From Lachnospiraceae bacterium (GTDB lineage: Bacteria; Bacillota; Clostridia; Lachnospirales; Lachnospiraceae): a stretch of DNA of 64,000 bases. The notes under the pieces were generated by a model. That model made no database searches, was not told the origin of the DNA, and saw only the letters and a program-made list of their open reading frames with translations. Within the stretch, counting starts at the first letter, position 1; every line of letters starts with the position of its first letter. Shown here piece after piece: positions 1-64,000 of the stretch. The stretch covers positions 62,001 through 126,000 of the forward strand of contig SVEQ01000004.1 in assembly GCA_015057325.1 (NCBI GenBank), given 5' to 3'. A program made the position numbers and the translations under genes.

Positions 1-3000
1 ATAACAGCGATCATTCGCTTCCAATCGATTATGAAGAGGTTACCGTTGCAAGACGTGTATATCGTTCGGGTGAAAGTGAATACCTTATAAATGGTACCGT
101 TAGCCGATTAAAAGATGTTAACGCACTTTTCTTTGATACAGGTATCGGTAAAGAGGGATATTCTATAATCGGACAGGGTCAGGTTGAACGTATTCTTTCG
201 GGAAAACCGGAAGAGAGACGTGAACTTTTTGACGAGGCTGCCGGAATTGTTAAATACAAAAAGAATAAATTAGCGACTGAAAAATCTCTTGCTGCTGAAA
301 GAGAGAATTTAAGTCGTGTTAATGATATTTTGTCAGAGCTTGAGAAGCAGGTAGGACCATTAGAGAAGCAGTCTGAGGTTGCTAAGAAATACCTGCTTTA
401 CAAAGAAGAACTTAAGCGTTTTGATGTTAATGTTTTCCTTATGGAGAATGAGAAGATTGAGCAGACACTCAAAGAGAATGAGGAGAAACTCAAAATTATC
501 AATGATGACAGCGAAAGACTTCAGAAGGAATTTGAAGAGACAAAGAATGAATATGAGAGAATAGAAACTGTTCTTGAACAGTGCAATTCTTCAATTGATT
601 CAAACAGAAACAGAATACATGAGTTAAAGCTTTCCAAAGAGCATAACGAGGGTGAGGTTAACGTACTTAACCAGCAGATTTCCAATGCCAAGTCCTCTGA
701 CGTACATATGAGTGAACAGATTGACAGAATTAATCAGTCACTCAAGGCTTTTGATGAGGAAAAGGCTGGATTTCAGGAGAAGAAGGCAGAACTTGATGAG
801 AAAATGGATTCTGCTGATGATGTTGTAGAAGAAGCAAGAGAAGTTAGTGAAGGTATTGAGGAAGAGATTACAAACCTTCAGGAAGAAATAGAAAAGAGCA
901 AGGCAGATATTATTGAATATATGAACGGCGAGTCTAACTTAAAGGCTAAGGTTGGCCGTTATGATGCTATGCTTGAAAATATAAGTTATCGTAAAACACA
1001 GTTAAATCAGCGTTTCCTTCAGTTTAAATCTGACGAGATGAAGGACAAGGAAGAGTATGACAAGCATAACGAAACGCTTGAAAATATTGAGAAAGAAGTA
1101 TCAGTACTTCACGAACGTTTAGACATTGTTGATGCTGAACTTGATAAGAGTACGATTGAGACCGCCAACAATAAGCAGAGACTTTTTGATGCCAACAATG
1201 AATATGCATCGGTTAAGTCAAAGGCAGAAGCTCTTCGTAACATTACAGAGCGTTACGATGGATACGGCAACTCGATTAAGCGTGTAATGGAGCAAAAGAG
1301 CAGTAATCCGGGAATTGTCGGTGTTGTTGCGGATATTATTCAGGTTAACAAAGAGTACGAGATTGCAGTAGAAACCGCACTTGGCGGAAGCATTCAGAAC
1401 ATTGTCACAGACAATGAAACTACAGCTAAGAAGCTTATTAATTACTTGAAGAAGAATCGTTTCGGACGTGCAACATTTCTTCCTCTTACAACAATAGGAG
1501 GCAAGTATAGTGAGTTTAATAACAAGGAGGCATTAAATGAGCCCGGTGTTATAGGACTTGCAAAAGACCTTGTTAAAGTACATGACAAGTATACTTCCGT
1601 TACGAATCATTTACTTGGAAGAATTGTTGTTGTAGATACCATTGATCATGCGATTGCGGTTAATAAGAAATATCATCAGTCACTTCGTATCGTTACCAAA
1701 GAGGGTGAGTTGTTAACTCCCGGTGGCGCGATGACAGGTGGTGCTTTCAAGAACTCTTCAAATCTTTTAGGTCGTAAGCGTGAGCTTGATGAATTGTCAA
1801 AACAGCTTTCGGAGCTTAGCAACGAGATTGCCAATGCGACAAAAGAGGAAGAACAGCTTCGCACGAAACGTGATGAATTAAAATCTGAGAAAGAGGATAT
1901 CAACTTAAAACTTCAGGAGTTATATCTTTCTAAAAATACAGTTACTCTTAATATCGAACAGGTTTCTAAAAATCTTGCAGAAACAGCCAATGCGTATGCT
2001 TCGGTTAACAAGGAGAGCAAGGAATTAGAGGCTCAGATTGAAGAGATTAACAACAATAAGAATGAACTTTACGAAAATCACAAGCAGGCTGAAACTGCCA
2101 AGAAAGCACTTGAAGAAAGAATCGAAGTGTTAGAGGAGCAGGTGGTATCTAAACGTGAGGAGTTAAAGACTGCTAACGAGAAGGTTTCACAGCTTATGCT
2201 TGAGTTTAATACAATGAAGCAGCAGGATGATTTCCTTATTGAGAATTTGAGAAGAATTCGTGCTGAAGAGAACAAACTCAAGGATGAAATGGAAGTTTAC
2301 CGTTCGCAGATGAGCAATTCCGGTAAGGCAATCGAGGAATTGGTTTCTAAGATTAATGGATTTAAGAAAGTGATTGATGAGGAAACCAAGGAAATTACAT
2401 CTCTTGAAGAAGCTCTTAACAAAGATATTTCCGATAAAGAAGAACTTAATGCTAAACACAAAGAGTTCTTTACTAAGCGTGAACAGTTAAATGAGGATAT
2501 AACAAAACTTGATAAATCAGCATTTAAACTTAATGCATCTGTAGAAAAGATAAACGAGCAGGCTGACAACTTAAGCAAGTATATGTGGGAAGAGTATGAA
2601 CTTACATATCAGTCTGCAGTTGAACTTAAAGATGAGGCGCTTAATGACCTTGCTTCGTTAAAGCAGGAGGTTTCTGCTGTTAAGGCTAAGATTAAGTCGC
2701 TTGGTGATGTTAATGTAAATGCTATAGAAGATTATAAGGTTGTTTCCGAGAGGTATGAGTTCTTGAAGGGACAGCATGACGATATTGTGAAAGCAGAAAC
2801 CAATCTCTTGCAGATTATCGAGGAATTAGATACTGCAATGCGTACTCAGTTCGAGGAGAAGTTCAAAGAGATTCAGGTTATGTTTGACAAAGTATTCAGA
2901 GAACTTTTCGGAGGCGGAAAAGCAACGCTTGAACTTGTTGATAATGAAGATATATTAGAGGCAGGTATAAGAATTATTGCTCAGCCACCCGGAAAGAAAC

Positions 3001-3311
3001 TTCAGAATATGATGCAGTTATCCGGTGGTGAGAAGTCGCTTTCGGCAATTGCACTTTTGTTTGCAATTCAAAGTCTTAAGCCGTCACCATTCTGTCTTCT
3101 TGATGAGATTGAGGCCGCACTTGATGATTCGAATGTAACAAGATATGCGAAGTATCTTAATAAACTTACAAAGGATACACAGTTCATTGTTATCACTCAT
3201 AGAAAGGGTACTATGGAAGCTGCTGATGTTCTCTACGGTATAACCATGCAGGAGAAAGGTGTATCAACTCTTGTATCGGTTAATCTAATTGAGAATGAGT
3301 TGGATGATTAA
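1..3311 (+). CDS. smc: Chromosome segregation ATPase SMC, 5'-truncated by window edge
   Basis: SMC forms the long coiled-coil dimer that, with ScpA and ScpB, loads on DNA near the origin and keeps sister chromosomes apart. The open frame is already running at base 3, with no stop before the first ATG at 330, so the gene begins outside the window. About 1102 residues are present against a usual ~1190, so roughly the first 85, including Walker A, are missing. Visible parts are the N-terminal head segment with GQGQVERIL, two long coiled coils, a hinge around bases 1300-1750 (VGVVADII, GAMTGG), and the C-terminal head with signature LSGGEKSLSAIA and Walker B FCLLDEIEAALDD. The next gene follows after a short gap with no terminator. 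Confidence 0.97.
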   Translation, partial: NSDHSLPIDYEEVTVARRVYRSGESEYLINGTVSRLKDVNALFFDTGIGKEGYSIIGQGQVERILSGKPEERRELFDEAAGIVKYKKNKLATEKSLAAERENLSRVNDILSELEKQVGPLEKQSEVAKKYLLYKEELKRFDVNVFLMENEKIEQTLKENEEKLKIINDDSERLQKEFEETKNEYERIETVLEQCNSSIDSNRNRIHELKLSKEHNEGEVNVLNQQISNAKSSDVHMSEQIDRINQSLKAFDEEKAGFQEKKAELDEKMDSADDVVEEAREVSEGIEEEITNLQEEIEKSKADIIEYMNGESNLKAKVGRYDAMLENISYRKTQLNQRFLQFKSDEMKDKEEYDKHNETLENIEKEVSVLHERLDIVDAELDKSTIETANNKQRLFDANNEYASVKSKAEALRNITERYDGYGNSIKRVMEQKSSNPGIVGVVADIIQVNKEYEIAVETALGGSIQNIVTDNETTAKKLINYLKKNRFGRATFLPLTTIGGKYSEFNNKEALNEPGVIGLAKDLVKVHDKYTSVTNHLLGRIVVVDTIDHAIAVNKKYHQSLRIVTKEGELLTPGGAMTGGAFKNSSNLLGRKRELDELSKQLSELSNEIANATKEEEQLRTKRDELKSEKEDINLKLQELYLSKNTVTLNIEQVSKNLAETANAYASVNKESKELEAQIEEINNNKNELYENHKQAETAKKALEERIEVLEEQVVSKREELKTANEKVSQLMLEFNTMKQQDDFLIENLRRIRAEENKLKDEMEVYRSQMSNSGKAIEELVSKINGFKKVIDEETKEITSLEEALNKDISDKEELNAKHKEFFTKREQLNEDITKLDKSAFKLNASVEKINEQADNLSKYMWEEYELTYQSAVELKDEALNDLASLKQEVSAVKAKIKSLGDVNVNAIEDYKVVSERYEFLKGQHDDIVKAETNLLQIIEELDTAMRTQFEEKFKEIQVMFDKVFRELFGGGKATLELVDNEDILEAGIRIIAQPPGKKLQNMMQLSGGEKSLSAIALLFAIQSLKPSPFCLLDEIEAALDDSNVTRYAKYLNKLTKDTQFIVITHRKGTMEAADVLYGITMQEKGVSTLVSVNLIENELDD

Positions 3312-3339
3312 TGTAATGTAAGACTTGGGGGAATGGGTT

Positions 3340-4713
3340 ATGGTTCCATATACAACGGAATGTATTATAGCATTATATACTTTCTATGCTGTATTTTTTG
3401 TTTTTATTAGTGTTAAGTGTTTTTTTGAAAAAATTAGTATTCCTAAAATTATAATTACATTTTTATTATCACCTGTGACCGGATATCTTTTTTCGTTGGT
3501 AATATTTATTGATGAAGATATTGTTGGGAGTGATGACATTAACGTACTTACAAGAAATGCCTTGGTGCTTATAGCAGGACAGTTAGTGGTTTATGCTATA
3601 TTGATGTTTCTGTATGTGAAGTTGATGAAGGCAAAGAATACATCGTTATCAATTTTTGTATATATGAGTTCGATTACTATTGTTCCGGGTATGTTCTATA
3701 TTCTTTCAATGTACTCGTATATTCCGTTCGTGTTATATTTTTTGCTTGCGCCGTTATTTTATCAATTGGTTATCAAACAAATTGCTGAACTTTCGAAAAC
3801 AAAACAGATAACGGATCTTCGTTTGTTTATTATACTTCCTGCTATGACAGGTGTATTTAACATAATCATGTATTCGGTATACTTTTTTACATTACAGATT
3901 GTTGATTCCGGACAACTGCTTGAGGCAATACAGGATTTCAAGGAAGAGACAGGTATTTTGTTAAAAGACAGTATGCCTATTTTCTTAGTGTTAATTAAGT
4001 ACATTACACGTTCTTATGCAGTGTTTGTTTATCCTTCAATATTTGTTTCCCTAGTGCTTATTATTGCTTTTCATGTAATTGTCAAAAACGTAAAATATAC
4101 GAACGAACTTGTCAAAGCAAGAGATGAGATTAAGGTGCTTTCTGTTGAAGTCATGGAAGCACTTGCTCACACAATTGATGCGAAGGATGAGTATACAAGG
4201 GGTCATTCCATCAGAGTGGCACGTTATGCAAGAATGATTGCAGAGAGAATGGGACTTTCTGAGGAACAATGCGAGAACATATATTACAGAGGGTTGTTGC
4301 ATGATATAGGTAAGATAGGTGTCCCTAACGAAATAATCAATAAACCGAGTAAACTTACAGATGCTGAATATGATGTGATTAAGACACATCCGATTACCGG
4401 TTTTGATATATTGGCAGAGATTAAGAGTCGTCCTGACCTTTCAACCGGAGCAAGATGGCATCATGAAAGATTTGATGGAACGGGATATCCTGATCACAAA
4501 TCAGGTGATGATATTCCGATAGAAGCCAGAATAATTGCCGTTGCCGACAGTTATGATGCGATGACGTCTAACCGAAGCTACAGAGGTTATATGTCCCAGG
4601 AAAAGGTTCGCAGTGAACTTGAGAAGAATATAGGAACTCAGTTTGATGAGAAAGTTGCAAGATGCATGATTTCCATTATTGATGAAGATAAGGACTACAC
4701 TATGCATGAGTGA
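3340..4713 (+). CDS. Membrane-anchored HD-GYP domain protein (putative c-di-GMP phosphodiesterase)
   Basis: HD-GYP proteins hydrolyse cyclic di-GMP (to pGpG or GMP) or act as its sensors. The first ~255 residues are several hydrophobic membrane spans with no extracellular domain I recognise. The cytoplasmic HD-GYP domain follows, with HDIGKIG near residues 320-326 and the HHERFDGTGYP block ending near 382, so the catalytic and GYP motifs look intact. A TTG at 3325 would give a longer frame, but GGGGGA at 3327-3332 is an SD correctly spaced for ATG 3340, which I chose. The gene is inserted between smc and ftsY and ends at a strong terminator. Family assignment is secure; activity and signal are inferred. 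Confidence 0.9.
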   Translation: MVPYTTECIIALYTFYAVFFVFISVKCFFEKISIPKIIITFLLSPVTGYLFSLVIFIDEDIVGSDDINVLTRNALVLIAGQLVVYAILMFLYVKLMKAKNTSLSIFVYMSSITIVPGMFYILSMYSYIPFVLYFLLAPLFYQLVIKQIAELSKTKQITDLRLFIILPAMTGVFNIIMYSVYFFTLQIVDSGQLLEAIQDFKEETGILLKDSMPIFLVLIKYITRSYAVFVYPSIFVSLVLIIAFHVIVKNVKYTNELVKARDEIKVLSVEVMEALAHTIDAKDEYTRGHSIRVARYARMIAERMGLSEEQCENIYYRGLLHDIGKIGVPNEIINKPSKLTDAEYDVIKTHPITGFDILAEIKSRPDLSTGARWHHERFDGTGYPDHKSGDDIPIEARIIAVADSYDAMTSNRSYRGYMSQEKVRSELEKNIGTQFDEKVARCMISIIDEDKDYTMHE

Positions 4714-4724
4714 TTTGCGTTAAG

Positions 4725-4763
4725 AGACTACCGTTTGGTGATTACGAACGGTAGTCTTTATTT
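4725..4763 (+). terminator. Rho-independent terminator after the HD-GYP gene
   Basis: An 11-bp perfect stem (AGACTACCGTT at 4725-4735 with its complement at 4747-4757), an 11-nt loop and a T-rich tail. It starts 11 bases after the stop codon and ends the smc/HD-GYP transcript. Confidence 0.85.
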
Positions 4764-4801
4764 AATATAGCAAAAATAGTGTATCAAAACTGATTTAATT
4801 G

Positions 4802-4810
4802 TGATATAAT
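4802..4810 (+). promoter_or_regulatory. Extended -10 promoter of ftsY
   Basis: TGATATAAT is a consensus -10 box with the upstream TG extension. No good -35 hexamer is visible, as is common with extended -10 promoters. It lies between the preceding terminator and the ftsY SD (AAGGGG near 4838-4843), so ftsY appears to have its own transcription start. Confidence 0.6.
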
Positions 4811-4852
4811 GTTGCAAGCGATTTTTAATATATATAAAAGGGGTAATTTATA

Positions 4853-6283
4853 ATGAATAATGATGATAAGACGACAATAAGAACAGCCGCGATAATAGGT
4901 GGAGTTATTGGAGCAATATTGCTTGGTTTGATGATTAAGATAGACGGCACGACAAAGGGAACTGTTATTGGTGTTGGTTGTCTTTTGATATGTGGTATTG
5001 TTGGAATTATTATAGGTTCTATATTGGAAAACAAGAAATTAAAAGAAAATACAGAAGAAGATGAAGAACAACAGGTAGAAACAACGGAAGAAGTCAATGA
5101 TGTTAATGAAGAGCCTGAAAAGGCAGAGAAAATAGATACTATACAAGAGTCTGAAAAGAAAGATGAAGTATTAGAAGAAAATCAAAAAGTAGAAGAGGCT
5201 GAAGTTAGTGAAGAAGTTGAAGAACAGCCCGAAGAAGAATCTGAAGAAACAGAAACAACCAAAGAGGTTGAAGAAGTAGCCAAGAAGGAAGAAGTTACCG
5301 AGCAAGAAGAAGTTAATGAGAAACCGGAAGGCGGTTTTTTCTCACGTCTTGTATCCGGACTTACCAAGACAAGAAACAGTATCAATGAAAGCTTCAATAA
5401 TCTTTTCTCAGGATTTTCAGAGATTGATGATGATTTCTATGATGAACTTGAGGAGACACTTATTACTGCTGACTTAGGACTTGACACAACCGAGAAGATA
5501 ATAGATGAGCTTAAAGATCTTGTTAAGAAGAATCATATCAAAGAAGTTGAAGAATGCAGAGAACTTGTTATTAACCTTATCAAGAGCCAGATGTTTGTCG
5601 AAGACGAGGCGTATGATTTTGAGGATAAGAAGACAGTTATGCTTATCATTGGTGTTAATGGTGTAGGAAAAACAACATCAATCGGTAAGCTTGCTGCTCA
5701 ATACAAAGGCAGAGGTAAGAAGGTTATGATGTGTGCTGCTGATACCTTCCGCGCGGCTGCAATTGACCAGCTTAAGACATGGTCTAATCGTGCAGGAGTT
5801 GAGATTATTGCACAGGATGAAGGTTCAGATCCCGCTGCTGTAACATTTGATGCTGTCAAAGCCGCTGCAGCAAGAGATGTTGATATTCTTCTTGTTGATA
5901 CTGCCGGACGACTTCATAACAAAAAGAACCTCATGGATGAGCTTGCGAAGATGAAGAGAATAATCGAGAAGGAATACTCGGATGCACATCTTGAAACGCT
6001 TATAGTTCTTGATGGTTCAACAGGTCAGAATGCATTAGAACAGGCAAGACAGTTCTCAAATGTAACACAGATTGATGGAATAATCATTACAAAGCTTGAC
6101 GGTACAGCGAAGGGTGGAATTGCAATAGCCATTCAGTCGGAGTTAAATGTTCCTGTTAAGTATATTGGTGTTGGTGAGCATATAGAAGATTTACAGAAAT
6201 TTGATCCGGATAGCTACGTGAATGCACTTTTTGCTGATATGGATACAAGATCTGATATTGAGATTCTTATGCCGGAAGAATAA
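4853..6283 (+). CDS. ftsY: Signal recognition particle receptor FtsY with hydrophobic, acidic N-terminal extension
   Basis: FtsY is the SRP receptor GTPase that hands ribosome-nascent chain complexes to the Sec translocon. The C-terminal NG domain (about residue 160 on) is complete: four-helix N domain, G1 loop [10 protein letters not shown] near residue 268, DTAGRLHNK near 350 and [10 protein letters not shown] near 413. Unusually, residues ~10-57 contain two strongly hydrophobic segments separated by a short polar turn, followed by ~95 residues dominated by Glu. FtsY proteins commonly have an acidic region and amphipathic membrane-targeting helices; two apparent transmembrane helices are less usual and suggest permanent membrane anchoring. 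An extended -10 promoter and SD precede the ATG. Confidence 0.95.
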
Positions 6284-6326
6284 GAAAAATATGACGAATA
6301 TTTGAAATAGTATGGAGGAATTGATA

Positions 6327-7544
6327 ATGCTTACAATGGACAAGTTTGAGGAAGCATATAACACAGTACAGAAAGTTGTTAATCCTACAAAACTTATTTA
6401 CAGTGAATATTTCAGCGAGCTTTCAGGTAACAAAGTATATTTTAAACCCGAGAATCTTCAGGTTACAGGTGCCTACAAGATTAGGGGTGCATATTATAAG
6501 ATTTCCACACTTTCTGACGAAGAGAGAAGTAAGGGACTTATAACCGCTTCAGCAGGAAATCATGCTCAGGGTGTTGCCTTTGCAGCAAAAGCATACGGTG
6601 TTAAGGCGACTATCGTAATGCCTACAACTACACCGCTTATCAAGGTTAATCGTACCAAATCTTACGGGGCAGAGGTTATACTTTACGGTGATGTATATGA
6701 TGAGTCCTGCCAGTATGCATTAGAACTTGCTGAGGATAAAGGTCTTACATTTATACATCCGTTTGATGATTTGGATGTTGCCTGTGGACAGGGCTCAATA
6801 GCGATGGAGATAATCAAGGAACTTCCAACGGTTGATTATATTCTTGTGCCAATCGGCGGCGGCGGACTTGCAACAGGTGTTTCAACACTTGCAAAAATGT
6901 TAAATCCAAACATCAAGGTTATCGGTGTTGAGCCTAAGGGTGCGGCATGTATGAAAGAGTCAATTAAAAACGGCAAAGTTACAACACTTCCTGCAGTTGA
7001 TACGATTGCGGACGGTACAGCCGTAAAGACCCCCGGAAGTAACATTTTCCCATATATTCAGGAGAATATTGATGAGATAATAACGGTTGATGACAGTGAG
7101 CTTATTGTTGCTTTCCTTGACATGCTTGAAAATCACAAGATGTTAGTTGAAAACTCAGGTCTTCTTACGGCAGCAGCTGTTAAGAATCTTCCGTTTAATG
7201 ATAAGAAGGTTGTAAGTATTCTAAGCGGTGGTAATATGGATGTTATAACATTTGCATCTGTTGTTCAGCATGGACTTATTGCGCGAAGCAGAATATTTAC
7301 TGTATCAGTTCTTCTTCCGGACAAGCCGGGTGAGCTTAAAAATGTAAGTTCAATTATTGCTGATCTTCAGGGTAATATTATCAAGCTTGAGCATAATCAG
7401 TTCGTTAATCTTAACCGTAACGCTGCAGTTGAGCTTATCATCACTATGGAGGCGTTTGGCCCTGAGCACAAGGATAATATTATGCATGTGCTTGCAGAAA
7501 AAGGCTATCGCCCTGTTGAGAAGAAGCCAAAGAGTATTTATTAA
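6327..7544 (+). CDS. ilvA: Threonine ammonia-lyase (threonine dehydratase), PLP enzyme with C-terminal ACT domain
   Basis: Converts L-threonine to 2-oxobutanoate and ammonia, feeding isoleucine synthesis or threonine catabolism. The PLP lysine is K51 in the TGAYKIRGAYYK motif; the phosphate-binding glycine loop GGGGLATG is near residue 177. The last ~75 residues form one ACT domain, as in the ~400-residue clostridial enzymes. The frame is open from ATG 6312, but GGAGG at 6314-6318 is an ideal SD for ATG 6327, giving 405 residues. It has its own terminator downstream. Whether it is biosynthetic or catabolic cannot be decided from sequence alone; no other ilv genes lie nearby. Confidence 0.92.
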   Translation: MLTMDKFEEAYNTVQKVVNPTKLIYSEYFSELSGNKVYFKPENLQVTGAYKIRGAYYKISTLSDEERSKGLITASAGNHAQGVAFAAKAYGVKATIVMPTTTPLIKVNRTKSYGAEVILYGDVYDESCQYALELAEDKGLTFIHPFDDLDVACGQGSIAMEIIKELPTVDYILVPIGGGGLATGVSTLAKMLNPNIKVIGVEPKGAACMKESIKNGKVTTLPAVDTIADGTAVKTPGSNIFPYIQENIDEIITVDDSELIVAFLDMLENHKMLVENSGLLTAAAVKNLPFNDKKVVSILSGGNMDVITFASVVQHGLIARSRIFTVSVLLPDKPGELKNVSSIIADLQGNIIKLEHNQFVNLNRNAAVELIITMEAFGPEHKDNIMHVLAEKGYRPVEKKPKSIY

Positions 7545-7554
7545 TAAGATTTAT

Positions 7555-7590
7555 AATAACCAACTTCAGTAATGTCGGTGGTTATTTTTT
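7555..7590 (+). terminator. Rho-independent terminator after ilvA
   Basis: AATAACCA at 7555-7562 pairs with TGGTTATT at 7579-7586 and is followed by six Ts (7585-7590). An ATG at 7572 falls inside this hairpin, one reason to start the next gene at 7608 instead. Confidence 0.75.
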
Positions 7591-7607
7591 GGGATAGAGG
7601 ACTTGCA

Positions 7608-8750
7608 ATGGAGAACACATTTATATATCAAGAAAATCAAAAAGGAATATATGTTGCAGTAGATATTGGTACGACATCAATAGGTGTATCCTGTTTCGAC
7701 GTCGAAACCAAAAGTCAATTGGCATCTTTTTCTTTTTCCAACCCGCAAAAGATATACGGTGCGGATGTGATTACAAGAATTAAGAATTGCTTGGATACGC
7801 CGTCGGCTGAAAAGAACATGTCTGACATGATTCTTATCAAATTAAACGAATCACTCAAATGTTATCTGGGAAATAACTATAATAGAATTTCATGTTTGTG
7901 TTATAGTGGCAATACGACTATGCAGCACATATTAAGATGCCTTTCGGTTGAAGGACTTTCCAAAGCACCTTTTACACCTGTATCGTTGGATTACTTTGAA
8001 TGCGAAGTTTCTCATGAGGATAACAAGGCGGTTATAAATGAAGCCGGTAACGTAAGAGAGTTATTCCTTCCCGGCTTTTCGGCATTTGTCGGCGCGGATA
8101 TACTTGCCGGAGTTGAATATCTAGGTATGGGTAAAAGCAATAGATATGACTTGTTAATCGACCTTGGTACAAACGGTGAGTTGGTGCTTCTCAATAATCA
8201 AAAAGGATATGCAACATCAACTGCCTGTGGTCCTGTATTTGATTATGGTATATCCGGAGCTGTTTACGGCAGTGAATGTATCAAAGCTATTGCAATGTGT
8301 ATAAAAAGAGGTCTCATTGACGAGACTGGGCTAATTAAAGAACCGTTCTTTGAAAAAGGAATTGATATATCTGATGATATAACAATTTCTCAGGTACAAC
8401 TTAGACGTTTCCAAATGGCCAAGGCTGCTATATACGCAGGTGTTATAAGTCTTATTAAAAAGGCAGATATAGATTATGATGATATTGAAAATGTGTATAT
8501 ATCAGGTGGACTTGGTTTTTATCTTAATATCAGGGATGCATTTACAGTAAAAATGTTGCCGGAACAATTAAAGGATAAAATAACCGTTTCAGGGAACACA
8601 TCACTTAGCGGTGCAGAAAGGTTCTTGCTTTCTGATGACAAAGACACAATTCTTGCAAATTATGAAAGCATAAGAAGCAGGACGGAATCATTTGAACTTG
8701 CAGATTATGAAAGGTTTGAGGGAATATATATTGATTCTATGAATTTCTGA
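7608..8750 (+). CDS. ASKHA-domain protein (DUF4445/RamA-like C-terminal domain only)
   Basis: The protein has actin/Hsp70-type ATPase motifs: phosphate-1 loop VDIGTTSIGVS near residue 15 and phosphate-2 DLGTNGELVLL, then an adenosine-type motif VYISGGLGF. These match the C-terminal ATPase domain of corrinoid-activating proteins (RamA, AcsV; reductive activators of Co(II) corrinoids). Those proteins normally carry an N-terminal 2Fe-2S ferredoxin domain; this 380-residue protein starts directly at the ATPase part and lacks it. The start is ATG 7608, with AGAGG eight bases upstream. No corrinoid methyltransferase lies nearby, so the partner is unknown. The family is fairly certain; a role in corrinoid activation is inference. 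Confidence 0.75.
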   Translation: MENTFIYQENQKGIYVAVDIGTTSIGVSCFDVETKSQLASFSFSNPQKIYGADVITRIKNCLDTPSAEKNMSDMILIKLNESLKCYLGNNYNRISCLCYSGNTTMQHILRCLSVEGLSKAPFTPVSLDYFECEVSHEDNKAVINEAGNVRELFLPGFSAFVGADILAGVEYLGMGKSNRYDLLIDLGTNGELVLLNNQKGYATSTACGPVFDYGISGAVYGSECIKAIAMCIKRGLIDETGLIKEPFFEKGIDISDDITISQVQLRRFQMAKAAIYAGVISLIKKADIDYDDIENVYISGGLGFYLNIRDAFTVKMLPEQLKDKITVSGNTSLSGAERFLLSDDKDTILANYESIRSRTESFELADYERFEGIYIDSMNF

Positions 8751-8760
8751 TATATATGTA

Positions 8761-8790
8761 TTGAAACCACAATACAATATATGGTATAAT
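8761..8790 (+). promoter_or_regulatory. Promoter of walJ
   Basis: TTGAAA (8761-8766), an 18-bp spacer and TATAAT (8785-8790) with a TG extension. The 17-nt stretch ATATGGTATAATAAATA at 8779-8795 is repeated exactly at 27505-27521 before the alarmone synthetase gene. A terminator-like hairpin starts at the very next base. Confidence 0.7.
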
Positions 8791-8840
8791 AAATAGGTTT
8801 TAGGGACATTATGTGCCGTCCCGACAAACCTATTTTTTCT
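8791..8840 (+). terminator. Terminator hairpin abutting the walJ promoter
   Basis: AAATAGGTTT at 8791-8800 pairs with AAACCTATTT at 8826-8835, with a nested GGGAC/GTCCC stem (8803-8807/8818-8822), followed by a T-rich tract broken by one C. It can terminate transcripts from the ASKHA gene. A transcript begun at the promoter just upstream would start inside the left arm and form a weaker hairpin; alternatively it is a leader attenuator. Confidence 0.7.
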
Positions 8841-8864
8841 TTTTATGAAGGGATTATTATACCA

Positions 8865-9662
8865 ATGAGATTATGCAGTTTGTATAGCGGAAGTAGTGGC
8901 AATTGTATATATGTCGGTTCTGATAAGACACATCTTCTTATAGATGCAGGACTTAGTATGAAGAAGATTGTAACGGCCCTTAACGAAATGGACGTTAAGC
9001 CTGAAGAAATCAGCGGCATACTTATAACTCACGAGCATTCCGACCACATACAGGGACTGGGGGTAATTCTTAGAAAATATGGGATTCCGGTTTATGGAAC
9101 ACCTAAGACTTTAGAAGCGGTAAGTAAGTATAAGGGACTTGGGAAAGTTGATTTTTCTCTTTTTCACGGAATAGAACCGGAGAAAAGTTTTGCGATAGAT
9201 GATTTGTGGGTTAAGCCGATAAGCATATGGCATGATGCGGTCGATCCGGTTTGTTACACTGTAACTGACGGAGAGAAGAAGATATCGGTTGCGACGGATA
9301 TGGGAGATTATGATGCACATATAGTTGATTCTTTATCCGGTGCAGATGCAATGCTTATTGAAGCTAATCACGATATAAGAATGTTGGAAGTCGGGCCGTA
9401 CCCGTACGAGCTTAAGAAAAGAATTCTTGGCAGATACGGTCATTTATGCAATGAGAAGGGCGGTCAGCTTATAAGAGAACTTCTCAATGAACACATTAAG
9501 GGAATATATCTTGGGCATTTGTCTCAGGAGAATAATTTCCCTGAACTTGCTTATGAGGCTGTCAAAGGAGAACTTTTTGGCAATCCATACAGCAATGATG
9601 TGCGAGATTTCAATATAATGGTAGCAGACAGATTCGGTATATCGCCGGTCATTGAATGCTGA
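8865..9662 (+). CDS. walJ: MBL-fold metallohydrolase, WalJ/YycJ family
   Basis: A metallo-beta-lactamase-fold hydrolase of the YycJ/WalJ family, linked in Bacillus and relatives to 5'-3' DNA exonuclease activity and to coordinating division with replication. The metal site HEHSDH follows ITHEH in the first third, with later metal-ligand candidates in ATDMGD, EANHD and the C-terminal GHLSQEN. The N-terminal SLYSGSSGNC is typical of the family. The frame is open from 8811, but that region lies in the leader hairpin. ATG 8865, 11 bases after GAAGGGA, gives the canonical MRLCSLYSG start and 265 residues. Unlike in Bacillus, it is not next to walRK genes. Confidence 0.88.
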   Translation: MRLCSLYSGSSGNCIYVGSDKTHLLIDAGLSMKKIVTALNEMDVKPEEISGILITHEHSDHIQGLGVILRKYGIPVYGTPKTLEAVSKYKGLGKVDFSLFHGIEPEKSFAIDDLWVKPISIWHDAVDPVCYTVTDGEKKISVATDMGDYDAHIVDSLSGADAMLIEANHDIRMLEVGPYPYELKKRILGRYGHLCNEKGGQLIRELLNEHIKGIYLGHLSQENNFPELAYEAVKGELFGNPYSNDVRDFNIMVADRFGISPVIEC

Positions 9663-9708
9663 CATATGAAAAACAATACAAGTTTTTATACATCAAAGGA
9701 GATAAGTA

Positions 9709-9981
9709 ATGAAGAAAACAGTAATTTCAGTAGTAGGTAAAGACAAAGTAGGAATCATTTTCAATGTGTGCAAGTATCTTGCAGGTAATCAGATCAATAT
9801 TCTTGATATTGCACAGACCATTGTTTCTGATTGGTTTAACATGATTATGATTGTTAATATTGAAGAGTCAGGTAAGGATTTTGCAACAATCGCAGACGAA
9901 CTTAGACAGATTGGCGAGGAAATCGGCGTTAATATCACGCTTCAGCAGGAAGAAATATTTGATATGATGCACAGATTATAA
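9709..9981 (+). CDS. ACT domain protein, UPF0237 family
   Basis: A 90-residue stand-alone ACT domain (MKKTVISVVGKDKVGII), a fold that binds amino acids or other small ligands to control a partner. It is related to the GcvR-type ACT proteins. AAAGGAG precedes the ATG, and the UPF0210 gene begins 28 bp after the stop. This ACT/UPF0210 pairing is conserved across many Firmicutes and archaea, suggesting the ACT protein is a regulatory subunit or sensor for its neighbour. Ligand unknown. Confidence 0.88.
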   Translation: MKKTVISVVGKDKVGIIFNVCKYLAGNQINILDIAQTIVSDWFNMIMIVNIEESGKDFATIADELRQIGEEIGVNITLQQEEIFDMMHRL

Positions 9982-10009
9982 GAGTGTCTTTTAACGGAGG
10001 ATTATAGTA

Positions 10010-11374
10010 ATGATTAATATAAATGAGGTCATGGAAACTAATGCCATGATACGTGAAGAGAATCTTGATGTACGTACGATTACAATGGGTATTTCATTGC
10101 TCGACTGTATTTCAGATAATCTTAAAACAACTTGTGACAAAGTATATGATAAGATAACAACTTCAGCTAAGGATTTGGTTAAGGTCGGCAAAGAACTTGA
10201 GATGGAATACGGTATTCCTATTGTTAATAAGAGAATCTCTTTAACTCCAATTGCAATGGTTGGTAGTTCGTGCTGTAAATCATCAGCTGATTATGTTGAG
10301 ATTGCTAAGACGCTTGACGAGGCCGCCAAGAAGGTTGGCGTTAACTTCATAGGTGGATATTCAGCAAATGTTGCCAAGGGTATGACACCATATGATGAGA
10401 TGTTAATCAAATCTATACCGGAAGCACTTAATGTTACTGAGTTTGTATGTAGCAGTGTCAATGTTGGTTCTACCAAGACAGGAATCAACATGGATGCAGT
10501 TAAACTTATTGGTGAGATTGTTAAGGAGAGTGCAGAACTTACGGCTGACAGAGACTGTATCGGTCCTGCTAAGTTCGTTGTATTCTGTAATGCACCTGAC
10601 GACAATCCGTTTATGGCAGGAGCTTTCCACGGTGTTACAGAGGCAGATAGAATTATCAATGTCGGAGTTTCAGGCCCCGGTGTTGTTAAGCGTGCATTAG
10701 AGTCTGTAAGAGGAGAGAACTTTGAGGTTCTATGTGAGACAATCAAAAAGACTGCATTTAAGGTTACAAGAGTTGGACAGCTTGTTGCGAAGGAAGCATC
10801 TAAAAGACTAGGAGTACCATTTGGTATTATAGATTTATCACTTGCACCTACACCTGCAGTTGGTGATAGTGTTGGTGAGATTTTGGAAGAAATTGGTCTT
10901 GAGTATGCTGGTGCACCCGGAACAACAGCAGCACTTGCACTTCTTAACGATCAGGTTAAAAAGGGTGGTGTTATGGCATCATCATATGTCGGTGGTCTTT
11001 CGGGAGCATTTATTCCAGTATCAGAAGATCAGAGAATGATTGATGCTGCAACAGAAGGTGCACTTACTCTTGAAAAGTTAGAGGCTATGACATGCGTATG
11101 TTCCGTAGGACTTGATATGATTGCTATACCGGGAGATACCAAGGCAACAACAATATCAGGAATTATTGCTGATGAAATGGCAATCGGTATGGTCAATCAG
11201 AAGACTACGGCGGTTAGAATTATTCCTGCTGTTGGCAAGAAAGCCGGTGAGACTCTTAACTTTGGCGGACTTTTGGGTTATGCACCGATAATGAAGGTTA
11301 ATGAGTATTCTTGTGATGCATTTATTAATCGTGGCGGAAGAATACCTGCACCTATTCATAGTTTTAAAAACTAA
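10010..11374 (+). CDS. PFL family protein, UPF0210 (DUF711)
   Basis: A 454-residue protein of the UPF0210/DUF711 family, which has a glycyl-radical-enzyme-like (PFL-like) barrel but no experimentally firm reaction that I know of. Recognisable blocks are [17 protein letters not shown] at the N-terminus, [24 protein letters not shown], a Gly-rich [12 protein letters not shown] segment, and a C-terminal [10 protein letters not shown] followed by [20 protein letters not shown] lies about eight bases before the ATG. It is cotranscribed with the upstream ACT protein, its likely regulator. Family certain, function unknown. Confidence 0.9.
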
Positions 11375-11405
11375 TATTGTATAGGATTTTCTCTGGGGGA
11401 GAAGC

Positions 11406-13640
11406 ATGAATTTTCTCATGGATTTAAGAAAAAAATGTAAAAATTACATATACGATTCATCAATTGATATAAGAGACAGATCGTTTATATTGTTTTCCAT
11501 TGCTGTACTTATTGCGCTTTTTGTTGCCATCCCTTGTGGTATGATTATGCGTGAGCCGTTTACAGCTACGATATCTACATTTGTAGGGGCTGTTTTTTTC
11601 TCAATATATGTAATTTATTCATACAAATCTAATACAATAAAAAGAGCAAGAATTATTATTTCCTTTATACTTGTATTCGGCTTCCTTCCGGCGATGTTTT
11701 TTACCAATGGTGGTGTGTATGGCGGTACACCTATTTGGCTTTTACTTGGAACGGTGTATATTACATTGATACTTGACGGACGTTTTAAGTTTATCATGTT
11801 GTCACTTAACTTTATTGTTAATATCATTACATGGGTTGTGGGATATTATCATCCTGAGTTTGTAACAACATATTCGGATTGGGGAAACTATTATGATTCC
11901 ATAGCCGGACTTTTTATTGTAAGTCTTATTGTGTTTGTTTTGTTTTCCTTCCAATACAATCTGTTTCGTAACGAGGAAGAGCAGAAGAACGTAAGACGTT
12001 TGTTTGAACAAACTGCTATGGCATTAGTTAATGCTATTGATGCGAAAGATAAATACACTCACGGTCATTCTTCAAGAGTTGCCGAATATTCGTATATGAT
12101 TGCTGAATATGCAGGCTTAAGTCACAAGGAATGTGATGAGATATATCATATAGCACTTTTGCATGATGTAGGAAAGATTGGTATTGATGAAAGCATCATT
12201 AACAAACCGGGCAAGCTTACTCGGGAAGAGTTTGAAACAATTAAGCAACATCCGGTTCTTGGCTCACAGATACTTGATTCAATTAATGAGTATCCTGGAT
12301 TAAGTATTGGTGCAAGATATCATCATGAGCGTTATGACGGCAAAGGATATCCGGAAGGACTTAAGGGTGAGGATATACCGGAGATTGCAAGAATTATTTC
12401 AGTTGCAGATGCTTATGATGCTATGACTTCAAAGAGAAGTTACAGAGAAGCGATACCTCAGCAGACTGTTCGCGAGGAGATTGTTAAAGGAACAGGAACG
12501 CAGTTTGATCCCAAATACGCCAAGATTATGCAGCATCTTATTGATTTGGATTCTGAATATAAGATGAAAGAAATGGCGGAGGTCAAGGAATTAGAAGGGA
12601 AATCAGAACTTATTTGCAAAGAGTTTAGGAGTGATATTTCCAAAGGAATATGGTTAACTCAGGAAATAAAGCATATTAGATTTTCTTGTGAACCAACAGA
12701 AAGACAATCCGGTAACGGTTTACCTGCAATTATTTTGTTTGATTCATTAGATGGTCGATATCATGAAAATGAGTTTGATGTTAAGAATTTGTGTTATTTT
12801 GAGTACGGTGTCATATGGTTTGATGGACGTACACAATGTAATGGTGCAAGAAAAATCAAAGTTGAAGATACTTTAAGTATCAGACAGGGTAACACTTCAG
12901 AAGATAAGAATATTGATTTTTATGAAATAGATGCTGTCAAATGTGATGATCACATACTTATAGTGGTTGACAACGGAATTAAGAAATATAGTTTTACGGT
13001 GGCACTTCCGGACTCATCAAGATTTGCTTATATTGGTGTGACAGGTGAACGCTGTCGTATATTCGATGTAAGCATTGAGAGTGAGAAAGAACCTATATTT
13101 GATGATTATATTCCGAGAATAGCCGAGAGAATAAGTTATATTAACGTTCCTAACGGAGATTTAGAAAACATCCAGATTGACGGTTACAGAACAGTTTCAA
13201 CAAAGGGTGTTTCTATTACCGACGGCATGAAGATTACCTTCCATACAATGAGCCTTCCAACATCCAGACTTATATGGCATTGTCCATATATTGATATTTT
13301 TTATTCTGCAAATAGAGAATCAGAAGGGGACGATTATAAAGAATACGCTCTTATCAGACTTGATGGAGAGAATTGGGAAGCAATCGGTGTTGCCACAAAC
13401 AAGTTAAATGTTATCAAAAATGATGATTTTGTTAGTTGGGAACAATGGAAGGAAGCCAACAAGAAAGGCTATGATTGTACATTAACATTTAGCAGACATG
13501 ATAATGTTATAACAACGGTTACCGAGAATTGTGGCATCAGTATTAAAAATGAGACAACCATAATTGAATCTGCAGATGATGTGTATGTTTCACTTTCGGG
13601 TGATCAATGTGCGCTTACTAATATTAGAATAGAAAGATAA
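11406..13640 (+). CDS. Membrane HD-GYP protein with extra C-terminal domain
   Basis: A second putative cyclic di-GMP phosphodiesterase. Residues ~20-190 contain about six membrane spans. The HD-GYP domain follows with HDVGKIG near residue 254 and HHERYDGKGYP ending near 315, and both motifs are intact. After ~395 there are ~350 further residues, rich in beta-type, aromatic/charged alternation and containing paired segments ending in VSIESEKEP and NIRIER. They look like two lectin-like or jelly-roll beta-sandwiches, but I cannot name the family. The topology leaves this region in the cytoplasm. GGGGGAG precedes the ATG by five bases, and a strong terminator follows. Confidence 0.88.
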   Translation: MNFLMDLRKKCKNYIYDSSIDIRDRSFILFSIAVLIALFVAIPCGMIMREPFTATISTFVGAVFFSIYVIYSYKSNTIKRARIIISFILVFGFLPAMFFTNGGVYGGTPIWLLLGTVYITLILDGRFKFIMLSLNFIVNIITWVVGYYHPEFVTTYSDWGNYYDSIAGLFIVSLIVFVLFSFQYNLFRNEEEQKNVRRLFEQTAMALVNAIDAKDKYTHGHSSRVAEYSYMIAEYAGLSHKECDEIYHIALLHDVGKIGIDESIINKPGKLTREEFETIKQHPVLGSQILDSINEYPGLSIGARYHHERYDGKGYPEGLKGEDIPEIARIISVADAYDAMTSKRSYREAIPQQTVREEIVKGTGTQFDPKYAKIMQHLIDLDSEYKMKEMAEVKELEGKSELICKEFRSDISKGIWLTQEIKHIRFSCEPTERQSGNGLPAIILFDSLDGRYHENEFDVKNLCYFEYGVIWFDGRTQCNGARKIKVEDTLSIRQGNTSEDKNIDFYEIDAVKCDDHILIVVDNGIKKYSFTVALPDSSRFAYIGVTGERCRIFDVSIESEKEPIFDDYIPRIAERISYINVPNGDLENIQIDGYRTVSTKGVSITDGMKITFHTMSLPTSRLIWHCPYIDIFYSANRESEGDDYKEYALIRLDGENWEAIGVATNKLNVIKNDDFVSWEQWKEANKKGYDCTLTFSRHDNVITTVTENCGISIKNETTIIESADDVYVSLSGDQCALTNIRIER

Positions 13641-13650
13641 TACTATCCAT

Positions 13651-13685
13651 ACAAAAAGAATACTGTTACCAGGTATTCTTTTTGT
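13651..13685 (+). terminator. Rho-independent terminator after the second HD-GYP gene
   Basis: A 13-bp perfect stem, ACAAAAAGAATAC at 13651-13663 and its complement at 13673-13685, with a 9-nt loop. The descending arm contains five Ts. The A/T-tailed arms would allow function on either strand, but no minus-strand gene needs it. Confidence 0.8.
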
Positions 13686-13734
13686 AATATATCCTACAAT
13701 GACTTTCATATAATTTTTATATCAGAAGGTTAAT

Positions 13735-14163
13735 ATGGAAGTGGTTTGCTTGGAAGATCGTTACAATGAGATTAGGAAATATTTAAGAAATCAGCACAAT
13801 GCTAACAGCGTTGAAGTACATAGTCGTTATCAGGGAAGAAATTACGCCTATCATTATGATGGCAATGTGTATAATGATAACTATGATAAGACTCCAAAGA
13901 AAAGTCATTCATCAGGCCTTTTATTTTGGACTAAGATTGCTGTATTTCTTTTCGCGGTTCTTACATTTTCATGCTATATTTACGGTGGACAGGATTTGAA
14001 AAAAGGTTTTGAAATGGCATTATCTGATACTAATGCACAGATTTCTCAATTAGAACAGGATAATGAAACCGTCAAAGAGACTATGACGCAGGTGAGAAAT
14101 GTGTGGCATAATGTCAAGGATTTTGCAGGGGATTATTTTAAGGAATATAATACGAATCAATGA
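13735..14163 (+). CDS. Small single-span membrane protein, unknown function
   Basis: 142 residues. A Tyr/Asn/His-rich N-terminal ~55 residues is followed by one transmembrane helix (about residues 61-84, LLFWTKIAVFLFAVLTFSCY) and a C-terminal segment with a short predicted coiled coil (QISQLEQDNETVKETMTQV). I recognise no family. It lies 32 bp upstream of the TIGR03960 radical-SAM gene with no terminator between, so the two are probably cotranscribed. AGAAGG lies about eight bases before the ATG. Confidence 0.7.
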   Translation: MEVVCLEDRYNEIRKYLRNQHNANSVEVHSRYQGRNYAYHYDGNVYNDNYDKTPKKSHSSGLLFWTKIAVFLFAVLTFSCYIYGGQDLKKGFEMALSDTNAQISQLEQDNETVKETMTQVRNVWHNVKDFAGDYFKEYNTNQ

Positions 14164-14195
14164 TTTTTGGAAAATACTTATAGATTGGAGCTAAT

Positions 14196-16070
14196 ATGAA
14201 CAAACTCGCACTAACAGATGAGATTCTTATGGGAATTGAAAAGCCCGCAAGATATATAGGCAACGAAGTTAATATGGTTAGAAAGGATCCTGGAAGTGTT
14301 GATATCAGGTTTGCAATGTGTTTTCCTGATGTTTATGAGATTGGCATGAGCCACTTAGGGATTCAGATTTTGTATGACACGTTTAATCGCAAGGATGATG
14401 TTTATTGTGAACGTGTCTATTCGCCGTGGCCGGATCTTGATAAGGTTATGAGACAAAAGGATATCTCTCTTTTTACTTTGGAAACCCAATCACCGGTTAA
14501 AGACTTTGATTTTCTGGGTATTACACTTCAATATGAGATGTGCTATACAAATATTTTGCAGGTGTTGGAGCTTTCAAAGATTCCAATTTTCGCAAAGGAT
14601 AGAACGCTTGATGATCCAATTGTAATTGGAGGTGGTCCTTGTAGCTATAATCCGGAACCGATTGCTGATTTCTTTGATATGTTCTATATCGGTGAGGGTG
14701 AGACAAGGTATGACGACGTGTTTGCATGCTACAAAAAAATGAAAAAAGAAGGTGCAACCCGTCATGAGATTCTTCATGAACTTTCAAAGATTCCTGGAAT
14801 GTATGTGCCGTTAATGTATGAGGTATCCTACAATGACGACGGTACTTTGGCGTCCTTTGATCCTATATATGATGATGTCCCAAGAACCGTAACCAAAGAA
14901 GTTGTTATGGATTTTAATAATGTTCATTATCCGGAGAAACCGCTTGTACCTTTTATCCAGGTTACACAGGACAGAGTGACGCTAGAGATTATGCGTGGCT
15001 GTATAAGAGGCTGTCGTTTCTGTCAGGCAGGTATGATTTATCGTCCAACAAGACAAAAGGACGTTAAGTTAATAGAAGATTATGCACTCAAAATGATTAA
15101 ATCAACAGGGCATGAGGAGATTTCGTTAAGCTCTCTTAGTTCCTCGGACTATGAGTGTCTTAAGGAGTTTACTTATTTTCTTATTGAAGAAATGGGTAAT
15201 CAACACGTTAATATTTCCTTGCCGTCACTTAGAATTGATGCATTTTCACTTGATGTAATGAAGAAGGTTCAGGATATTAAGAAAAGTTCGCTTACATTCG
15301 CGCCCGAGGCGGGAACACAGAGACTTCGCGACGTTATTAACAAGGGACTTACTGAAGAAGTTATTTTAAAAGGAGCAATGCAGGCATTTTACGGTGGATG
15401 GAACAAGGTTAAGTTCTATTTCATGCTTGGACTGCCTACAGAGACAATGGAGGATGCAGAAGGCATTCCGGCACTTTGCGAACGTGTTGCTGAGGCTTAT
15501 TATGATATACCCAAGGAACAGAGAAACGGTAAGATTAACATTACTGCGTCTTCATCTTTCTTTGTACCTAAGCCTTTTACACCGTTCCAATGGGCAGCCA
15601 TGCTTGACCCTGAAACATATATTGAAAGAGCACATCATGTCAAAGACACCTTCCGTCAACAGCTTAATGCGAGGTCATTAAGATATACATACCATGAGTC
15701 TTATGTTTCGGTGCTTGAAGGTGTGTTTGCAAGAGGTGACAGAAAGCTTTCCAAGGTTATATATGATGCTTATAAGAGCGGTTGTATATTTGATGCCTGG
15801 ACTGAATTTTTTGATAATGATAAATGGATGGAAGCCTTTGAAAAGAACGGTATTGTCAAAGAATTCTACACTACAAGGGAACGTAGTGATGATGAGTTGC
15901 TCCCATGGGATTTTATAGATATCGGTGTAACAAAGAAATTCTTGTTATCAGAGTGGCATAAGGCAAAACAGGAAGTTGTTACACCTAACTGTAGAGAAAA
16001 ATGTTCTGGCTGCGGTGCTGCTAAGTTTGGCGGCGGTGTATGTTTTGAGAGAAATAAGGAGAATGCTTAA
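14196..16070 (+). CDS. B12-binding-domain radical SAM protein, TIGR03960 family
   Basis: A radical S-adenosylmethionine enzyme with an N-terminal B12-binding-like fold and a radical-SAM barrel. The cluster cysteines are C269, C273 and C276 in MRGCIRGCRFCQAG. The C-terminus carries a further cysteine group (CREKCSGCGAAKFGGGVC), possibly a second cluster or zinc site. The family is conserved directly upstream of TIGR03936/DUF2344 and RNase G in Firmicutes. The reaction is not established to my knowledge; an RNA or ribosome modification role is inferred only from that gene neighbourhood. The stop codon overlaps the next start (TAATG), so translation is coupled. Confidence 0.92.
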   Translation: MNKLALTDEILMGIEKPARYIGNEVNMVRKDPGSVDIRFAMCFPDVYEIGMSHLGIQILYDTFNRKDDVYCERVYSPWPDLDKVMRQKDISLFTLETQSPVKDFDFLGITLQYEMCYTNILQVLELSKIPIFAKDRTLDDPIVIGGGPCSYNPEPIADFFDMFYIGEGETRYDDVFACYKKMKKEGATRHEILHELSKIPGMYVPLMYEVSYNDDGTLASFDPIYDDVPRTVTKEVVMDFNNVHYPEKPLVPFIQVTQDRVTLEIMRGCIRGCRFCQAGMIYRPTRQKDVKLIEDYALKMIKSTGHEEISLSSLSSSDYECLKEFTYFLIEEMGNQHVNISLPSLRIDAFSLDVMKKVQDIKKSSLTFAPEAGTQRLRDVINKGLTEEVILKGAMQAFYGGWNKVKFYFMLGLPTETMEDAEGIPALCERVAEAYYDIPKEQRNGKINITASSSFFVPKPFTPFQWAAMLDPETYIERAHHVKDTFRQQLNARSLRYTYHESYVSVLEGVFARGDRKLSKVIYDAYKSGCIFDAWTEFFDNDKWMEAFEKNGIVKEFYTTRERSDDELLPWDFIDIGVTKKFLLSEWHKAKQEVVTPNCREKCSGCGAAKFGGGVCFERNKENA

Positions 16071-16792
16071 TGAGCGAGGAAACATATAAGATACGAATTA
16101 AATATGCCAAGGGCGGAGTACTTAAGTACATAGGACATCTTGATCTTATGCGTTTCTTTCAAAAGGTATTCAAACGTGCAGGCGTAGACGTTGCATATTC
16201 GCAAGGTTTTTCGCCACATCAGTTAATGTCTTTTGCGGCACCGCTTGCACTTGGTGTAACAAGTGAGGGCGAGTATTTTGATGCACAGATGAATAGTCTT
16301 ATTTCATCTGATGAATACGTTAGAATATTTAACGAGCAGATGGTTGACGGGGTATATGTCAAAGACGTTATTTTACTACCGGAGAAAGCCAAGAAAGCAA
16401 TGTCGATTGTTGCAGCATCTGACTATGTTATATCATTTAGTGATGAGAGTGAGAACATCAAAGACATTAAGGATAAAGTTCTCTCGGTAGTTCCTCATTT
16501 AATGGAGAAAGAAACAATAGAGGTCTTTAGAAAAACCAAGAAGAATGAGAAGGTTGAGGATATCAAACATGGAATATACAAATTGGAATTAAGAGATGAT
16601 TCTATATATATGTACCTTGCTGCCGGTAGCGAATACAACTTAAAGCCCGATTCGGTGCTTGAGGCGTTGTGTAATGAGGCAGGGGTTGCCTATAACCGCT
16701 TTGATTACTCGATACATAGATTGGAAACTTATTACAAAAATGACGATGGAGAATTGGTTTCGTTATTGGAAACAGGAACAAGGATAGAATAA
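16070..16792 (+). CDS. TIGR03936 family radical SAM-associated protein (DUF2344)
   Basis: A 240-residue DUF2344 protein with typical N-terminal signature KYAKGGVLKYIGHLDLMRFFQ and a GFSPHQLMSFAAPLALG block. In many bacteria this domain is fused to the C-terminus of the TIGR03960 radical-SAM protein; here it is a separate gene whose ATG overlaps the radical-SAM stop by one base. The pair presumably form one enzyme. RNase G starts three bases after its stop. Confidence 0.9.
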   Translation: MSEETYKIRIKYAKGGVLKYIGHLDLMRFFQKVFKRAGVDVAYSQGFSPHQLMSFAAPLALGVTSEGEYFDAQMNSLISSDEYVRIFNEQMVDGVYVKDVILLPEKAKKAMSIVAASDYVISFSDESENIKDIKDKVLSVVPHLMEKETIEVFRKTKKNEKVEDIKHGIYKLELRDDSIYMYLAAGSEYNLKPDSVLEALCNEAGVAYNRFDYSIHRLETYYKNDDGELVSLLETGTRIE

Positions 16793-16795
16793 TAT

Positions 16796-17971
16796 ATGAA
16801 CAGAATTGTTATTACACAGTTAAATGATATTAAATTTTTGCTTGTGTATGAAGAAAATGTACTCGTGGAATGTCATCCGCTTAATGAAAATGAATTGCAA
16901 ATCGGCAACATTTATCTTGGCAGGGTGCAGAAGAAGGTTAAGAATATAAATGCCTGTTTTGTATTGTTGGACGGTGATGATGTCGGATATCTGCCTCTTG
17001 ATAATAAACCGTATATTGTAACTAACAGACAGTTACCCAATGGTCTTGCTTCGATTGCGGAGAGTGACATTATTCTTGTTGAGGTTGAGCAGGAGCCGAT
17101 TAAACTTAAACAGGCGAAGATCACCGGCAATATTTCGCTTACCGGAAGATATGTTGTTCTTGATCTTAATTACGGACATATTGGTGTTTCCAAAAAGATT
17201 GGAAGCAAAGAACGCAGAGAAGAGCTTACAAGTCTTATTAATCCTACATCGGAAAATAATTTTGGATGTGTATTTCGAACAGGTTGTGATAAGGCGGATA
17301 ATTCGGATATTATTGCAGAATATGAGAAGTTATCAGGCAAACTGGAATCTATTATCCAAAAGGCTACATATGAGAAGAAAACAGGACTTATTTATAAGGG
17401 AAAACCGGAATATATCAATCTTATTGATAACTACGGCGTAGACAGGGTTTCGGAAATCAAAACCGATGATGAAGAAATCTATACGACACTTCTTGATTAC
17501 TGCAAAGAGAATGAAATCAAGGCCGAGGTGTCATTATATAATGACGAGTATCCTTACTACAAATTGCTTGGTTTAGAGGAAGATGTCAAGAAGGCACTCA
17601 ACAAAAAATGCTGGCTTAAGTCGGGAGGCTTCTTGATAATTGAACCGACGGAAGCAATGGTTGTTATTGATGTTAATACCGGCAAGGCGATAGAAGGAAA
17701 AGACAGAGAAAAACATATACTTAAGATTAACATTGAGGCTGCAAAGGAAATTGCAAGGCAGTTAAGACTTCGTAATCTTTCCGGTATTATCATGGTAGAT
17801 TTTATCAATATGAAAAACGAAGACGACAAGCGCATGGTGGTGGATTGTCTAAAGAAAGAATTTACCAAAGATAAGGTATCTACGAACTTTATTGACATCA
17901 CACATTTAGATGTCTTTGAAATAACGAGAAAGAAGCAGAAAAGACCGCTTTACGAGATTGTAAAACTATAA
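16796..17971 (+). CDS. rng: Ribonuclease G/E family endoribonuclease, short form
   Basis: An endoribonuclease of the RNase E/G family acting in rRNA maturation and mRNA decay. The N-terminal S1-like domain (YLGRVQKKVKNINACFVLLD) precedes the DNase I-like catalytic core. The magnesium aspartates fall in VVIDVNTGK and IIMVDFINMK. At 391 residues it is shorter than E. coli RNase G (489), ending at VFEITRKKQKRPLYEIV just where the CPxCxG zinc-link motif should follow. That motif is absent, implying altered or weaker oligomerisation. In relatives rplU (L21) usually follows; here deoB does. Confidence 0.9.
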   Translation: MNRIVITQLNDIKFLLVYEENVLVECHPLNENELQIGNIYLGRVQKKVKNINACFVLLDGDDVGYLPLDNKPYIVTNRQLPNGLASIAESDIILVEVEQEPIKLKQAKITGNISLTGRYVVLDLNYGHIGVSKKIGSKERREELTSLINPTSENNFGCVFRTGCDKADNSDIIAEYEKLSGKLESIIQKATYEKKTGLIYKGKPEYINLIDNYGVDRVSEIKTDDEEIYTTLLDYCKENEIKAEVSLYNDEYPYYKLLGLEEDVKKALNKKCWLKSGGFLIIEPTEAMVVIDVNTGKAIEGKDREKHILKINIEAAKEIARQLRLRNLSGIIMVDFINMKNEDDKRMVVDCLKKEFTKDKVSTNFIDITHLDVFEITRKKQKRPLYEIVKL

Positions 17972-17996
17972 ATTATATGCTTAAGGGGGATTTGAT

Positions 17997-19169
17997 ATGT
18001 TTAAGAGAGTGATATGGATAATTCTTGACAGCGTAGGAATCGGAGAGCTTCCTGATGCAGAACGTTTCGGTGACGTTGGTGCGGATACTCTGGGTCATGT
18101 TAATGCATACGGAGATGGATTAAATGTTCCCAATCTTGCAAAACTAGGATTGTTTTCGATAGAGAATACATCGATATACAATCCTGAAATTACACCGATT
18201 GGTGCATACGGTAAGGCGAAGGAACTTTCTAATGGTAAAGATACAACAACAGGTCATTGGGAAATGGTTGGTATTGAAACAAAGAAAGCATTTCCGACAT
18301 ATCCTGAAGGTTTTCCGGAGGATGTCATGCAGGAGTTCCTCGAAAAAACCGGACTTTCGGGTTTCCTTGGCAATTGTGTGGCAAGCGGAACGGAGATAAT
18401 TAACAGACTTGGAGATGAGCATGTAAGAACCGGGTATCCTATAATATACACTTCTGCGGATTCTGTTTTTCAGATTGCCGCAAGTGAAGATGTAATACCG
18501 CTTCACAGGTTATATGAAATATGCGAGATTGCAAGAAAAATGCTTGTTGGGGAGCATGAGGTAGCTCGTGTTATTGCAAGACCATTTATAAAAGAAAACG
18601 GAAAGTACGTAAGAACGTCAAACAGACATGATTATTCGATCAAACCAACGACAGATAATGTCCTTTCATACATGAAGGAAGCCGGTTACAGAGTGACAGG
18701 AGTTGGTAAGATAAATGATATTTTCTGCGGTGTAGGAATTGGAGACAGCGTACACACCAAGGATAATATAGACGGTATGGAAAAGACTTTGGATTTTATG
18801 GATACCCAACATGAAGGTCTTATATTTACAAATCTTGTTGAGTTTGATTCCACATGGGGACATAGACGAGATGTTGCGGGTTATGCAGGCGGACTTGAAG
18901 CTTTTGACCAGGAGCTTAACAAAGTAATTGCCAAAATGAAGGATGATGATTTGTTAATAATCAATGCTGACCACGGTTGTGACCCTGCATTTAAGGGAAC
19001 GGATCATACAAGGGAGTATATTCCTATATTGATGTATCACAAGAAAATGACAAAACCAATTAATCTTGGTGTACTTGATACATTTGCAGACCTTGGGGCT
19101 ACACTTGCTGATAATTTCGGTGTAGAGAAACCCAAAATCGGTACATCTTTAAAGAATAAGCTTGCGTAG
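17997..19169 (+). CDS. deoB: Phosphopentomutase
   Basis: Interconverts (deoxy)ribose-1-phosphate and (deoxy)ribose-5-phosphate, linking nucleoside phosphorolysis to central metabolism. It is an alkaline-phosphatase-superfamily enzyme. N-terminal IILDSVGIGELPDA carries the first metal aspartate, GKDTTTGHWEM the catalytic threonine region, and INADHGCDPAFKGTDHTRE the C-terminal metal ligands. Its 390 residues match the family. A strong AAGGGGG precedes the ATG. It is followed by pyrimidine nucleoside phosphorylase, the usual source of its substrate. Confidence 0.97.
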   Translation: MFKRVIWIILDSVGIGELPDAERFGDVGADTLGHVNAYGDGLNVPNLAKLGLFSIENTSIYNPEITPIGAYGKAKELSNGKDTTTGHWEMVGIETKKAFPTYPEGFPEDVMQEFLEKTGLSGFLGNCVASGTEIINRLGDEHVRTGYPIIYTSADSVFQIAASEDVIPLHRLYEICEIARKMLVGEHEVARVIARPFIKENGKYVRTSNRHDYSIKPTTDNVLSYMKEAGYRVTGVGKINDIFCGVGIGDSVHTKDNIDGMEKTLDFMDTQHEGLIFTNLVEFDSTWGHRRDVAGYAGGLEAFDQELNKVIAKMKDDDLLIINADHGCDPAFKGTDHTREYIPILMYHKKMTKPINLGVLDTFADLGATLADNFGVEKPKIGTSLKNKLA

Positions 19170-19185
19170 AGGGGAGGTTTTTTAC

Positions 19186-20517
19186 ATGAATACTTATGAT
19201 TTGATTATGAAAAAACGTAACGGTGCAGTACTTGATAAAGATGAGATTGAGTACATAGTCGACGGTTTTACAAAAGGTACTATACCTGACTATCAAATGT
19301 CAGCATTTCTTATGGCTGTATATTTTCAGGGAATGAATGCTGAAGAAACCACCAATCTTACAATGGCTATGGCAGACAGCGGTGACAGACTTGATTTATC
19401 AAAGATTAATGGATGTAAGGTAGATAAGCATTCTACGGGTGGTGTCGGAGATAAGACAAGTCTTATAGTGGGCCCGATTCTTGCAAGCCTTGGAGTTCCT
19501 GTTGCAAAAATGAGCGGAAGAGGTCTTGGACATACAGGTGGTACGATAGATAAGCTTGAAGCAATACCGGGTTTTTCAACGTCTATTTCAGAGGAAGCAT
19601 TTATCAATCAGGTTAATACAGTAGGTCTTTCGATAGTTGGTCAGACAGCCAATCTTGCACCGGCTGATAAAAAGATTTATGCACTTCGTGATGTTACGGC
19701 AACGGTAGATAATATATCGCTTATTGCCGCAAGTATTATGAGTAAGAAACTTGCCGCAGGTGCAGATGCGATTGTACTTGACGTTAAGGTTGGTACAGGT
19801 GCGTTTATGAAGGAACTTGAGGATGCCAAGGCATTGGCAAACACGATGGTTTCAATCGGAAAGCTTGCAGGCCGTGATGTTACGGCGGTAATTACAGATA
19901 TGAATGAGCCGCTTGGTAATAATATCGGTAATGTACTAGAGGTTGCTGAGGCTGTTGATTGTTTAAAAGGCAAAGGCGAGGAAAGACTTATGGCCGTTTC
20001 CAAAACGCTGGCATGTCATATGTTAATTAAAGCAGGCAAAGCAAATAATGAAAATGATGCACTTGAAATGGTTAATCGTGTTATTGATGATGGCAGTGCA
20101 TTTGCTAAAATGAAAGAGTTTGTAAATGCACAAGGCGGTGATGCGGATGCACTTGAAGATTGCAGCAAGCTTTGTGTTACAAAATACAGTTATAAGGTTA
20201 CAGGCAAAGATTTGTTTGATGCGGCATCATTTAACGAAGATGTCGGTTATTTGAAGTCTTGCGATAACCAAGAGGTTGGTATGGCTTCACTTGTTCTTGG
20301 TGGAGGAAGACAGACCAAGGAAGATGTCATTGACTTGTCGGTTGGAATAATTCTTAACAAACATTTAGGGGATGAAATCAAAGCTGAGGACGAGGTTGCA
20401 ACTCTTTATGCTAATGATGAAGATAAGTTAAAAGCCGCAACACAAAGATTTGTTAATGCTTATGTTCTTGACAAAGAGCCGTGTGGCAAAAATCCTATTG
20501 TTTATGAGGTCATTTGA
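19186..20517 (+). CDS. pdp: Pyrimidine-nucleoside phosphorylase
   Basis: Cleaves uridine, thymidine and deoxyuridine with phosphate to the base and pentose-1-phosphate, which DeoB upstream then isomerises. The signature SGRGLGHTGGTIDKLEAIPG near residues 108-127 and the phosphate-binding KHSTGGVGDKTSL are complete; the C-terminal alpha/beta domain is present. 443 residues is normal. The frame is open from a TTG at 19162 that overlaps deoB, but GGGGAGG at 19171-19177 is placed for ATG 19186. The gene could equally be named deoA, as thymidine phosphorylases share the fold. Confidence 0.95.
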   Translation: MNTYDLIMKKRNGAVLDKDEIEYIVDGFTKGTIPDYQMSAFLMAVYFQGMNAEETTNLTMAMADSGDRLDLSKINGCKVDKHSTGGVGDKTSLIVGPILASLGVPVAKMSGRGLGHTGGTIDKLEAIPGFSTSISEEAFINQVNTVGLSIVGQTANLAPADKKIYALRDVTATVDNISLIAASIMSKKLAAGADAIVLDVKVGTGAFMKELEDAKALANTMVSIGKLAGRDVTAVITDMNEPLGNNIGNVLEVAEAVDCLKGKGEERLMAVSKTLACHMLIKAGKANNENDALEMVNRVIDDGSAFAKMKEFVNAQGGDADALEDCSKLCVTKYSYKVTGKDLFDAASFNEDVGYLKSCDNQEVGMASLVLGGGRQTKEDVIDLSVGIILNKHLGDEIKAEDEVATLYANDEDKLKAATQRFVNAYVLDKEPCGKNPIVYEVI

Positions 20518-20536
20518 TTAATAAAACATGAATACT

Positions 20537-20566
20537 TTGAAACTTTGAATAATAAAATTATATAAA
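20537..20566 (+). promoter_or_regulatory. Possible promoter before the D,D-carboxypeptidase gene
   Basis: TTGAAA (20537-20542), an 18-bp spacer and TATAAA (20561-20566). It lies in the 70-bp gap after pdp, where no terminator is visible, so it may add to read-through. Confidence 0.4.
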
Positions 20567-20587
20567 AAGATTTGGAATAATTTTAGT

Positions 20588-21811
20588 TTGAAGTTTTATA
20601 AGATAATATTATTTATATTGGCGTGCGCTTTGCTGCCTTGCGGATTTTGCATAGCAAAAAATCAAGTGCTTTTAGAAGAAAATGATAATGATTCTTCTAA
20701 AGATGCAAAAGAAGTAAATGCTGTCGAACTTGATATTGAATCGCCGTCGGTGCTTTTGATGGAGCTTAACAGCGGCAAGATTTTGTATGAAAAGGATGCT
20801 GATACACCGAGACGTCCTGCATCAGTAACTAAGCTTATGACAATGCTTCTTGCGTTTGAGAAAATTGATTCAGAGCAGGTATCACTTGAAGACGTAATAA
20901 CCGTATCCGAACATGCTGCAAGCATGGGTGGAAGTCAGGTTTATCTGGAATCAGGCGAGAAGCAAAGTGTAGAAGATATACTAAAATGCATGATTGTTTC
21001 ATCTGCTAATGATGCAGCTACAGCCATGGCTGAATATATCGGTGGCAGCGAGCCGACATTTATTGATATGATGAATCAAAGAGCTGCAGAACTTGGTATG
21101 ACCAATTCGCATTTTGAAAATGCCTGCGGGCTTGAAGCAGAAGGCCATTTGATGAGCGCAAGAGATGTTGCGATATTATCAAGAGAACTTTTGCTTAACC
21201 ACCCGAGTGTCACTAATTACACAACTATTTGGATGGATTCGATAACACATCATACAGCCAGAGGAGATTCAGAGTTTGGTCTTGCCAATACCAATAAGTT
21301 CCTTAAGAAATATGAGGGTGCCAACGGACTCAAAACCGGATATACATCAGCTGCCGGTTTTTCCATGTCGGCAACAGCTGTTAGAAACGGTACAACTCTT
21401 ATTGCGGTTGTTATGGGTTCAAAGACAAAGGATATTCGATATAAGGATGCTGCAACACTTCTTGATTATGGTTTTTCAAGCTGCACTCCGTATACGGACG
21501 ACAAGGTTCTTGACGGAAACAACCATATTAAGATAAGTGATGGTGTAAAGAACAAGATTGCTGTTAATGCAAGAGGACCATTTAACTGCGTGGTAACAGG
21601 AAATGATACTTCAGGCATTACAAAAAAGCTGGTTGTGCTTAAGGAAGAGGCACCGATTAAAAAGGGTGATGTCGTTGCAAAGGTTAAATATTACGATAAT
21701 GGTAACGATATAGGTAGTGTTGATATTATTGCAGCGGAGGCTGTTGATAAGTTAAAATACAAGAATGTTCTTGATAAAATGTTCAAGAAATATATCAATA
21801 TTTATGATTAA
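20588..21811 (+). CDS. D-alanyl-D-alanine carboxypeptidase (penicillin-binding protein, S11 family)
   Basis: Trims the terminal D-Ala from peptidoglycan stem peptides outside the membrane. A signal peptide (MKFYKIILFILACALLPCGF) opens the protein. The three catalytic motifs are SVTK (S79-K82), SAN in VSSANDAA, and KTG in GLKTGYTSAAG. A C-terminal domain of ~110 residues follows, but no membrane-anchoring amphipathic helix is obvious. The start is a TTG with only a weak SD; it was chosen because it gives a complete signal peptide. DacF/DacA-like. The next gene starts within 15 bases of its stop. Confidence 0.9.
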   Translation: MKFYKIILFILACALLPCGFCIAKNQVLLEENDNDSSKDAKEVNAVELDIESPSVLLMELNSGKILYEKDADTPRRPASVTKLMTMLLAFEKIDSEQVSLEDVITVSEHAASMGGSQVYLESGEKQSVEDILKCMIVSSANDAATAMAEYIGGSEPTFIDMMNQRAAELGMTNSHFENACGLEAEGHLMSARDVAILSRELLLNHPSVTNYTTIWMDSITHHTARGDSEFGLANTNKFLKKYEGANGLKTGYTSAAGFSMSATAVRNGTTLIAVVMGSKTKDIRYKDAATLLDYGFSSCTPYTDDKVLDGNNHIKISDGVKNKIAVNARGPFNCVVTGNDTSGITKKLVVLKEEAPIKKGDVVAKVKYYDNGNDIGSVDIIAAEAVDKLKYKNVLDKMFKKYINIYD

Positions 21812-21825
21812 TGAAGGAGTCACTA

Positions 21826-22722
21826 ATGAATTTGTGCTTGAATATATTGGAAATTCTATGTATAATCTTTGTGATTATTTTGTTATTTGTAATAATCATC
21901 AGTTTCATAGAAAACCATATAATTAAGATAACAAGTTATGTCATAGACGATAAGAGAATTCCGAAGGCATTTGACGGGTTTGTTATTGTGCATCTTACAG
22001 ATCTTCACAACACAACTTTTGGTAATGATAATGAGAAACTGCTAGAAAAGGTTAGAAATCTTTCACCGGATATCATTGTTGTAACCGGTGATATGCTGGT
22101 AGGTCGCAAGAATGCTAATGTAACTATTGCGGCTAATGTTCTTAATGAGCTTACCAAGATAGCACCTACCTATTTTTCCATGGGCAATCACGAACTTAGA
22201 ATAAGTCGTTATCTTGATACTTATGGCAATATGTGGGATAGCTTTTTGAAGCAGCTATTACCTGAGGTTAATTTGTTGTTTGATAAGAAGGCGGTTGTTT
22301 CAAGGAAGGATTCGCATATTAATTTGTTTGGCGTTACACTTAATACCAAGCTTTACACAAGGCTTAAGGACATAAGAATGCCGAAGAAGCATTTGAGCAA
22401 AAGATTTGGGACTTGTAACGACGAAGAGTACAATATTTTTCTGGCGCATAATCCGGAGTATTTCAAAGACTACGCCGCTTGGGGAGCTAATCTTACTTTT
22501 GCCGGACATGTGCATGGTGGAATTGTTAGGATTCCTTTTCTTGGTGGAGTAATATCACCAAAGCTTAAGCTTTTCCCCGAGTATGACAAAGGATTATTTG
22601 AACATTCAAATAAATACATGGTTTTAAGCGGAGGGCTTGGTAACCACACTTTCAAAATCAGGATTAATAATCTTCCTGAAATTGTCAAGGTTACACTTAG
22701 GCATTCTGATAAAACCGATTAA
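21826..22722 (+). CDS. Membrane-anchored metallophosphoesterase
   Basis: A calcineurin-like phosphoesterase of the YkuE/YaeI type. An N-terminal transmembrane helix (residues ~5-30) is followed by metal-binding motifs HLTDLHN, VVTGDML, MGNHE and FAGHVHGG in the expected order. The start at 21826 uses AAGGAG at 21814-21819; an ATG at 21811 overlapping the previous stop lacks an SD. It sits between two wall enzymes, so an envelope substrate (lipid or wall precursor) is plausible, but the substrate is unknown. Confidence 0.88.
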   Translation: MNLCLNILEILCIIFVIILLFVIIISFIENHIIKITSYVIDDKRIPKAFDGFVIVHLTDLHNTTFGNDNEKLLEKVRNLSPDIIVVTGDMLVGRKNANVTIAANVLNELTKIAPTYFSMGNHELRISRYLDTYGNMWDSFLKQLLPEVNLLFDKKAVVSRKDSHINLFGVTLNTKLYTRLKDIRMPKKHLSKRFGTCNDEEYNIFLAHNPEYFKDYAAWGANLTFAGHVHGGIVRIPFLGGVISPKLKLFPEYDKGLFEHSNKYMVLSGGLGNHTFKIRINNLPEIVKVTLRHSDKTD

Positions 22723-22740
22723 TCATTCTTTTTAGAATTG

Positions 22741-24654
22741 ATGAATAAAAATAAGGAAATGGACGAGAAAATGAGCAAAGAAGAGAACAAGATGAGCACT
22801 GATGATGTTGTTATCGAAAGTTTTGATGACATCAAAGAAAAGAAGGTTGAGGTTAAAAAGGAATCTGAACCTGCAAAGAAAGAGGAAGAAAAGAAGGCAG
22901 AGGTTAAAAAGACTTCTGAAGATGACAAAAAAGAGGATAAGAAGGCAGACGATAAGAAGACTTCTGAAGCCGGCATAAAAGAGGAAGAAAAGAAGGTAGA
23001 CAATAAGATGACTTCTGAAACTGACAAGAAAGAGGATAAGAAGTCTGAAGATAAGAAGACTTCTGAGGCCGTTAAGAAAGACGACAAGAAGGTTGAGAAA
23101 AAATCTGAGCCTGAGAAAAAGGTTGAAGAAAAAAAAGTTGAGGATTCACCGGTTGTCGTTACCGATAAAGGTAAGAAAAGCGGTAAGGGCCCTCTTATAG
23201 CTCTCGGTATCGTTGCTTCATTGTTAATAATTGCTTATATCTCAGGATTTATATATTTTTCAGGACACTTTTATCAAGACGTAGCTGTTAATGGATTAAA
23301 TGTTTCTAACATGAACAGTGAGATGGCCGGCATTATCCTTGATAATTTCTACAAAGACTACAAGTTAACTATCGAGCCGATTGATTCTGACGATATAGTT
23401 ATTTCGGCAGATGATATTGATGCTAAAATTACTGTAAATGATTCATTTTCTGATATTTTCAAGCAGCAGGAGCCTGCACTTTGGTTTGTTAATATGTTTA
23501 ATCATCATGATTATACTGTTAACGCTTCAGCTACATGGAATGAAGAAAAACTTACAGATATTGTTTCGAAGCTTTCGATTCTTAATGAGAAGAAAATGGT
23601 TAAACCTGAGGATGCCTACGTTGGTGTAGAGGATGGAAAGTTCGCAATCATCAAAGAGGTTAAGGGTTCTACAATCAAAGAGGAAAGCTTTGATAAAGCA
23701 TTACATGACAGCCTTTCGACAGTTCAGGCAACACTTAATCTTGAAGAAGCAGGCTGTTATAAGCTTCCTAAGGTTCATTCTGATGATGAAGCGCTTGCGA
23801 AGGAATTAGAAGGTAAGAATGAGTATGCTCAATATGAAATCAAAATCCAGATGGATGATCTTTTATTAGAGCCGGGTATGGAATTATATGAAGCTGTTCT
23901 TGAAAAGAAGGGCGATGAGTACGAGATTTCCAAATCTAAAGTTGATAATTACGTTAAGGAACTTGCAGACAAGTATGATTCACTTGATAAGGAAAGAAAG
24001 TTCACAACTTCTTTTGGTAACAGAGTAATTACAACAAAGGGTAAAGCATTTGGATACGTTCTTAATCAGGAAAAGACTAAAGCTGATTTATACAGTGCGC
24101 TTACAGCAGGTAAGTCATCGACTGTAGAGGCTACATTTGACAGTAAGGGTAAGTCACTTATTGGTGAAAATGATATCGGAGACACTTATGTTGAGGTTAA
24201 TCTCTCCGAGCAGCGTGTTATTGCTTACAAAGACGGTAAGAAGATTGCTGAGGGAGATTGCGTTTCCGGTAATGAGTCGGCAGGACACGGTACTGATACA
24301 GGACTTTATCAGATTCAGGATAAGCTTAGTCCTACTGTACTTCGTGGTGAGAAAAAGCCGGTTACAAAGACAGAGGTTAAGAAGAACAAAAAAGGTAAAA
24401 AAGTAAAAAAAGAAGTTACAAAGTACGAGTATGAATATGAGTCACCGGTTACTTATTGGCTTCAGTTTAACGGTGGACAAGGACTTCACGATGCTGCAGG
24501 TTGGAGAAGTGCTTATGGTGGAAGCATTTATTATTACAGTGGTTCTCACGGTTGCGTCAACCTTCCTCTTGACCTGGCAAAAACTTTATATCAGAACTTT
24601 GAGGTTGGAGATCCGGTTATCGTGTATTTCTGGGATAACGAAAATAGAAAATAG
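22741..24654 (+). CDS. L,D-transpeptidase (YkuD) with charged cytoplasmic tail and peptidoglycan-binding-like domains
   Basis: Forms 3-3 crosslinks in peptidoglycan or attaches proteins to it. In order: ~145 residues almost wholly Lys/Glu/Asp/Ser with an imperfect repeat around KKTSE; one transmembrane helix (LIALGIVASLLIIAYISGFIYF); a region of ~270 residues resembling PG_binding_4/YoaR modules; and a YkuD domain with HGTDTGLYQI and SHGCVNLPLDLA, where C605 is the catalytic cysteine. A Lys-rich insertion (bases 24355-24425) interrupts the YkuD domain. The start is uncertain: in-frame ATGs at 22741, 22759 and 22771 all have weak SDs. Confidence 0.9.
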   Translation: MNKNKEMDEKMSKEENKMSTDDVVIESFDDIKEKKVEVKKESEPAKKEEEKKAEVKKTSEDDKKEDKKADDKKTSEAGIKEEEKKVDNKMTSETDKKEDKKSEDKKTSEAVKKDDKKVEKKSEPEKKVEEKKVEDSPVVVTDKGKKSGKGPLIALGIVASLLIIAYISGFIYFSGHFYQDVAVNGLNVSNMNSEMAGIILDNFYKDYKLTIEPIDSDDIVISADDIDAKITVNDSFSDIFKQQEPALWFVNMFNHHDYTVNASATWNEEKLTDIVSKLSILNEKKMVKPEDAYVGVEDGKFAIIKEVKGSTIKEESFDKALHDSLSTVQATLNLEEAGCYKLPKVHSDDEALAKELEGKNEYAQYEIKIQMDDLLLEPGMELYEAVLEKKGDEYEISKSKVDNYVKELADKYDSLDKERKFTTSFGNRVITTKGKAFGYVLNQEKTKADLYSALTAGKSSTVEATFDSKGKSLIGENDIGDTYVEVNLSEQRVIAYKDGKKIAEGDCVSGNESAGHGTDTGLYQIQDKLSPTVLRGEKKPVTKTEVKKNKKGKKVKKEVTKYEYEYESPVTYWLQFNGGQGLHDAAGWRSAYGGSIYYYSGSHGCVNLPLDLAKTLYQNFEVGDPVIVYFWDNENRK

Positions 24655-24666
24655 GAGGACGAAGCT

Positions 24667-25488
24667 ATGGGGACTATCAAGGATAAAATAGACAGATGTG
24701 TTGCGTGTGTTCGTAACAAGACTGATTTTGTTCCACGTGTTGCATTGGTGTTGGGCTCAGGTCTTGGTGACCTTGCAGACACTATCGAGGTAGAGGCTGT
24801 TGTTGACTACACGGATATAGAAGGTTTCCCCATATCTACGGTCGTTGGACACAAAGGACGTTATGTGTTCGGTTATATAGACAAAACCCCTGTTGTTATT
24901 ATGCAGGGACGAGTTCATTATTATGAGGGTTATTCGATAAATGATGTCGTTTTGCCGATACGCATCATGAAAGCTTTGGGCGCAGAGGTATTGTTCCTTA
25001 CCAATGCTGCCGGAGGACTTGGTGACGGATTTACTTGTGGTGATCTTATGATGATTAGAGACCATATAGCTACATTTGTTCCTAATCCTCTTATTGGTCC
25101 AAACGAGGACAGCCTTGGAGTTCGTTTTCCTGACATGAGTAACATTTATGATAATGATATATGTAAGATAATAAAAGAATGTAGCGATAAGCTTAATATT
25201 TCTATAAAAGAGGGTACTTATATTCAGTTTACAGGGCCAAGCTATGAGACGCCTGCAGAGATCAAAATGGCCAAGCTTCTTGGTGCGTCTGCGGTTGGAA
25301 TGAGTACGGCGGTTGAAGCGATAGTTGCAAAGCATATGGGTATGCGTGTGTGCGGAATTTCATTTATATCCAATCTTGCAGCAGGAATATCCGAAACACC
25401 GCTTTCTCATGAGGAGGTTAAGGCGGCAGCAGATGAGGTTGCGCCTAAGTTCCAGGCACTTGTGAAAATGATTATTGCCAATTTATAA
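24667..25488 (+). CDS. punA: Purine-nucleoside phosphorylase (PunA/PNP-I type)
   Basis: Phosphorolyses inosine and guanosine to free purine and ribose-1-phosphate. 273 residues of the trimeric PNP family: N-terminal LVLGSGLGDLAD (phosphate site), VVGHKGRYVFG, MQGRVHYYEGY, LTNAAGG and C-terminal MSTAVEAIVAKHMGMRVCGISFISN all match. GGAGG precedes the ATG and overlaps the stop region of the transpeptidase gene. The stop overlaps an ATG at 25488; the deaminase downstream acts on related purine nucleosides. Confidence 0.96.
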   Translation: MGTIKDKIDRCVACVRNKTDFVPRVALVLGSGLGDLADTIEVEAVVDYTDIEGFPISTVVGHKGRYVFGYIDKTPVVIMQGRVHYYEGYSINDVVLPIRIMKALGAEVLFLTNAAGGLGDGFTCGDLMMIRDHIATFVPNPLIGPNEDSLGVRFPDMSNIYDNDICKIIKECSDKLNISIKEGTYIQFTGPSYETPAEIKMAKLLGASAVGMSTAVEAIVAKHMGMRVCGISFISNLAAGISETPLSHEEVKAAADEVAPKFQALVKMIIANL

Positions 25489-25505
25489 TGTGCGGAGACA
25501 AACAT

Positions 25506-26828
25506 ATGCGAATTAGACTATACCATGCCAGATTACTGACAATGGACAAGGGGGAAAGTGTAACCTTTGGTGAGGTGTGGGTCAAGGATTCCACTATTGA
25601 GAAGGTTATCACTTACGATACAGATTCTTTTGGGGACGATGATAAGGACATTGGAGAGACCTTTGATGAGCAGATTGATTGCGTGGGCAACCTGTTACTG
25701 CCGGGTTTTAAGAATTGTCATGCTCATGGTCCTATGACTTTCTTGCGTTCATATTCGGACAATTTACCACTTTCAAGATGGTTAAATGAAAAGATATTTC
25801 CGGCAGAAGCCAAGCTTACCGGAGAAGATGTGTATCGCTTGATGCAGCTTGCGGTTTTGGAGTATTTGCGTAGTGGAATTACAACAAGTTTTGAAATGTA
25901 TTTCCACCCGGAAATGATAGCTAAAGCGTGTATCGGTCTGGGGTATCGTGTCGTTATTTCAGGTACGGTATTTGGCAATGATGATAATAAATCTACGGCG
26001 ATAGAAACGCTTAAAAATGATTATGATATGCTTCATAATTATCATGAATTGGTTGACTACAGACTTGGCTTTCATTCTGAATACAGTTGCTCAAAAGGCT
26101 TGATTTCCGATATTGCAGACCTTGCTCATGAACTTAAGGCGCCTGTATATATGCATAACAGCGAAACAGAAAAAGAAGTTAAGGAATGTATAGAAAGATA
26201 CGGTATGACACCGGTTTCTTTGATGAATAGTCTTGGAATATTTGATTATGGCGGTGCCGGACATCATATGATATATACAAATGATGAGGATAAGTCTATT
26301 ATTAAAGACAAGGGAGTGTATGTAGTTACCAATCCTGCATCTAACCTTAAACTTGCAAGTGGAATTGCACCGGTTAAGGAATATGTTGATATGGGCATAC
26401 CTGTTGCAATAGGTACAGATGGTCCTGCAAGCAACAACAGTCTTAATTTCTTCAAAGAAATGTACTTAACAACAACACTTCAAAAGATAAAATACAATGA
26501 TGCTGATGCGATTTCTGCCTGGGACACATTGAAAATGGCTACGGTCAATGGTGCTCATTTACTTGGTCTTAATGATTGTGATGCTCTTTGTGAAGGCAAA
26601 CAGGCGGATATTATTATGCTTGATTTGTTAAAGCCTAATATGCAGCCGATGAATAACCTTATCAACAATCTTGTGTATAGCGGAAGTAACAACAACGTAT
26701 TAATGACAATGGTTGCCGGACACATTCTTTATGTTGATGGAAAGTACCATATCAACGTTGACCCGATTGAGATTTATGAGCGTGCTAATTATATAATCAG
26801 ACGAATAGAAATGCAGCTTTCAATGTAA
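25506..26828 (+). CDS. Amidohydrolase, MTA/SAH deaminase-like
   Basis: A metal-dependent hydrolase of the TrzN/AtzA/MtaD group, whose characterised members deaminate S-adenosylhomocysteine, methylthioadenosine or adenosine. Metal ligands are HAHGP near residue 75, a histidine in FHSEYSC and the aspartate in GTDGPASNN. The start at 25506 uses GGAG at 25494-25497; an ATG at 25488 merely overlaps the punA stop. Coupling to punA suggests a purine nucleoside substrate whose product passes to the phosphorylase. The exact substrate cannot be read from sequence. Confidence 0.85.
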   Translation: MRIRLYHARLLTMDKGESVTFGEVWVKDSTIEKVITYDTDSFGDDDKDIGETFDEQIDCVGNLLLPGFKNCHAHGPMTFLRSYSDNLPLSRWLNEKIFPAEAKLTGEDVYRLMQLAVLEYLRSGITTSFEMYFHPEMIAKACIGLGYRVVISGTVFGNDDNKSTAIETLKNDYDMLHNYHELVDYRLGFHSEYSCSKGLISDIADLAHELKAPVYMHNSETEKEVKECIERYGMTPVSLMNSLGIFDYGGAGHHMIYTNDEDKSIIKDKGVYVVTNPASNLKLASGIAPVKEYVDMGIPVAIGTDGPASNNSLNFFKEMYLTTTLQKIKYNDADAISAWDTLKMATVNGAHLLGLNDCDALCEGKQADIIMLDLLKPNMQPMNNLINNLVYSGSNNNVLMTMVAGHILYVDGKYHINVDPIEIYERANYIIRRIEMQLSM

Positions 26829-26846
26829 TTATGTTTTGTATATCAA

Positions 26847-26881
26847 ATCCTTCGCATATATTGTAATGCGGAGGATTTTTT
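26847..26881 (+). terminator. Terminator hairpin that contains the next gene's ribosome-binding site
   Basis: AATCCTTCGCAT (26847-26858) pairs with ATGCGGAGGATT (26867-26878), 12 bp with one G-U, loop of 8, followed by TTTTT that runs into the ATG of the M23 peptidase gene. The descending arm contains GGAGG (26871-26875), the only SD for that gene. It acts as a terminator for the upstream operon and/or a hairpin hiding the SD. Confidence 0.75.
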
Positions 26882-27484
26882 ATGAAGAAGCGCATTGTGT
26901 ATCTTTTTTCGGTAGTTTTATTTGAAGCCTTGCTAATTTCTGTTGCTGATTCGAGTATATGCGTGTTTTCGAAAAAAGTGTCAAATGAAAATCAGAGAAA
27001 CGCAAGTATTGATACAATGATTAACAATGATATGAAGTATTTCCCAATTCCTTTGTCTTACTACGATGAAGTGACATTTGAAGACACTTATGGAGCTTAC
27101 CGGACAAACGGCGGACATGAAGGTTGTGATATTTTTGATAATCAAAATGTTGCCGGCCGGATTCCTGTTATTAGTGCAACGTCAGGTGTTGTAACCAATA
27201 TAGGATGGCTTTATCTTGGTGGTTACAGAATCGGAATCACATCGGATGACGGAATGTATTATTATTACGCTCATTTACATTCGTATGCAGGGAATATCAA
27301 GATGGGTGATAAGATATGTGCAGGACAGCTTATTGGTTTTATGGGAGATAGTGGTGAGGGAGAGGAAGGAACTACGGGAAAGTTTCCGGTTCATCTTCAT
27401 TTTGGTATATATGAGAAAGTGACATCAGACAGTGAGAAAACTGTCAATCCGTATCCTTATTTGCGAGGGTTATACAGTAGGTAA
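26882..27484 (+). CDS. Secreted M23 family peptidase (LytM-type)
   Basis: A zinc peptidoglycan endopeptidase or an inactive regulator of that fold. A signal-type hydrophobic N-terminus (KKRIVYLFSVVLFEALLISV) is followed by a compact M23 domain: HEGCDIF supplies the first His/Asp zinc ligands, YYYAHLHSY and HLHFGIY the remaining histidines, so the active site looks complete. At 200 residues it has almost no accessory region. The SD lies within the preceding terminator hairpin. Confidence 0.88.
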   Translation: MKKRIVYLFSVVLFEALLISVADSSICVFSKKVSNENQRNASIDTMINNDMKYFPIPLSYYDEVTFEDTYGAYRTNGGHEGCDIFDNQNVAGRIPVISATSGVVTNIGWLYLGGYRIGITSDDGMYYYYAHLHSYAGNIKMGDKICAGQLIGFMGDSGEGEEGTTGKFPVHLHFGIYEKVTSDSEKTVNPYPYLRGLYSR

Positions 27485-27488
27485 ATTA

Positions 27489-27516
27489 TTGCATTTATTG
27501 TAAAATATGGTATAAT
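27489..27516 (+). promoter_or_regulatory. Promoter of the small alarmone synthetase gene
   Basis: TATAAT at 27511-27516 with TG extension (TGGTATAAT) and a TTGCAT at -35 with a 16-bp spacer. The 17-nt block ATATGGTATAATAAATA at 27505-27521 is identical to that of the walJ promoter. Confidence 0.65.
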
Positions 27517-27577
27517 AAATATGTCTGTTTATTATTAGATTTTTTCGCAGACTTATTTGAAAGGTTGGGGTGAATTA

Positions 27578-28381
27578 ATGGAAATTCAGCTTTGGAGGGA
27601 GATACTTGATCCCTATAGATTAGCAGTTGATGAACTTGTTGTTAAGTTCAATCATATTATAGAAGAATACCGTAATGCAGGCTTGTATTCGCCAATTGAG
27701 CAGGTTACGGGACGTGTTAAGAAGATATCGAGTATTCTTGATAAGATGCAGAAGAAGAATATTGCCATAGAGGAGATTGATGATCGTATTTCGGATATGG
27801 CAGGTATTCGTATTATGTGTCAGTTTGTTGAGGATATAGAGAAAGTTGTTGAGATAATACATAACAGAACTGATATGGAAGTTGTTCGCGAGAAGGACTA
27901 TATTCATCAGATGAAGGACAGTGGTTACAGAAGTTACCACATGATTATTTATTATGATGTATATACTCTTGACGGTACAAAGCGTATTCAGGCAGAGATT
28001 CAGATTAGAACACTTGCCATGAACTTCTGGGCAACCATAGAGCATTCGCTTCAGTACAAGTACAAGGGCAACATTCCTGAACATATTAAGGATAAGCTTC
28101 TCAAAGCATCTAATGCGATTATAACTCTTGACCAGGAGATGAGCACAGTCCGTGATGAGATTATGGATGCGCAGAATATATTCCAGGTTAAGGCTATGCT
28201 TGTGTCTGATATTCTTATTAACATTCAGAATCTTTTCAAGGTTGCAAGTAAGCGTGAAGTAATTAAGATTCAGGATGAGTTTTATCGTGTTTATCAGAGT
28301 GAGAATCTTGAACAGCTTGAAAGATTTTCTAAACAGCTTGATATTATTTCTGAAGGTTACAAGGCTCAAAGTCTTAATTGA
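27578..28381 (+). CDS. relQ: Small alarmone synthetase, RelQ/YjbM-like GTP pyrophosphokinase
   Basis: Makes (p)ppGpp or pGpp from ATP and GDP/GTP/GMP without a hydrolase domain. Family blocks are PIEQVTGRVKKISSI, DMAGIRIMCQF, DYIHQMKDSGYRSYH and EIQIRTLAMNFWATIEHSL, including the catalytic glutamate in the EIQIRT strand. The 267 residues match a stand-alone synthetase, with no HD, TGS or ACT domain. A TTG at 27557 is in frame, but the G-rich SD at 27563-27570 favours ATG 27578. A dedicated promoter lies just upstream. RelP is the alternative name; block similarity favours RelQ. Confidence 0.93.
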   Translation: MEIQLWREILDPYRLAVDELVVKFNHIIEEYRNAGLYSPIEQVTGRVKKISSILDKMQKKNIAIEEIDDRISDMAGIRIMCQFVEDIEKVVEIIHNRTDMEVVREKDYIHQMKDSGYRSYHMIIYYDVYTLDGTKRIQAEIQIRTLAMNFWATIEHSLQYKYKGNIPEHIKDKLLKASNAIITLDQEMSTVRDEIMDAQNIFQVKAMLVSDILINIQNLFKVASKREVIKIQDEFYRVYQSENLEQLERFSKQLDIISEGYKAQSLN

Positions 28382-28451
28382 TATTGAGTCTTGATGATCA
28401 CTTATGATTAGTCGGAGACGTTGTTCCGACAGATGAGGATTTTTGTATTTT

Positions 28452-29834
28452 ATGAAATTACCAATAGATTTTGAAAAAAGAATGAAAGAAATGCTGGGGC
28501 CGGATTATGACAATTATCTGGCTTCTTTTGAGTTAGAAAGTTATCAGGGACTTCGAGTTAATACATTAAAAGTTCCGGTAGATACATTTACTGAATTATC
28601 ACCCTTTGAGCTTGAGAAGGTAGATTGGACACCGAAAGGATTTTATCTTAACAATTCCGACAAGAAACCTTCAAAGCATCCGTATTATTTTGCGGGATTA
28701 TATTATCTTCAGGAGCCATCAGCTATGACAACAGCGAGTTTGCTTCCAATTGATGAGGCCGATAAGGTTTTGGATATTTGTGCTGCGCCGGGTGGTAAGT
28801 CGACAGAATTAGCAGCCAAGCTTAACGGTACAGGACTTTTGGTATCGAACGACATAAGCAATTCAAGAGCAAAAGCTCTTCTTAAGAATCTTGAGCTTTT
28901 TGGTGCGGGCAATACGTTAATTACGAGTGTTGCACCTAATGAGCTTGCCAATCGTTTTCCGGGATTTTTCGATAAGATATTAATAGATGCGCCATGTTCC
29001 GGTGAGGGAATGTTTCGTAAGCAGTCTAACATGACTACTGCATGGGAGAACAATGGTGTCGATCTTTTTGTCGGTTTGCAGAAGTCTATTCTTACAGAAG
29101 CCGTCAAGATGTTAAAGCCGGGTGGAATGATAATATATTCAACATGTACATTTTCGCCTGAGGAGAATGAACAATCCATAGAATATCTTTTATCGTTGGA
29201 TGACAGCCTTTCTCTTGTGGAACTTCCGATGTTTGATGGTTTTGACAAGGGACATGTTGATTGGGGTAAGACCGGTAACGAAGACCTTACAAAATGCAGA
29301 AGACTATGGCCACATCGTGTCAAAGGCGAGGGACATTTTGTTGCAATGGTACAGAAAGCAAATACAGAAAACACAGGTGCTTATTCAAGTTACCAATTCT
29401 CAAAGGAGAAACTTAGTGACGAGGCACGCTCATTTATCAAGAGTTTGTCATATCCGTTTGATATGAAGAGAATGGACGTGTTAAAGGACAAGGTGTATTA
29501 CATTCCGGAAGATATGCCGGATGTACGCGGATTGCGTATTCTTCGCTGTGGACTGTTGATGGGCGAGATTAAGAAGAATCGCTTTGAACCAAGCCAGGCA
29601 CTTGCAATGTTTTTGAAAATGAACGAGTTTGACAATTCTTTGTCGCTTGATATTGATGATAACAGAGTAATCAAGTATTTAAAAGGCGAAACGATAGAGT
29701 TAAATGATTCTGAAAAGAATAGTGTTGCCGACGGCTTTGTGCTTATATGTGTCGGAGATTATCCGCTTGGCTGGGGCAAACACTCGAAGGGAGTAATCAA
29801 GAACAAGTATCTGCCGGGTTGGAGGATGATGTAA
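28452..29834 (+). CDS. RsmF/RsmB-type rRNA cytosine-C5 methyltransferase
   Basis: A SAM-dependent m5C methyltransferase of the NOL1/NOP2/Sun family. The SAM site VLDICAAPGGKS is near residue 112, and the two catalytic cysteines are in DAPCSGEGMFR and YSTCTFSPEEN. The C-terminal ~150 residues resemble the RsmF/YebU RNA-binding tail, so 16S rRNA is the likely target. ATG 28452 gives the usual LPxxFxxRM start; a TTG at 28443 is in frame but too close to GAGGA at 28435-28439. Its stop overlaps the start of the SDR gene. Confidence 0.9.
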   Translation: MKLPIDFEKRMKEMLGPDYDNYLASFELESYQGLRVNTLKVPVDTFTELSPFELEKVDWTPKGFYLNNSDKKPSKHPYYFAGLYYLQEPSAMTTASLLPIDEADKVLDICAAPGGKSTELAAKLNGTGLLVSNDISNSRAKALLKNLELFGAGNTLITSVAPNELANRFPGFFDKILIDAPCSGEGMFRKQSNMTTAWENNGVDLFVGLQKSILTEAVKMLKPGGMIIYSTCTFSPEENEQSIEYLLSLDDSLSLVELPMFDGFDKGHVDWGKTGNEDLTKCRRLWPHRVKGEGHFVAMVQKANTENTGAYSSYQFSKEKLSDEARSFIKSLSYPFDMKRMDVLKDKVYYIPEDMPDVRGLRILRCGLLMGEIKKNRFEPSQALAMFLKMNEFDNSLSLDIDDNRVIKYLKGETIELNDSEKNSVADGFVLICVGDYPLGWGKHSKGVIKNKYLPGWRMM

Positions 29835-30586
29835 TGAAAATAGCAATAGTTACAGGTGCGTCTTCAGGTATGGGACGTGAGTTTGTAAGACAACTTGATA
29901 AATGCATGCAAACCATTGACGAGATATGGGTTATTGCCAGACGTGTTGACAAATTAGAGTCGCTTAAGGAAGAAGTATCCAATATTCCTATTCGTGTTCT
30001 TGCACTTGATATAAGCAAGAAGAAAGACATAACCACATTTTCCAACATGTTAGCAGCCGAGAAGCCGGAGGTTAGATTGTTGGTTCACTCTGCAGGAGTT
30101 GGATATGCCGGAAGATTTGACGAAATACTAAGAGCAGATGCCGAGGAAATGACTGTGGTTAATGACGTGGCAGTTGTTTCGATTACACATGTGCTGCTTA
30201 ATTATATGACCTGTCCTTCGAATATCATTATTCTTGCGTCTGCATCAGCATTTTTGCCACAGAAGGAGTTTGCTATCTATGCAGCTTCTAAAGCATATAT
30301 TTTGTCTTTCTCAAGAGCGCTTAACGCAGAACTTAAGAATAAGGGTGTTTGCGTGACAGCAGTTTGTCCCGGACCGGTAGATACAGAGTTCCTTAATAAG
30401 TGCAATGACGGCAGAAAAGAAAAACTCTTAAAGAAACTTGTTAAAGTAAAACCTGAACCGGTTGTTAAAAAGGCACTTATTGATGCAAAAGCAGGCAAGG
30501 ATATTTCGGTATATGGTATTCCGATGAAGCTTGTGCATATCGCTTCAAAGATTTTGCCTTCAAGTTTGATGCTTAAGTTCATGTAG
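29834..30586 (+). CDS. SDR family NAD(P)-dependent oxidoreductase
   Basis: A 250-residue classical short-chain dehydrogenase/reductase. The cofactor loop TGASSGMG is at the N-terminus and an arginine pair follows the second strand (IARRVDK), suggesting NADPH. The NNAG motif is replaced by VHSAG. The catalytic serine lies in ILASASAFLP and the Tyr/Lys pair in YAASK. The start is ATG 29834, overlapping the upstream stop, with GGAGG at 29821-29825; longer in-frame starts would run back into the methyltransferase. Similar to DltE/YqjQ-like SDRs; substrate unknown. Confidence 0.9.
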   Translation: MKIAIVTGASSGMGREFVRQLDKCMQTIDEIWVIARRVDKLESLKEEVSNIPIRVLALDISKKKDITTFSNMLAAEKPEVRLLVHSAGVGYAGRFDEILRADAEEMTVVNDVAVVSITHVLLNYMTCPSNIIILASASAFLPQKEFAIYAASKAYILSFSRALNAELKNKGVCVTAVCPGPVDTEFLNKCNDGRKEKLLKKLVKVKPEPVVKKALIDAKAGKDISVYGIPMKLVHIASKILPSSLMLKFM

Positions 30587-30604
30587 GAAGTATGGAGATT
30601 TTAT

Positions 30605-31657
30605 ATGCAAAAACTTGTAATTGACAGTAACAACGAGGGACAGCGTCTTAACAAATATCTTGCAAAATATTTAGATGCTGCACCGATGAGTTTCATATAC
30701 AAAATGCTTCGTAAGAAGAACATTAAGCTAAATGGTAGTAAGGCAGATGGTAATGAATTGCTTGCTCAAGATGATTATATTGAAATATACATGGCAGACG
30801 AGACAATTGCGAAGTTTAGAAAGAGTGAATCGTTAGCCGGCGAATCTGTAAGCAAACCAACAATTTCCAACAACAGCAAGGATAACGAACCACTCAAAGA
30901 TATAGAGATTATTTATGAGGATAAAGATATTCTTATACTTAACAAGCCGGTCGGGATTCTTTCTCAAAAGGCAAAAGTAGATGATTACTCGTTAAATGAG
31001 CGAATTGTAGAGTACTACAAACAGCGTGAGGATATTGACGAGATGTTTACACCGTCAGTGTGTAATCGACTTGATAGAAACACAAGCGGAATTATACTTG
31101 CGGGAATGTCGTATCAGGGAACGAGAATACTTTCCAAAATGTTAAAGGACAGAACGTTATCGAAGTATTATCTTACTATTGTCAAAGGCAACATTGAAAA
31201 GCCTGCAACAATTAAGGGTTTTCTTACAAAGAAGGAAACACATAATCAGGTTATCATTTATCCTACCAAGGAAGATGCTAACAAGGCGGGAATTGAGTCT
31301 CCTGCTTATATAGAGACGCGTTATGAACCACTTGAGCATGGCAGTGTTGATGACGGCAGAAGAACTTATGATGTAACTTTACTCAAAGTTGAGCTTATAA
31401 CCGGAAAAACTCATCAGATAAGGGCTCATTTACGCTCTATAGGGCACCCGATTCTTGGAGATGGCAAGTACGGACATAAGGATATCAACGCATACATGCG
31501 TAAGGAGCTTAACTTAAAGCATCAGTTACTTCATGCATATGAAATTCAGTTTCCTAAGGATGTGGAGGCGCTTTCGGTTGAACTGTCAGATAAAGAGTTT
31601 AAAGCTGAACTAACAGAAGAGTTTTCTAAAATACTACATTCAATTATTGCTGTTTAG
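30605..31657 (+). CDS. RluA-family pseudouridine synthase with S4 domain
   Basis: Isomerises uridines in 23S rRNA (RluC/RluD group). An N-terminal S4 RNA-binding domain (RLNKYLAKYLDAAPMSFIYK) is followed by a ~30-residue linker and the catalytic domain. The active aspartate is in CNRLDRNTSG, which has Asn in place of the common His, and KTHQIRAHL is present. The last codons and the TAG stop (31655-31657) lie inside the left terminal repeat of the 831-bp element, so the natural C-terminus may have been replaced by element sequence. Confidence 0.92.
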   Translation: MQKLVIDSNNEGQRLNKYLAKYLDAAPMSFIYKMLRKKNIKLNGSKADGNELLAQDDYIEIYMADETIAKFRKSESLAGESVSKPTISNNSKDNEPLKDIEIIYEDKDILILNKPVGILSQKAKVDDYSLNERIVEYYKQREDIDEMFTPSVCNRLDRNTSGIILAGMSYQGTRILSKMLKDRTLSKYYLTIVKGNIEKPATIKGFLTKKETHNQVIIYPTKEDANKAGIESPAYIETRYEPLEHGSVDDGRRTYDVTLLKVELITGKTHQIRAHLRSIGHPILGDGKYGHKDINAYMRKELNLKHQLLHAYEIQFPKDVEALSVELSDKEFKAELTEEFSKILHSIIAV

Positions 31658-31672
31658 TTACATTTTAAAACG
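31646..31672 (+). repeat. Left terminal inverted repeat of the 831-bp element
   Basis: 27 bp starting ATTGCTGTTTAGTTAC and ending AAAACG, the exact reverse complement of 32450-32476. It contains the stop codon of the upstream pseudouridine synthase gene. The sub-motif GTTTAGTTACATTTT (31652-31666) recurs with 13 of 15 matches at 32194-32208. Confidence 0.9.
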
Positions 31673-31683
31673 GACGCATAACA

Positions 31684-32023
31684 AATTGTCGATATATTAC
31701 ATTCTGTGTGACGAGACATACGGACATAAGAGTTTCTAGGTATTACGAAAATACTTTTGCCATACTTCCACCTTCGTAGCATGAGCTACTCGGTGTCACG
31801 GCATTCGCCGTATATGTATGTACGCATTATAATACATAAGCGAGCAAACTCGCATGTATTATATGCGACATACATGCATGGCTCATTACTACGCGCAATT
31901 CGACATCCTGTCTCAATGGAACATGCCGAACATCCATGTTCGGCAACCGCTGTATATTCAACGTAATACCAAGAAACTCTAATATCCTCCTGAATGTCAC
32001 CCAGAATGTAATACACAACAATT
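31684..32023 (-). other. 340-nt imperfect hairpin in the left half of the element
   Basis: Nested stems: 31684-31689/32018-32023; 31696-31712/31996-32012 (16 of 17 paired); 31729-31746/31963-31980 (17 of 18); 31775-31786/31881-31893; and a central 31814-31844/31849-31875 hairpin closed by a CAAA loop. Side hairpins are at 31798-31811 and 31924-31945 (10-bp perfect arms). Several non-Watson-Crick positions (31692/32016, 31694/32014, 31725/31984) are A-C on the + strand but G-U on the - strand, so the fold is better as minus-strand RNA. Single-sequence inference only. Confidence 0.6.
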
Positions 32024-32212
32024 CTTTATGCTGCCGTTCGTTTAGTAATGTATATAACAATCTTTGCGACACAGGATATTGCACACACAGATAATCTCAC
32101 GCTGTTTCGTTATGTACGAAAGTGCATCAAATCAGCCAACACGTAACGTTTGCGACAATGCGAGCCGTTCACGGCGAGTCGCGTCTGGCGTCCGTTTAGG
32201 GACATTTTCTTG

Positions 32213-32451
32213 CGAAACTTCATAGCGTATATCATGCGTCGAATTATGTTGCAGTATCCATGAGCAGGTACTTCTAAGCCGCCGGCACTTCCAATGACAC
32301 TTAACGAACTACGTGAGTTGTAGTGTCATGCACCTACTTGGTAACGAACACGAAGTGTGAGTTTAGTACCGCTGCGAGCGCAGAGTAGCGAAAGCGTGCC
32401 TGCGTTGGAACTGCAATCATATGAGACGCATTAAAGACATATAAAGTTTCG
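32213..32451 (-). other. 239-nt imperfect hairpin in the right half of the element
   Basis: Nested stems: 32213-32220/32444-32451; 32234-32240/32425-32431; 32249-32260/32406-32416 with one bulge; 32267-32272/32365-32370; and an inner hairpin 32294-32301/32322-32329. Small hairpins at 32348-32358 and 32372-32383 fill the loops. The bases at 32450-32451 also belong to the terminal repeat, so the two pairings compete. Confidence 0.55.
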
Positions 32452-32476
32452 TTTTAAAATGTAACTAAACAGCAAT
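32450..32476 (-). repeat. Right terminal inverted repeat of the 831-bp element
   Basis: Perfect 27-bp reverse complement of 31646-31672. It ends 18 bp before the recU ATG, with the recU SD (AAGGGAG) immediately outside, so any promoter driving recU must lie in the element or upstream of it. Confidence 0.9.
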
Positions 32477-32494
32477 TTTGTAAGGGAGAATGTT

Positions 32495-33043
32495 ATGGCA
32501 ACATGGAATTCGAGAGGTCTTCGTGGTTCGACGTTAGAAGACCTTATCAATATGACAAATGATATATATGTGGAGAAGGGGCTTGCTCTTGTACAAAAGA
32601 TTCCGACCCCGATAACCCCGGTTGAGATAGATAAGGAAAGTCATCATATAACCCTTGCGTATTTTGATAAAGATTCGACTGTGGATTATATTGGTGTTGT
32701 GCAGGGGATTCCGATATGTTTTGATGCAAAAGAATGCCATACGGATACATTTCAAATGGCCAATATTCATGAGCATCAGATGAGGTTTATGGAGAAGTTT
32801 GAAGCGCAGGGAGGCGTAAGTTTTCTGATAGTATTCTTTTCTGCAAGGAATGAAAGTTATTACCTGCCTTTTAGAGTTCTTAAGGAATATTATGATAGAA
32901 TTGAACGCGACGGTCATGCCAAGAACTTTAAGTATAACGAGCTTGATCCGAAATATTTTATCAAATCCCAAGGTGGTGCGTTAGTTCATTATCTTGAACC
33001 TCTTAATACGGATCTTGTTGAAAGAAAAAAAGACAAGCAATAA
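32495..33043 (+). CDS. recU: Holliday junction resolvase RecU
   Basis: Cleaves four-way DNA junctions during recombination repair in Firmicutes. 182 residues with family blocks RGxxLEDLINMTNDIY, ALVQKIPTPITPV, STVDYIGVVQGIPICFDAKE (catalytic Asp and the D/E-x-K pair) and NIHEHQMRFMEKFEAQGGVSFLIV. The usual neighbour ponA (PBP1) is absent. The ATG is preceded by AAGGGAG just outside the right repeat of the structured element. The downstream kinase-like gene starts 12 bp after the stop, so recU appears to head the signalling operon. Confidence 0.93.
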   Translation: MATWNSRGLRGSTLEDLINMTNDIYVEKGLALVQKIPTPITPVEIDKESHHITLAYFDKDSTVDYIGVVQGIPICFDAKECHTDTFQMANIHEHQMRFMEKFEAQGGVSFLIVFFSARNESYYLPFRVLKEYYDRIERDGHAKNFKYNELDPKYFIKSQGGALVHYLEPLNTDLVERKKDKQ

Positions 33044-33055
33044 GGAATAGACTGT

Positions 33056-34687
33056 ATGTACGAAGCAAAATTAAACCATGTAAGCGGAGAGAGAAGAGAT
33101 TTAATACTTTGTATTGCGGCTGCGTTGTTAAATGCAGGTGTGTATTTGTTTGCTGTCGGTGATTTCATGTATTACAGTCTTACTGCATATCTTTGGATTG
33201 CGTATATAATCGCATGGAGCTTAATGGTTCGTAATAAGATATTAAGCCAGAGAATCAAGAGATATCTCGTCGCTTCAGCATTTTTTATGTGCATGTTGTT
33301 CTTGATAAGAATCATCAAGTTTGATATGGATTTCGCTGATAATTACAGTGAGCTTATTTGGTATATGTATTATGTTCCTATTCTGGCATTTTCATTTCTA
33401 TCACTTATGGTTTCTCTTTGTGTGGGAAAGACGGAATATAATATGCCGAAGAAGTTGCTTGGCGTATTAACCCTGGTTTTTGTAATTCTATGCGTATTTG
33501 TTATTACTAACAGATATCATCATTTAATCTTTTCAAGTATTTCCGGTTATCCAATTTACAAAAAATGTAATCGTGATTGGGGTTTTTGGTTGATATGTGC
33601 GTGTGAGGTTATACCGATCATTGTTGCATATATTATTTTGATTGTTAAATGCAGACTGTCACTGTGCAGGAAGCACTCGTGGATTCCGATTTTCGTGACA
33701 TTTGTTTTCTTCCTTCTTCTGATATGGTATTTGGCGTCCGGTGGCAGACCACAAATATTTGGCAGAAAAGCATTTAACATGCAGGAAATATATTGTCTTA
33801 TGTTCATAATGTTCTGGACATCGTGTATATATATCGGGCTTATACCTTCTAATTCGGGTTATGCTGATATATTCAAGAAGTCAAATGTAAATGCTGTAAT
33901 ATATGATAAGAACAATGTTCCTGTATATGCAGGAGAGAATTCCATACTTCTTAAGGAAAAAATTGTTCCTTCCAGTGCGGATGGTCGAATGCTTAACGAT
34001 AATTTAAGGATTGTAAGCTATGATGTAATAGGCGGAAGAATATATTACGAAGAGAATATGGAAAGTCTGTTGAGACTTCAGGAAGAACTCATTGAGAGCA
34101 TGCAACGTCTCGAAGATGAAAACACTTTGATTGAGGAAGAGAACAACGTCAAGAAACTCAACGAGGAATATCGCGTCAAAAGTATGATATACGACAGGAT
34201 TGCAGTAAGACTGCATCCGACGTTAGCAAGGATTTCAAAGCTGCTTGAGAATGTGGACGACGATTCAATCAAAGAAGCTGCTGTGTTGTCTGCATTTGTG
34301 AAAAGATGTGCTAATATGCTGTTGATTTCCGAGCAGAGCGACTACATGAGAACGATGGAGTTATTCTTATCAATTCGTGAATCGATGGAATACATGAAAA
34401 TGCGCGATATTTCCTGTGATGTAATAATCAACGATGACAGAGAGATTGCTTCCGGTATCGCGATATTTACCTATGAATTGTTTGAGAAGATAATAGATAA
34501 TACGACATTTTCATCGATGTATGTTGTTATACATGGGTTAAATGTTACCATAGAGCTGGACGGATACGCAGATGATGTTATCACGGAAGATAATATTTCT
34601 TTTGTTGAAAATAATGGCGGCAGACTTGTAAGTATCTTTGAAGATGATACATGGTTTGTTAAGTTGGCATACGGAGGTGAAGTGTAA
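33056..34687 (+). CDS. 7TM histidine-kinase-like membrane protein with degenerate ATPase region
   Basis: 543 residues. The first ~260 contain about seven or eight membrane helices resembling the N-terminal 7TM module of some clostridial histidine kinases. A PAS-like segment (NAVIYDKNNVPVYAGENSILL), a coiled coil and a helical pair follow, with YDRIAVRLHPTLARISKLL placed where a dimerisation helix would be. The C-terminal part has a faint N-box (ELFEKIIDN) but no G1 or G2 glycine box, so ATP binding is doubtful. It overlaps the start of a true kinase by one base (TAATG). A sensory pseudokinase partnering the next gene product is inferred. Confidence 0.7.
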   Translation: MYEAKLNHVSGERRDLILCIAAALLNAGVYLFAVGDFMYYSLTAYLWIAYIIAWSLMVRNKILSQRIKRYLVASAFFMCMLFLIRIIKFDMDFADNYSELIWYMYYVPILAFSFLSLMVSLCVGKTEYNMPKKLLGVLTLVFVILCVFVITNRYHHLIFSSISGYPIYKKCNRDWGFWLICACEVIPIIVAYIILIVKCRLSLCRKHSWIPIFVTFVFFLLLIWYLASGGRPQIFGRKAFNMQEIYCLMFIMFWTSCIYIGLIPSNSGYADIFKKSNVNAVIYDKNNVPVYAGENSILLKEKIVPSSADGRMLNDNLRIVSYDVIGGRIYYEENMESLLRLQEELIESMQRLEDENTLIEEENNVKKLNEEYRVKSMIYDRIAVRLHPTLARISKLLENVDDDSIKEAAVLSAFVKRCANMLLISEQSDYMRTMELFLSIRESMEYMKMRDISCDVIINDDREIASGIAIFTYELFEKIIDNTTFSSMYVVIHGLNVTIELDGYADDVITEDNISFVENNGGRLVSIFEDDTWFVKLAYGGEV

Positions 34688-36015
34688 TGAAAACATTCGG
34701 TATGCTTACTTATCAATCACAAATGATATTTGCCGTAATGGTTACTGTTATTTCGATATTATATCTTATGTTTTTTGTTGAAAGTATCGTTGGAAAAAGA
34801 CGTATTATCGATAAAATATTAGCTGCAGTTATTTTTCTGATTGGATATGTTTTTATTCAGTGTTTTTCGTGTTTTTTCAGATTGTTTTATTATGACAATG
34901 CAGAACTGCCGGATTTTGATAAAATGGTAGCAGGCAAGTTTGCGAGTATTCCGGTCGTGTTGGCTGTGGGGGTAGTTTTGTTAATGATAATACTAGTTGT
35001 TATTGAAAACACTCTGGCAGTAAGACATTACAGAAGCAGAATAACCGAGCAGTCGGTCAAAAACGGTTTGGATATGCTTCCGACAGGTATTATGTACTAT
35101 TGGCGTAATGGTATTGTAAAACTTATCAATCTGCGCATGGAAGAGATTTGCAGGAATATTGATGAAAATGCATCATTTGACGGACAGACTTTCTGGACAA
35201 AGTTGTATCACGAAAGATATGTAACGCTTAAATACGTTCCGCCAAAGAGCGATAATTCCGTAACAGTGCTTACACCCGATAATAAGTGTTATCATTTTAT
35301 GAGAAATGAGATTGATATTAACGGAAACACTATGTACGAGCTGATTGCCATGGATGTTACGGCGGAAAATGCGATTAATTACAAGCTCTCAAGCGACCGA
35401 AACAAAGTGAAAAATCTTAATGAAAGACTTAAGGAATTAAGCGATAATATCGGGAAAATGACAATTGAACGTGAGATATTGGATACGAAGATAAGCGTAC
35501 ATGATAATCTCGGAGAAGCTTTGTTGCTTACAAAACAATATCTTACCGATAATACTTCGGTGGACAAGAAAGAAGTTGTTTCGTTACTCAAGAGAAATAT
35601 TGCGCTTCTTGAAAATGAGAAGCCGGATTCTTGGCAGAGCAGTTATGAGGAGTGCCTAAATGTTGCCAAACTTTCAGGTGTAGATGTTGTGATTGACGGG
35701 AAACTTCCGGAAGCATCGGAAAGTGGCTTGGGTATTACAGACAGTGTTGATATGAAAAATATAATTGAGAATGCGATAACAACCTGCATAACCAATGTTG
35801 TACGACATGCAAAAGGAAACCAATTGTATGTTAGTGTCAAGGAATCTGACAGGGAATACACGATAAAGTTCACAAACAACGGAAAAAAACCAAGGGTAAA
35901 AATCAAAGAATCCGGTGGCCTTAAGAACTTAAGATTTCTTGTTGAAAGTAATGGCGGTGCAATGATTGTAATATCAAAACCGGAGTTTTGTCTGGAGATA
36001 ATATTAAAAAAATAA
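34687..36015 (+). CDS. Sensor histidine kinase, HisKA_3/NarX-like
   Basis: 442 residues: three N-terminal membrane helices, a PAS-like domain (LDMLPTGIMYYWRNGIVKLI), a coiled coil, then a dimerisation helix with phospho-acceptor H272 in KISVHDNLGEAL (the HDxLG motif of HisKA_3 kinases). A C-terminal HATPase has N-box NAITTCITNVVRHA and a reduced glycine box in ESGGLKNLRFLVE. HisKA_3 kinases pair with NarL-type regulators, and one is encoded next. GGAGGTG precedes the ATG. The signal is unknown. Confidence 0.85.
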   Translation: MKTFGMLTYQSQMIFAVMVTVISILYLMFFVESIVGKRRIIDKILAAVIFLIGYVFIQCFSCFFRLFYYDNAELPDFDKMVAGKFASIPVVLAVGVVLLMIILVVIENTLAVRHYRSRITEQSVKNGLDMLPTGIMYYWRNGIVKLINLRMEEICRNIDENASFDGQTFWTKLYHERYVTLKYVPPKSDNSVTVLTPDNKCYHFMRNEIDINGNTMYELIAMDVTAENAINYKLSSDRNKVKNLNERLKELSDNIGKMTIEREILDTKISVHDNLGEALLLTKQYLTDNTSVDKKEVVSLLKRNIALLENEKPDSWQSSYEECLNVAKLSGVDVVIDGKLPEASESGLGITDSVDMKNIIENAITTCITNVVRHAKGNQLYVSVKESDREYTIKFTNNGKKPRVKIKESGGLKNLRFLVESNGGAMIVISKPEFCLEIILKK

Positions 36016-36050
36016 AAACGTATTAGAATGCGACAGGATGGAATTATATA

Positions 36051-36671
36051 ATGAAAAAGAAGATAGCTATAGTTGAAGATCAGAATATGTCAAGACAGTT
36101 ATTGGAATCATTTATTGCAGATAATGAACAGTTAGAACTTGCGGGCTCATTTGAAAACGGTGAGGAAATAATTGATTATCTTGGAACTTCCAAAGTAGAT
36201 CTTGTGGTACTTGATGTTGTGCTGGGCGATGGAATGAATGGCCTTGATACAGCAGAGGTTATCAAGAAGAACTGGAAAGAAGTTATGGTGATAATTATTA
36301 CCTCTATGCCGGAGGTTTCGTTTATTGACAGGGCAAAGGAGATAGGAGTCGATTCCTTCTGGTACAAAGAAGTGTCGAAAGAGCCGATTCTTGCAGTGAT
36401 TGAAAGAACGCTTGCGGGCGAGTTGGTATATCCCGATTCAACGCCTGTCAAACAGATAGGTAACATCACAAGCGACAAGTTGACCCATGCGGAACTTTCA
36501 GTGCTTCGTGAAATGACAACCGGTGCCACCGACACAGAGATTGCGGAACGGTTAGGACTTTCTGTAACAACAGTCAGGTCGCATATACGCCACATGCAAC
36601 AGAAGACAGGATATAAGAATCGTGTTGAACTTGCTGTTAAGGCAAGGATATTGGGGATTGTTATAAAATAA
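36051..36671 (+). CDS. NarL/LuxR-family response regulator
   Basis: A receiver domain with phospho-acceptor D55 (LVVLDVVLGDG) and the conserved lysine region (DSFWYKEVSKEP), followed by a LuxR-type helix-turn-helix at ~145-206 (LTHAELSVLREM, TDTEIAERLGLSVTTVRSHI). It completes a three-gene signalling operon with the 7TM protein and HisKA_3 kinase. The first of two identical-architecture palindromic promoters starts nine bases after its stop. The NarL class binds 7-2-7 inverted repeats; the palindromes are 8-2-8, making this regulator the prime candidate to control both surface-protein genes. Confidence 0.9.
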   Translation: MKKKIAIVEDQNMSRQLLESFIADNEQLELAGSFENGEEIIDYLGTSKVDLVVLDVVLGDGMNGLDTAEVIKKNWKEVMVIIITSMPEVSFIDRAKEIGVDSFWYKEVSKEPILAVIERTLAGELVYPDSTPVKQIGNITSDKLTHAELSVLREMTTGATDTEIAERLGLSVTTVRSHIRHMQQKTGYKNRVELAVKARILGIVIK

Positions 36672-36679
36672 ATGCGAAT

Positions 36680-36724
36680 ATCATCAATTTTGATGATGTT
36701 TTGAAATGTAATTTATGAGATAAT
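36680..36724 (+). promoter_or_regulatory. Palindromic operator and extended -10 promoter of surface gene 1
   Basis: ATCATCAA-TT-TTGATGAT at 36680-36697, then exactly 21 bp, then GATAAT (36719-36724) with TG extension. No -35 box is present; the palindrome covers that position, as expected for an activator-dependent promoter. The palindrome could also act as a weak terminator for the regulator gene, but it lacks a T run. Confidence 0.7.
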
Positions 36725-36756
36725 TGAGGAAAATTTGTTAAAGGAGGAATTAATAA

Positions 36757-38976
36757 ATGAAAAAAAGTAAAATTATGCTTGGACTTGTTTTTGTACTTTC
36801 AGTTGTTGTAAGTTCAATAATAACAAAGCCAAGTAAGGTAGAGGCAACTGTTGGCTCGCCATATGTAATGCAGAAAGTTCAGTATGACAAAGTTGTTGAA
36901 GTATCTAACTATACAGCTCTGAAATCTGCTTTTACTAATGCAAATAAAGATTCATACACATGCATTAGATTAACAAAAGATATAAAGGAAGTAATCCAAG
37001 AAAATGGTACATTTTACCCAGTTAATGTATATGGTAAGAAAATACTTCTTGATCTTAACGGATATGATATTAGTGTTGATGCAAAATGCGGAGGAGAAAG
37101 ATTATTCCGAGTTAGTGGCGTGAATACAGACTTTCGTATAGTTTCAAAGGATGAGGCCTTTATTGTTTTTAATAATCACGGTAAAAGCTCGACTGGATTT
37201 ACTTCCGTAATATTCTTGGAAGATAAATGTAATTTTGCGACATATGGTAATTTTGAAGTCATTTTAGGTGACGTTAAGGGTGATGATATATCATTTGTTG
37301 ATTTAGATGATACTGATTCAGCAACATTATATTCTATTGGCGCAATTAATATTGAATTAGGCAATAGGACACAATCTGATAAATCGTCTTGGGTCAATAA
37401 CTTTTATAAATCGTCCGTTTCCGGTACCAAGACCACAATAGAATCCAAAGGAAATGCTATAAGAATTACTAATTTGAATGATAGTGGAATTATTAATGTT
37501 TTTGATGCATCACTTAGGAGTTATGGAACAAGTGTTAGCTTGCCATACTATGTGGCAAAAAATAAATTTAAAATCTATAATCTACAAGCATATATTATAG
37601 ATGCACAAAAAACAGGCTGCTATAATAGTTCAAAAATATTTGAAGTATCAAATAATAAAGATCCTTATGTATATTGGAAGGATATATTAGCAACAAACCC
37701 TTATACATCTGAAGTTTGTGGATATAATTATAATGTAGATGATGGATATGCCGCAAACATAAAATTTTACTCAAGTGAATCAGCTAGAGATAATAATTCA
37801 GTATCACAAAATAATCCTGGAAGGAATGATAAAGAACTTCGAATTGATTTGTATAATTACAGTATTGCTTTGTATTTAAAATTAATTGGTAGAGAAAACT
37901 CTAGTGAATACTTTATTGCAAATCCAACTGAAAGTGTTTTGCTAGTATTACCTGATTGTCATTATGTTGTAAATAATGTATTTTTAAACACAAATCGTAA
38001 TATAACACAAACACTTGGTGTTTCGCATACTATAACAGAAAAAATAACTTCAATTGAAGATTATGATAAAACAGGAACCAAGGAATGCACATGTAGTGTT
38101 TGTGGTTACAAAACAATTGTAGAAATTCCTAAGAAAGCACGTCCGGCTCATACAATAACATTTGATGCAACTGGTGGTGCAGTTGATCCGACAAGTGGAA
38201 TTACAGATGATAATGGTAAGATAAAACTTCCGATACCAACAAGAGGTGGTTTTGTATTCGATGGTTGGTATACTATGAAAACGGATGGAGTACAGGTTAC
38301 AAGCAGTAAAGTTTGGGAGCCGTCTGATCCGGAAAATGTTACAATCTACGCACACTGGACAAAGAAGGCAGAATCAGAACTTACATCTATTGAATCATTT
38401 ACTGTAACAGGTATTGAGGATAAGATTTACACGGGAAGCGCAATTACTCAGAAAATCACAGTAACAGATGCTAAGTCTAAAGCTCTTGTTGAGAACACTG
38501 ATTATACTGTAGCGTATAAGAATAACGTTGAGGCAGGAGAGGCGACCGTAACAATAACAGGTACAGGTGATTATAAGGGAACTATTACAAAGACATTCAA
38601 GATAACAAAGACTGCTGTTACAACTCAGCCAGCAACAACCACAACAGCACCGGCAACAACAACTACAGCACCGACTGAAGAAGTTACTGTTAAGGGTGTA
38701 ACATTGAAGAAGCTTGTTAAGGGCAAGAAGAGTCTTGTTGTAAAATGGAACAAGAACGCAGATGCTGATGGCTATGAGATTCAATATGCAACTTCTAAAA
38801 ACTTTAAGAAGAATGCAAAGACAGTAACTATCAAGAAGAACAAGACAGTTTCAAAGACTATTAAGAAGCTCAAATCCGGTAAGAAGTACTATGTAAGAGT
38901 TCGTGCTTATAAGACAGTTAACGACGAAGTTAAGTATTCTAAGTGGAGTAAAGCAAAATCTGCTAAAACTAAATAA
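36757..38976 (+). CDS. Secreted multidomain surface protein (InlB-type repeat, Ig-like, Fn3)
   Basis: 739 residues. A signal peptide ending near SKVEA is followed by ~400 residues that I do not recognise, with beta-rich, Asn/Asp-rich character. Next come a short cysteine pair (ECTCSVCGYKT), a Listeria-Bacteroides/InlB B-repeat (TITFDATGGAVDP, GFVFDGWYT, TIYAHW), an Ig-like MBG-type module (YTVAYKNNVEAGEATVTITG), a Thr/Pro/Ala linker, and a fibronectin-III-like domain (SLVVKWNKNADADGYEIQYA). The C-terminus is strongly basic with no LPXTG, so retention may be electrostatic. AAAGGAGG precedes the ATG. Likely adhesin or cell-surface binding role (inference). Confidence 0.82.
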   Translation: MKKSKIMLGLVFVLSVVVSSIITKPSKVEATVGSPYVMQKVQYDKVVEVSNYTALKSAFTNANKDSYTCIRLTKDIKEVIQENGTFYPVNVYGKKILLDLNGYDISVDAKCGGERLFRVSGVNTDFRIVSKDEAFIVFNNHGKSSTGFTSVIFLEDKCNFATYGNFEVILGDVKGDDISFVDLDDTDSATLYSIGAINIELGNRTQSDKSSWVNNFYKSSVSGTKTTIESKGNAIRITNLNDSGIINVFDASLRSYGTSVSLPYYVAKNKFKIYNLQAYIIDAQKTGCYNSSKIFEVSNNKDPYVYWKDILATNPYTSEVCGYNYNVDDGYAANIKFYSSESARDNNSVSQNNPGRNDKELRIDLYNYSIALYLKLIGRENSSEYFIANPTESVLLVLPDCHYVVNNVFLNTNRNITQTLGVSHTITEKITSIEDYDKTGTKECTCSVCGYKTIVEIPKKARPAHTITFDATGGAVDPTSGITDDNGKIKLPIPTRGGFVFDGWYTMKTDGVQVTSSKVWEPSDPENVTIYAHWTKKAESELTSIESFTVTGIEDKIYTGSAITQKITVTDAKSKALVENTDYTVAYKNNVEAGEATVTITGTGDYKGTITKTFKITKTAVTTQPATTTTAPATTTTAPTEEVTVKGVTLKKLVKGKKSLVVKWNKNADADGYEIQYATSKNFKKNAKTVTIKKNKTVSKTIKKLKSGKKYYVRVRAYKTVNDEVKYSKWSKAKSAKTK

Positions 38977-38987
38977 GATTTTCAACT

Positions 38988-39025
38988 ATCCCCTGATATC
39001 AGTTAGGTATCGGGGGATTTTTTTT
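38988..39025 (+). terminator. Rho-independent terminator after surface gene 1
   Basis: ATCCCCTGATA at 38988-38998 pairs with TATCGGGGGAT at 39008-39018 (one G-U), loop of 9, followed by a run of eight Ts. Confidence 0.88.
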
Positions 39026-39052
39026 CGGCGAAAAATATAGTAAAAGATTATT

Positions 39053-39097
39053 ATCATCAAAATTGATGATTTTTTTCAGTTTTATGTATGCTATAAT
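39053..39097 (+). promoter_or_regulatory. Palindromic operator and extended -10 promoter of surface gene 2
   Basis: ATCATCAA-AA-TTGATGAT at 39053-39070, then exactly 21 bp, then TATAAT (39092-39097) with TG extension. Same arms, same 2-bp centre length and same distance to -10 as the promoter at 36680. The palindrome centre falls near -42 from the expected transcription start, typical of an activator contacting polymerase. Confidence 0.75.
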
Positions 39098-39181
39098 ACC
39101 TATTTGAAATGTAAAAAAAATATCCACGATATGTATAAGGAACTTAAAGAGATAAAGAAGCAATAAAGGAGGAATTACACA

Positions 39182-42100
39182 ATGAAGAACTTACAAAAAG
39201 CAATAACTATTATGTTTGTTGCAATCTGCATGGTTATGTTTGTGCCTGTTATGGCGGTTACATCAAAAGCAGCAGTTGAATCCTATGGAGTATGGATAGG
39301 TAATGAGCAGTTTACTAAATATAATCTGACAATTGATGGAAATAAAGGTAATGCGGTTTATGATCCGGATACACATACTATTACATTCCATGATTTTAAT
39401 GGTGTAACTTCTTTGTATGAGGATGAATCAGTTAGCTATCAGGTTTATTCTAAAAATAATGATATTACAATAACAATTAAAGGTAATGCCACATTTACAG
39501 ATACAGAAAATGAGACGTATGGAATGTTTTTTAAGGGAGATTGCGTAGTAGATGAAAATGCTGATATTACAATTAATGTTACCAGGAATGCATTTACATC
39601 ATGGAAAAATCTCACAATAAACGGTAAGGTTGATATTACGAATAATACAGTAACAGATTATTCAATTGATGCATATAAAACTCTTACTATAGGAGATAAT
39701 GCACAGGTTAAAGCTACAGCAACTAAAAATTATTCAAATGCTATTATAGGAGAGAAGATTATAATTAGTGGTAAAGTAACTGCTACAGCAAATGGTGGCA
39801 ACTCCGTAGCTATTTATTCAAACGGAGGTGATTTAACATTTAAAGATGGTTGTAATGTAACTGCAAATTCTGTTGGTAACAGTGGAATCGCTATTAAAAG
39901 TGATAATTCAATATATATTAACAATTGCGATTTGGTTGCAAATGGTGCAGATTCAGCAATTAAAGCATCGTCTATCAACCTTGATTCTGAAGCATACATT
40001 AATTCACCAGAGAAAGCAAAAGTTTCAGAAGATGGTAAAAAAATCGTTGATAAAGATGGTAATGAGTGCAAAGAAGTAGTGTTTAAGCATGTTAAATATT
40101 ATGACTTATATCTTGGTAACGTCCATGTAAGTGAAGTAAATAAGGATAACATCCCAGGTGTAAAGGGCGGTTTTGCAAGCTATAATCCTGCAACAAAAAC
40201 GCTTACATTTACAGGAACAGTTACAGGAGTAGAGAAGCCATATCGTGATGGTGCTCACAAAATGTTTGTAGTTTCAGATGATGACTTAACTATAAATGGA
40301 AATGTTGAAATTAACAATGATGATGAATATGATTATGTTGTTGAAGACAAAGGTGATTCCACTCTTAAATTAAATGGAAATATAACCGCTAAATCGCAGT
40401 GGTGTGCAATATGGAACGATGGCAATGTAATAATAAATGGTACAGTAAATGTTGCCAGCAACGATTATAATGCAGTTGAATGTAATAATTTAACAGTAAA
40501 TGGTTGTCTTACTGCCGAAAGTGAATCAGATGATTCTATTAAGTGTAATGGCAAATTAACAGTAGGTTTGAAAGGTTCTGTTGTTGCTTCAATTGAAGGT
40601 TTTGGTGGACGCGCAATTAAAGCAGACGAAATCTGTGTTAAAGGTGGTAGTATTACAGCTACTGCAAATGGTGGCGACGCTCCTTTTGCGATTTACGTAA
40701 ATAATAACATGGTCGTAGAGGATGGAATTGTTAATGCAACATCTATTAGTGATTCTGGACCTCGTGCAATATGTACTAATTCAGGTGACTTATGGGTAAA
40801 AAAAGGTACTTTGACAGCAACGGCGAAAGGTGAAAATTCAGAAGCAATAAACATATACAATAGTTCTTGCAACTTAATAGTTGATGACGGAACAATAACG
40901 GCTACTTCAAGTGGTGATGGCAGCAGAGCATTAAATGGCAATGCAATAATCAACGGTGGTAAGGTTACTCTTTCGTCAAGTGGTTACGAATCATGTGCTA
41001 TGTTTGGTGATAGTTTTATGCTTTCGGGTGGAAATGTTGAAGTGACAACATCAGAGAACTCCTATGACTTAGGTTATGCCATTCATGCTGGAAAAATCGC
41101 AGCTGATTCAGGAACCCTTACAGTAAATAGTTCTTGTAATGGAACCTACAACGATGATGCTTTTCACGTAACAGGGGGTGTTGTTAATATAATCGCTAAC
41201 GGAAAATGGGGTATTTGCTCACATAAAGACTACAATATGTCTGCCGGAGTTGTTAATACCAAAGGTAATAAATATGGCTTTTTAGTAGATTGTGATAAGA
41301 TGACAATTACTGGCGGAAAGTTAACTGCTGAAGGAAAGACGTATGCCATATTAATGGAAGAAGAGGATAGAAGTATCTTCGGTCTAGGTGTTGTTATCGT
41401 TGAACCGCAAGGTGGTGAATTTATAGATAACGATGGTGGTGATTACTATGTTACGTCATCTGCCGGCGATGCAAAAAAAGTTGTTATTGAGGGTATTGAC
41501 AAATATCCATTGTGGATTGGTGACACACAGGTTACATCACTCAATAAGGATAATATTGATGGGGTTGTGGGAGGAACTGCCAAATATGACCCTGATAAAA
41601 AGATTCTTACTTTTGATAATGTAACAGATGTAACCGGAAAACACGAGGATTCGTTAATATACAGTAATAATAATCTTACAATCAAAGGTAATGTTACATT
41701 AAATAACTCGGACAATTGCGGAATAAAGATAGAGAATAACAGTAATCTTACTATTGATGGTAATGTTAGTGTTAAAACGATAAATGACAATGCTGTTTAT
41801 GTTGATAATGGTTCGCTTACAATAACAAAATCAGGTGAATTAACTGCTACAAGTACTAATATTACAGCTGTTTTTGCCGAAAAAAACATTAATGTTTCCG
41901 GAGAATTGATTGCAAACGGAAAAGAGTATGCTGTATGCACTAATCACTCACTTAATGTAAATAAGACAGGTAAAATAGATGCTATAAGTAATTCGGATGT
42001 TTCGATGTATGGTGAAAGTTCAATCACTATAGCGGGAACGGTATTTTCAAAATCAGTAAAAGAAGCAATAGAATCGAAAGGAACAATAAATATAACAGGT

Positions 42101-43459
42101 ACAGTTGAAGCAGAATCAACAAGTTCTTCTAAAGGAACTATTTATTCAAATGCAGACATTATATTGGATGGTGTTTCAGTTAAAGTAAAATCGGCAAGTG
42201 ATTATGCCATTTATAGCAAGGCCGGAAATATTAACATTAAATCAGGTATGGTTGAAGTTCAAGCTAATAAGATAGCGATTTATTCTGAACTGGGCACTAT
42301 TCTCTCTGAAAATATGAAGATTTCGGATAATACACCTTTGATTGATGGTGAAAAAGTATCGTTTGGTGGAAGTGTTTCTAATGGAGCAACATTAGGAACG
42401 AAATCATTTATCAAAGCAGATGGAATTAACCATGCCAATATCGTAAAACTTGAGCCGAAAGCAATATTCACGGTATCATTTAACGGATTAGGTCATGGTT
42501 CGAAGATTAATGTCGAGAAAGTGACAATCGGAAAGGCTGTAGATGAGCCTGATGAACCAACAGAAAAATGTTGTATATTTAAAGGATGGTACACAGATAA
42601 GGCATGTACTATAGAATATGATTTTGACGCCCCTGTAACAGAAGATATAACTCTCTATGCTAAGTGGGAAGTTCGTCATACATTAACACATGTTGAGAAG
42701 AAAGACGCAACTTATACTGGAGAAGGAAATAATGAGTACTATTCATGCAATGATTGCGGAAAGTTCTTCTCTGATGCAGATGCAAATAACGAAATTGAAG
42801 AGGGCTCATGGATTATTCCGAAATTGCAGAAGAAGCCAGAGCCGGTTACGGGTGGCAATGTTCAGAATTCTGATATACCTGTTGGCGGAACGGTAGAGGA
42901 TAATAACAACAAGTATAAAGTTACATCCGACATGGAAGGTGACCTTGAAGTAGCATTTGTCTCAACACAGGCAGGTAATGCTTCAAATGTTGTAGTTCCG
43001 GAAGAAATAACGATAAATGGCAAGACATACAAAGTAACGACTATCGAAGAAAATGCATTTATCAATAACAAGACAATCAAGACAGTTACGATTGAAAAAA
43101 ATGTAACAACAATCGGCGAAAATGCATTTTCAGGTTGTACCAAGTTATCTGCTGTCAAGATGAAAGACGGTATTACAGAGATTAAAGCGGGAGCATTCGC
43201 AAACTGTACATCGCTTAAGAAACTTGTAATTCCTAAGACTGTTAAGAAGATTGGCAAGAATGCATATAAAGGTTGTAAGAATCTTAAGGATATAAAGATT
43301 AAGACTACAAAACTTACAAAGAAGTCAGTTGGAAAGAATGCATTTAAAGGCATTCACAAAAAAGCCAAAGTCAAAGTTCCTAAGAAGAAGCTTAAGAGTT
43401 ACAAGAAGATTCTTAAGGGCGTAGGAATCAATGGAAAGAAGCAGAAGATAACGAAATAA
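39182..43459 (+). CDS. Very large secreted surface protein with repeated beta modules, InlB repeat and BspA-type LRR
   Basis: 1425 residues. A signal peptide (LQKAITIMFVAICMVMFVPV) is followed by three copies of a module opening Y-x-x-W/Y-I/L-G near residues 34, 305 and 774. Each continues into long runs of short beta-strand repeats of the type NLTINGNVxIxN, suggesting a right-handed beta-helix-like solenoid. An InlB B-repeat (VSFNGLGHGS, IFKGWYTDK, TLYAKW) and a Cys-containing YYSCNDCGKFFSDA segment precede ~4 LRR_5/BspA repeats (IGENAFSGCTKL, IKAGAFANCTSL). The Lys-rich C-terminus has no sorting signal and resembles that of the protein at 61100. Adhesion role inferred. Confidence 0.82.
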   Translation: MKNLQKAITIMFVAICMVMFVPVMAVTSKAAVESYGVWIGNEQFTKYNLTIDGNKGNAVYDPDTHTITFHDFNGVTSLYEDESVSYQVYSKNNDITITIKGNATFTDTENETYGMFFKGDCVVDENADITINVTRNAFTSWKNLTINGKVDITNNTVTDYSIDAYKTLTIGDNAQVKATATKNYSNAIIGEKIIISGKVTATANGGNSVAIYSNGGDLTFKDGCNVTANSVGNSGIAIKSDNSIYINNCDLVANGADSAIKASSINLDSEAYINSPEKAKVSEDGKKIVDKDGNECKEVVFKHVKYYDLYLGNVHVSEVNKDNIPGVKGGFASYNPATKTLTFTGTVTGVEKPYRDGAHKMFVVSDDDLTINGNVEINNDDEYDYVVEDKGDSTLKLNGNITAKSQWCAIWNDGNVIINGTVNVASNDYNAVECNNLTVNGCLTAESESDDSIKCNGKLTVGLKGSVVASIEGFGGRAIKADEICVKGGSITATANGGDAPFAIYVNNNMVVEDGIVNATSISDSGPRAICTNSGDLWVKKGTLTATAKGENSEAINIYNSSCNLIVDDGTITATSSGDGSRALNGNAIINGGKVTLSSSGYESCAMFGDSFMLSGGNVEVTTSENSYDLGYAIHAGKIAADSGTLTVNSSCNGTYNDDAFHVTGGVVNIIANGKWGICSHKDYNMSAGVVNTKGNKYGFLVDCDKMTITGGKLTAEGKTYAILMEEEDRSIFGLGVVIVEPQGGEFIDNDGGDYYVTSSAGDAKKVVIEGIDKYPLWIGDTQVTSLNKDNIDGVVGGTAKYDPDKKILTFDNVTDVTGKHEDSLIYSNNNLTIKGNVTLNNSDNCGIKIENNSNLTIDGNVSVKTINDNAVYVDNGSLTITKSGELTATSTNITAVFAEKNINVSGELIANGKEYAVCTNHSLNVNKTGKIDAISNSDVSMYGESSITIAGTVFSKSVKEAIESKGTINITGTVEAESTSSSKGTIYSNADIILDGVSVKVKSASDYAIYSKAGNINIKSGMVEVQANKIAIYSELGTILSENMKISDNTPLIDGEKVSFGGSVSNGATLGTKSFIKADGINHANIVKLEPKAIFTVSFNGLGHGSKINVEKVTIGKAVDEPDEPTEKCCIFKGWYTDKACTIEYDFDAPVTEDITLYAKWEVRHTLTHVEKKDATYTGEGNNEYYSCNDCGKFFSDADANNEIEEGSWIIPKLQKKPEPVTGGNVQNSDIPVGGTVEDNNNKYKVTSDMEGDLEVAFVSTQAGNASNVVVPEEITINGKTYKVTTIEENAFINNKTIKTVTIEKNVTTIGENAFSGCTKLSAVKMKDGITEIKAGAFANCTSLKKLVIPKTVKKIGKNAYKGCKNLKDIKIKTTKLTKKSVGKNAFKGIHKKAKVKVPKKKLKSYKKILKGVGINGKKQKITK

Positions 43460-43463
43460 ACAC

Positions 43464-43500
43464 AATGGCGTTCATGTAAAACATGAGCGCCATTATTTGT
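43464..43500 (+). terminator. Rho-independent terminator after surface gene 2
   Basis: AATGGCGTTCATGT (43464-43477) pairs with ACATGAGCGCCATT (43481-43494), 14 bp with one G-U, AAA loop, T-rich tail. Confidence 0.85.
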
Positions 43501-43548
43501 TATTATAGAATTTATCATGTAATGTATGGATTTCATTGTTATTTACCC

Positions 43549-43577
43549 TTGAAACTGCTTCGTTATTGATATATACT
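43549..43577 (+). promoter_or_regulatory. Sigma-A-type promoter of the trpS-his region
   Basis: TTGAAA (43549-43554), a 17-bp spacer and TATACT (43572-43577), 40 bp before the ATG of the first gene. No other strong promoter or terminator is seen until after hisIE, so it may drive the whole trpS-his cluster. Confidence 0.7.
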
Positions 43578-43616
43578 ATTATTTTGAGTAAGCATGAGAT
43601 TATGAGGAGGCTACGT

Positions 43617-43979
43617 ATGGAGTACTTTGGATTATTTGCATTTGTCATGGTGCTTTGCTATATGGGGTTGCCGAGGCAGGTACGGCAGTTAGAGTCAAAA
43701 GTAAAAAAACTCAACAAAACGGTTTCTAATAATATAAAAGGAGAAAATGTTATGTCAAAATTGATAAATGACTTAGTTGGAAAGAAATGTATTGTCAAAT
43801 CAGATGCAGGTTTAGAGCTTATATCTAATAATGAGATTGAGTGTAAAATACTTGAAGCTGACGAGGATTGGTTAAAGATTGAATACGCTGAAAAGAAGGG
43901 AAATGTCATAACGATGCTTCTTAGAATAGATGATATTGAACGTGTTGAAATTCTTAACGAGGAAAACGTTACAGAATAA
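43617..43979 (+). CDS. Small membrane-anchored protein, unknown function
   Basis: 120 residues: a short hydrophobic N-terminus (MEYFGLFAFVMVLCYMG), a short coiled coil (VRQLESKVKKLNKTV), then a small beta-rich domain (KKCIVKSDAGLELISNNEIECKILEADEDWLKIEY) that resembles an SH3/Sm-like barrel. I recognise no named family. GAGGAGG precedes ATG 43617. A second in-frame ATG at 43752 has its own AAAGGAG about eight bases upstream, so a soluble 75-residue form lacking the membrane anchor could also be made. It lies 37 bp upstream of trpS. Confidence 0.72.
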   Translation: MEYFGLFAFVMVLCYMGLPRQVRQLESKVKKLNKTVSNNIKGENVMSKLINDLVGKKCIVKSDAGLELISNNEIECKILEADEDWLKIEYAEKKGNVITMLLRIDDIERVEILNEENVTE

Positions 43980-44016
43980 AAATATAATTTAGTATTAATA
44001 TAGGAGATTAACAAAA

Positions 44017-45111
44017 ATGGGAAAGATTATACTTACCGGAGACAGACCGACAGGAAGATTACACATAGGACATTATGTGGGTTCACTTAGAAGACGTGTA
44101 GAATTACAGAATTCCGGAGAATATGACAAGGTTTTTATTATGATAGCGGATGCACAGGCACTTACGGATAATGCGGATAATCCGGATAAGATTCGTGAGA
44201 ACATAATTGAGGTTGCACTTGATTATCTTGCATGCGGAATCGACCCTGAAAAGTCAACAATTCTTATTCAGTCACAGATTCCTGAACTTACAGAGCTTTC
44301 ATTTTATTATATGAATCTTGTTACAGTATCAAGATTACAGAGAAATCCGACGGTTAAGTCTGAGATACAGATGCGTAATTTCGAGGCAAGTATTCCGGTA
44401 GGATTCTTCACATATCCAATTAGCCAGGCTGCTGATATTACAGCTTTCCAGGCAACAACTGTACCGGTTGGCGAGGATCAGATGCCGATGCTTGAGCAGT
44501 GTAAGGAGATTGTTCATAAGTTTAATTCGGTATATGGCGAGGCTTTGACAGATCCGGAGATTCTTCTTCCGGACAACAAGGCTTGTATGCGTCTTCCGGG
44601 TATTGATGGTAAGGCAAAGATGAGTAAGTCACTTGGTAACTGCATTTATCTTGCTGACGATGCAGAGACGGTTAAGAATGCTGTTATGCGCAAAATGTAT
44701 ACAGATCCAAATCATATTCAGGTTTCTGATCCTGGACAGGTTGAAGGCAATATGGTATTTACATATCTTGATGCATTCTGCAAAGACGAGCAGTTTGAAA
44801 GATATTTACCTGAATACAAGAACCTTGATGAACTCAAGGATCATTACAGACGCGGCGGACTTGGTGACGTTAAGGTTAAGAAGTTCCTTATAAATGTTCT
44901 TGATGAGGAATTAGAACCAATCCGACAGAGACGTCACGAGTATGAGAAAGATATTGCGTATGTGTACGAAGTACTTCGTAAGGGTAGTGAGGCTGCAAGA
45001 GAGGTGGCTGCAAAGACACTTTCTGATGTTAAGGACGCAATGAGAATTAATTATTTTAATGATGAAGAATTGATTAGAAAGCACATTGAGAAATACAAGA
45101 GTGCTGAATAA
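44017..45111 (+). CDS. trpS: Tryptophan-tRNA ligase
   Basis: Class I aminoacyl-tRNA synthetase charging tRNA-Trp. The ATP-binding HIGH motif is in [11 protein letters not shown] and KMSKS in [11 protein letters not shown]. The 364 residues, slightly longer than the ~330 of Bacillus TrpRS, are full length with C-terminal extension to EKYKSAE. The 37-bp upstream gap contains an SD (AGGAGA) but no T-box leader or attenuator, so it is not regulated by uncharged tRNA at this position. It is probably cotranscribed with hisZ 24 bp downstream. Confidence 0.97.
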
Positions 45112-45135
45112 TAAGACGAATTAGGAGACGTAATA

Positions 45136-46389
45136 ATGAGAAATTTACTGCACACTCCGGAGGGAGTAAGGGACATTTATGATGATGAATGCAAAAAGAA
45201 GATTAAGGTGCTCGATAAATTGCATCATGTTTTATCCCTTCATAGCTACAGCGATATAGAGACGCCGACTTTTGAATTCTTTGATATATTCAATCAGGAC
45301 AAGGGTTCGGCAACATCAAACGAGATGTATAAGTTCTTTGATAGAGAGAATAATACATTAGTTCTTAGACCGGATATTACACCGGGTGTAGCAAGATGTG
45401 TTGCAAAATATTATAATGACGAAGTTTTTCCTATTCGTCTCTGCTATCAAGGTAAGACTTTCTTTAACACAAGAGGTCATCAGGGTAAGTTAAATGAGAT
45501 TACCCAGATAGGTTGCGAGCTTATTAATGATGATACTTCCGCTGCAGATGCAGAAGTTATCGCAACTGCAATTGATTGTTTCAAAGCATCAGGACTTACA
45601 GAGTTCCAGATTGAGATTGGTGAGGTTGAGTTTTTCAAAGGCATTATATGTGAAGCCGGTCTTTCTACTGAAGATGAGGACGAAATAAGAAAATGCATAT
45701 ACAACCGTAATTTCTTTGCTTTGGAATCTTTGATTAAAGATATGAATATGCCTGAAAATGTCAAAAAAGCATTGCTTTCATTTGACCAGTTGTTTGGTGG
45801 ATATGATATGTTAGAAACTGCCAAAGAATTAGTTACTAACGAGATGTCTATTAATTCAATAGAAAGATTGTCTAAGGTGTATAAGGCGCTTTCTTATTTG
45901 GGTTATGAGAAATATGTCTGCTTTGATTTTGCATTGCTTTCAAGATATGAGTATTATACAGGAATAGTATTTAGAGGTTATACATACGGAACCGGTGATG
46001 CGGTTGTCAAAGGCGGACGTTATAATAACTTACTTCTCAAATACGGTAAGGATGCAGCTGCTATAGGATTTGCATTTTATATTGACGATCTTATGATGGC
46101 ACTTAACCGTCAGAAGATTGAAGTTGAGATTGATAATGCCGGTAGCATAATTCTATATGATATAGAACAGCAGAAGGCGGCAATTGAGCTTGCGGGATAT
46201 ATGAGAAAATCAGAGCGCAAGATTGAGCTTATTCGTAAGTCAAAGAAGAAAGAGGTTGCCGATTATGCTGACTTTGGCAAGAAGAATCATTTTTCGGGAA
46301 TGTTCTATTTGACATCTGATGAAACTGTTGATGTATATGACTTAATATCCGATAATGTTGAAACTGCAAAAATATCCGATATTAAATAA
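45136..46389 (+). CDS. hisZ: ATP phosphoribosyltransferase regulatory subunit HisZ
   Basis: A catalytically inactive histidyl-tRNA-synthetase paralogue that pairs with short HisG to form the first enzyme of histidine synthesis and confers feedback inhibition. Class II synthetase motifs are recognisable (PEGVRDIYDDE, RPDITPGVARCVA, SRYEYYTGIVFRGY), but the anticodon-binding domain is reduced. 417 residues is on the long side for HisZ. It lies 51 bp upstream of a 215-residue hisG, the form that needs HisZ, which supports this over a true HisS. Confidence 0.93.
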   Translation: MRNLLHTPEGVRDIYDDECKKKIKVLDKLHHVLSLHSYSDIETPTFEFFDIFNQDKGSATSNEMYKFFDRENNTLVLRPDITPGVARCVAKYYNDEVFPIRLCYQGKTFFNTRGHQGKLNEITQIGCELINDDTSAADAEVIATAIDCFKASGLTEFQIEIGEVEFFKGIICEAGLSTEDEDEIRKCIYNRNFFALESLIKDMNMPENVKKALLSFDQLFGGYDMLETAKELVTNEMSINSIERLSKVYKALSYLGYEKYVCFDFALLSRYEYYTGIVFRGYTYGTGDAVVKGGRYNNLLLKYGKDAAAIGFAFYIDDLMMALNRQKIEVEIDNAGSIILYDIEQQKAAIELAGYMRKSERKIELIRKSKKKEVADYADFGKKNHFSGMFYLTSDETVDVYDLISDNVETAKISDIK

Positions 46390-46440
46390 TTTGCTTATCA
46401 GAGCATCAATAGTTTGATAACATAGAAATGAGGAAAAGAA

Positions 46441-47088
46441 ATGAGATATTTAACTTTCGCTCTTGCTAAGGGCAGACTTGCAAAGAAAACACTTTCATAT
46501 CTTGAACAGATAGGTATTACCTGCGAAGAGATGAAAGATCCTGACACAAGAAAACTTATATTTGTTAATGAAGAATTAAAACTTAGATTTTTCCTTGCAA
46601 AAGCAGGAGATGTACCTACTTATGTTGAGTACGGTGCGGCTGATATAGGTGTTGTCGGAGCTGACACAATCTTAGAGGAACAGAGAGATAACATTTATGA
46701 AGTACTTGACCTTGGCTTTGGAAAGTGCAGAATGTGTGTCTGTGGTCCTGAATCTGCCAGAGAAGTGCTTTCAAAGAATGAGATAATACGTGTAGCAAGT
46801 AAATATCCGAATATTGCAACCAATTATTTTAAGACAAAGAAGAATCAGACAGTAGAGATAGTTAAGCTTAACGGTTCTGTTGAACTTGCACCAATCGTTA
46901 ATCTTTCTGATGTTATCGTTGATATCGTTGAGACCGGTACAACACTTAAGGAAAACGGACTTACTGTCCTTGAAGAGATTTGCCCGTTGTCATGCCGTAT
47001 GGTAGTTAACAAGGTAAGTTTCAAGATGGAACAGGAAAGAATATTAAAAATTGTAAGAGATCTTAAACAGTTGCTTTACGAAAATTAA
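46441..47088 (+). CDS. hisG: ATP phosphoribosyltransferase, short form
   Basis: Catalyses ATP + PRPP to phosphoribosyl-ATP, the committed step of histidine synthesis. 215 residues, so the short form without the C-terminal regulatory domain, dependent on HisZ. Motifs: ALAKGRLAKKTL, AADIGVVGADTI, and the PRPP site DIVETGTTLKENGL. GAGGA precedes the ATG. A gene for a secreted protein follows 18 bp after the stop and interrupts the pathway genes. Confidence 0.96.
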   Translation: MRYLTFALAKGRLAKKTLSYLEQIGITCEEMKDPDTRKLIFVNEELKLRFFLAKAGDVPTYVEYGAADIGVVGADTILEEQRDNIYEVLDLGFGKCRMCVCGPESAREVLSKNEIIRVASKYPNIATNYFKTKKNQTVEIVKLNGSVELAPIVNLSDVIVDIVETGTTLKENGLTVLEEICPLSCRMVVNKVSFKMEQERILKIVRDLKQLLYEN

Positions 47089-47106
47089 ATTGTAAAGGAG
47101 ATGTTT

Positions 47107-47778
47107 ATGAAAAAAATCAGAATTACAAGTTTTTTATTTTTAATAGCTTTTGTATTTTTCTTGTCATTTACATTATTTACAAATCATACCTGTGCAAAAG
47201 GTAAGAAGTATGTCAAATCATTAAATGTCACCAATGCCGTTTCTCTGAAGGCTGGAGAAAAAATTGAAGTACCTGTAAAAGTTAAAGTTGTAAACAAGGC
47301 AAGTAAGAAAATCTCATATAATGTTAAAGATTCAGGTATTGCAAAGGTATCATTTAATAATAAGACCTCGAAGTTAACAATTAATGGATTACAATCAGGC
47401 CAAACTGTTTTAGTTATTAAAACAAAAGCGAAGAACAAAAAAGGAAAAAAACTTTCAAGGAAAGTTAAAATAACTGTCGATGATGCTTCTTCAAATGTTT
47501 CTAATACAACAGAAAAATATACATTTAGAAAGCCTCAATATCTTACCGAACATTATGCAAAGCATGGTGAGAGTATGGGTTACAAAAATGAAGCTGAATA
47601 CCTTGCCGGTGCCAATGCAGTAATCAATAATCCTTCTGCGTTGCACAAACTTGAAGCTGAAGATAATGATCATGTATACTATATTGAGTCAACAAATGAA
47701 ATTGTGTTTTTGTCACAAGATGGATTTATAAGAACTTATTTTATTTGTAGTGGAAAAGCTTATTTTGACAGACAGTAA
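47107..47778 (+). CDS. Secreted protein with Ig-like domain and BECR-type toxin-like C-terminal domain
   Basis: 223 residues. A signal peptide (KKIRITSFLFLIAFVFFLSF) is followed by a bacterial Ig-like (Big2-type) domain at ~40-125 (VSLKAGEKIEVPVKVKVV, LTINGLQSGQTVLVIKTKA). The C-terminal ~85 residues start FRKPQYLTEHYAKHGESMGY and end FIRTYFICSGKAYFDRQ. This pattern of early Tyr/His-x-x-KHG, GYKNEAEYLAGA, YYIESTNEIVFLSQDG and IRTYF resembles the BECR-fold (barnase/EndoU/colicin E5-D/RelE) RNase domains found at the ends of polymorphic and phage toxins. I see no immunity gene beside it. AAAGGAG abuts ATG 47101, so ATG 47107 is preferred. Nuclease activity is inference. Confidence 0.6.
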   Translation: MKKIRITSFLFLIAFVFFLSFTLFTNHTCAKGKKYVKSLNVTNAVSLKAGEKIEVPVKVKVVNKASKKISYNVKDSGIAKVSFNNKTSKLTINGLQSGQTVLVIKTKAKNKKGKKLSRKVKITVDDASSNVSNTTEKYTFRKPQYLTEHYAKHGESMGYKNEAEYLAGANAVINNPSALHKLEAEDNDHVYYIESTNEIVFLSQDGFIRTYFICSGKAYFDRQ

Positions 47779-47802
47779 GCACTACTAGAAAGGAACAAGA
47801 AA

Positions 47803-49092
47803 ATGAGAATCGTAAAATTAACAGCAGAATCAAAAAAGAATCTCTTAAATGATCTTTTAAAGCGTAGTCCTAATAACTACACAGAATATCAGGACACGGT
47901 ACAGGAGATTGTTGATAATGTAAGAGAGAATGGAGATAAAGCACTCTTCGAATATACAAAGAAATTCGATAAGGCTAATATAAATGCTGGCAACATCAAA
48001 GTAACTGATGCAGAGATTGAAGCGGCTTACAAAGAGGTTGATCCACATCTTGTAGAGGTTATCAGAAAAGCGCTTGTTAATATTAGAGAATTTCATGAGT
48101 TACAGAAACAGAATTCATGGTTTACAACGAAAGAGAACGGTACAATGCTGGGACAGAAGGTTACACCTCTTAACTATGTCGGTGTGTATGTTCCGGGAGG
48201 AAAAGCCGTTTACCCTTCATCAGTATTAATGAATATTGTTCCTGCAAAGGTTGCGGGAGTTAATCATATTGTAATGACAACCCCTTGTAATGCAGAGGGA
48301 AAAGTATATCCGACAACACTTGTTGCCGCAAAAGAAGCCGGAGTTGATGAGATATACAAAGCCGGTGGTGCACAGGCAGTTGCAGCCCTTGCATTTGGTA
48401 CAGAATCAGTTCCAAAGGTTGACAAGATTGTTGGTCCCGGTAACATTTTTGTTGCGCTTGCAAAACGTGCAGTATATGGATATGTAAGCATTGATTCGAT
48501 TGCAGGTCCGTCAGAAATTATGGTTCTTGCAGATGACAGTGCTAATCCACGTTTTATTGCTGCAGATCTTCTTTCACAGGCAGAACACGACGAACTTGCT
48601 TCATCAATTCTCGTAACCGATTCTGAAGATTTTGCTAAGAAGGTTTCAGAGGAAGTGGATAAATTCACAAAAGAATTATCCAGAAAAGAAATAATACAGA
48701 AATCACTTGATAATTATGGATATATACTTGTTTGTGACAATATGAACGAGGCAGTAGAAGCTGTAAATGATATCGCTTCAGAACACCTTGAGATTGTTAC
48801 GCGCAATCCGTTCGAGCTTATGATGAAGGTTAGAAATGCCGGAGCTATATTTATTGGGCCATATAGTTCTGAACCGCTTGGTGATTATTTTGCGGGACCT
48901 AACCACGTGCTTCCGACTAACGGAACAGCTAAGTTCTTCTCGCCGCTTTCGGTTGATGATTTCATTAAGAAGAGTAGTGTTATTTACTATTCAAAGGAAG
49001 CGCTTGAGCCAATCCATAAGGACATCATTGATTTCGCTACAAGTGAGCAATTAACAGCTCATGCTAATTCAATCAAAGTAAGATTCGAGTAA
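47803..49092 (+). CDS. hisD: Histidinol dehydrogenase
   Basis: Zinc enzyme that oxidises L-histidinol twice with NAD to L-histidine, the last step of the pathway. Motifs: VGVYVPGGKAVYPSSVLMN, KIVGPGNIFVALAKR, DSIAGPSEIMVLAD, DLLSQAEHDELASS and GPNHVLPTNGTA, covering the metal and catalytic histidines. Its 429 residues are normal. AAAGGA precedes the ATG; hisB follows after 12 bp. Confidence 0.97.
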   Translation: MRIVKLTAESKKNLLNDLLKRSPNNYTEYQDTVQEIVDNVRENGDKALFEYTKKFDKANINAGNIKVTDAEIEAAYKEVDPHLVEVIRKALVNIREFHELQKQNSWFTTKENGTMLGQKVTPLNYVGVYVPGGKAVYPSSVLMNIVPAKVAGVNHIVMTTPCNAEGKVYPTTLVAAKEAGVDEIYKAGGAQAVAALAFGTESVPKVDKIVGPGNIFVALAKRAVYGYVSIDSIAGPSEIMVLADDSANPRFIAADLLSQAEHDELASSILVTDSEDFAKKVSEEVDKFTKELSRKEIIQKSLDNYGYILVCDNMNEAVEAVNDIASEHLEIVTRNPFELMMKVRNAGAIFIGPYSSEPLGDYFAGPNHVLPTNGTAKFFSPLSVDDFIKKSSVIYYSKEALEPIHKDIIDFATSEQLTAHANSIKVRFE

Positions 49093-49104
49093 AGGAGATA
49101 AAGT

Positions 49105-49698
49105 ATGGCAGGAAGAATAGCTTATATAGAACGTAAAACAAACGAAACAGACATTAAGCTTGAATTGCATGTTGATGGTTCAGGTCAAACTAAAATTGAT
49201 ACCGGCATAGGTTTCTTTGACCATATGCTTAATTCTTTTGCCAGACATGGTTTCTTTGACTTGAAAGCAGTTGTCAAAGGGGATTTGTATGTTGATTCTC
49301 ATCATACAATTGAAGATACAGGAATTGTTCTTGGAGAAGCAATCAAGAAGGCAATAGGGGATAAGAAAGGAATTAAGCGTTACGGACAACGTCTTCTTCC
49401 TATGGATGAAACACTTGTAATGTGTGCAATTGATTTATCAGGCAGACCATATCTTTCCTTTGATATGGATCTTACGGTTGATCAGGTGGGTTACTTTGAT
49501 ACAGAGATGGTTAAAGAGTTTTTCTATGCGGTGACCTATGCTTCAGGCATGAATCTCCATATAAAACAGATTAGTGGAAGCAATAACCATCATTTAATTG
49601 AGGCAGCATTTAAAGCATTTGCAAAGGCTCTTGACGAAGCAACGCAAGTAGACCCAAGAATGAAAGATGCTGTTCTCTCCACAAAAGGTACACTGTAA
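49105..49698 (+). CDS. hisB: Imidazoleglycerol-phosphate dehydratase
   Basis: Dehydrates imidazole glycerol phosphate to imidazole acetol phosphate. A 197-residue monofunctional form without the histidinol-phosphatase domain. The manganese-binding motifs are FFDHMLNSFARHG, DSHHTIEDTGIVLGEA, YASGMNLHI and SNNHHLIEAAFKAFA. AAAGGAG lies upstream of the ATG. Confidence 0.97.
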   Translation: MAGRIAYIERKTNETDIKLELHVDGSGQTKIDTGIGFFDHMLNSFARHGFFDLKAVVKGDLYVDSHHTIEDTGIVLGEAIKKAIGDKKGIKRYGQRLLPMDETLVMCAIDLSGRPYLSFDMDLTVDQVGYFDTEMVKEFFYAVTYASGMNLHIKQISGSNNHHLIEAAFKAFAKALDEATQVDPRMKDAVLSTKGTL

Positions 49699-49716
49699 GA
49701 TTATAGGAGGATAATA

Positions 49717-51006
49717 ATGAGTTACGTTAAAATAATTACAAAAGTCAATACTTCAGAGGATATCGGTCTTTTGGCTGTAAGTTTGGGAATTGATTATGTT
49801 GTCAGAGCATGTTCATACTCAAATGAAGGAGCAGATGAGGTCGCATTTATGGATATGAGTGCAGAAATGCATGAAAGTGAACCTCATATAGAAAATATCA
49901 AATCTGTTGCAAGTAAGGCGGAAGTTCCTCTTGTTTCATACGGTGGAGTCAAGAGATTAGAAGAAGTTAAGAAAATGCTTTATGCAGGTTCTGAGCTTGT
50001 ATATATCGGCAAGGCTGCAAAGGAGAATATTGATTTTGTCAAGGAAATGTCAGATAGATTTGGAAGCGACAAAATTGGTGTTGCAATAACACTTTCGGAT
50101 TCTCATGTTAAGGAATATGCCGTTAAATGTCAGAAGATGGGAGCCGGTCATATCTGGATTACAGATGAAGCTTCAGGCAATGAAAGACTTATTAAGGATA
50201 TTATGGAAGTGCTTGATGTTCCTGTTATGATTACAACGACTAAAGTAGATGAAAATGAAGTTGTTAAACTTATTCAAGAAACAAATGCACAGGCTGTTTT
50301 GTATTCAGGTGAAGAAAAGATTGATTGTATGAAGTGGAAATCTGCAATGAAGAAAGCGGGTATCCCTGTAAATACCTTTGACAGTTCTGTACCATTTAGC
50401 GAGTTCAAACTTAACTCTGAAGGTTTGATTCCATGTATTGTTCAAGACTATAAGACATGCGAAGTTCTTATGATGGCTTATATGAATGAAGAATCTTATC
50501 AAATGACACTTGAGACCGGAAGAATGACTTATTATTCGAGATCGCGTAATAAACTTTGGATAAAAGGCGAAGAAAGCGGTCACTATCAGTTTGTAAAAGA
50601 ACTTTTTATTGATTGTGATAAAGATACGATTCTTGCAAAGGTTTCACAGGTTGGAGCTGCTTGCCATACAGGTAATCAGAGTTGTTTCTTTACATCTCTT
50701 GCGAAGAAAGAGTACAACAACAGTAATCCGCTTACTGTATTTAATGAGGTTTATAACACAATTGTAGATCGCAAAAATAATCCGAAAGAGGGTTCTTACA
50801 CCAATTATCTTTTTGATAAAGGAATTGACAAGATTCTTAAAAAGGTCGGTGAAGAGTGCACCGAAATTGTTATTGCAGCAAAGAATCCTGATGCCGAAGA
50901 AATTAAATATGAGATTTCTGATTTCTTGTATCACTGTATGGTACTTATGGTTGAACGCGGTGTTACATGGGAAGATATTACAAGAGAGCTTGATAACCGT
51001 CACTAA
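49717..51006 (+). CDS. hisIE: Bifunctional HisIE with N-terminal HisA/HisF-like extension
   Basis: Carries phosphoribosyl-AMP cyclohydrolase (HisI) and phosphoribosyl-ATP pyrophosphohydrolase (HisE), steps 2 and 3. HisI spans ~225-325 ([43 protein letters not shown]). HisE fills the C-terminus ([14 protein letters not shown]). The first ~215 residues are extra: a beta/alpha-barrel-like segment with [28 protein letters not shown] that resembles HisF/HisA phosphate-binding elements but is divergent and unlikely to be active. 429 residues against ~200-215 for plain HisIE. hisA, hisF, hisH and hisC are not in the window. Confidence 0.9.
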
Positions 51007-51024
51007 AAAAAGGATGTGATCTGT

Positions 51025-52818
51025 ATGGATATTAAAAAACTTAATCAACTCTATAAACCAAAAAGATTATTATATTATATTGATACAGATAATAAAGCTA
51101 TTTCTGATTTCTATAATGGTGTTATAAGTGATGAAATCGGAAAATATACCAATGCGTTTGGTACTTATGATCATCCCGGGTTATTTCATGTAAAATCTCT
51201 AGATAAAGATGTTATCGGAATCGAGTTCAGACCTGATGATGAGAGAGTTCATTATCCGGATAATTTAAAATCAATTATGCTTGATGCCTCTATTTTTTAT
51301 TCGATTGAAGTTGATAAAGAAGTAGGTCTTGAAAAACAGACGGTACAATCTATCTTGGATAAATTAATAGAGAGTGATGATGCTCACAGAATACACAGTG
51401 ACCTTTCTGTAAAGAAGGAAGGTCAGGTAATAGCTTTATTTACCCATAAGCAAAAAAATGTAATTCATTATGAAGCAAAAGTTGATATAGATAATACAGT
51501 ACATATTATCAATGATGATTGTGCTTCAATGGAAAAAGAAGCTTTGTACAAGCAAGCTTTTTTTGATCCGATTACAGGTCATTATAATTGGTATCACCTT
51601 GTTGCATTTTTGGAAATGCCGATGAATTACGGAATAAATGATTATGCATTTGTTCATTTCGACATTAAGGAATTCAAGGTTTTAAATGAGGTATATGGCC
51701 ATATAGCTGCCAATGATGTTCTTATCAACATTGTAAAAGCAATGAATGAAGCAGATTATGTTTATGCAAGTGCGCGATGTCATAATGATAATTTTGCAAT
51801 GATGATAAAGGATATGCCGAAAGATGAAATGATAAGCAAATTAAATGATTTCTTCGGCAAGTTGTCTCATTTGGAAGTTGATGACAATTATACAATTTAC
51901 TATAGATGTGGCGTTGTACCTATGCAAAAATCAATACTTTTGGGTAATCGTGTTGCTGATGCGGGTAAGATGGCTCAAGCACTTGGTGTTAATTCAAACA
52001 AGACAGATATTATAATATATACTGATAAAATGCATGATGATATATTGTGGAGCAAATATATCAAGGCATACGTTGATACAGCGATTGAAAATGATGAGTT
52101 TTTGGTTTATCTTCAGCCAAAGTTTGATATTAAGAGTGAGACAATCAAAGGTTCTGAAGCGCTTATAAGATGGAACTACAAAAATAATGAATTTCTTCCA
52201 CCTGACCGTTTCATTCCGTTTTTTGAAAAAGACGGTTCAATAGGTAAGGTTGACGATATAGTGCTTAATAAGGTTTGTGAGGCTCTTGCCAGATGGAAGA
52301 AAGAGGGTAAACCGCTTTATCCTATATCAGTTAACTTGTCGCGCAACCGTATGTATGACAAGAATATTGTTAATCATTTAACAGAGATTGTTGATTCCTA
52401 TAATGTCAGCCATGAGCTTATTGATTTTGAGTTAACAGAAAGTGCCACATATGAATACAAGGAGCACATGATTGGTATATTGCAGGACTTAAGAGACAGA
52501 GGCTTTAAAATCTCGATGGATGATTTCGGAACAGGATATTCATCACTGTCACTTCTTACTGAAATGCCACTTGATACACTCAAAATTGACAAGAGTTTTG
52601 TTGACAAGATAGGTATCGAAAAAGAGAATGACAAAGACATAACTGTAATCAAGCATATTATAATTCTTGCAAAAGAACTTAATTTCATGTGCCTTGCAGA
52701 GGGTGCAGAGAATAAAACACAGATTGATGAACTTCGTACGCTTGGTTGTGATGTAATTCAAGGATATTATTACAGCAGACCTATTCCGCTTAAAGAGTAT
52801 GAGGAGAAATATCTGTAA
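51025..52818 (+). CDS. EAL-domain c-di-GMP phosphodiesterase with degenerate GGDEF domain
   Basis: 597 residues, soluble. The first ~170 residues form an unrecognised sensor region. A GGDEF-type domain follows (DPITGHYNWYHLVAFL, FDIKEFKVLNEVYGHIAAN), but the signature is CHNDNF instead of GGDEF, so it cannot make c-di-GMP and may only bind GTP. The EAL domain is intact: E378 in SEALIRW, then DDFGTGYSSLSLL and LKIDKSF. A net phosphodiesterase is predicted. The frame opens with GTG at 51016, but AAAGGAT favours ATG 51025. It lies 18 bp after hisIE and may be cotranscribed. Confidence 0.9.
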   Translation: MDIKKLNQLYKPKRLLYYIDTDNKAISDFYNGVISDEIGKYTNAFGTYDHPGLFHVKSLDKDVIGIEFRPDDERVHYPDNLKSIMLDASIFYSIEVDKEVGLEKQTVQSILDKLIESDDAHRIHSDLSVKKEGQVIALFTHKQKNVIHYEAKVDIDNTVHIINDDCASMEKEALYKQAFFDPITGHYNWYHLVAFLEMPMNYGINDYAFVHFDIKEFKVLNEVYGHIAANDVLINIVKAMNEADYVYASARCHNDNFAMMIKDMPKDEMISKLNDFFGKLSHLEVDDNYTIYYRCGVVPMQKSILLGNRVADAGKMAQALGVNSNKTDIIIYTDKMHDDILWSKYIKAYVDTAIENDEFLVYLQPKFDIKSETIKGSEALIRWNYKNNEFLPPDRFIPFFEKDGSIGKVDDIVLNKVCEALARWKKEGKPLYPISVNLSRNRMYDKNIVNHLTEIVDSYNVSHELIDFELTESATYEYKEHMIGILQDLRDRGFKISMDDFGTGYSSLSLLTEMPLDTLKIDKSFVDKIGIEKENDKDITVIKHIIILAKELNFMCLAEGAENKTQIDELRTLGCDVIQGYYYSRPIPLKEYEEKYL

Positions 52819-52840
52819 AAGCCCAATATACAGTTAATAT

Positions 52841-52879
52841 CAAATGATCATTTGACAAATTATAATATTATTGTAAAAT
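52841..52879 (+). promoter_or_regulatory. Promoter with palindrome overlapping -35, before small membrane genes
   Basis: TTGACA (52852-52857), a 16-bp spacer and TAAAAT (52874-52879). A perfect 14-bp palindrome CAAATGATCATTTG (52841-52854) overlaps the first three bases of the -35 box, a layout expected for repressor control. Confidence 0.55.
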
Positions 52880-52934
52880 ATATTATGTATGTTGTATATG
52901 ACTAATTTAAACATAATACATGGAGCTTCTTATA

Positions 52935-53162
52935 ATGGTTGATAAAAACACGCGCAACTGTAATATAGTTAAAAAAATATCAGATATATTTATTGTTATA
53001 GTTGGAGAAACTTTGAGCCAGTTTATAAGTAAGAATTTTTTTAATGATTCTATTTGGCACAATCTAATAATATTGATAGTATTTTTATTGGTTATGACAC
53101 CGGTTAAACTATATATTGACAATAATATAGATAGATACTTTCTAAATAAAGAAAATAAATAA
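52935..53162 (+). CDS. Small single-span membrane protein
   Basis: 75 residues, with a short amphipathic N-terminus and one clear transmembrane helix (IWHNLIILIVFLLVMTPVKLYI) near residues 43-64; an earlier hydrophobic stretch (ISDIFIVIVGETLSQFI) may be a second. The frame begins at ATG 52920, but GGAGC at 52922-52926 is placed for ATG 52935. It has its own promoter and is followed after 15 bp by a 54-residue gene with a strong SD. No family recognised. Confidence 0.55.
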   Translation: MVDKNTRNCNIVKKISDIFIVIVGETLSQFISKNFFNDSIWHNLIILIVFLLVMTPVKLYIDNNIDRYFLNKENK

Positions 53163-53177
53163 AAAAGGAGAATGGTT

Positions 53178-53342
53178 ATGGTATTATTAAGTGAGTTTGT
53201 TACATATCTTATTAAGTTTATTGCACTTGGTCTTATTGCATTTGCAGGTATTATGTGTGGGGCTAATGCCGCAAAGAAGAAAAAGGCAGCAGCAGAAGCG
53301 GCGGCAAATGAAGCTGCAAATGCTGATGAATCCGCCGAGTAA
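53178..53342 (+). CDS. 54-residue membrane microprotein with Ala/Lys/Glu-rich tail
   Basis: Starts at ATG 53178 with an excellent SD (AAAAGGAG, 53163-53170) seven bases upstream; an ATG at 53172 is too close to it. The protein opens MVLLSEFVTYLIKFIALGLI, continuing the transmembrane helix, then GANAAKKKKAAAEAAANEAA and a short acidic end. The positive block after the helix predicts an extracytoplasmic N-terminus with a cytoplasmic basic tail. A perfect nested terminator follows 37 bp after the stop. Clean SD, codon pattern and terminator support a real gene. Function unknown. Confidence 0.65.
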   Translation: MVLLSEFVTYLIKFIALGLIAFAGIMCGANAAKKKKAAAEAAANEAANADESAE

Positions 53343-53378
53343 TATTGTAATTATTAACTAATTGGAAATAGCAATTGC

Positions 53379-53426
53379 AAAACATTATAATTTGAATTAT
53401 AATAATTCAGATTATAATGTTTTTTT
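53379..53426 (+). terminator. Rho-independent terminator before alaS
   Basis: Perfect 13-bp outer stem (53379-53391/53411-53423) with a perfect 7-bp inner stem (GAATTAT 53394-53400/ATAATTC 53402-53408) and a T run. It has no T-box features, so it is a terminator for the small membrane genes and not an alaS attenuator. Confidence 0.85.
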
Positions 53427-53460
53427 GTGAATATAATTAATAATAAGCGAGGAAAATGTT

Positions 53461-56097
53461 GTGAAGAAATACGGACTTAACGAATTAAGAAAAATGTACT
53501 TAGAGTTTTTTGAGAGCAAGGATCATCTTAAGATGAACAGTTTTTCACTTGTTCCACAGAATGATAACTCTCTTTTGCTTATCAATGCTGGTATGGCACC
53601 ACTTAAGCCTTACTTTACCGGACAGGAGATTCCGCCTAGAAGAAGAGTAACTACATGCCAGAAGTGTATCCGTACAGGTGATATTGAAAATGTTGGTAAG
53701 ACAGCAAGACATGGTACATTCTTTGAAATGCTTGGTAATTTCTCTTTTGGAGATTATTTCAAGAAGGAAGCTATTTCTTGGTCGTGGGAGTTCCTTACAG
53801 AGGTTCTTGAAATGGATCCTGACAGATTATATCCATCTGTATATCAGGATGACGACGAGGCATTTGACCTTTGGCATGAAATGATTGGTATCCCTAAGGA
53901 GAGAATCTTTAGATTTGGTAAAGAGGATAACTTCTGGGAGCATGGTTCAGGTCCTTGCGGTCCTTGTTCAGAGATATATTATGACAGAGGCGAGAAGTAT
54001 GGTTGTGGCAAGCCTGATTGTACTGTAGGTTGTGACTGCGACAGATATATGGAGATCTGGAACAATGTATTTACCCAGTTTGACAATGATGGTAAGGGTA
54101 ATTACACAGAACTTGAGAACAAAAATATTGATACAGGTATGGGACTTGAGCGTCTTGCGTCAGTTGTTCAGGACGTTGATTCCATTTTTGATGTTGATAC
54201 TATTGAAGCACTTCGTAACAAGGTATGTGAGTTTGCCAATGCAACATATCATACTGACGAGAAGAAAGACGTTTCTATTCGTTTGATTACAGATCATATT
54301 CGTTCGGCAACATTTATGATTTCAGACGGTATTATGCCTTCAAATGAGGGTAGAGGATATGTTCTTCGTCGTCTTATTCGTCGTGCGGCAAGACATGGAA
54401 GACTTCTTGGTATTGATGGAGCATTCCTTGCAAAGCTTTCTGAGACAGTTATTGAAGGTTCAAAAGACGGATATCCTGAGCTTGAAGAGAAGAAGGAATT
54501 CATATTCCGTAATCTTTCAATCGAAGAGGAAGCATTTAACAAAACAATCGATCAGGGACTTGCAATACTTGCAGATCTTGAGAAGGATATGGCTGATAAG
54601 AATGTTAAGGAGCTTGCAGGAGCAGAAGTATTCAAGCTTTATGATACTTATGGATTCCCTGTTGACCTTACAAAAGAAATCCTTGAAGAGAAGGGATATA
54701 CAATCGACGAGGAAGGCTTTAAGGTGTGCATGGAGGAACAGCGTACTAAGGCCAGAAAAGCAAGAAAGACAACCAACTATATGGGTGCAGACGCAACTGT
54801 ATATGACGATATTGACCCGACAATCACAACTGAGTTTGTGGGTTATGATAATGATTCATTTGAATCAAAGATTACAGTACTTACTACAGATTCAATTGTT
54901 GATGCTATTGTTGCAGGTGATGACGCTACATTGTTTGTAGAGAAGACACCTTTCTATGCAACAATGGGTGGACAGCAGGGTGATACAGGTGTAATTACAG
55001 CCGGTGATTCAGAGTTTGTTGTTAAGGATACAATCAAATTAAAGGGTGGCAAGTACGGACATGTTGGTACTGTTACAAAGGGAATGTTCAAGGTAGGAGA
55101 TGACGTATCGCTTTCAATTGATACTCTTGGACGTGCTGATACATGTAAGAATCATAGTGCAACACACCTTCTTCAGAAAGCATTAAAGACTGTACTTGGT
55201 AATCATGTTGAGCAGAAGGGTTCTCTTGTAACTCCTGACAGACTTCGTTTTGACTTCTCTCATTTTTCTGCAATGACTGATGAGGAGATTGCTAAGGTAG
55301 AAGCTATTGTAAATGAGAAGATAGCAGAAGGTCTTAATGTTAACATTAAGGAAATGCCGATAGAGGAAGCAAAGAAAACAGGTGCTATGGCACTCTTTGG
55401 TGAGAAATATGGCGATACAGTTCGCGTTGTTAATATGGACGATTATTCAATCGAGTTCTGTGGTGGTACTCATGTTAAGAACACAAGCTCAATTGCACTA
55501 TTTAAGATTGTTTCTGAATCAGGTATTGCTTCAGGTGTACGTCGTATAGAGGCACTTACAGGCAAGGGAGTACTTAATTATTACAAGGGACTTGAGGAGA
55601 AACTTGCTAAGGCTTCAGAGCTTCTTAAGACTAACCCTGATCAGCTTGTAGATAAGATTGGACATACACTTGCTCAGGTTAAAGAGCTTTCATCAGAAAA
55701 TGAATCATTAAAGGCTAAGCTTGCCAATGAATCACTTGGAGATGTAACTTCTGATATGATTTCTGTTGGTGATTTCAATGTAATCGCTACAGCGGTTGAC
55801 GGTGTCGATATGAATGGTCTTCGTGATTTGGGTGACCAGTTAAAAGAAAAAGTTTCGGAAGGTATCGTTGTTATAGCTTCTGCAAACGGAGACAAGGTTA
55901 ACTTAATCGTTATGGCAACAGATGCTGCGGTTAAGGCAGGCGCTCATGCCGGTAATCTTATCAAAGAAGTTGCACCACTTGTAGGTGGTGGCGGCGGTGG
56001 TCGTCCTAACATGGCACAGGCCGGCGGTAAGAATCCTGCAGGAATTAATGATGTGATTTCTAAGGCTTACGAAGTCGCTAAGAATCAGCTGGGTTAA
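53461..56097 (+). CDS. alaS: Alanine-tRNA ligase
   Basis: Class II synthetase charging tRNA-Ala and editing mischarged Ser/Gly. 878 residues, full length. The aminoacylation core has FFESKDHLKMNSFSLVP, GMAPLKPYFTG, and RHGTFFEMLGNFSFGDYFK. The editing domain carries HSATHLLQKAL and the zinc motif FCGGTH. The C-Ala domain ends with VGGGGGGRPNMAQAGG. The GTG start is preceded by GAGGA. The 118-bp gap upstream holds a terminator but no T-box. Confidence 0.98.
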   Translation: MKKYGLNELRKMYLEFFESKDHLKMNSFSLVPQNDNSLLLINAGMAPLKPYFTGQEIPPRRRVTTCQKCIRTGDIENVGKTARHGTFFEMLGNFSFGDYFKKEAISWSWEFLTEVLEMDPDRLYPSVYQDDDEAFDLWHEMIGIPKERIFRFGKEDNFWEHGSGPCGPCSEIYYDRGEKYGCGKPDCTVGCDCDRYMEIWNNVFTQFDNDGKGNYTELENKNIDTGMGLERLASVVQDVDSIFDVDTIEALRNKVCEFANATYHTDEKKDVSIRLITDHIRSATFMISDGIMPSNEGRGYVLRRLIRRAARHGRLLGIDGAFLAKLSETVIEGSKDGYPELEEKKEFIFRNLSIEEEAFNKTIDQGLAILADLEKDMADKNVKELAGAEVFKLYDTYGFPVDLTKEILEEKGYTIDEEGFKVCMEEQRTKARKARKTTNYMGADATVYDDIDPTITTEFVGYDNDSFESKITVLTTDSIVDAIVAGDDATLFVEKTPFYATMGGQQGDTGVITAGDSEFVVKDTIKLKGGKYGHVGTVTKGMFKVGDDVSLSIDTLGRADTCKNHSATHLLQKALKTVLGNHVEQKGSLVTPDRLRFDFSHFSAMTDEEIAKVEAIVNEKIAEGLNVNIKEMPIEEAKKTGAMALFGEKYGDTVRVVNMDDYSIEFCGGTHVKNTSSIALFKIVSESGIASGVRRIEALTGKGVLNYYKGLEEKLAKASELLKTNPDQLVDKIGHTLAQVKELSSENESLKAKLANESLGDVTSDMISVGDFNVIATAVDGVDMNGLRDLGDQLKEKVSEGIVVIASANGDKVNLIVMATDAAVKAGAHAGNLIKEVAPLVGGGGGGRPNMAQAGGKNPAGINDVISKAYEVAKNQLG

Positions 56098-56160
56098 ATG
56101 ATAGAGTAATTAACCGGTTTTAATATAACGTTTTTTGTCAGATTGGAAATGAGTTAATAT

Positions 56161-56925
56161 ATGTACACAGTTTTTCTTGTTGACGATGATACATTAATAT
56201 TAGATGAACTAATCGAGACAATTCCCTGGGTAGATAATGGCTTTGAAGTAATTGGAAAAGAAACTAATCCGGTCAATGCTGTTTCTAAAATCAGGGAACT
56301 TGTGCCTGATGTGGTTTTTGTTGACCTTAAAATGCCCGTTATGGACGGTAATGAATTGATTAAGGAAATAAGGAAATCCGGTACAGATTGCGAGTTTGTC
56401 ATGATTAGTGCTTATGACAGTTTTGACAATGTAAGATCATTTTTCAAACAGTCCGGCTTCGATTATATATTGAAGCCGGTCAATATTGATGATATTTCTA
56501 TTGTTCTGGAAAGATTAATGGCAAAGCTTTCTTTGAAACATCCATACAGTAATACAATATTAGATGACTTTAATAATTCAGATGAAAATATAATAAAAAC
56601 ATCTGATATGACGGATAATCCTAATTTCAACGTACTTCTTGACTATGTCAATTGGCATTATAATGAGAAGATTACGCTTGATATGCTTGCAGATAATTTT
56701 GGTTTTTCGCGCACATACATCTGCAATCTGTTTTCTAAACATTTAAATACATCCCTGTCAAAGTACATAACCGACATAAGAATGAAAAAAGCAAAAGAGA
56801 TGTTATCCAACAAAACACATTTGTTAAAGGAGATTGCAATTAATCTCGGATATAAAGAATACTATCATTTCTACAAAGTATTTAAAGCCTATTATGGTTA
56901 TTCGCCAAAAGAAAACCATGATTGA
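56161..56925 (+). CDS. Response regulator with AraC-type DNA-binding domain (YesN-like)
   Basis: A receiver domain with D55 in VVFVDLKMPVMDG and the conserved Lys in DYILKPV, then two AraC-family helix-turn-helix motifs at ~155-254 (ITLDMLADNFGFSRTYICNLFSKHL, LKEIAINLGYKEYYHFYKVFKAYYG). This class pairs with LytS/YesM-type kinases; one is encoded three genes downstream. The SD is weak. It heads a four-gene operon with two solute-binding lipoproteins and the kinase. Confidence 0.92.
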   Translation: MYTVFLVDDDTLILDELIETIPWVDNGFEVIGKETNPVNAVSKIRELVPDVVFVDLKMPVMDGNELIKEIRKSGTDCEFVMISAYDSFDNVRSFFKQSGFDYILKPVNIDDISIVLERLMAKLSLKHPYSNTILDDFNNSDENIIKTSDMTDNPNFNVLLDYVNWHYNEKITLDMLADNFGFSRTYICNLFSKHLNTSLSKYITDIRMKKAKEMLSNKTHLLKEIAINLGYKEYYHFYKVFKAYYGYSPKENHD

Positions 56926-56939
56926 CAGGGTGACTGCTT

Positions 56940-58364
56940 ATGAAAAGTCTTCAATATTTTATATTTCTATTAATCATATCTGTTGCAATTACAGGCTGCG
57001 CAAAGAATAAAGAGCGCAGTCATATTAATATTGCAATTCCTTATTCCGATAATGTTCAGGACTATGAAACAAATTATTATATTAAATGGTTAGAGGAAAA
57101 GACCGGTATTGATATTGATGTGACGATTATTCGAAGCACAAGAAGCAATGAATATTTAAATAATCTGCGCTCGTCTGATTTGGATGTTGATGCTGTTTTT
57201 TTCGGCGGTGATTTTCAGGCTGATGAAAAGGCTGTTTCTGATTTTGTCAGTAATCCTGATGCGTATGATGAGGCAGAACTTATATATACATGCAAGGGCC
57301 TTTATAAGAGTAGCGGATGTGGGCAGGTTATGTGGATTAACAAGGACTGGCTTACAAAGCTTAATCTTGATATCCCCAAAAACACCGATGAATTATATCG
57401 GGTGCTTTTGGCATTTAAAAAATCAGACCCTAACGGTAATGGAATAAATGATGAGCTGCCATTAGTCGGGAATGTTGATGAATATGAGTTTAATTCCTGT
57501 TTATATATACTTAATTCATTTATATATACTGACCCTTATAATTCATATTGTTACATGGATAATGACAAAGTATTTCCCGCATGCGTAGATAATTCTTTTC
57601 GAGAAGGACTTTCTTTCTGTAATAAACTATATAATGAAAAACTCATTGAATATGCGGATGTTGATAAGTCGCAGTTATGTGAGCTTGTAAACAGTCCTAA
57701 TAATCTTGTTGGTGCATTTACAACCGATTCCATTGCGGATGTTATTTATCAGGAAAATCCTGAAATAATGGCGAAATACATTCATCTGCCACCGCTAACA
57801 GGACCTGACGGAAAAAGCTTTGCGCTGTACAGAGAATACGAACCTGCAATAGGGGCTGTTATTAATTACAAAACAGATAAATATGATGATGTTAAGCTTG
57901 TGCTTGATACTATGATGAGTGAAGAGGCGTCATTGATTGCAAGGTACGGAGAGGAAGGTGTTGATTGGGAATATGCAAAAGAATGGGATGTTGGTATATA
58001 CGGTGAAAAGGCAACAATTGTTACAAAGAATTACATATGGAATACAAGGCAGAATAAACATCTTTGCGGAATCGGACCTATGAATGTTCCTGACAAATAT
58101 TTAATCGGAGTAACATGGAATGGCGTCAATTCAGATACGGAATATATTGATGCCCGGGCAAAAATGCGATATGAGAGCTGTTTTCCAAAGGAAACATCTG
58201 ATAATGGTATTATTACGGAAATCAATAATTATGTTGATGAAATGACTGATAAATTCGTGAAAGGAGATGCGGATATAAATGATGATAAGAATTGGCAGGA
58301 TTTTTGCAATGGTTATAACGATATTGCTGATAAGTATATATATAAGCGGATGCAGAATAAATGA
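56940..58364 (+). CDS. Solute-binding lipoprotein, ABC family 1 (sugar/peptide-type)
   Basis: 474 residues with a lipoprotein signal peptide (lipobox ITGC, cysteine at residue ~19). The periplasmic-binding fold follows (HINIAIPYSDNVQDY, WLEEKTGIDIDVTII, DPNGNGINDELPLVG), matching large carbohydrate/oligopeptide-type binding proteins such as the LipO group. No permease or ATPase gene is nearby, so it probably senses and does not transport, presenting a ligand to the kinase encoded downstream. Its last 86 bp overlap the next gene in another frame. Confidence 0.85.
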   Translation: MKSLQYFIFLLIISVAITGCAKNKERSHINIAIPYSDNVQDYETNYYIKWLEEKTGIDIDVTIIRSTRSNEYLNNLRSSDLDVDAVFFGGDFQADEKAVSDFVSNPDAYDEAELIYTCKGLYKSSGCGQVMWINKDWLTKLNLDIPKNTDELYRVLLAFKKSDPNGNGINDELPLVGNVDEYEFNSCLYILNSFIYTDPYNSYCYMDNDKVFPACVDNSFREGLSFCNKLYNEKLIEYADVDKSQLCELVNSPNNLVGAFTTDSIADVIYQENPEIMAKYIHLPPLTGPDGKSFALYREYEPAIGAVINYKTDKYDDVKLVLDTMMSEEASLIARYGEEGVDWEYAKEWDVGIYGEKATIVTKNYIWNTRQNKHLCGIGPMNVPDKYLIGVTWNGVNSDTEYIDARAKMRYESCFPKETSDNGIITEINNYVDEMTDKFVKGDADINDDKNWQDFCNGYNDIADKYIYKRMQNK

Positions 58365-59445
58365 TAATGCAAATGCAGATAAATGGCTTGAGTCTGCCGA
58401 CCTTTCAGGGGATGATGATGAAAATGAGTTATATGAAAATGCTCTTAAGGAGGATATCCTTATTGTTTATACTGTTTCCACGAGAGCTACTCAGGTCAAG
58501 GAATCATTCGAAAAAGAATATCCGGGTCTTCATGTGGAAATAAGGGATTTGAGAAGTCCTGAACTGATTAAGGCGGTTGCAGAAAGTGTTGATACAGAAA
58601 AGTATGATGCAGATGTTGTTATATGTAATGACAATAGTGGTACATTTAAGTCGGAATTACTTGATAAAGGCAAGGTGTATCCTTATATTCCGCATGACAT
58701 TAAGGAAAATATGAAAGACGGACATGTCACAGACATGATTACATTTCTTGATGAAGCAGAGCTTATGTTTTATAACGGCACAAAATATGAAAAGAGCCCG
58801 ATAAGTAATGTATGGGAGCTTACAGAGGAAAAATACAAGGGCAAAATTATAATGCCAAGTCCGCTGCGTTCATTTTCAACATATGCACTTTGTGCTGCAA
58901 TTCTTGATTCTTCCGATGTTTTAGAGGAAGCATACAAAGAATATGCAGGGAGCGAGCTTGAAATTCCGGATGATAATAATGCTTCAGAGTATTTCATGAG
59001 CTTACTTTTTGACAATGCTGTTTTTTCAAACAGTAGTGATGAGGTTGTTGAAGCGTTAGGCACGGACGAGACAGAATATGATTTTGGAATTATGGTTTCA
59101 AGCAAACTACGTTTTAATGAGATTGGTTATAATTTGAAACCGCAGTATGATTTGGAACCGTTTTCCGGGGCAAAAATATCATATGCTGTTATGATTGCAA
59201 AAGGCTCGAAAAACGTTAATACTGCCAAATTATTTATTAGATACATGTTGGGCGGAAGTGACGGGCAGGGTGAAGGCTATAAACCGTTTCAGACTATCGG
59301 AACATGGTCGGCAAGAAATGATTTGAATGACGGCAATCCTGTTGCGCTTGAGGATATAAGGCTTTTAACACCCAACCAGGATTATATTATTGAGAACAGA
59401 GATTATATTGACGGATTTTTATCGAATTTATTGGAAAAGCACTGA
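58279..59445 (+). CDS. Second solute-binding lipoprotein (iron/polyamine-type ABC binding protein)
   Basis: 388 residues. It opens MMIRIGRIFAMVITILLISI and reaches the lipobox YISGC, a complete lipoprotein signal. The body (ILIVYTVSTRATQVKESFEKEYPG, DADVVICNDNSG, IIMPSPLRSFSTYA) matches the AfuA/FbpA/PotD type of binding protein. The start lies 86 bp inside the preceding gene, with AAGGAG at 58261-58266. Because the whole signal peptide is encoded in the overlap, the overlap must be genuine. Likely a second sensory input of the same system. Confidence 0.83.
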   Translation: MMIRIGRIFAMVITILLISIYISGCRINDNANADKWLESADLSGDDDENELYENALKEDILIVYTVSTRATQVKESFEKEYPGLHVEIRDLRSPELIKAVAESVDTEKYDADVVICNDNSGTFKSELLDKGKVYPYIPHDIKENMKDGHVTDMITFLDEAELMFYNGTKYEKSPISNVWELTEEKYKGKIIMPSPLRSFSTYALCAAILDSSDVLEEAYKEYAGSELEIPDDNNASEYFMSLLFDNAVFSNSSDEVVEALGTDETEYDFGIMVSSKLRFNEIGYNLKPQYDLEPFSGAKISYAVMIAKGSKNVNTAKLFIRYMLGGSDGQGEGYKPFQTIGTWSARNDLNDGNPVALEDIRLLTPNQDYIIENRDYIDGFLSNLLEKH

Positions 59446-59469
59446 TTATTAATATGGACGGTCATTTGT

Positions 59470-60990
59470 ATGAATAATAAAAGGATAAATATAAGCAGAA
59501 AATCAATACTATATTTGATTGCACTTGGAATTGGTCTGGTGCTTCTTTGGTGTGTTTTCTATTTCCTTACAATTAATGTTATTCGTCTTAATATGACTGA
59601 GCAGACTAAGACAACATCTGACGCAATTATATCTCGTATTGAGGATGAAATTCTGATAATAGATGATACTGCTTATTCACTTGCCCATTACGAAGGAATA
59701 AGGAACATGGTACAGCAGAAGAATACTATGGACTTTTATAACGCCGGTGCAGATACAACAGAGAAAAGCCGGATTATAATCGGTAACCAGACCCCGATTG
59801 ATAATGCCGTAGTTTTTCGTCGTGATGGATTATATTACAGACTCAAGGGTAAAATGTCCAATACAGCTTTGGACAAGGTCTATAATATGATTGTTGATGG
59901 AGAAACTAAGACGATTTCAGTATCGTCAAACGGTATGACATATCTTGGAAGTGTTGAGCCTGTAGAAGATGGGGGAGAAAACAAAGGATATGTTGTTCTG
60001 TTCATGGAAAGAACGGAGCTTGAAAAGATATTTAATGATTATAATGATATGGAATATGTCGGCATGATTCTTATCGGAAAAGATGAGATTTTATGCTCTA
60101 ACAGAGATATAAGTTATGGCGAATTAAATGATATCAAAAATGAAAGTGTATTTTACAAAGAAAAGATTATTGGATTTACCGGATTTTCTCTTATAGTATA
60201 TAGTGATAAAGAGCTTTCGCAGAAGATATCAAGATACTTTGTAATAGCAATACCTGCAACAATAATCGTTTTTTTGTTGATTGTATCGGTATTTATCAGA
60301 CACCTTAACAAGGTTATTCTTCAGGTAAGGGTAAAAGATATAGAACTTGAAAATGAAAAAACATTAAGTCTGCTTCTAAAAAAACAGATTAACGCTCATT
60401 TTACCGTTAATACATTAAATGCAGTCAGAGCACTTATTAATAAAGGCAATAAGAATGAAGCGGCTGCAACTTGTGAAGAATTATCACGTCTTCTTCGTTA
60501 TGCTAACGCAGGTGAAGAGGACATTTCGCTTATGGAAGAGTTCTACGTATTAGAACAATATGCTGCAATTATGCAGACGAGATATCCGGACAAATTCACA
60601 TTTAATGCCGATATGGAAGATGAATACGAGGATATAATGATTCCGAGGATGCTCTTGCAGCCGATTGTTGAAAATGCGATAGTACATGGACTTTCTGACA
60701 GAACAGGACAGATTGATGTGTTTGCCCAAATTGATGATGACATCAGGATATATGTAAAAGATAACGGATGTGGACTAAGTGCGGGAAAACTTAATAGTCT
60801 TAAGGAAAGAATCGAAAAATGCGATAATACCCAAAACACAGGACTTTCTCATATGGCACTTATTAACATTCAGAAAAGAATCCGTATGGTGTGCGGAGAA
60901 GGTTACGGAATTGATATTATTTCAAGGGAAAATGAAGGCACAACGGTTGTAATAAGTCTTAAGAATGAGAATAGAAATATAACAGCATAA
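59470..60990 (+). CDS. Sensor histidine kinase, LytS/YesM family (His_kinase PF06580)
   Basis: 506 residues: an N-terminal transmembrane helix (~residues 13-35), ~210 extracytoplasmic residues, a second helix (YFVIAIPATIIVFLLIVSVF), then the cytoplasmic kinase. The phospho-acceptor is H310 in QINAHFTVNTLN (usual form NPHFLYNTLN), and the HATPase has MLLQPIVENAIVHGL and VKDNGCGLS. Such kinases partner AraC-type regulators like the one at 56161. The extracytoplasmic loop is the natural docking site for the two lipoproteins. SD weak. A terminator follows ~60 bp downstream. Confidence 0.9.
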   Translation: MNNKRINISRKSILYLIALGIGLVLLWCVFYFLTINVIRLNMTEQTKTTSDAIISRIEDEILIIDDTAYSLAHYEGIRNMVQQKNTMDFYNAGADTTEKSRIIIGNQTPIDNAVVFRRDGLYYRLKGKMSNTALDKVYNMIVDGETKTISVSSNGMTYLGSVEPVEDGGENKGYVVLFMERTELEKIFNDYNDMEYVGMILIGKDEILCSNRDISYGELNDIKNESVFYKEKIIGFTGFSLIVYSDKELSQKISRYFVIAIPATIIVFLLIVSVFIRHLNKVILQVRVKDIELENEKTLSLLLKKQINAHFTVNTLNAVRALINKGNKNEAAATCEELSRLLRYANAGEEDISLMEEFYVLEQYAAIMQTRYPDKFTFNADMEDEYEDIMIPRMLLQPIVENAIVHGLSDRTGQIDVFAQIDDDIRIYVKDNGCGLSAGKLNSLKERIEKCDNTQNTGLSHMALINIQKRIRMVCGEGYGIDIISRENEGTTVVISLKNENRNITA

Positions 60991-61050
60991 TATTGTATAT
61001 GTATTCCGTAATATAATATATGTATATTATTATATAAATTTTATATAATT

Positions 61051-61080
61051 AAGCCGAATTTTGTGATTCGGCTTTTTTAT
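61051..61080 (+). terminator. Rho-independent terminator after the kinase gene
   Basis: AAGCCGAAT (61051-61059) pairs with ATTCGGCTT (61066-61074), 6-nt loop, T run. TATAAT at 61044-61049 lies immediately upstream, so a promoter for the next gene may abut it. The SD of that gene (GGGAG, 61086-61090) follows at once. Confidence 0.85.
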
Positions 61081-61099
61081 TTTTTGGGAGATGATAAAT

Positions 61100-63814
61100 A
61101 TGATGAGACGTATAGAGATAATAATAGCAATAACATTAATTATGGTTTTTATGTGTAGCAATAAGGCGTTTGCGGTACCGGACCAATCAACCGATCCGGC
61201 ACCGGCGTTACATGGTTATTGTGGCGATACGAAGGACATAGACTCGGAGGGCCATAATGCCACATATGTCTGCTCTGATGAAGATGGTGATGGTGCATAT
61301 GATACATTGCGAATAACAGGTACAGGTAGAATGGGAGAATTACAGAAGGAATTGGAGGATCCCACTGCAACAAATAAATATTACTATTATGTGCATCCCA
61401 GGAATATTGAAATAGTCTATATCAATGGAGTTTGTAATGTCGCAGGAATGAATGGCAGTCATGCGGAAACCTTTGTCTTGGGTGATTCTGTTACATCAAT
61501 AGATGATAGCGCGATGTATTCTGCAAAAGTTAAAACTATTATTGCATCTAATCTTAAAAAAATCGGAAAAAAAGCGTTGGCATTATCAAGCCTTGAACAA
61601 TATGATATTCCGGACACTGTTACAGAAGTTGACAGCGAAGCGTTTTATGCATGTAACCAATTAAAAAAGGTCACTATCGGTAATAATGTCAAGAGCATCG
61701 GTGCGAGTGCATTTAGCACATGTACCAAGCTTGAATATATAAAAATTCCTAGTAATGTAAAAACGATTGGACACTTGGCGTTTTATAGATGTTCATCACT
61801 TCAAAAAATTGATTTTGAATATGGGTTGGAAGAGACATATGGTGATATTCTTAATAATTGTGAATCGATTACCGAGGTTATTCTTCCCGACTCATTAAAG
61901 CAATTATATAATGGTTTTTCGTCTATGGAAAATGTTACATATATATATGTTCCGGGAAGCGTCAAAGAACCACAATATTTTATTGCATCAAGTTGTCCCA
62001 GTCTTAAAAGAATCACTTTGGGTAATGGTGTCGCCAAACTTAACGGAATAGCTTCTCATTGCGATATTTTAAATGAAATCAATCTTCCGGGTTCTATTAA
62101 TGAATTTACAATGAATAAGCAGATATATGACTGCCCTCACATTAAAACTGTTGGTCCTGTAAAAGGTTATAATATTAATTACGGCTGGACTAAGTCTATA
62201 CCTCAATACGCATTTCGTGATATAGAGACAATAGAATCCGTTGTTTTTGCAGATACACTTACAGAAATAGGAGTTTCTACTTTTTCAAATTGTTCTAATT
62301 TAAAACATATTAATTTTCCTGATTCTATTCAGACGGTTGGGGGAAGTGCGTTTACAGATTGCTGTTTGTTAGAAGGGATTGAAGTTGGAAAAAACAGTCA
62401 TTTGAAAACAATATCGAATGGTGCGTTTAATAATTGCGAGGCACTTACAAGTTTTCATTTTCCTGAAGGTATGGAGAGCCTTGCTGATTATGCATTTTAT
62501 GGATGTTGTGAGCTTAATGATATATACATTCCCGACTCGCTTACCAGATGTGAACAATACACCTTTAAAGGATGTGTTGAATTAAAAACATTAGGTCCTG
62601 CCGGAGACGGGAATTCATATAATGTAACATTAGGTTCAAAGACTCGTTTGCCAAATCTTCTTATGGCGCACAACGAGTTTTTGGAAAGTGCAGTCTTGCC
62701 GGAAACACTTACGGAAATATCTAGCTCTGTATTCTGGGGATGCACAGAATTAAGAACTGTTAATATCCCGAAAAATGTTAAAATTATTAGAAGTTCTGCA
62801 TTTGCCGGTTGTGAAAAACTTGAAGCTATAACGATACCGGAAGGTGTTTTAGAGATTGGCGGTAGTGCTTTTTATGGATGTAATAGTCTTAAAAGCATTA
62901 CATTTCCGTTGTCCTTAAGAAGTAAGGGTTCATGGGTTGTCCCTGATAAAAAAGGTTTTGATATATATGGATATGATAATTCGCCTAGTGATTATCATTA
63001 CTATGACACATACTACAACTATCATTCACTGGGCAAGACCTGTCGTATTATTTTTTCTGACAGTCATACCGGCACCAAATATTATGATTTGTATGTGCTT
63101 GAAAATGGTACAATTGATAGTTTTCCCGAATTGCAATCGCCGGGACCTGAATATGTATTTCAATGCTGGACAATGTGGGGAACAACTGTAGTTGAAACCG
63201 GTTATAACGTAGGAAATCAGACCCAGATTTCTTTATACGCGAAGTGGTATGTTAACGGCGTGCCGGAATATGACCCAAGTGCAAAAGATAAACAAAACAA
63301 CAATCAAAATAATAATTCTAATAACAATGCCAATAAGAATAATAATTCATCTGCTAACAATAGCAATAACAGTAATATTGGAGTTAATTATACAGCAAGT
63401 GTTGGAAATAATAATTACAAGGTCATAAGTGTATCCGGAACTAACAAATGTAACGTTTCTTATACAGGATGCAAGACAAAAGTTAAAAATGCATCTGTCG
63501 GTGATACAGTTAGTATTAATGGTAATGCCTGTACGATTACCGAGATTGGTTCGTATGCATTTTACGGTTGTACAAAGCTTAAGAAGATAACTATAGGCAA
63601 AAATGTCAAATCAATAAGATACAATGCATTTTACGGTTGCAAAAAGAATGTGAAAATAATTATCAAAACAAAGAAGCTTAGTAAAAAAACCGTTGATTCG
63701 GGAGCGTTTAACGGTCTGTCAAAAAAATCGGTAATTATTGTTCCAAAATCAAAGTATAAAACATATAAGAAGATGTTTAAATCAAAAGGCTTTAAGGGTA
63801 AAGTTAAGAAATGA
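61100..63814 (+). CDS. Secreted BspA-like leucine-rich-repeat surface protein
   Basis: 904 residues. A signal peptide (RIEIIIAITLIMVFMCSNKAFA) is followed by an N-terminal region with DEDGDGAYDTLRITGTG, then about 15 LRR_5 repeats of the type IGxxAFxxCxxLxxIxIPxxV through ~residue 610, an InlB-like segment, an Asn-rich linker (bases 63290-63380), two more LRR_5 repeats and a basic C-terminus closely resembling that of the protein at 39182. GGGAG abuts an ATG at 61091, so ATG 61100 is preferred. BspA-type proteins bind host or matrix proteins in other bacteria; that role is inferred here. Confidence 0.85.
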   Translation: MMRRIEIIIAITLIMVFMCSNKAFAVPDQSTDPAPALHGYCGDTKDIDSEGHNATYVCSDEDGDGAYDTLRITGTGRMGELQKELEDPTATNKYYYYVHPRNIEIVYINGVCNVAGMNGSHAETFVLGDSVTSIDDSAMYSAKVKTIIASNLKKIGKKALALSSLEQYDIPDTVTEVDSEAFYACNQLKKVTIGNNVKSIGASAFSTCTKLEYIKIPSNVKTIGHLAFYRCSSLQKIDFEYGLEETYGDILNNCESITEVILPDSLKQLYNGFSSMENVTYIYVPGSVKEPQYFIASSCPSLKRITLGNGVAKLNGIASHCDILNEINLPGSINEFTMNKQIYDCPHIKTVGPVKGYNINYGWTKSIPQYAFRDIETIESVVFADTLTEIGVSTFSNCSNLKHINFPDSIQTVGGSAFTDCCLLEGIEVGKNSHLKTISNGAFNNCEALTSFHFPEGMESLADYAFYGCCELNDIYIPDSLTRCEQYTFKGCVELKTLGPAGDGNSYNVTLGSKTRLPNLLMAHNEFLESAVLPETLTEISSSVFWGCTELRTVNIPKNVKIIRSSAFAGCEKLEAITIPEGVLEIGGSAFYGCNSLKSITFPLSLRSKGSWVVPDKKGFDIYGYDNSPSDYHYYDTYYNYHSLGKTCRIIFSDSHTGTKYYDLYVLENGTIDSFPELQSPGPEYVFQCWTMWGTTVVETGYNVGNQTQISLYAKWYVNGVPEYDPSAKDKQNNNQNNNSNNNANKNNNSSANNSNNSNIGVNYTASVGNNNYKVISVSGTNKCNVSYTGCKTKVKNASVGDTVSINGNACTITEIGSYAFYGCTKLKKITIGKNVKSIRYNAFYGCKKNVKIIIKTKKLSKKTVDSGAFNGLSKKSVIIVPKSKYKTYKKMFKSKGFKGKVKK

Positions 63815-63875
63815 TTATTAAGTTTGTATTGTGAAACCAGTATTTTATTAATCGTTACCAGAAAGGAGACCGGTT

Positions 63876-64000
63876 ATGGATAAAAAGAAAATATATGTTA
63901 AGATAAGTGGTTTTGTAGGGCTTGTTATGACATTTATATTATTATCAGGGATATCGGTCCTAGCGACAGAACAACAGGCACAAGGTGATTTAATTATTGA
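63876..64000 (+). CDS. Start of a secreted protein, cut by window end
   Basis: The ATG at 63876 has a strong SD (AAAGGAG, 63862-63868). The 41 codons in view encode a signal peptide (VKISGFVGLVMTFILLSGIS, then VLATE) and the first residues of a mature protein. The frame stays open to the end of the window. Nothing more can be said about function; the context suggests another surface protein. Confidence 0.75.
   Translation, partial: MDKKKIYVKISGFVGLVMTFILLSGISVLATEQQAQGDLII

Follow-up and report, generated by a model that had tools for sequence, protein, structure and literature searches.

The 831-bp element at positions 31646..32476 of the window (the whole 64,000-nt stretch that was analysed; host genome G000, 3.05 Mb on 24 contigs) is very likely a composite, REPIN-like, non-autonomous mobile element, in which two hairpin units are set head to head and mobilised in trans. 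Its relatives are dispersed and share its ends, units that stand alone lie between target duplications at preferred sites, the cores of the units covary, and paired cores are ordered head to head.

The element is bounded by exact inverted repeats of 27 bp, located by repeat comparison at 31646..31672 (+ strand, carrying the shared end TTGCTGTTTAGTTACATTTT) and 32450..32476 (− strand), and the ends that can be compared across copies are TTGCTG...CAGCAA (31647-32475). Size and termini are those given in the initial annotation, and its account of a CpG-dense, foldable sequence lacking a credible ORF was borne out. Internal ORFs of at least 60 aa numbered three (69, 76 and 85 aa) and overlapped one another; CpG observed/expected was 1.54 in the element vs 0.91 in the window, and the CpG count was matched or exceeded in 2 of 1264 windows of 831 bp (50-bp steps), both of which overlap the element. 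Predicted folding energies were −300.7 kcal/mol (+ strand) and −333.5 kcal/mol (− strand), with z-scores of −11.6 and −11.9, and 0 of 20 shuffled sequences folded as well on either strand. The element had been taken for either a large structured RNA or a long non-autonomous transposable element, and each half of this proved partly right: relatives are dispersed and multicopy, with target duplications beside their solo forms, and the cores carry strong compensatory change, but the fold comprises two hairpin units with opposite cores and is not one large RNA. Because the cores are opposed, no single transcript reads both in sense. The statement that no known class was recognisable holds for the right core, which is without Rfam match, and fails for the left one, a homologue of the Rfam family TwoAYGGAY.

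The left hairpin, H1, was delimited by eye at 31647..32062, with arms at approximately 31647-31749 and 31962-32062 and a core that is read on the − strand. This core (31845..31994, −) is, judged by its sequence, homologous to TwoAYGGAY (RF01731) but interrupted, and was matched with 28.5 bits (E 0.041), below the cut-off of 43. By eye, the first AUGGAU hairpin is complete; in the second, the outer stem was lost through an insertion or replacement in the H1 apex (31752..31888, approximate limits), which is also present in the copy at G000:C7:40224-40630; the score is low because this apex insertion removed part of the second loop hairpin. H1 is followed by the orphan 3′ arm of a hairpin H2 (32063..32137, +), the 5′ arm of which is missing here and present in the sibling copy C12a, and by a central spacer (32138..32185) with a small GCGAGCCG...CGGCGAGTCGC hairpin. 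Since a lone H2 arm stands between H1 and the spacer with H3, the window copy was judged by eye to be a recombinant. The right hairpin, H3 (32186..32475, +), contains a structured core at 32248..32428 (+; 106.2 bits with covariance model R1, L001:2109-2289). Inserted in this core is an accessory hairpin (32290..32343, +), which also occurs in H3 copies of genomes G003 and G013 and resembles a duplicate of the apical hairpin.

Copies elsewhere, for which a BLASTN check had been proposed in the initial annotation, were readily found: the host genome yielded 132 matches to the element, representing dozens of dispersed relatives. Terminal motifs were matched with at most 3 mismatches at 41 places, a few of them internal or chance, vs 1 for a reversed control pattern. 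Many copies are located at the end of a contig, which means that the assembly breaks at the repeat itself. Both ends were recovered for 17 copies; these measured 385-829 bp and were modular by eye, combining the three hairpins H1, H2 and H3 variously as H1-spacer-H2, H1-spacer-H3, or H1 nested in the H2 stem and followed by H3. Copies are located between many different genes. After 4 internal ends had been dropped from 57 rows, 17 of the 53 outer ends in the host genome were positioned 0-4 nt past a stop codon and 15 were positioned 18-31 nt ahead of a start codon. Phage and plasmid records gave no match to the 831-bp element. The composite copy at L017 (G000:C15:66067-68731) adjoins a cluster of five tRNA genes.

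H3 also stands alone in relatives, forming a unit of about 210 bp that has TAGGYRWTTGCGAAAC as its ends. Direct repeats were detected beside solo H3 in 62 of 98 oriented rows, in which many elements are counted once per strand, vs 0 of 98 mismatched flanks. The target duplications measure about 12 bp, with 10-13 bp in cases of unambiguous edges and 8-15 bp in automatic calls. Insertion sites were evaluated for 62 units, with genes called from simple ORF and Shine-Dalgarno criteria; one genome, G015, contributed a large part of the solo units in the analysis. Of 35 gaps bounded by the end of one gene and the start of another, 32 had the unit near the start codon, whereas uniform placement would give 12.8 (0 of 200000 simulations), and the distance from unit edge to Shine-Dalgarno sequence was 15-19 nt (about 17) for 31 of 38 near edges, with 9 further starts farther away. 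Relative to the near downstream start, 23 units were oriented in sense and 16 in antisense. This site preference could reflect selection against other insertions instead of targeting.

The order of cores was determined for neighbours within 700 bp, using all TwoAYGGAY matches, part of the H3 matches (37, from G000, G003 and G004 and one from G015) and further matches, with a few G000 core positions being approximate and set from the sequence. The order was (−,+) in 31 of 33 pairs, (+,+) in 1, (−,−) in 1 and (+,−) in 0, a count that leaves out a partial second match in L244, also (−,+), and an overlapping weak opposite match in L214. In a (−,+) pair the sense hairpin is the second one, whichever strand is read. 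A convincing target duplication was found at 0 of the 17 host-genome composites, the window copy included, the best case being 7 of 8 bases at C15a, and composites lay about 10 nt closer to the start codon than solo units did, as if no duplication had been made. For 11 of the 17 composites the two flanks were joined and compared with the sister species G004, in which no spanning match, and hence no empty site, was found; G004 has both flanks of 10 of these 11 as separate matches that agree over most of 1 kb, and neither flank of C12b. Recent movement of the composite itself is therefore without support. At C18, G004 carries H2 plus H3 and G000 carries H1 nested in H2 plus H3 between the same flanks, so that the cores differ at one orthologous site. 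The flanks of C16 and C7c (G000:C16:49684-50345 and G000:C7:205851-206490) adjoin different elements in G004 (compared with L306, L310, L315 and L324), which suggests that the elements serve as points of chromosomal rearrangement. The left flank of C12a meets no recognised element end in G004.

These composites bear on the first alternative, a single-strand DNA element of the REPIN kind, in which hairpins of single-stranded DNA would be recognised by an HUH (Y1) transposase, with the inverted pair as the mobile unit. The head-to-head order resembles that of REPINs as given in the abstract of PMC3116915, the composites are without convincing target duplication, and the excess of G-T over A-C in the core (see below) also fits a single DNA strand. 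The units are, however, about ten times as long as a REP. Solo H3 units moreover bear target duplications of about 12 bp, which Y1 enzymes are not known to make, and this alternative was considered unlikely.

Intact TwoAYGGAY cores were present in sibling copies of H1 (− strand) and H2 (+ strand), which matched RF01731 at 25 places in the host genome with 82.3-106.4 bits (cut-off 43); in alignments, sibling cores have two AYGGAY-type loop hairpins within an outer stem. The Rfam search that had been suggested as a check gave nothing when the whole window was searched at curated cut-offs, and the family emerged via these intact siblings. TwoAYGGAY was detected in 10 of 24 genomes of the same genus and in 0 of 16 genomes of other families. 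In a sample of the phylum it was found in 51 of 398 genomes at E ≤ 0.001, 34 above the cut-off, and in 41 of 267 genera. An alignment of 24 TwoAYGGAY sequences had 34 consensus pairs, with double changes in 29 of them.

H3 gave no Rfam 15 match at E ≤ 1 in 16 loci or at E ≤ 5 in the window copy, and is a structured core that apparently has not been described. With model R1, built from 16 sequences, and at E ≤ 0.001, at least 897 matches were obtained, distributed over 24 of 24 same-genus genomes (1-83 each, scoring being limited to 85 candidates per genome), with 0 matches in the 16 genomes from other families. TwoAYGGAY and H3 are found side by side in G260, which belongs to another genus of the same family. 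In genome_contigs, 27 stretches fitted a strict H3 pattern, and every record concerned is named Lachnospiraceae, Eubacterium, Eubacteriales or Acetatifactor; viral contigs had no exact match to one strict H3 pattern. Among 92 distinct sequences, 97.1% of cells were paired and double changes occurred in 29 of 34 pairs. The covariation score was 0.467 vs 0.178 for shuffled alignments (0 of 500 reached it) and at most 0.079 for slid ones, the alignment having been fitted to model R1, which favours the score. Core cells comprised 158 G-T vs 6 A-C, with a few columns dominating the count; this excess implies that the + strand folds as a single strand. The outer H3 stems had no overall strand bias (129 G-T vs 130 A-C), with isolated mismatches at 82 vs 50.

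Such cores could also be expressed protein-binding RNAs, TwoAYGGAY binding CsrA via its AYGGAY/GGA loops, so that insertions ahead of Shine-Dalgarno sequences would control the neighbouring genes. The strong covariation of both cores, the strand-specific fold of H3 (158 G-T vs 6 A-C), the position of units beside Shine-Dalgarno sites and the presence of CsrA in the host genome are in keeping with a regulator, as is a published match between the TwoAYGGAY motif and CsrA sites (PMC4333381). A regulator is nevertheless improbable: no orientation is clearly preferred among the units (23 in sense with the near downstream gene, 16 in antisense), and the presence of TwoAYGGAY is not associated with that of CsrA, the motif being found in 5 of the 10 same-genus genomes that have CsrA and in 4 of the 6 that lack it (these 6 being 70-92% complete). 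Promoter-like sites numbered 4 vs 3.9 by chance, and terminator-like sites 2 vs 0.8 (sd 1.0), the same hairpin being read on both strands.

An RNA-copied element resembling a bacterial SINE, the folded core RNA of which would be copied and inserted by a reverse transcriptase, was rated very unlikely. In its favour, the fold is conserved and single-stranded, with G-U pairs and loops of the GNRA type, and the direct repeats are somewhat variable in length (8-15 in the automatic call), but the solo unit is bounded by inverted ends, for which RNA copying has no need.

At the locus of the window copy, the upstream gene encodes an RNA pseudouridine synthase (PF00849; 30605..31657, +), the frame of which ends within the left repeat; its stop codon, TAG at 31655-31657, is supplied by the left end of the element. 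Some other element ends in the host genome are likewise entered by a long open frame. Downstream, recU (PF03838; 32495..33043, +) has its start codon 19 nt past the element. By eye, the right junction of this rluA-recU region is common to G000 and G004, that of G013 has the end of a TwoAYGGAY-type element and that of G015 the end of a solo H3, the junctions of G004, G013 and G015 all being interrupted by contig ends. In 8 genomes the pseudouridine-synthase gene precedes recU without an element (by eye); in the other genomes recU had a different upstream gene, its start was not found, or recU was missing. That these are vertically inherited regulatory intergenic regions which do not move at all, as the presence of both flanks in G004 for 10 of 11 tested composites without an empty site might suggest, has next to no probability, since it is contradicted by the rluA-recU comparison (element-free in 8 genomes, other element types elsewhere) together with the target duplications at solo units, and copies lie between many different genes.

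For the composite mobile element favoured here, the following mechanism is proposed. Each unit combines long stem arms, which vary, with a folded core that is conserved, namely TwoAYGGAY in the left unit (− strand) and H3 in the right one (+ strand). Most likely, the unit ends are the substrate of a putative transposase provided in trans, which makes the duplication of about 12 bp, with transposition preferring, or being tolerated at, AT-rich DNA just ahead of Shine-Dalgarno sites in either orientation. The composite may move, or may have moved, by a route related to that of solo units. The core would then serve the mobilising machinery in recognition or packaging, and is presumably retained because it helps the element to spread, as a recognition structure or as an RNA.

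Among the matches listed for 7 genomes, no facing pair of exact ends (no mismatches allowed) was located 0.7-3 kb apart, an arrangement that could indicate an autonomous partner. A duplication of about 12 bp is a trait of IS4/IS231-type elements. An IS4/IS231-type transposase was tried as a candidate and rejected, since DDE_Tnp_1 (PF01609), the sole family searched, was absent from three of four carrier genomes (G015, G008 and G005) and was matched 5 times in the fourth, G020.

Compared with known systems, the left hairpin core is homologous to the TwoAYGGAY RNA (RF01731), which differs here in being the apex of a fold-back unit in a mobile family, often head to head with a second core. REPINs and REP-BIMEs with their RAYT share the inverted pair of hairpin units with a spacer, the multicopy intergenic distribution and the non-autonomous state (REPIN features as given in abstracts), whereas the units described here are 200-400 bp long with covarying cores, in contrast to REP palindromes of 20-40 bp (GTAG/CGTC tag, cognate Y1-type RAYT), and make target duplications of about 12 bp when solo. 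Bacterial MITEs are likewise non-coding, with inverted ends, high copy number and target duplication, the latter applying to solo units only; they differ in that the element has a conserved core under structural selection, a mostly fixed Shine-Dalgarno distance and, within a limited search, no parent insertion sequence. Correia elements and IS-derived elements are MITEs comparable to it. HEARO, IS605-orfB-I and RAGATH-18 are transposon-associated structured RNAs, and the likeness lies in a structured RNA motif on mobile DNA, whereas no nuclease gene was present inside the element copies examined.

TwoAYGGAY was reported in 2010 as a probable RNA that is neither cis-regulatory nor a riboswitch (PMC2864571), and its loop stability has also been treated in the literature. 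The literature matches listed (titles and abstract beginnings, with few subscription journals) gave no account of mobile TwoAYGGAY or of such insertion targeting; PMC2864571, PMC11701678, PMC11661157, PMC4333381, PMC3116915 and PMC8266576 were consulted in addition. The present analysis provides a physical setting for this RNA motif, which in the literature covered has been without a tested function since 2010, and adds an apparently new structured core with about 900 matches in 24 related genomes. It also raises the question why a mobile element keeps a covarying, strand-specific fold at a fixed distance before Shine-Dalgarno sites. A search of carrier genomes should reveal the enzyme that mobilises it, and the target rule of this enzyme may be new. 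Speculatively, H3 and TwoAYGGAY might be folded cores that can replace each other within a single class of structured mobile elements in Clostridia, with the folded strand being part of the transposition machinery and directing insertion to the edge of the ribosome-binding site. If TwoAYGGAY were indeed a transposition core, the orphan "RNA" would not be a regulator.

Long direct repeats were found beside TwoAYGGAY units at 3 of 43 loci (15 of the same genus, 28 of other genera) vs 0 of 128 controls. At L135, L139 and L148, three TwoAYGGAY units from other genera lie between direct repeats of 14-15 bp (with a mismatch in one case), which hints, suggestively only, at mobility of TwoAYGGAY outside the genus too. 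In some species (L114, L118, L121 and L130) a conserved CGGGYGTGGCG motif precedes the TwoAYGGAY hairpin, and at L118 a further hairpin, perhaps another unit type, lies beyond this motif.
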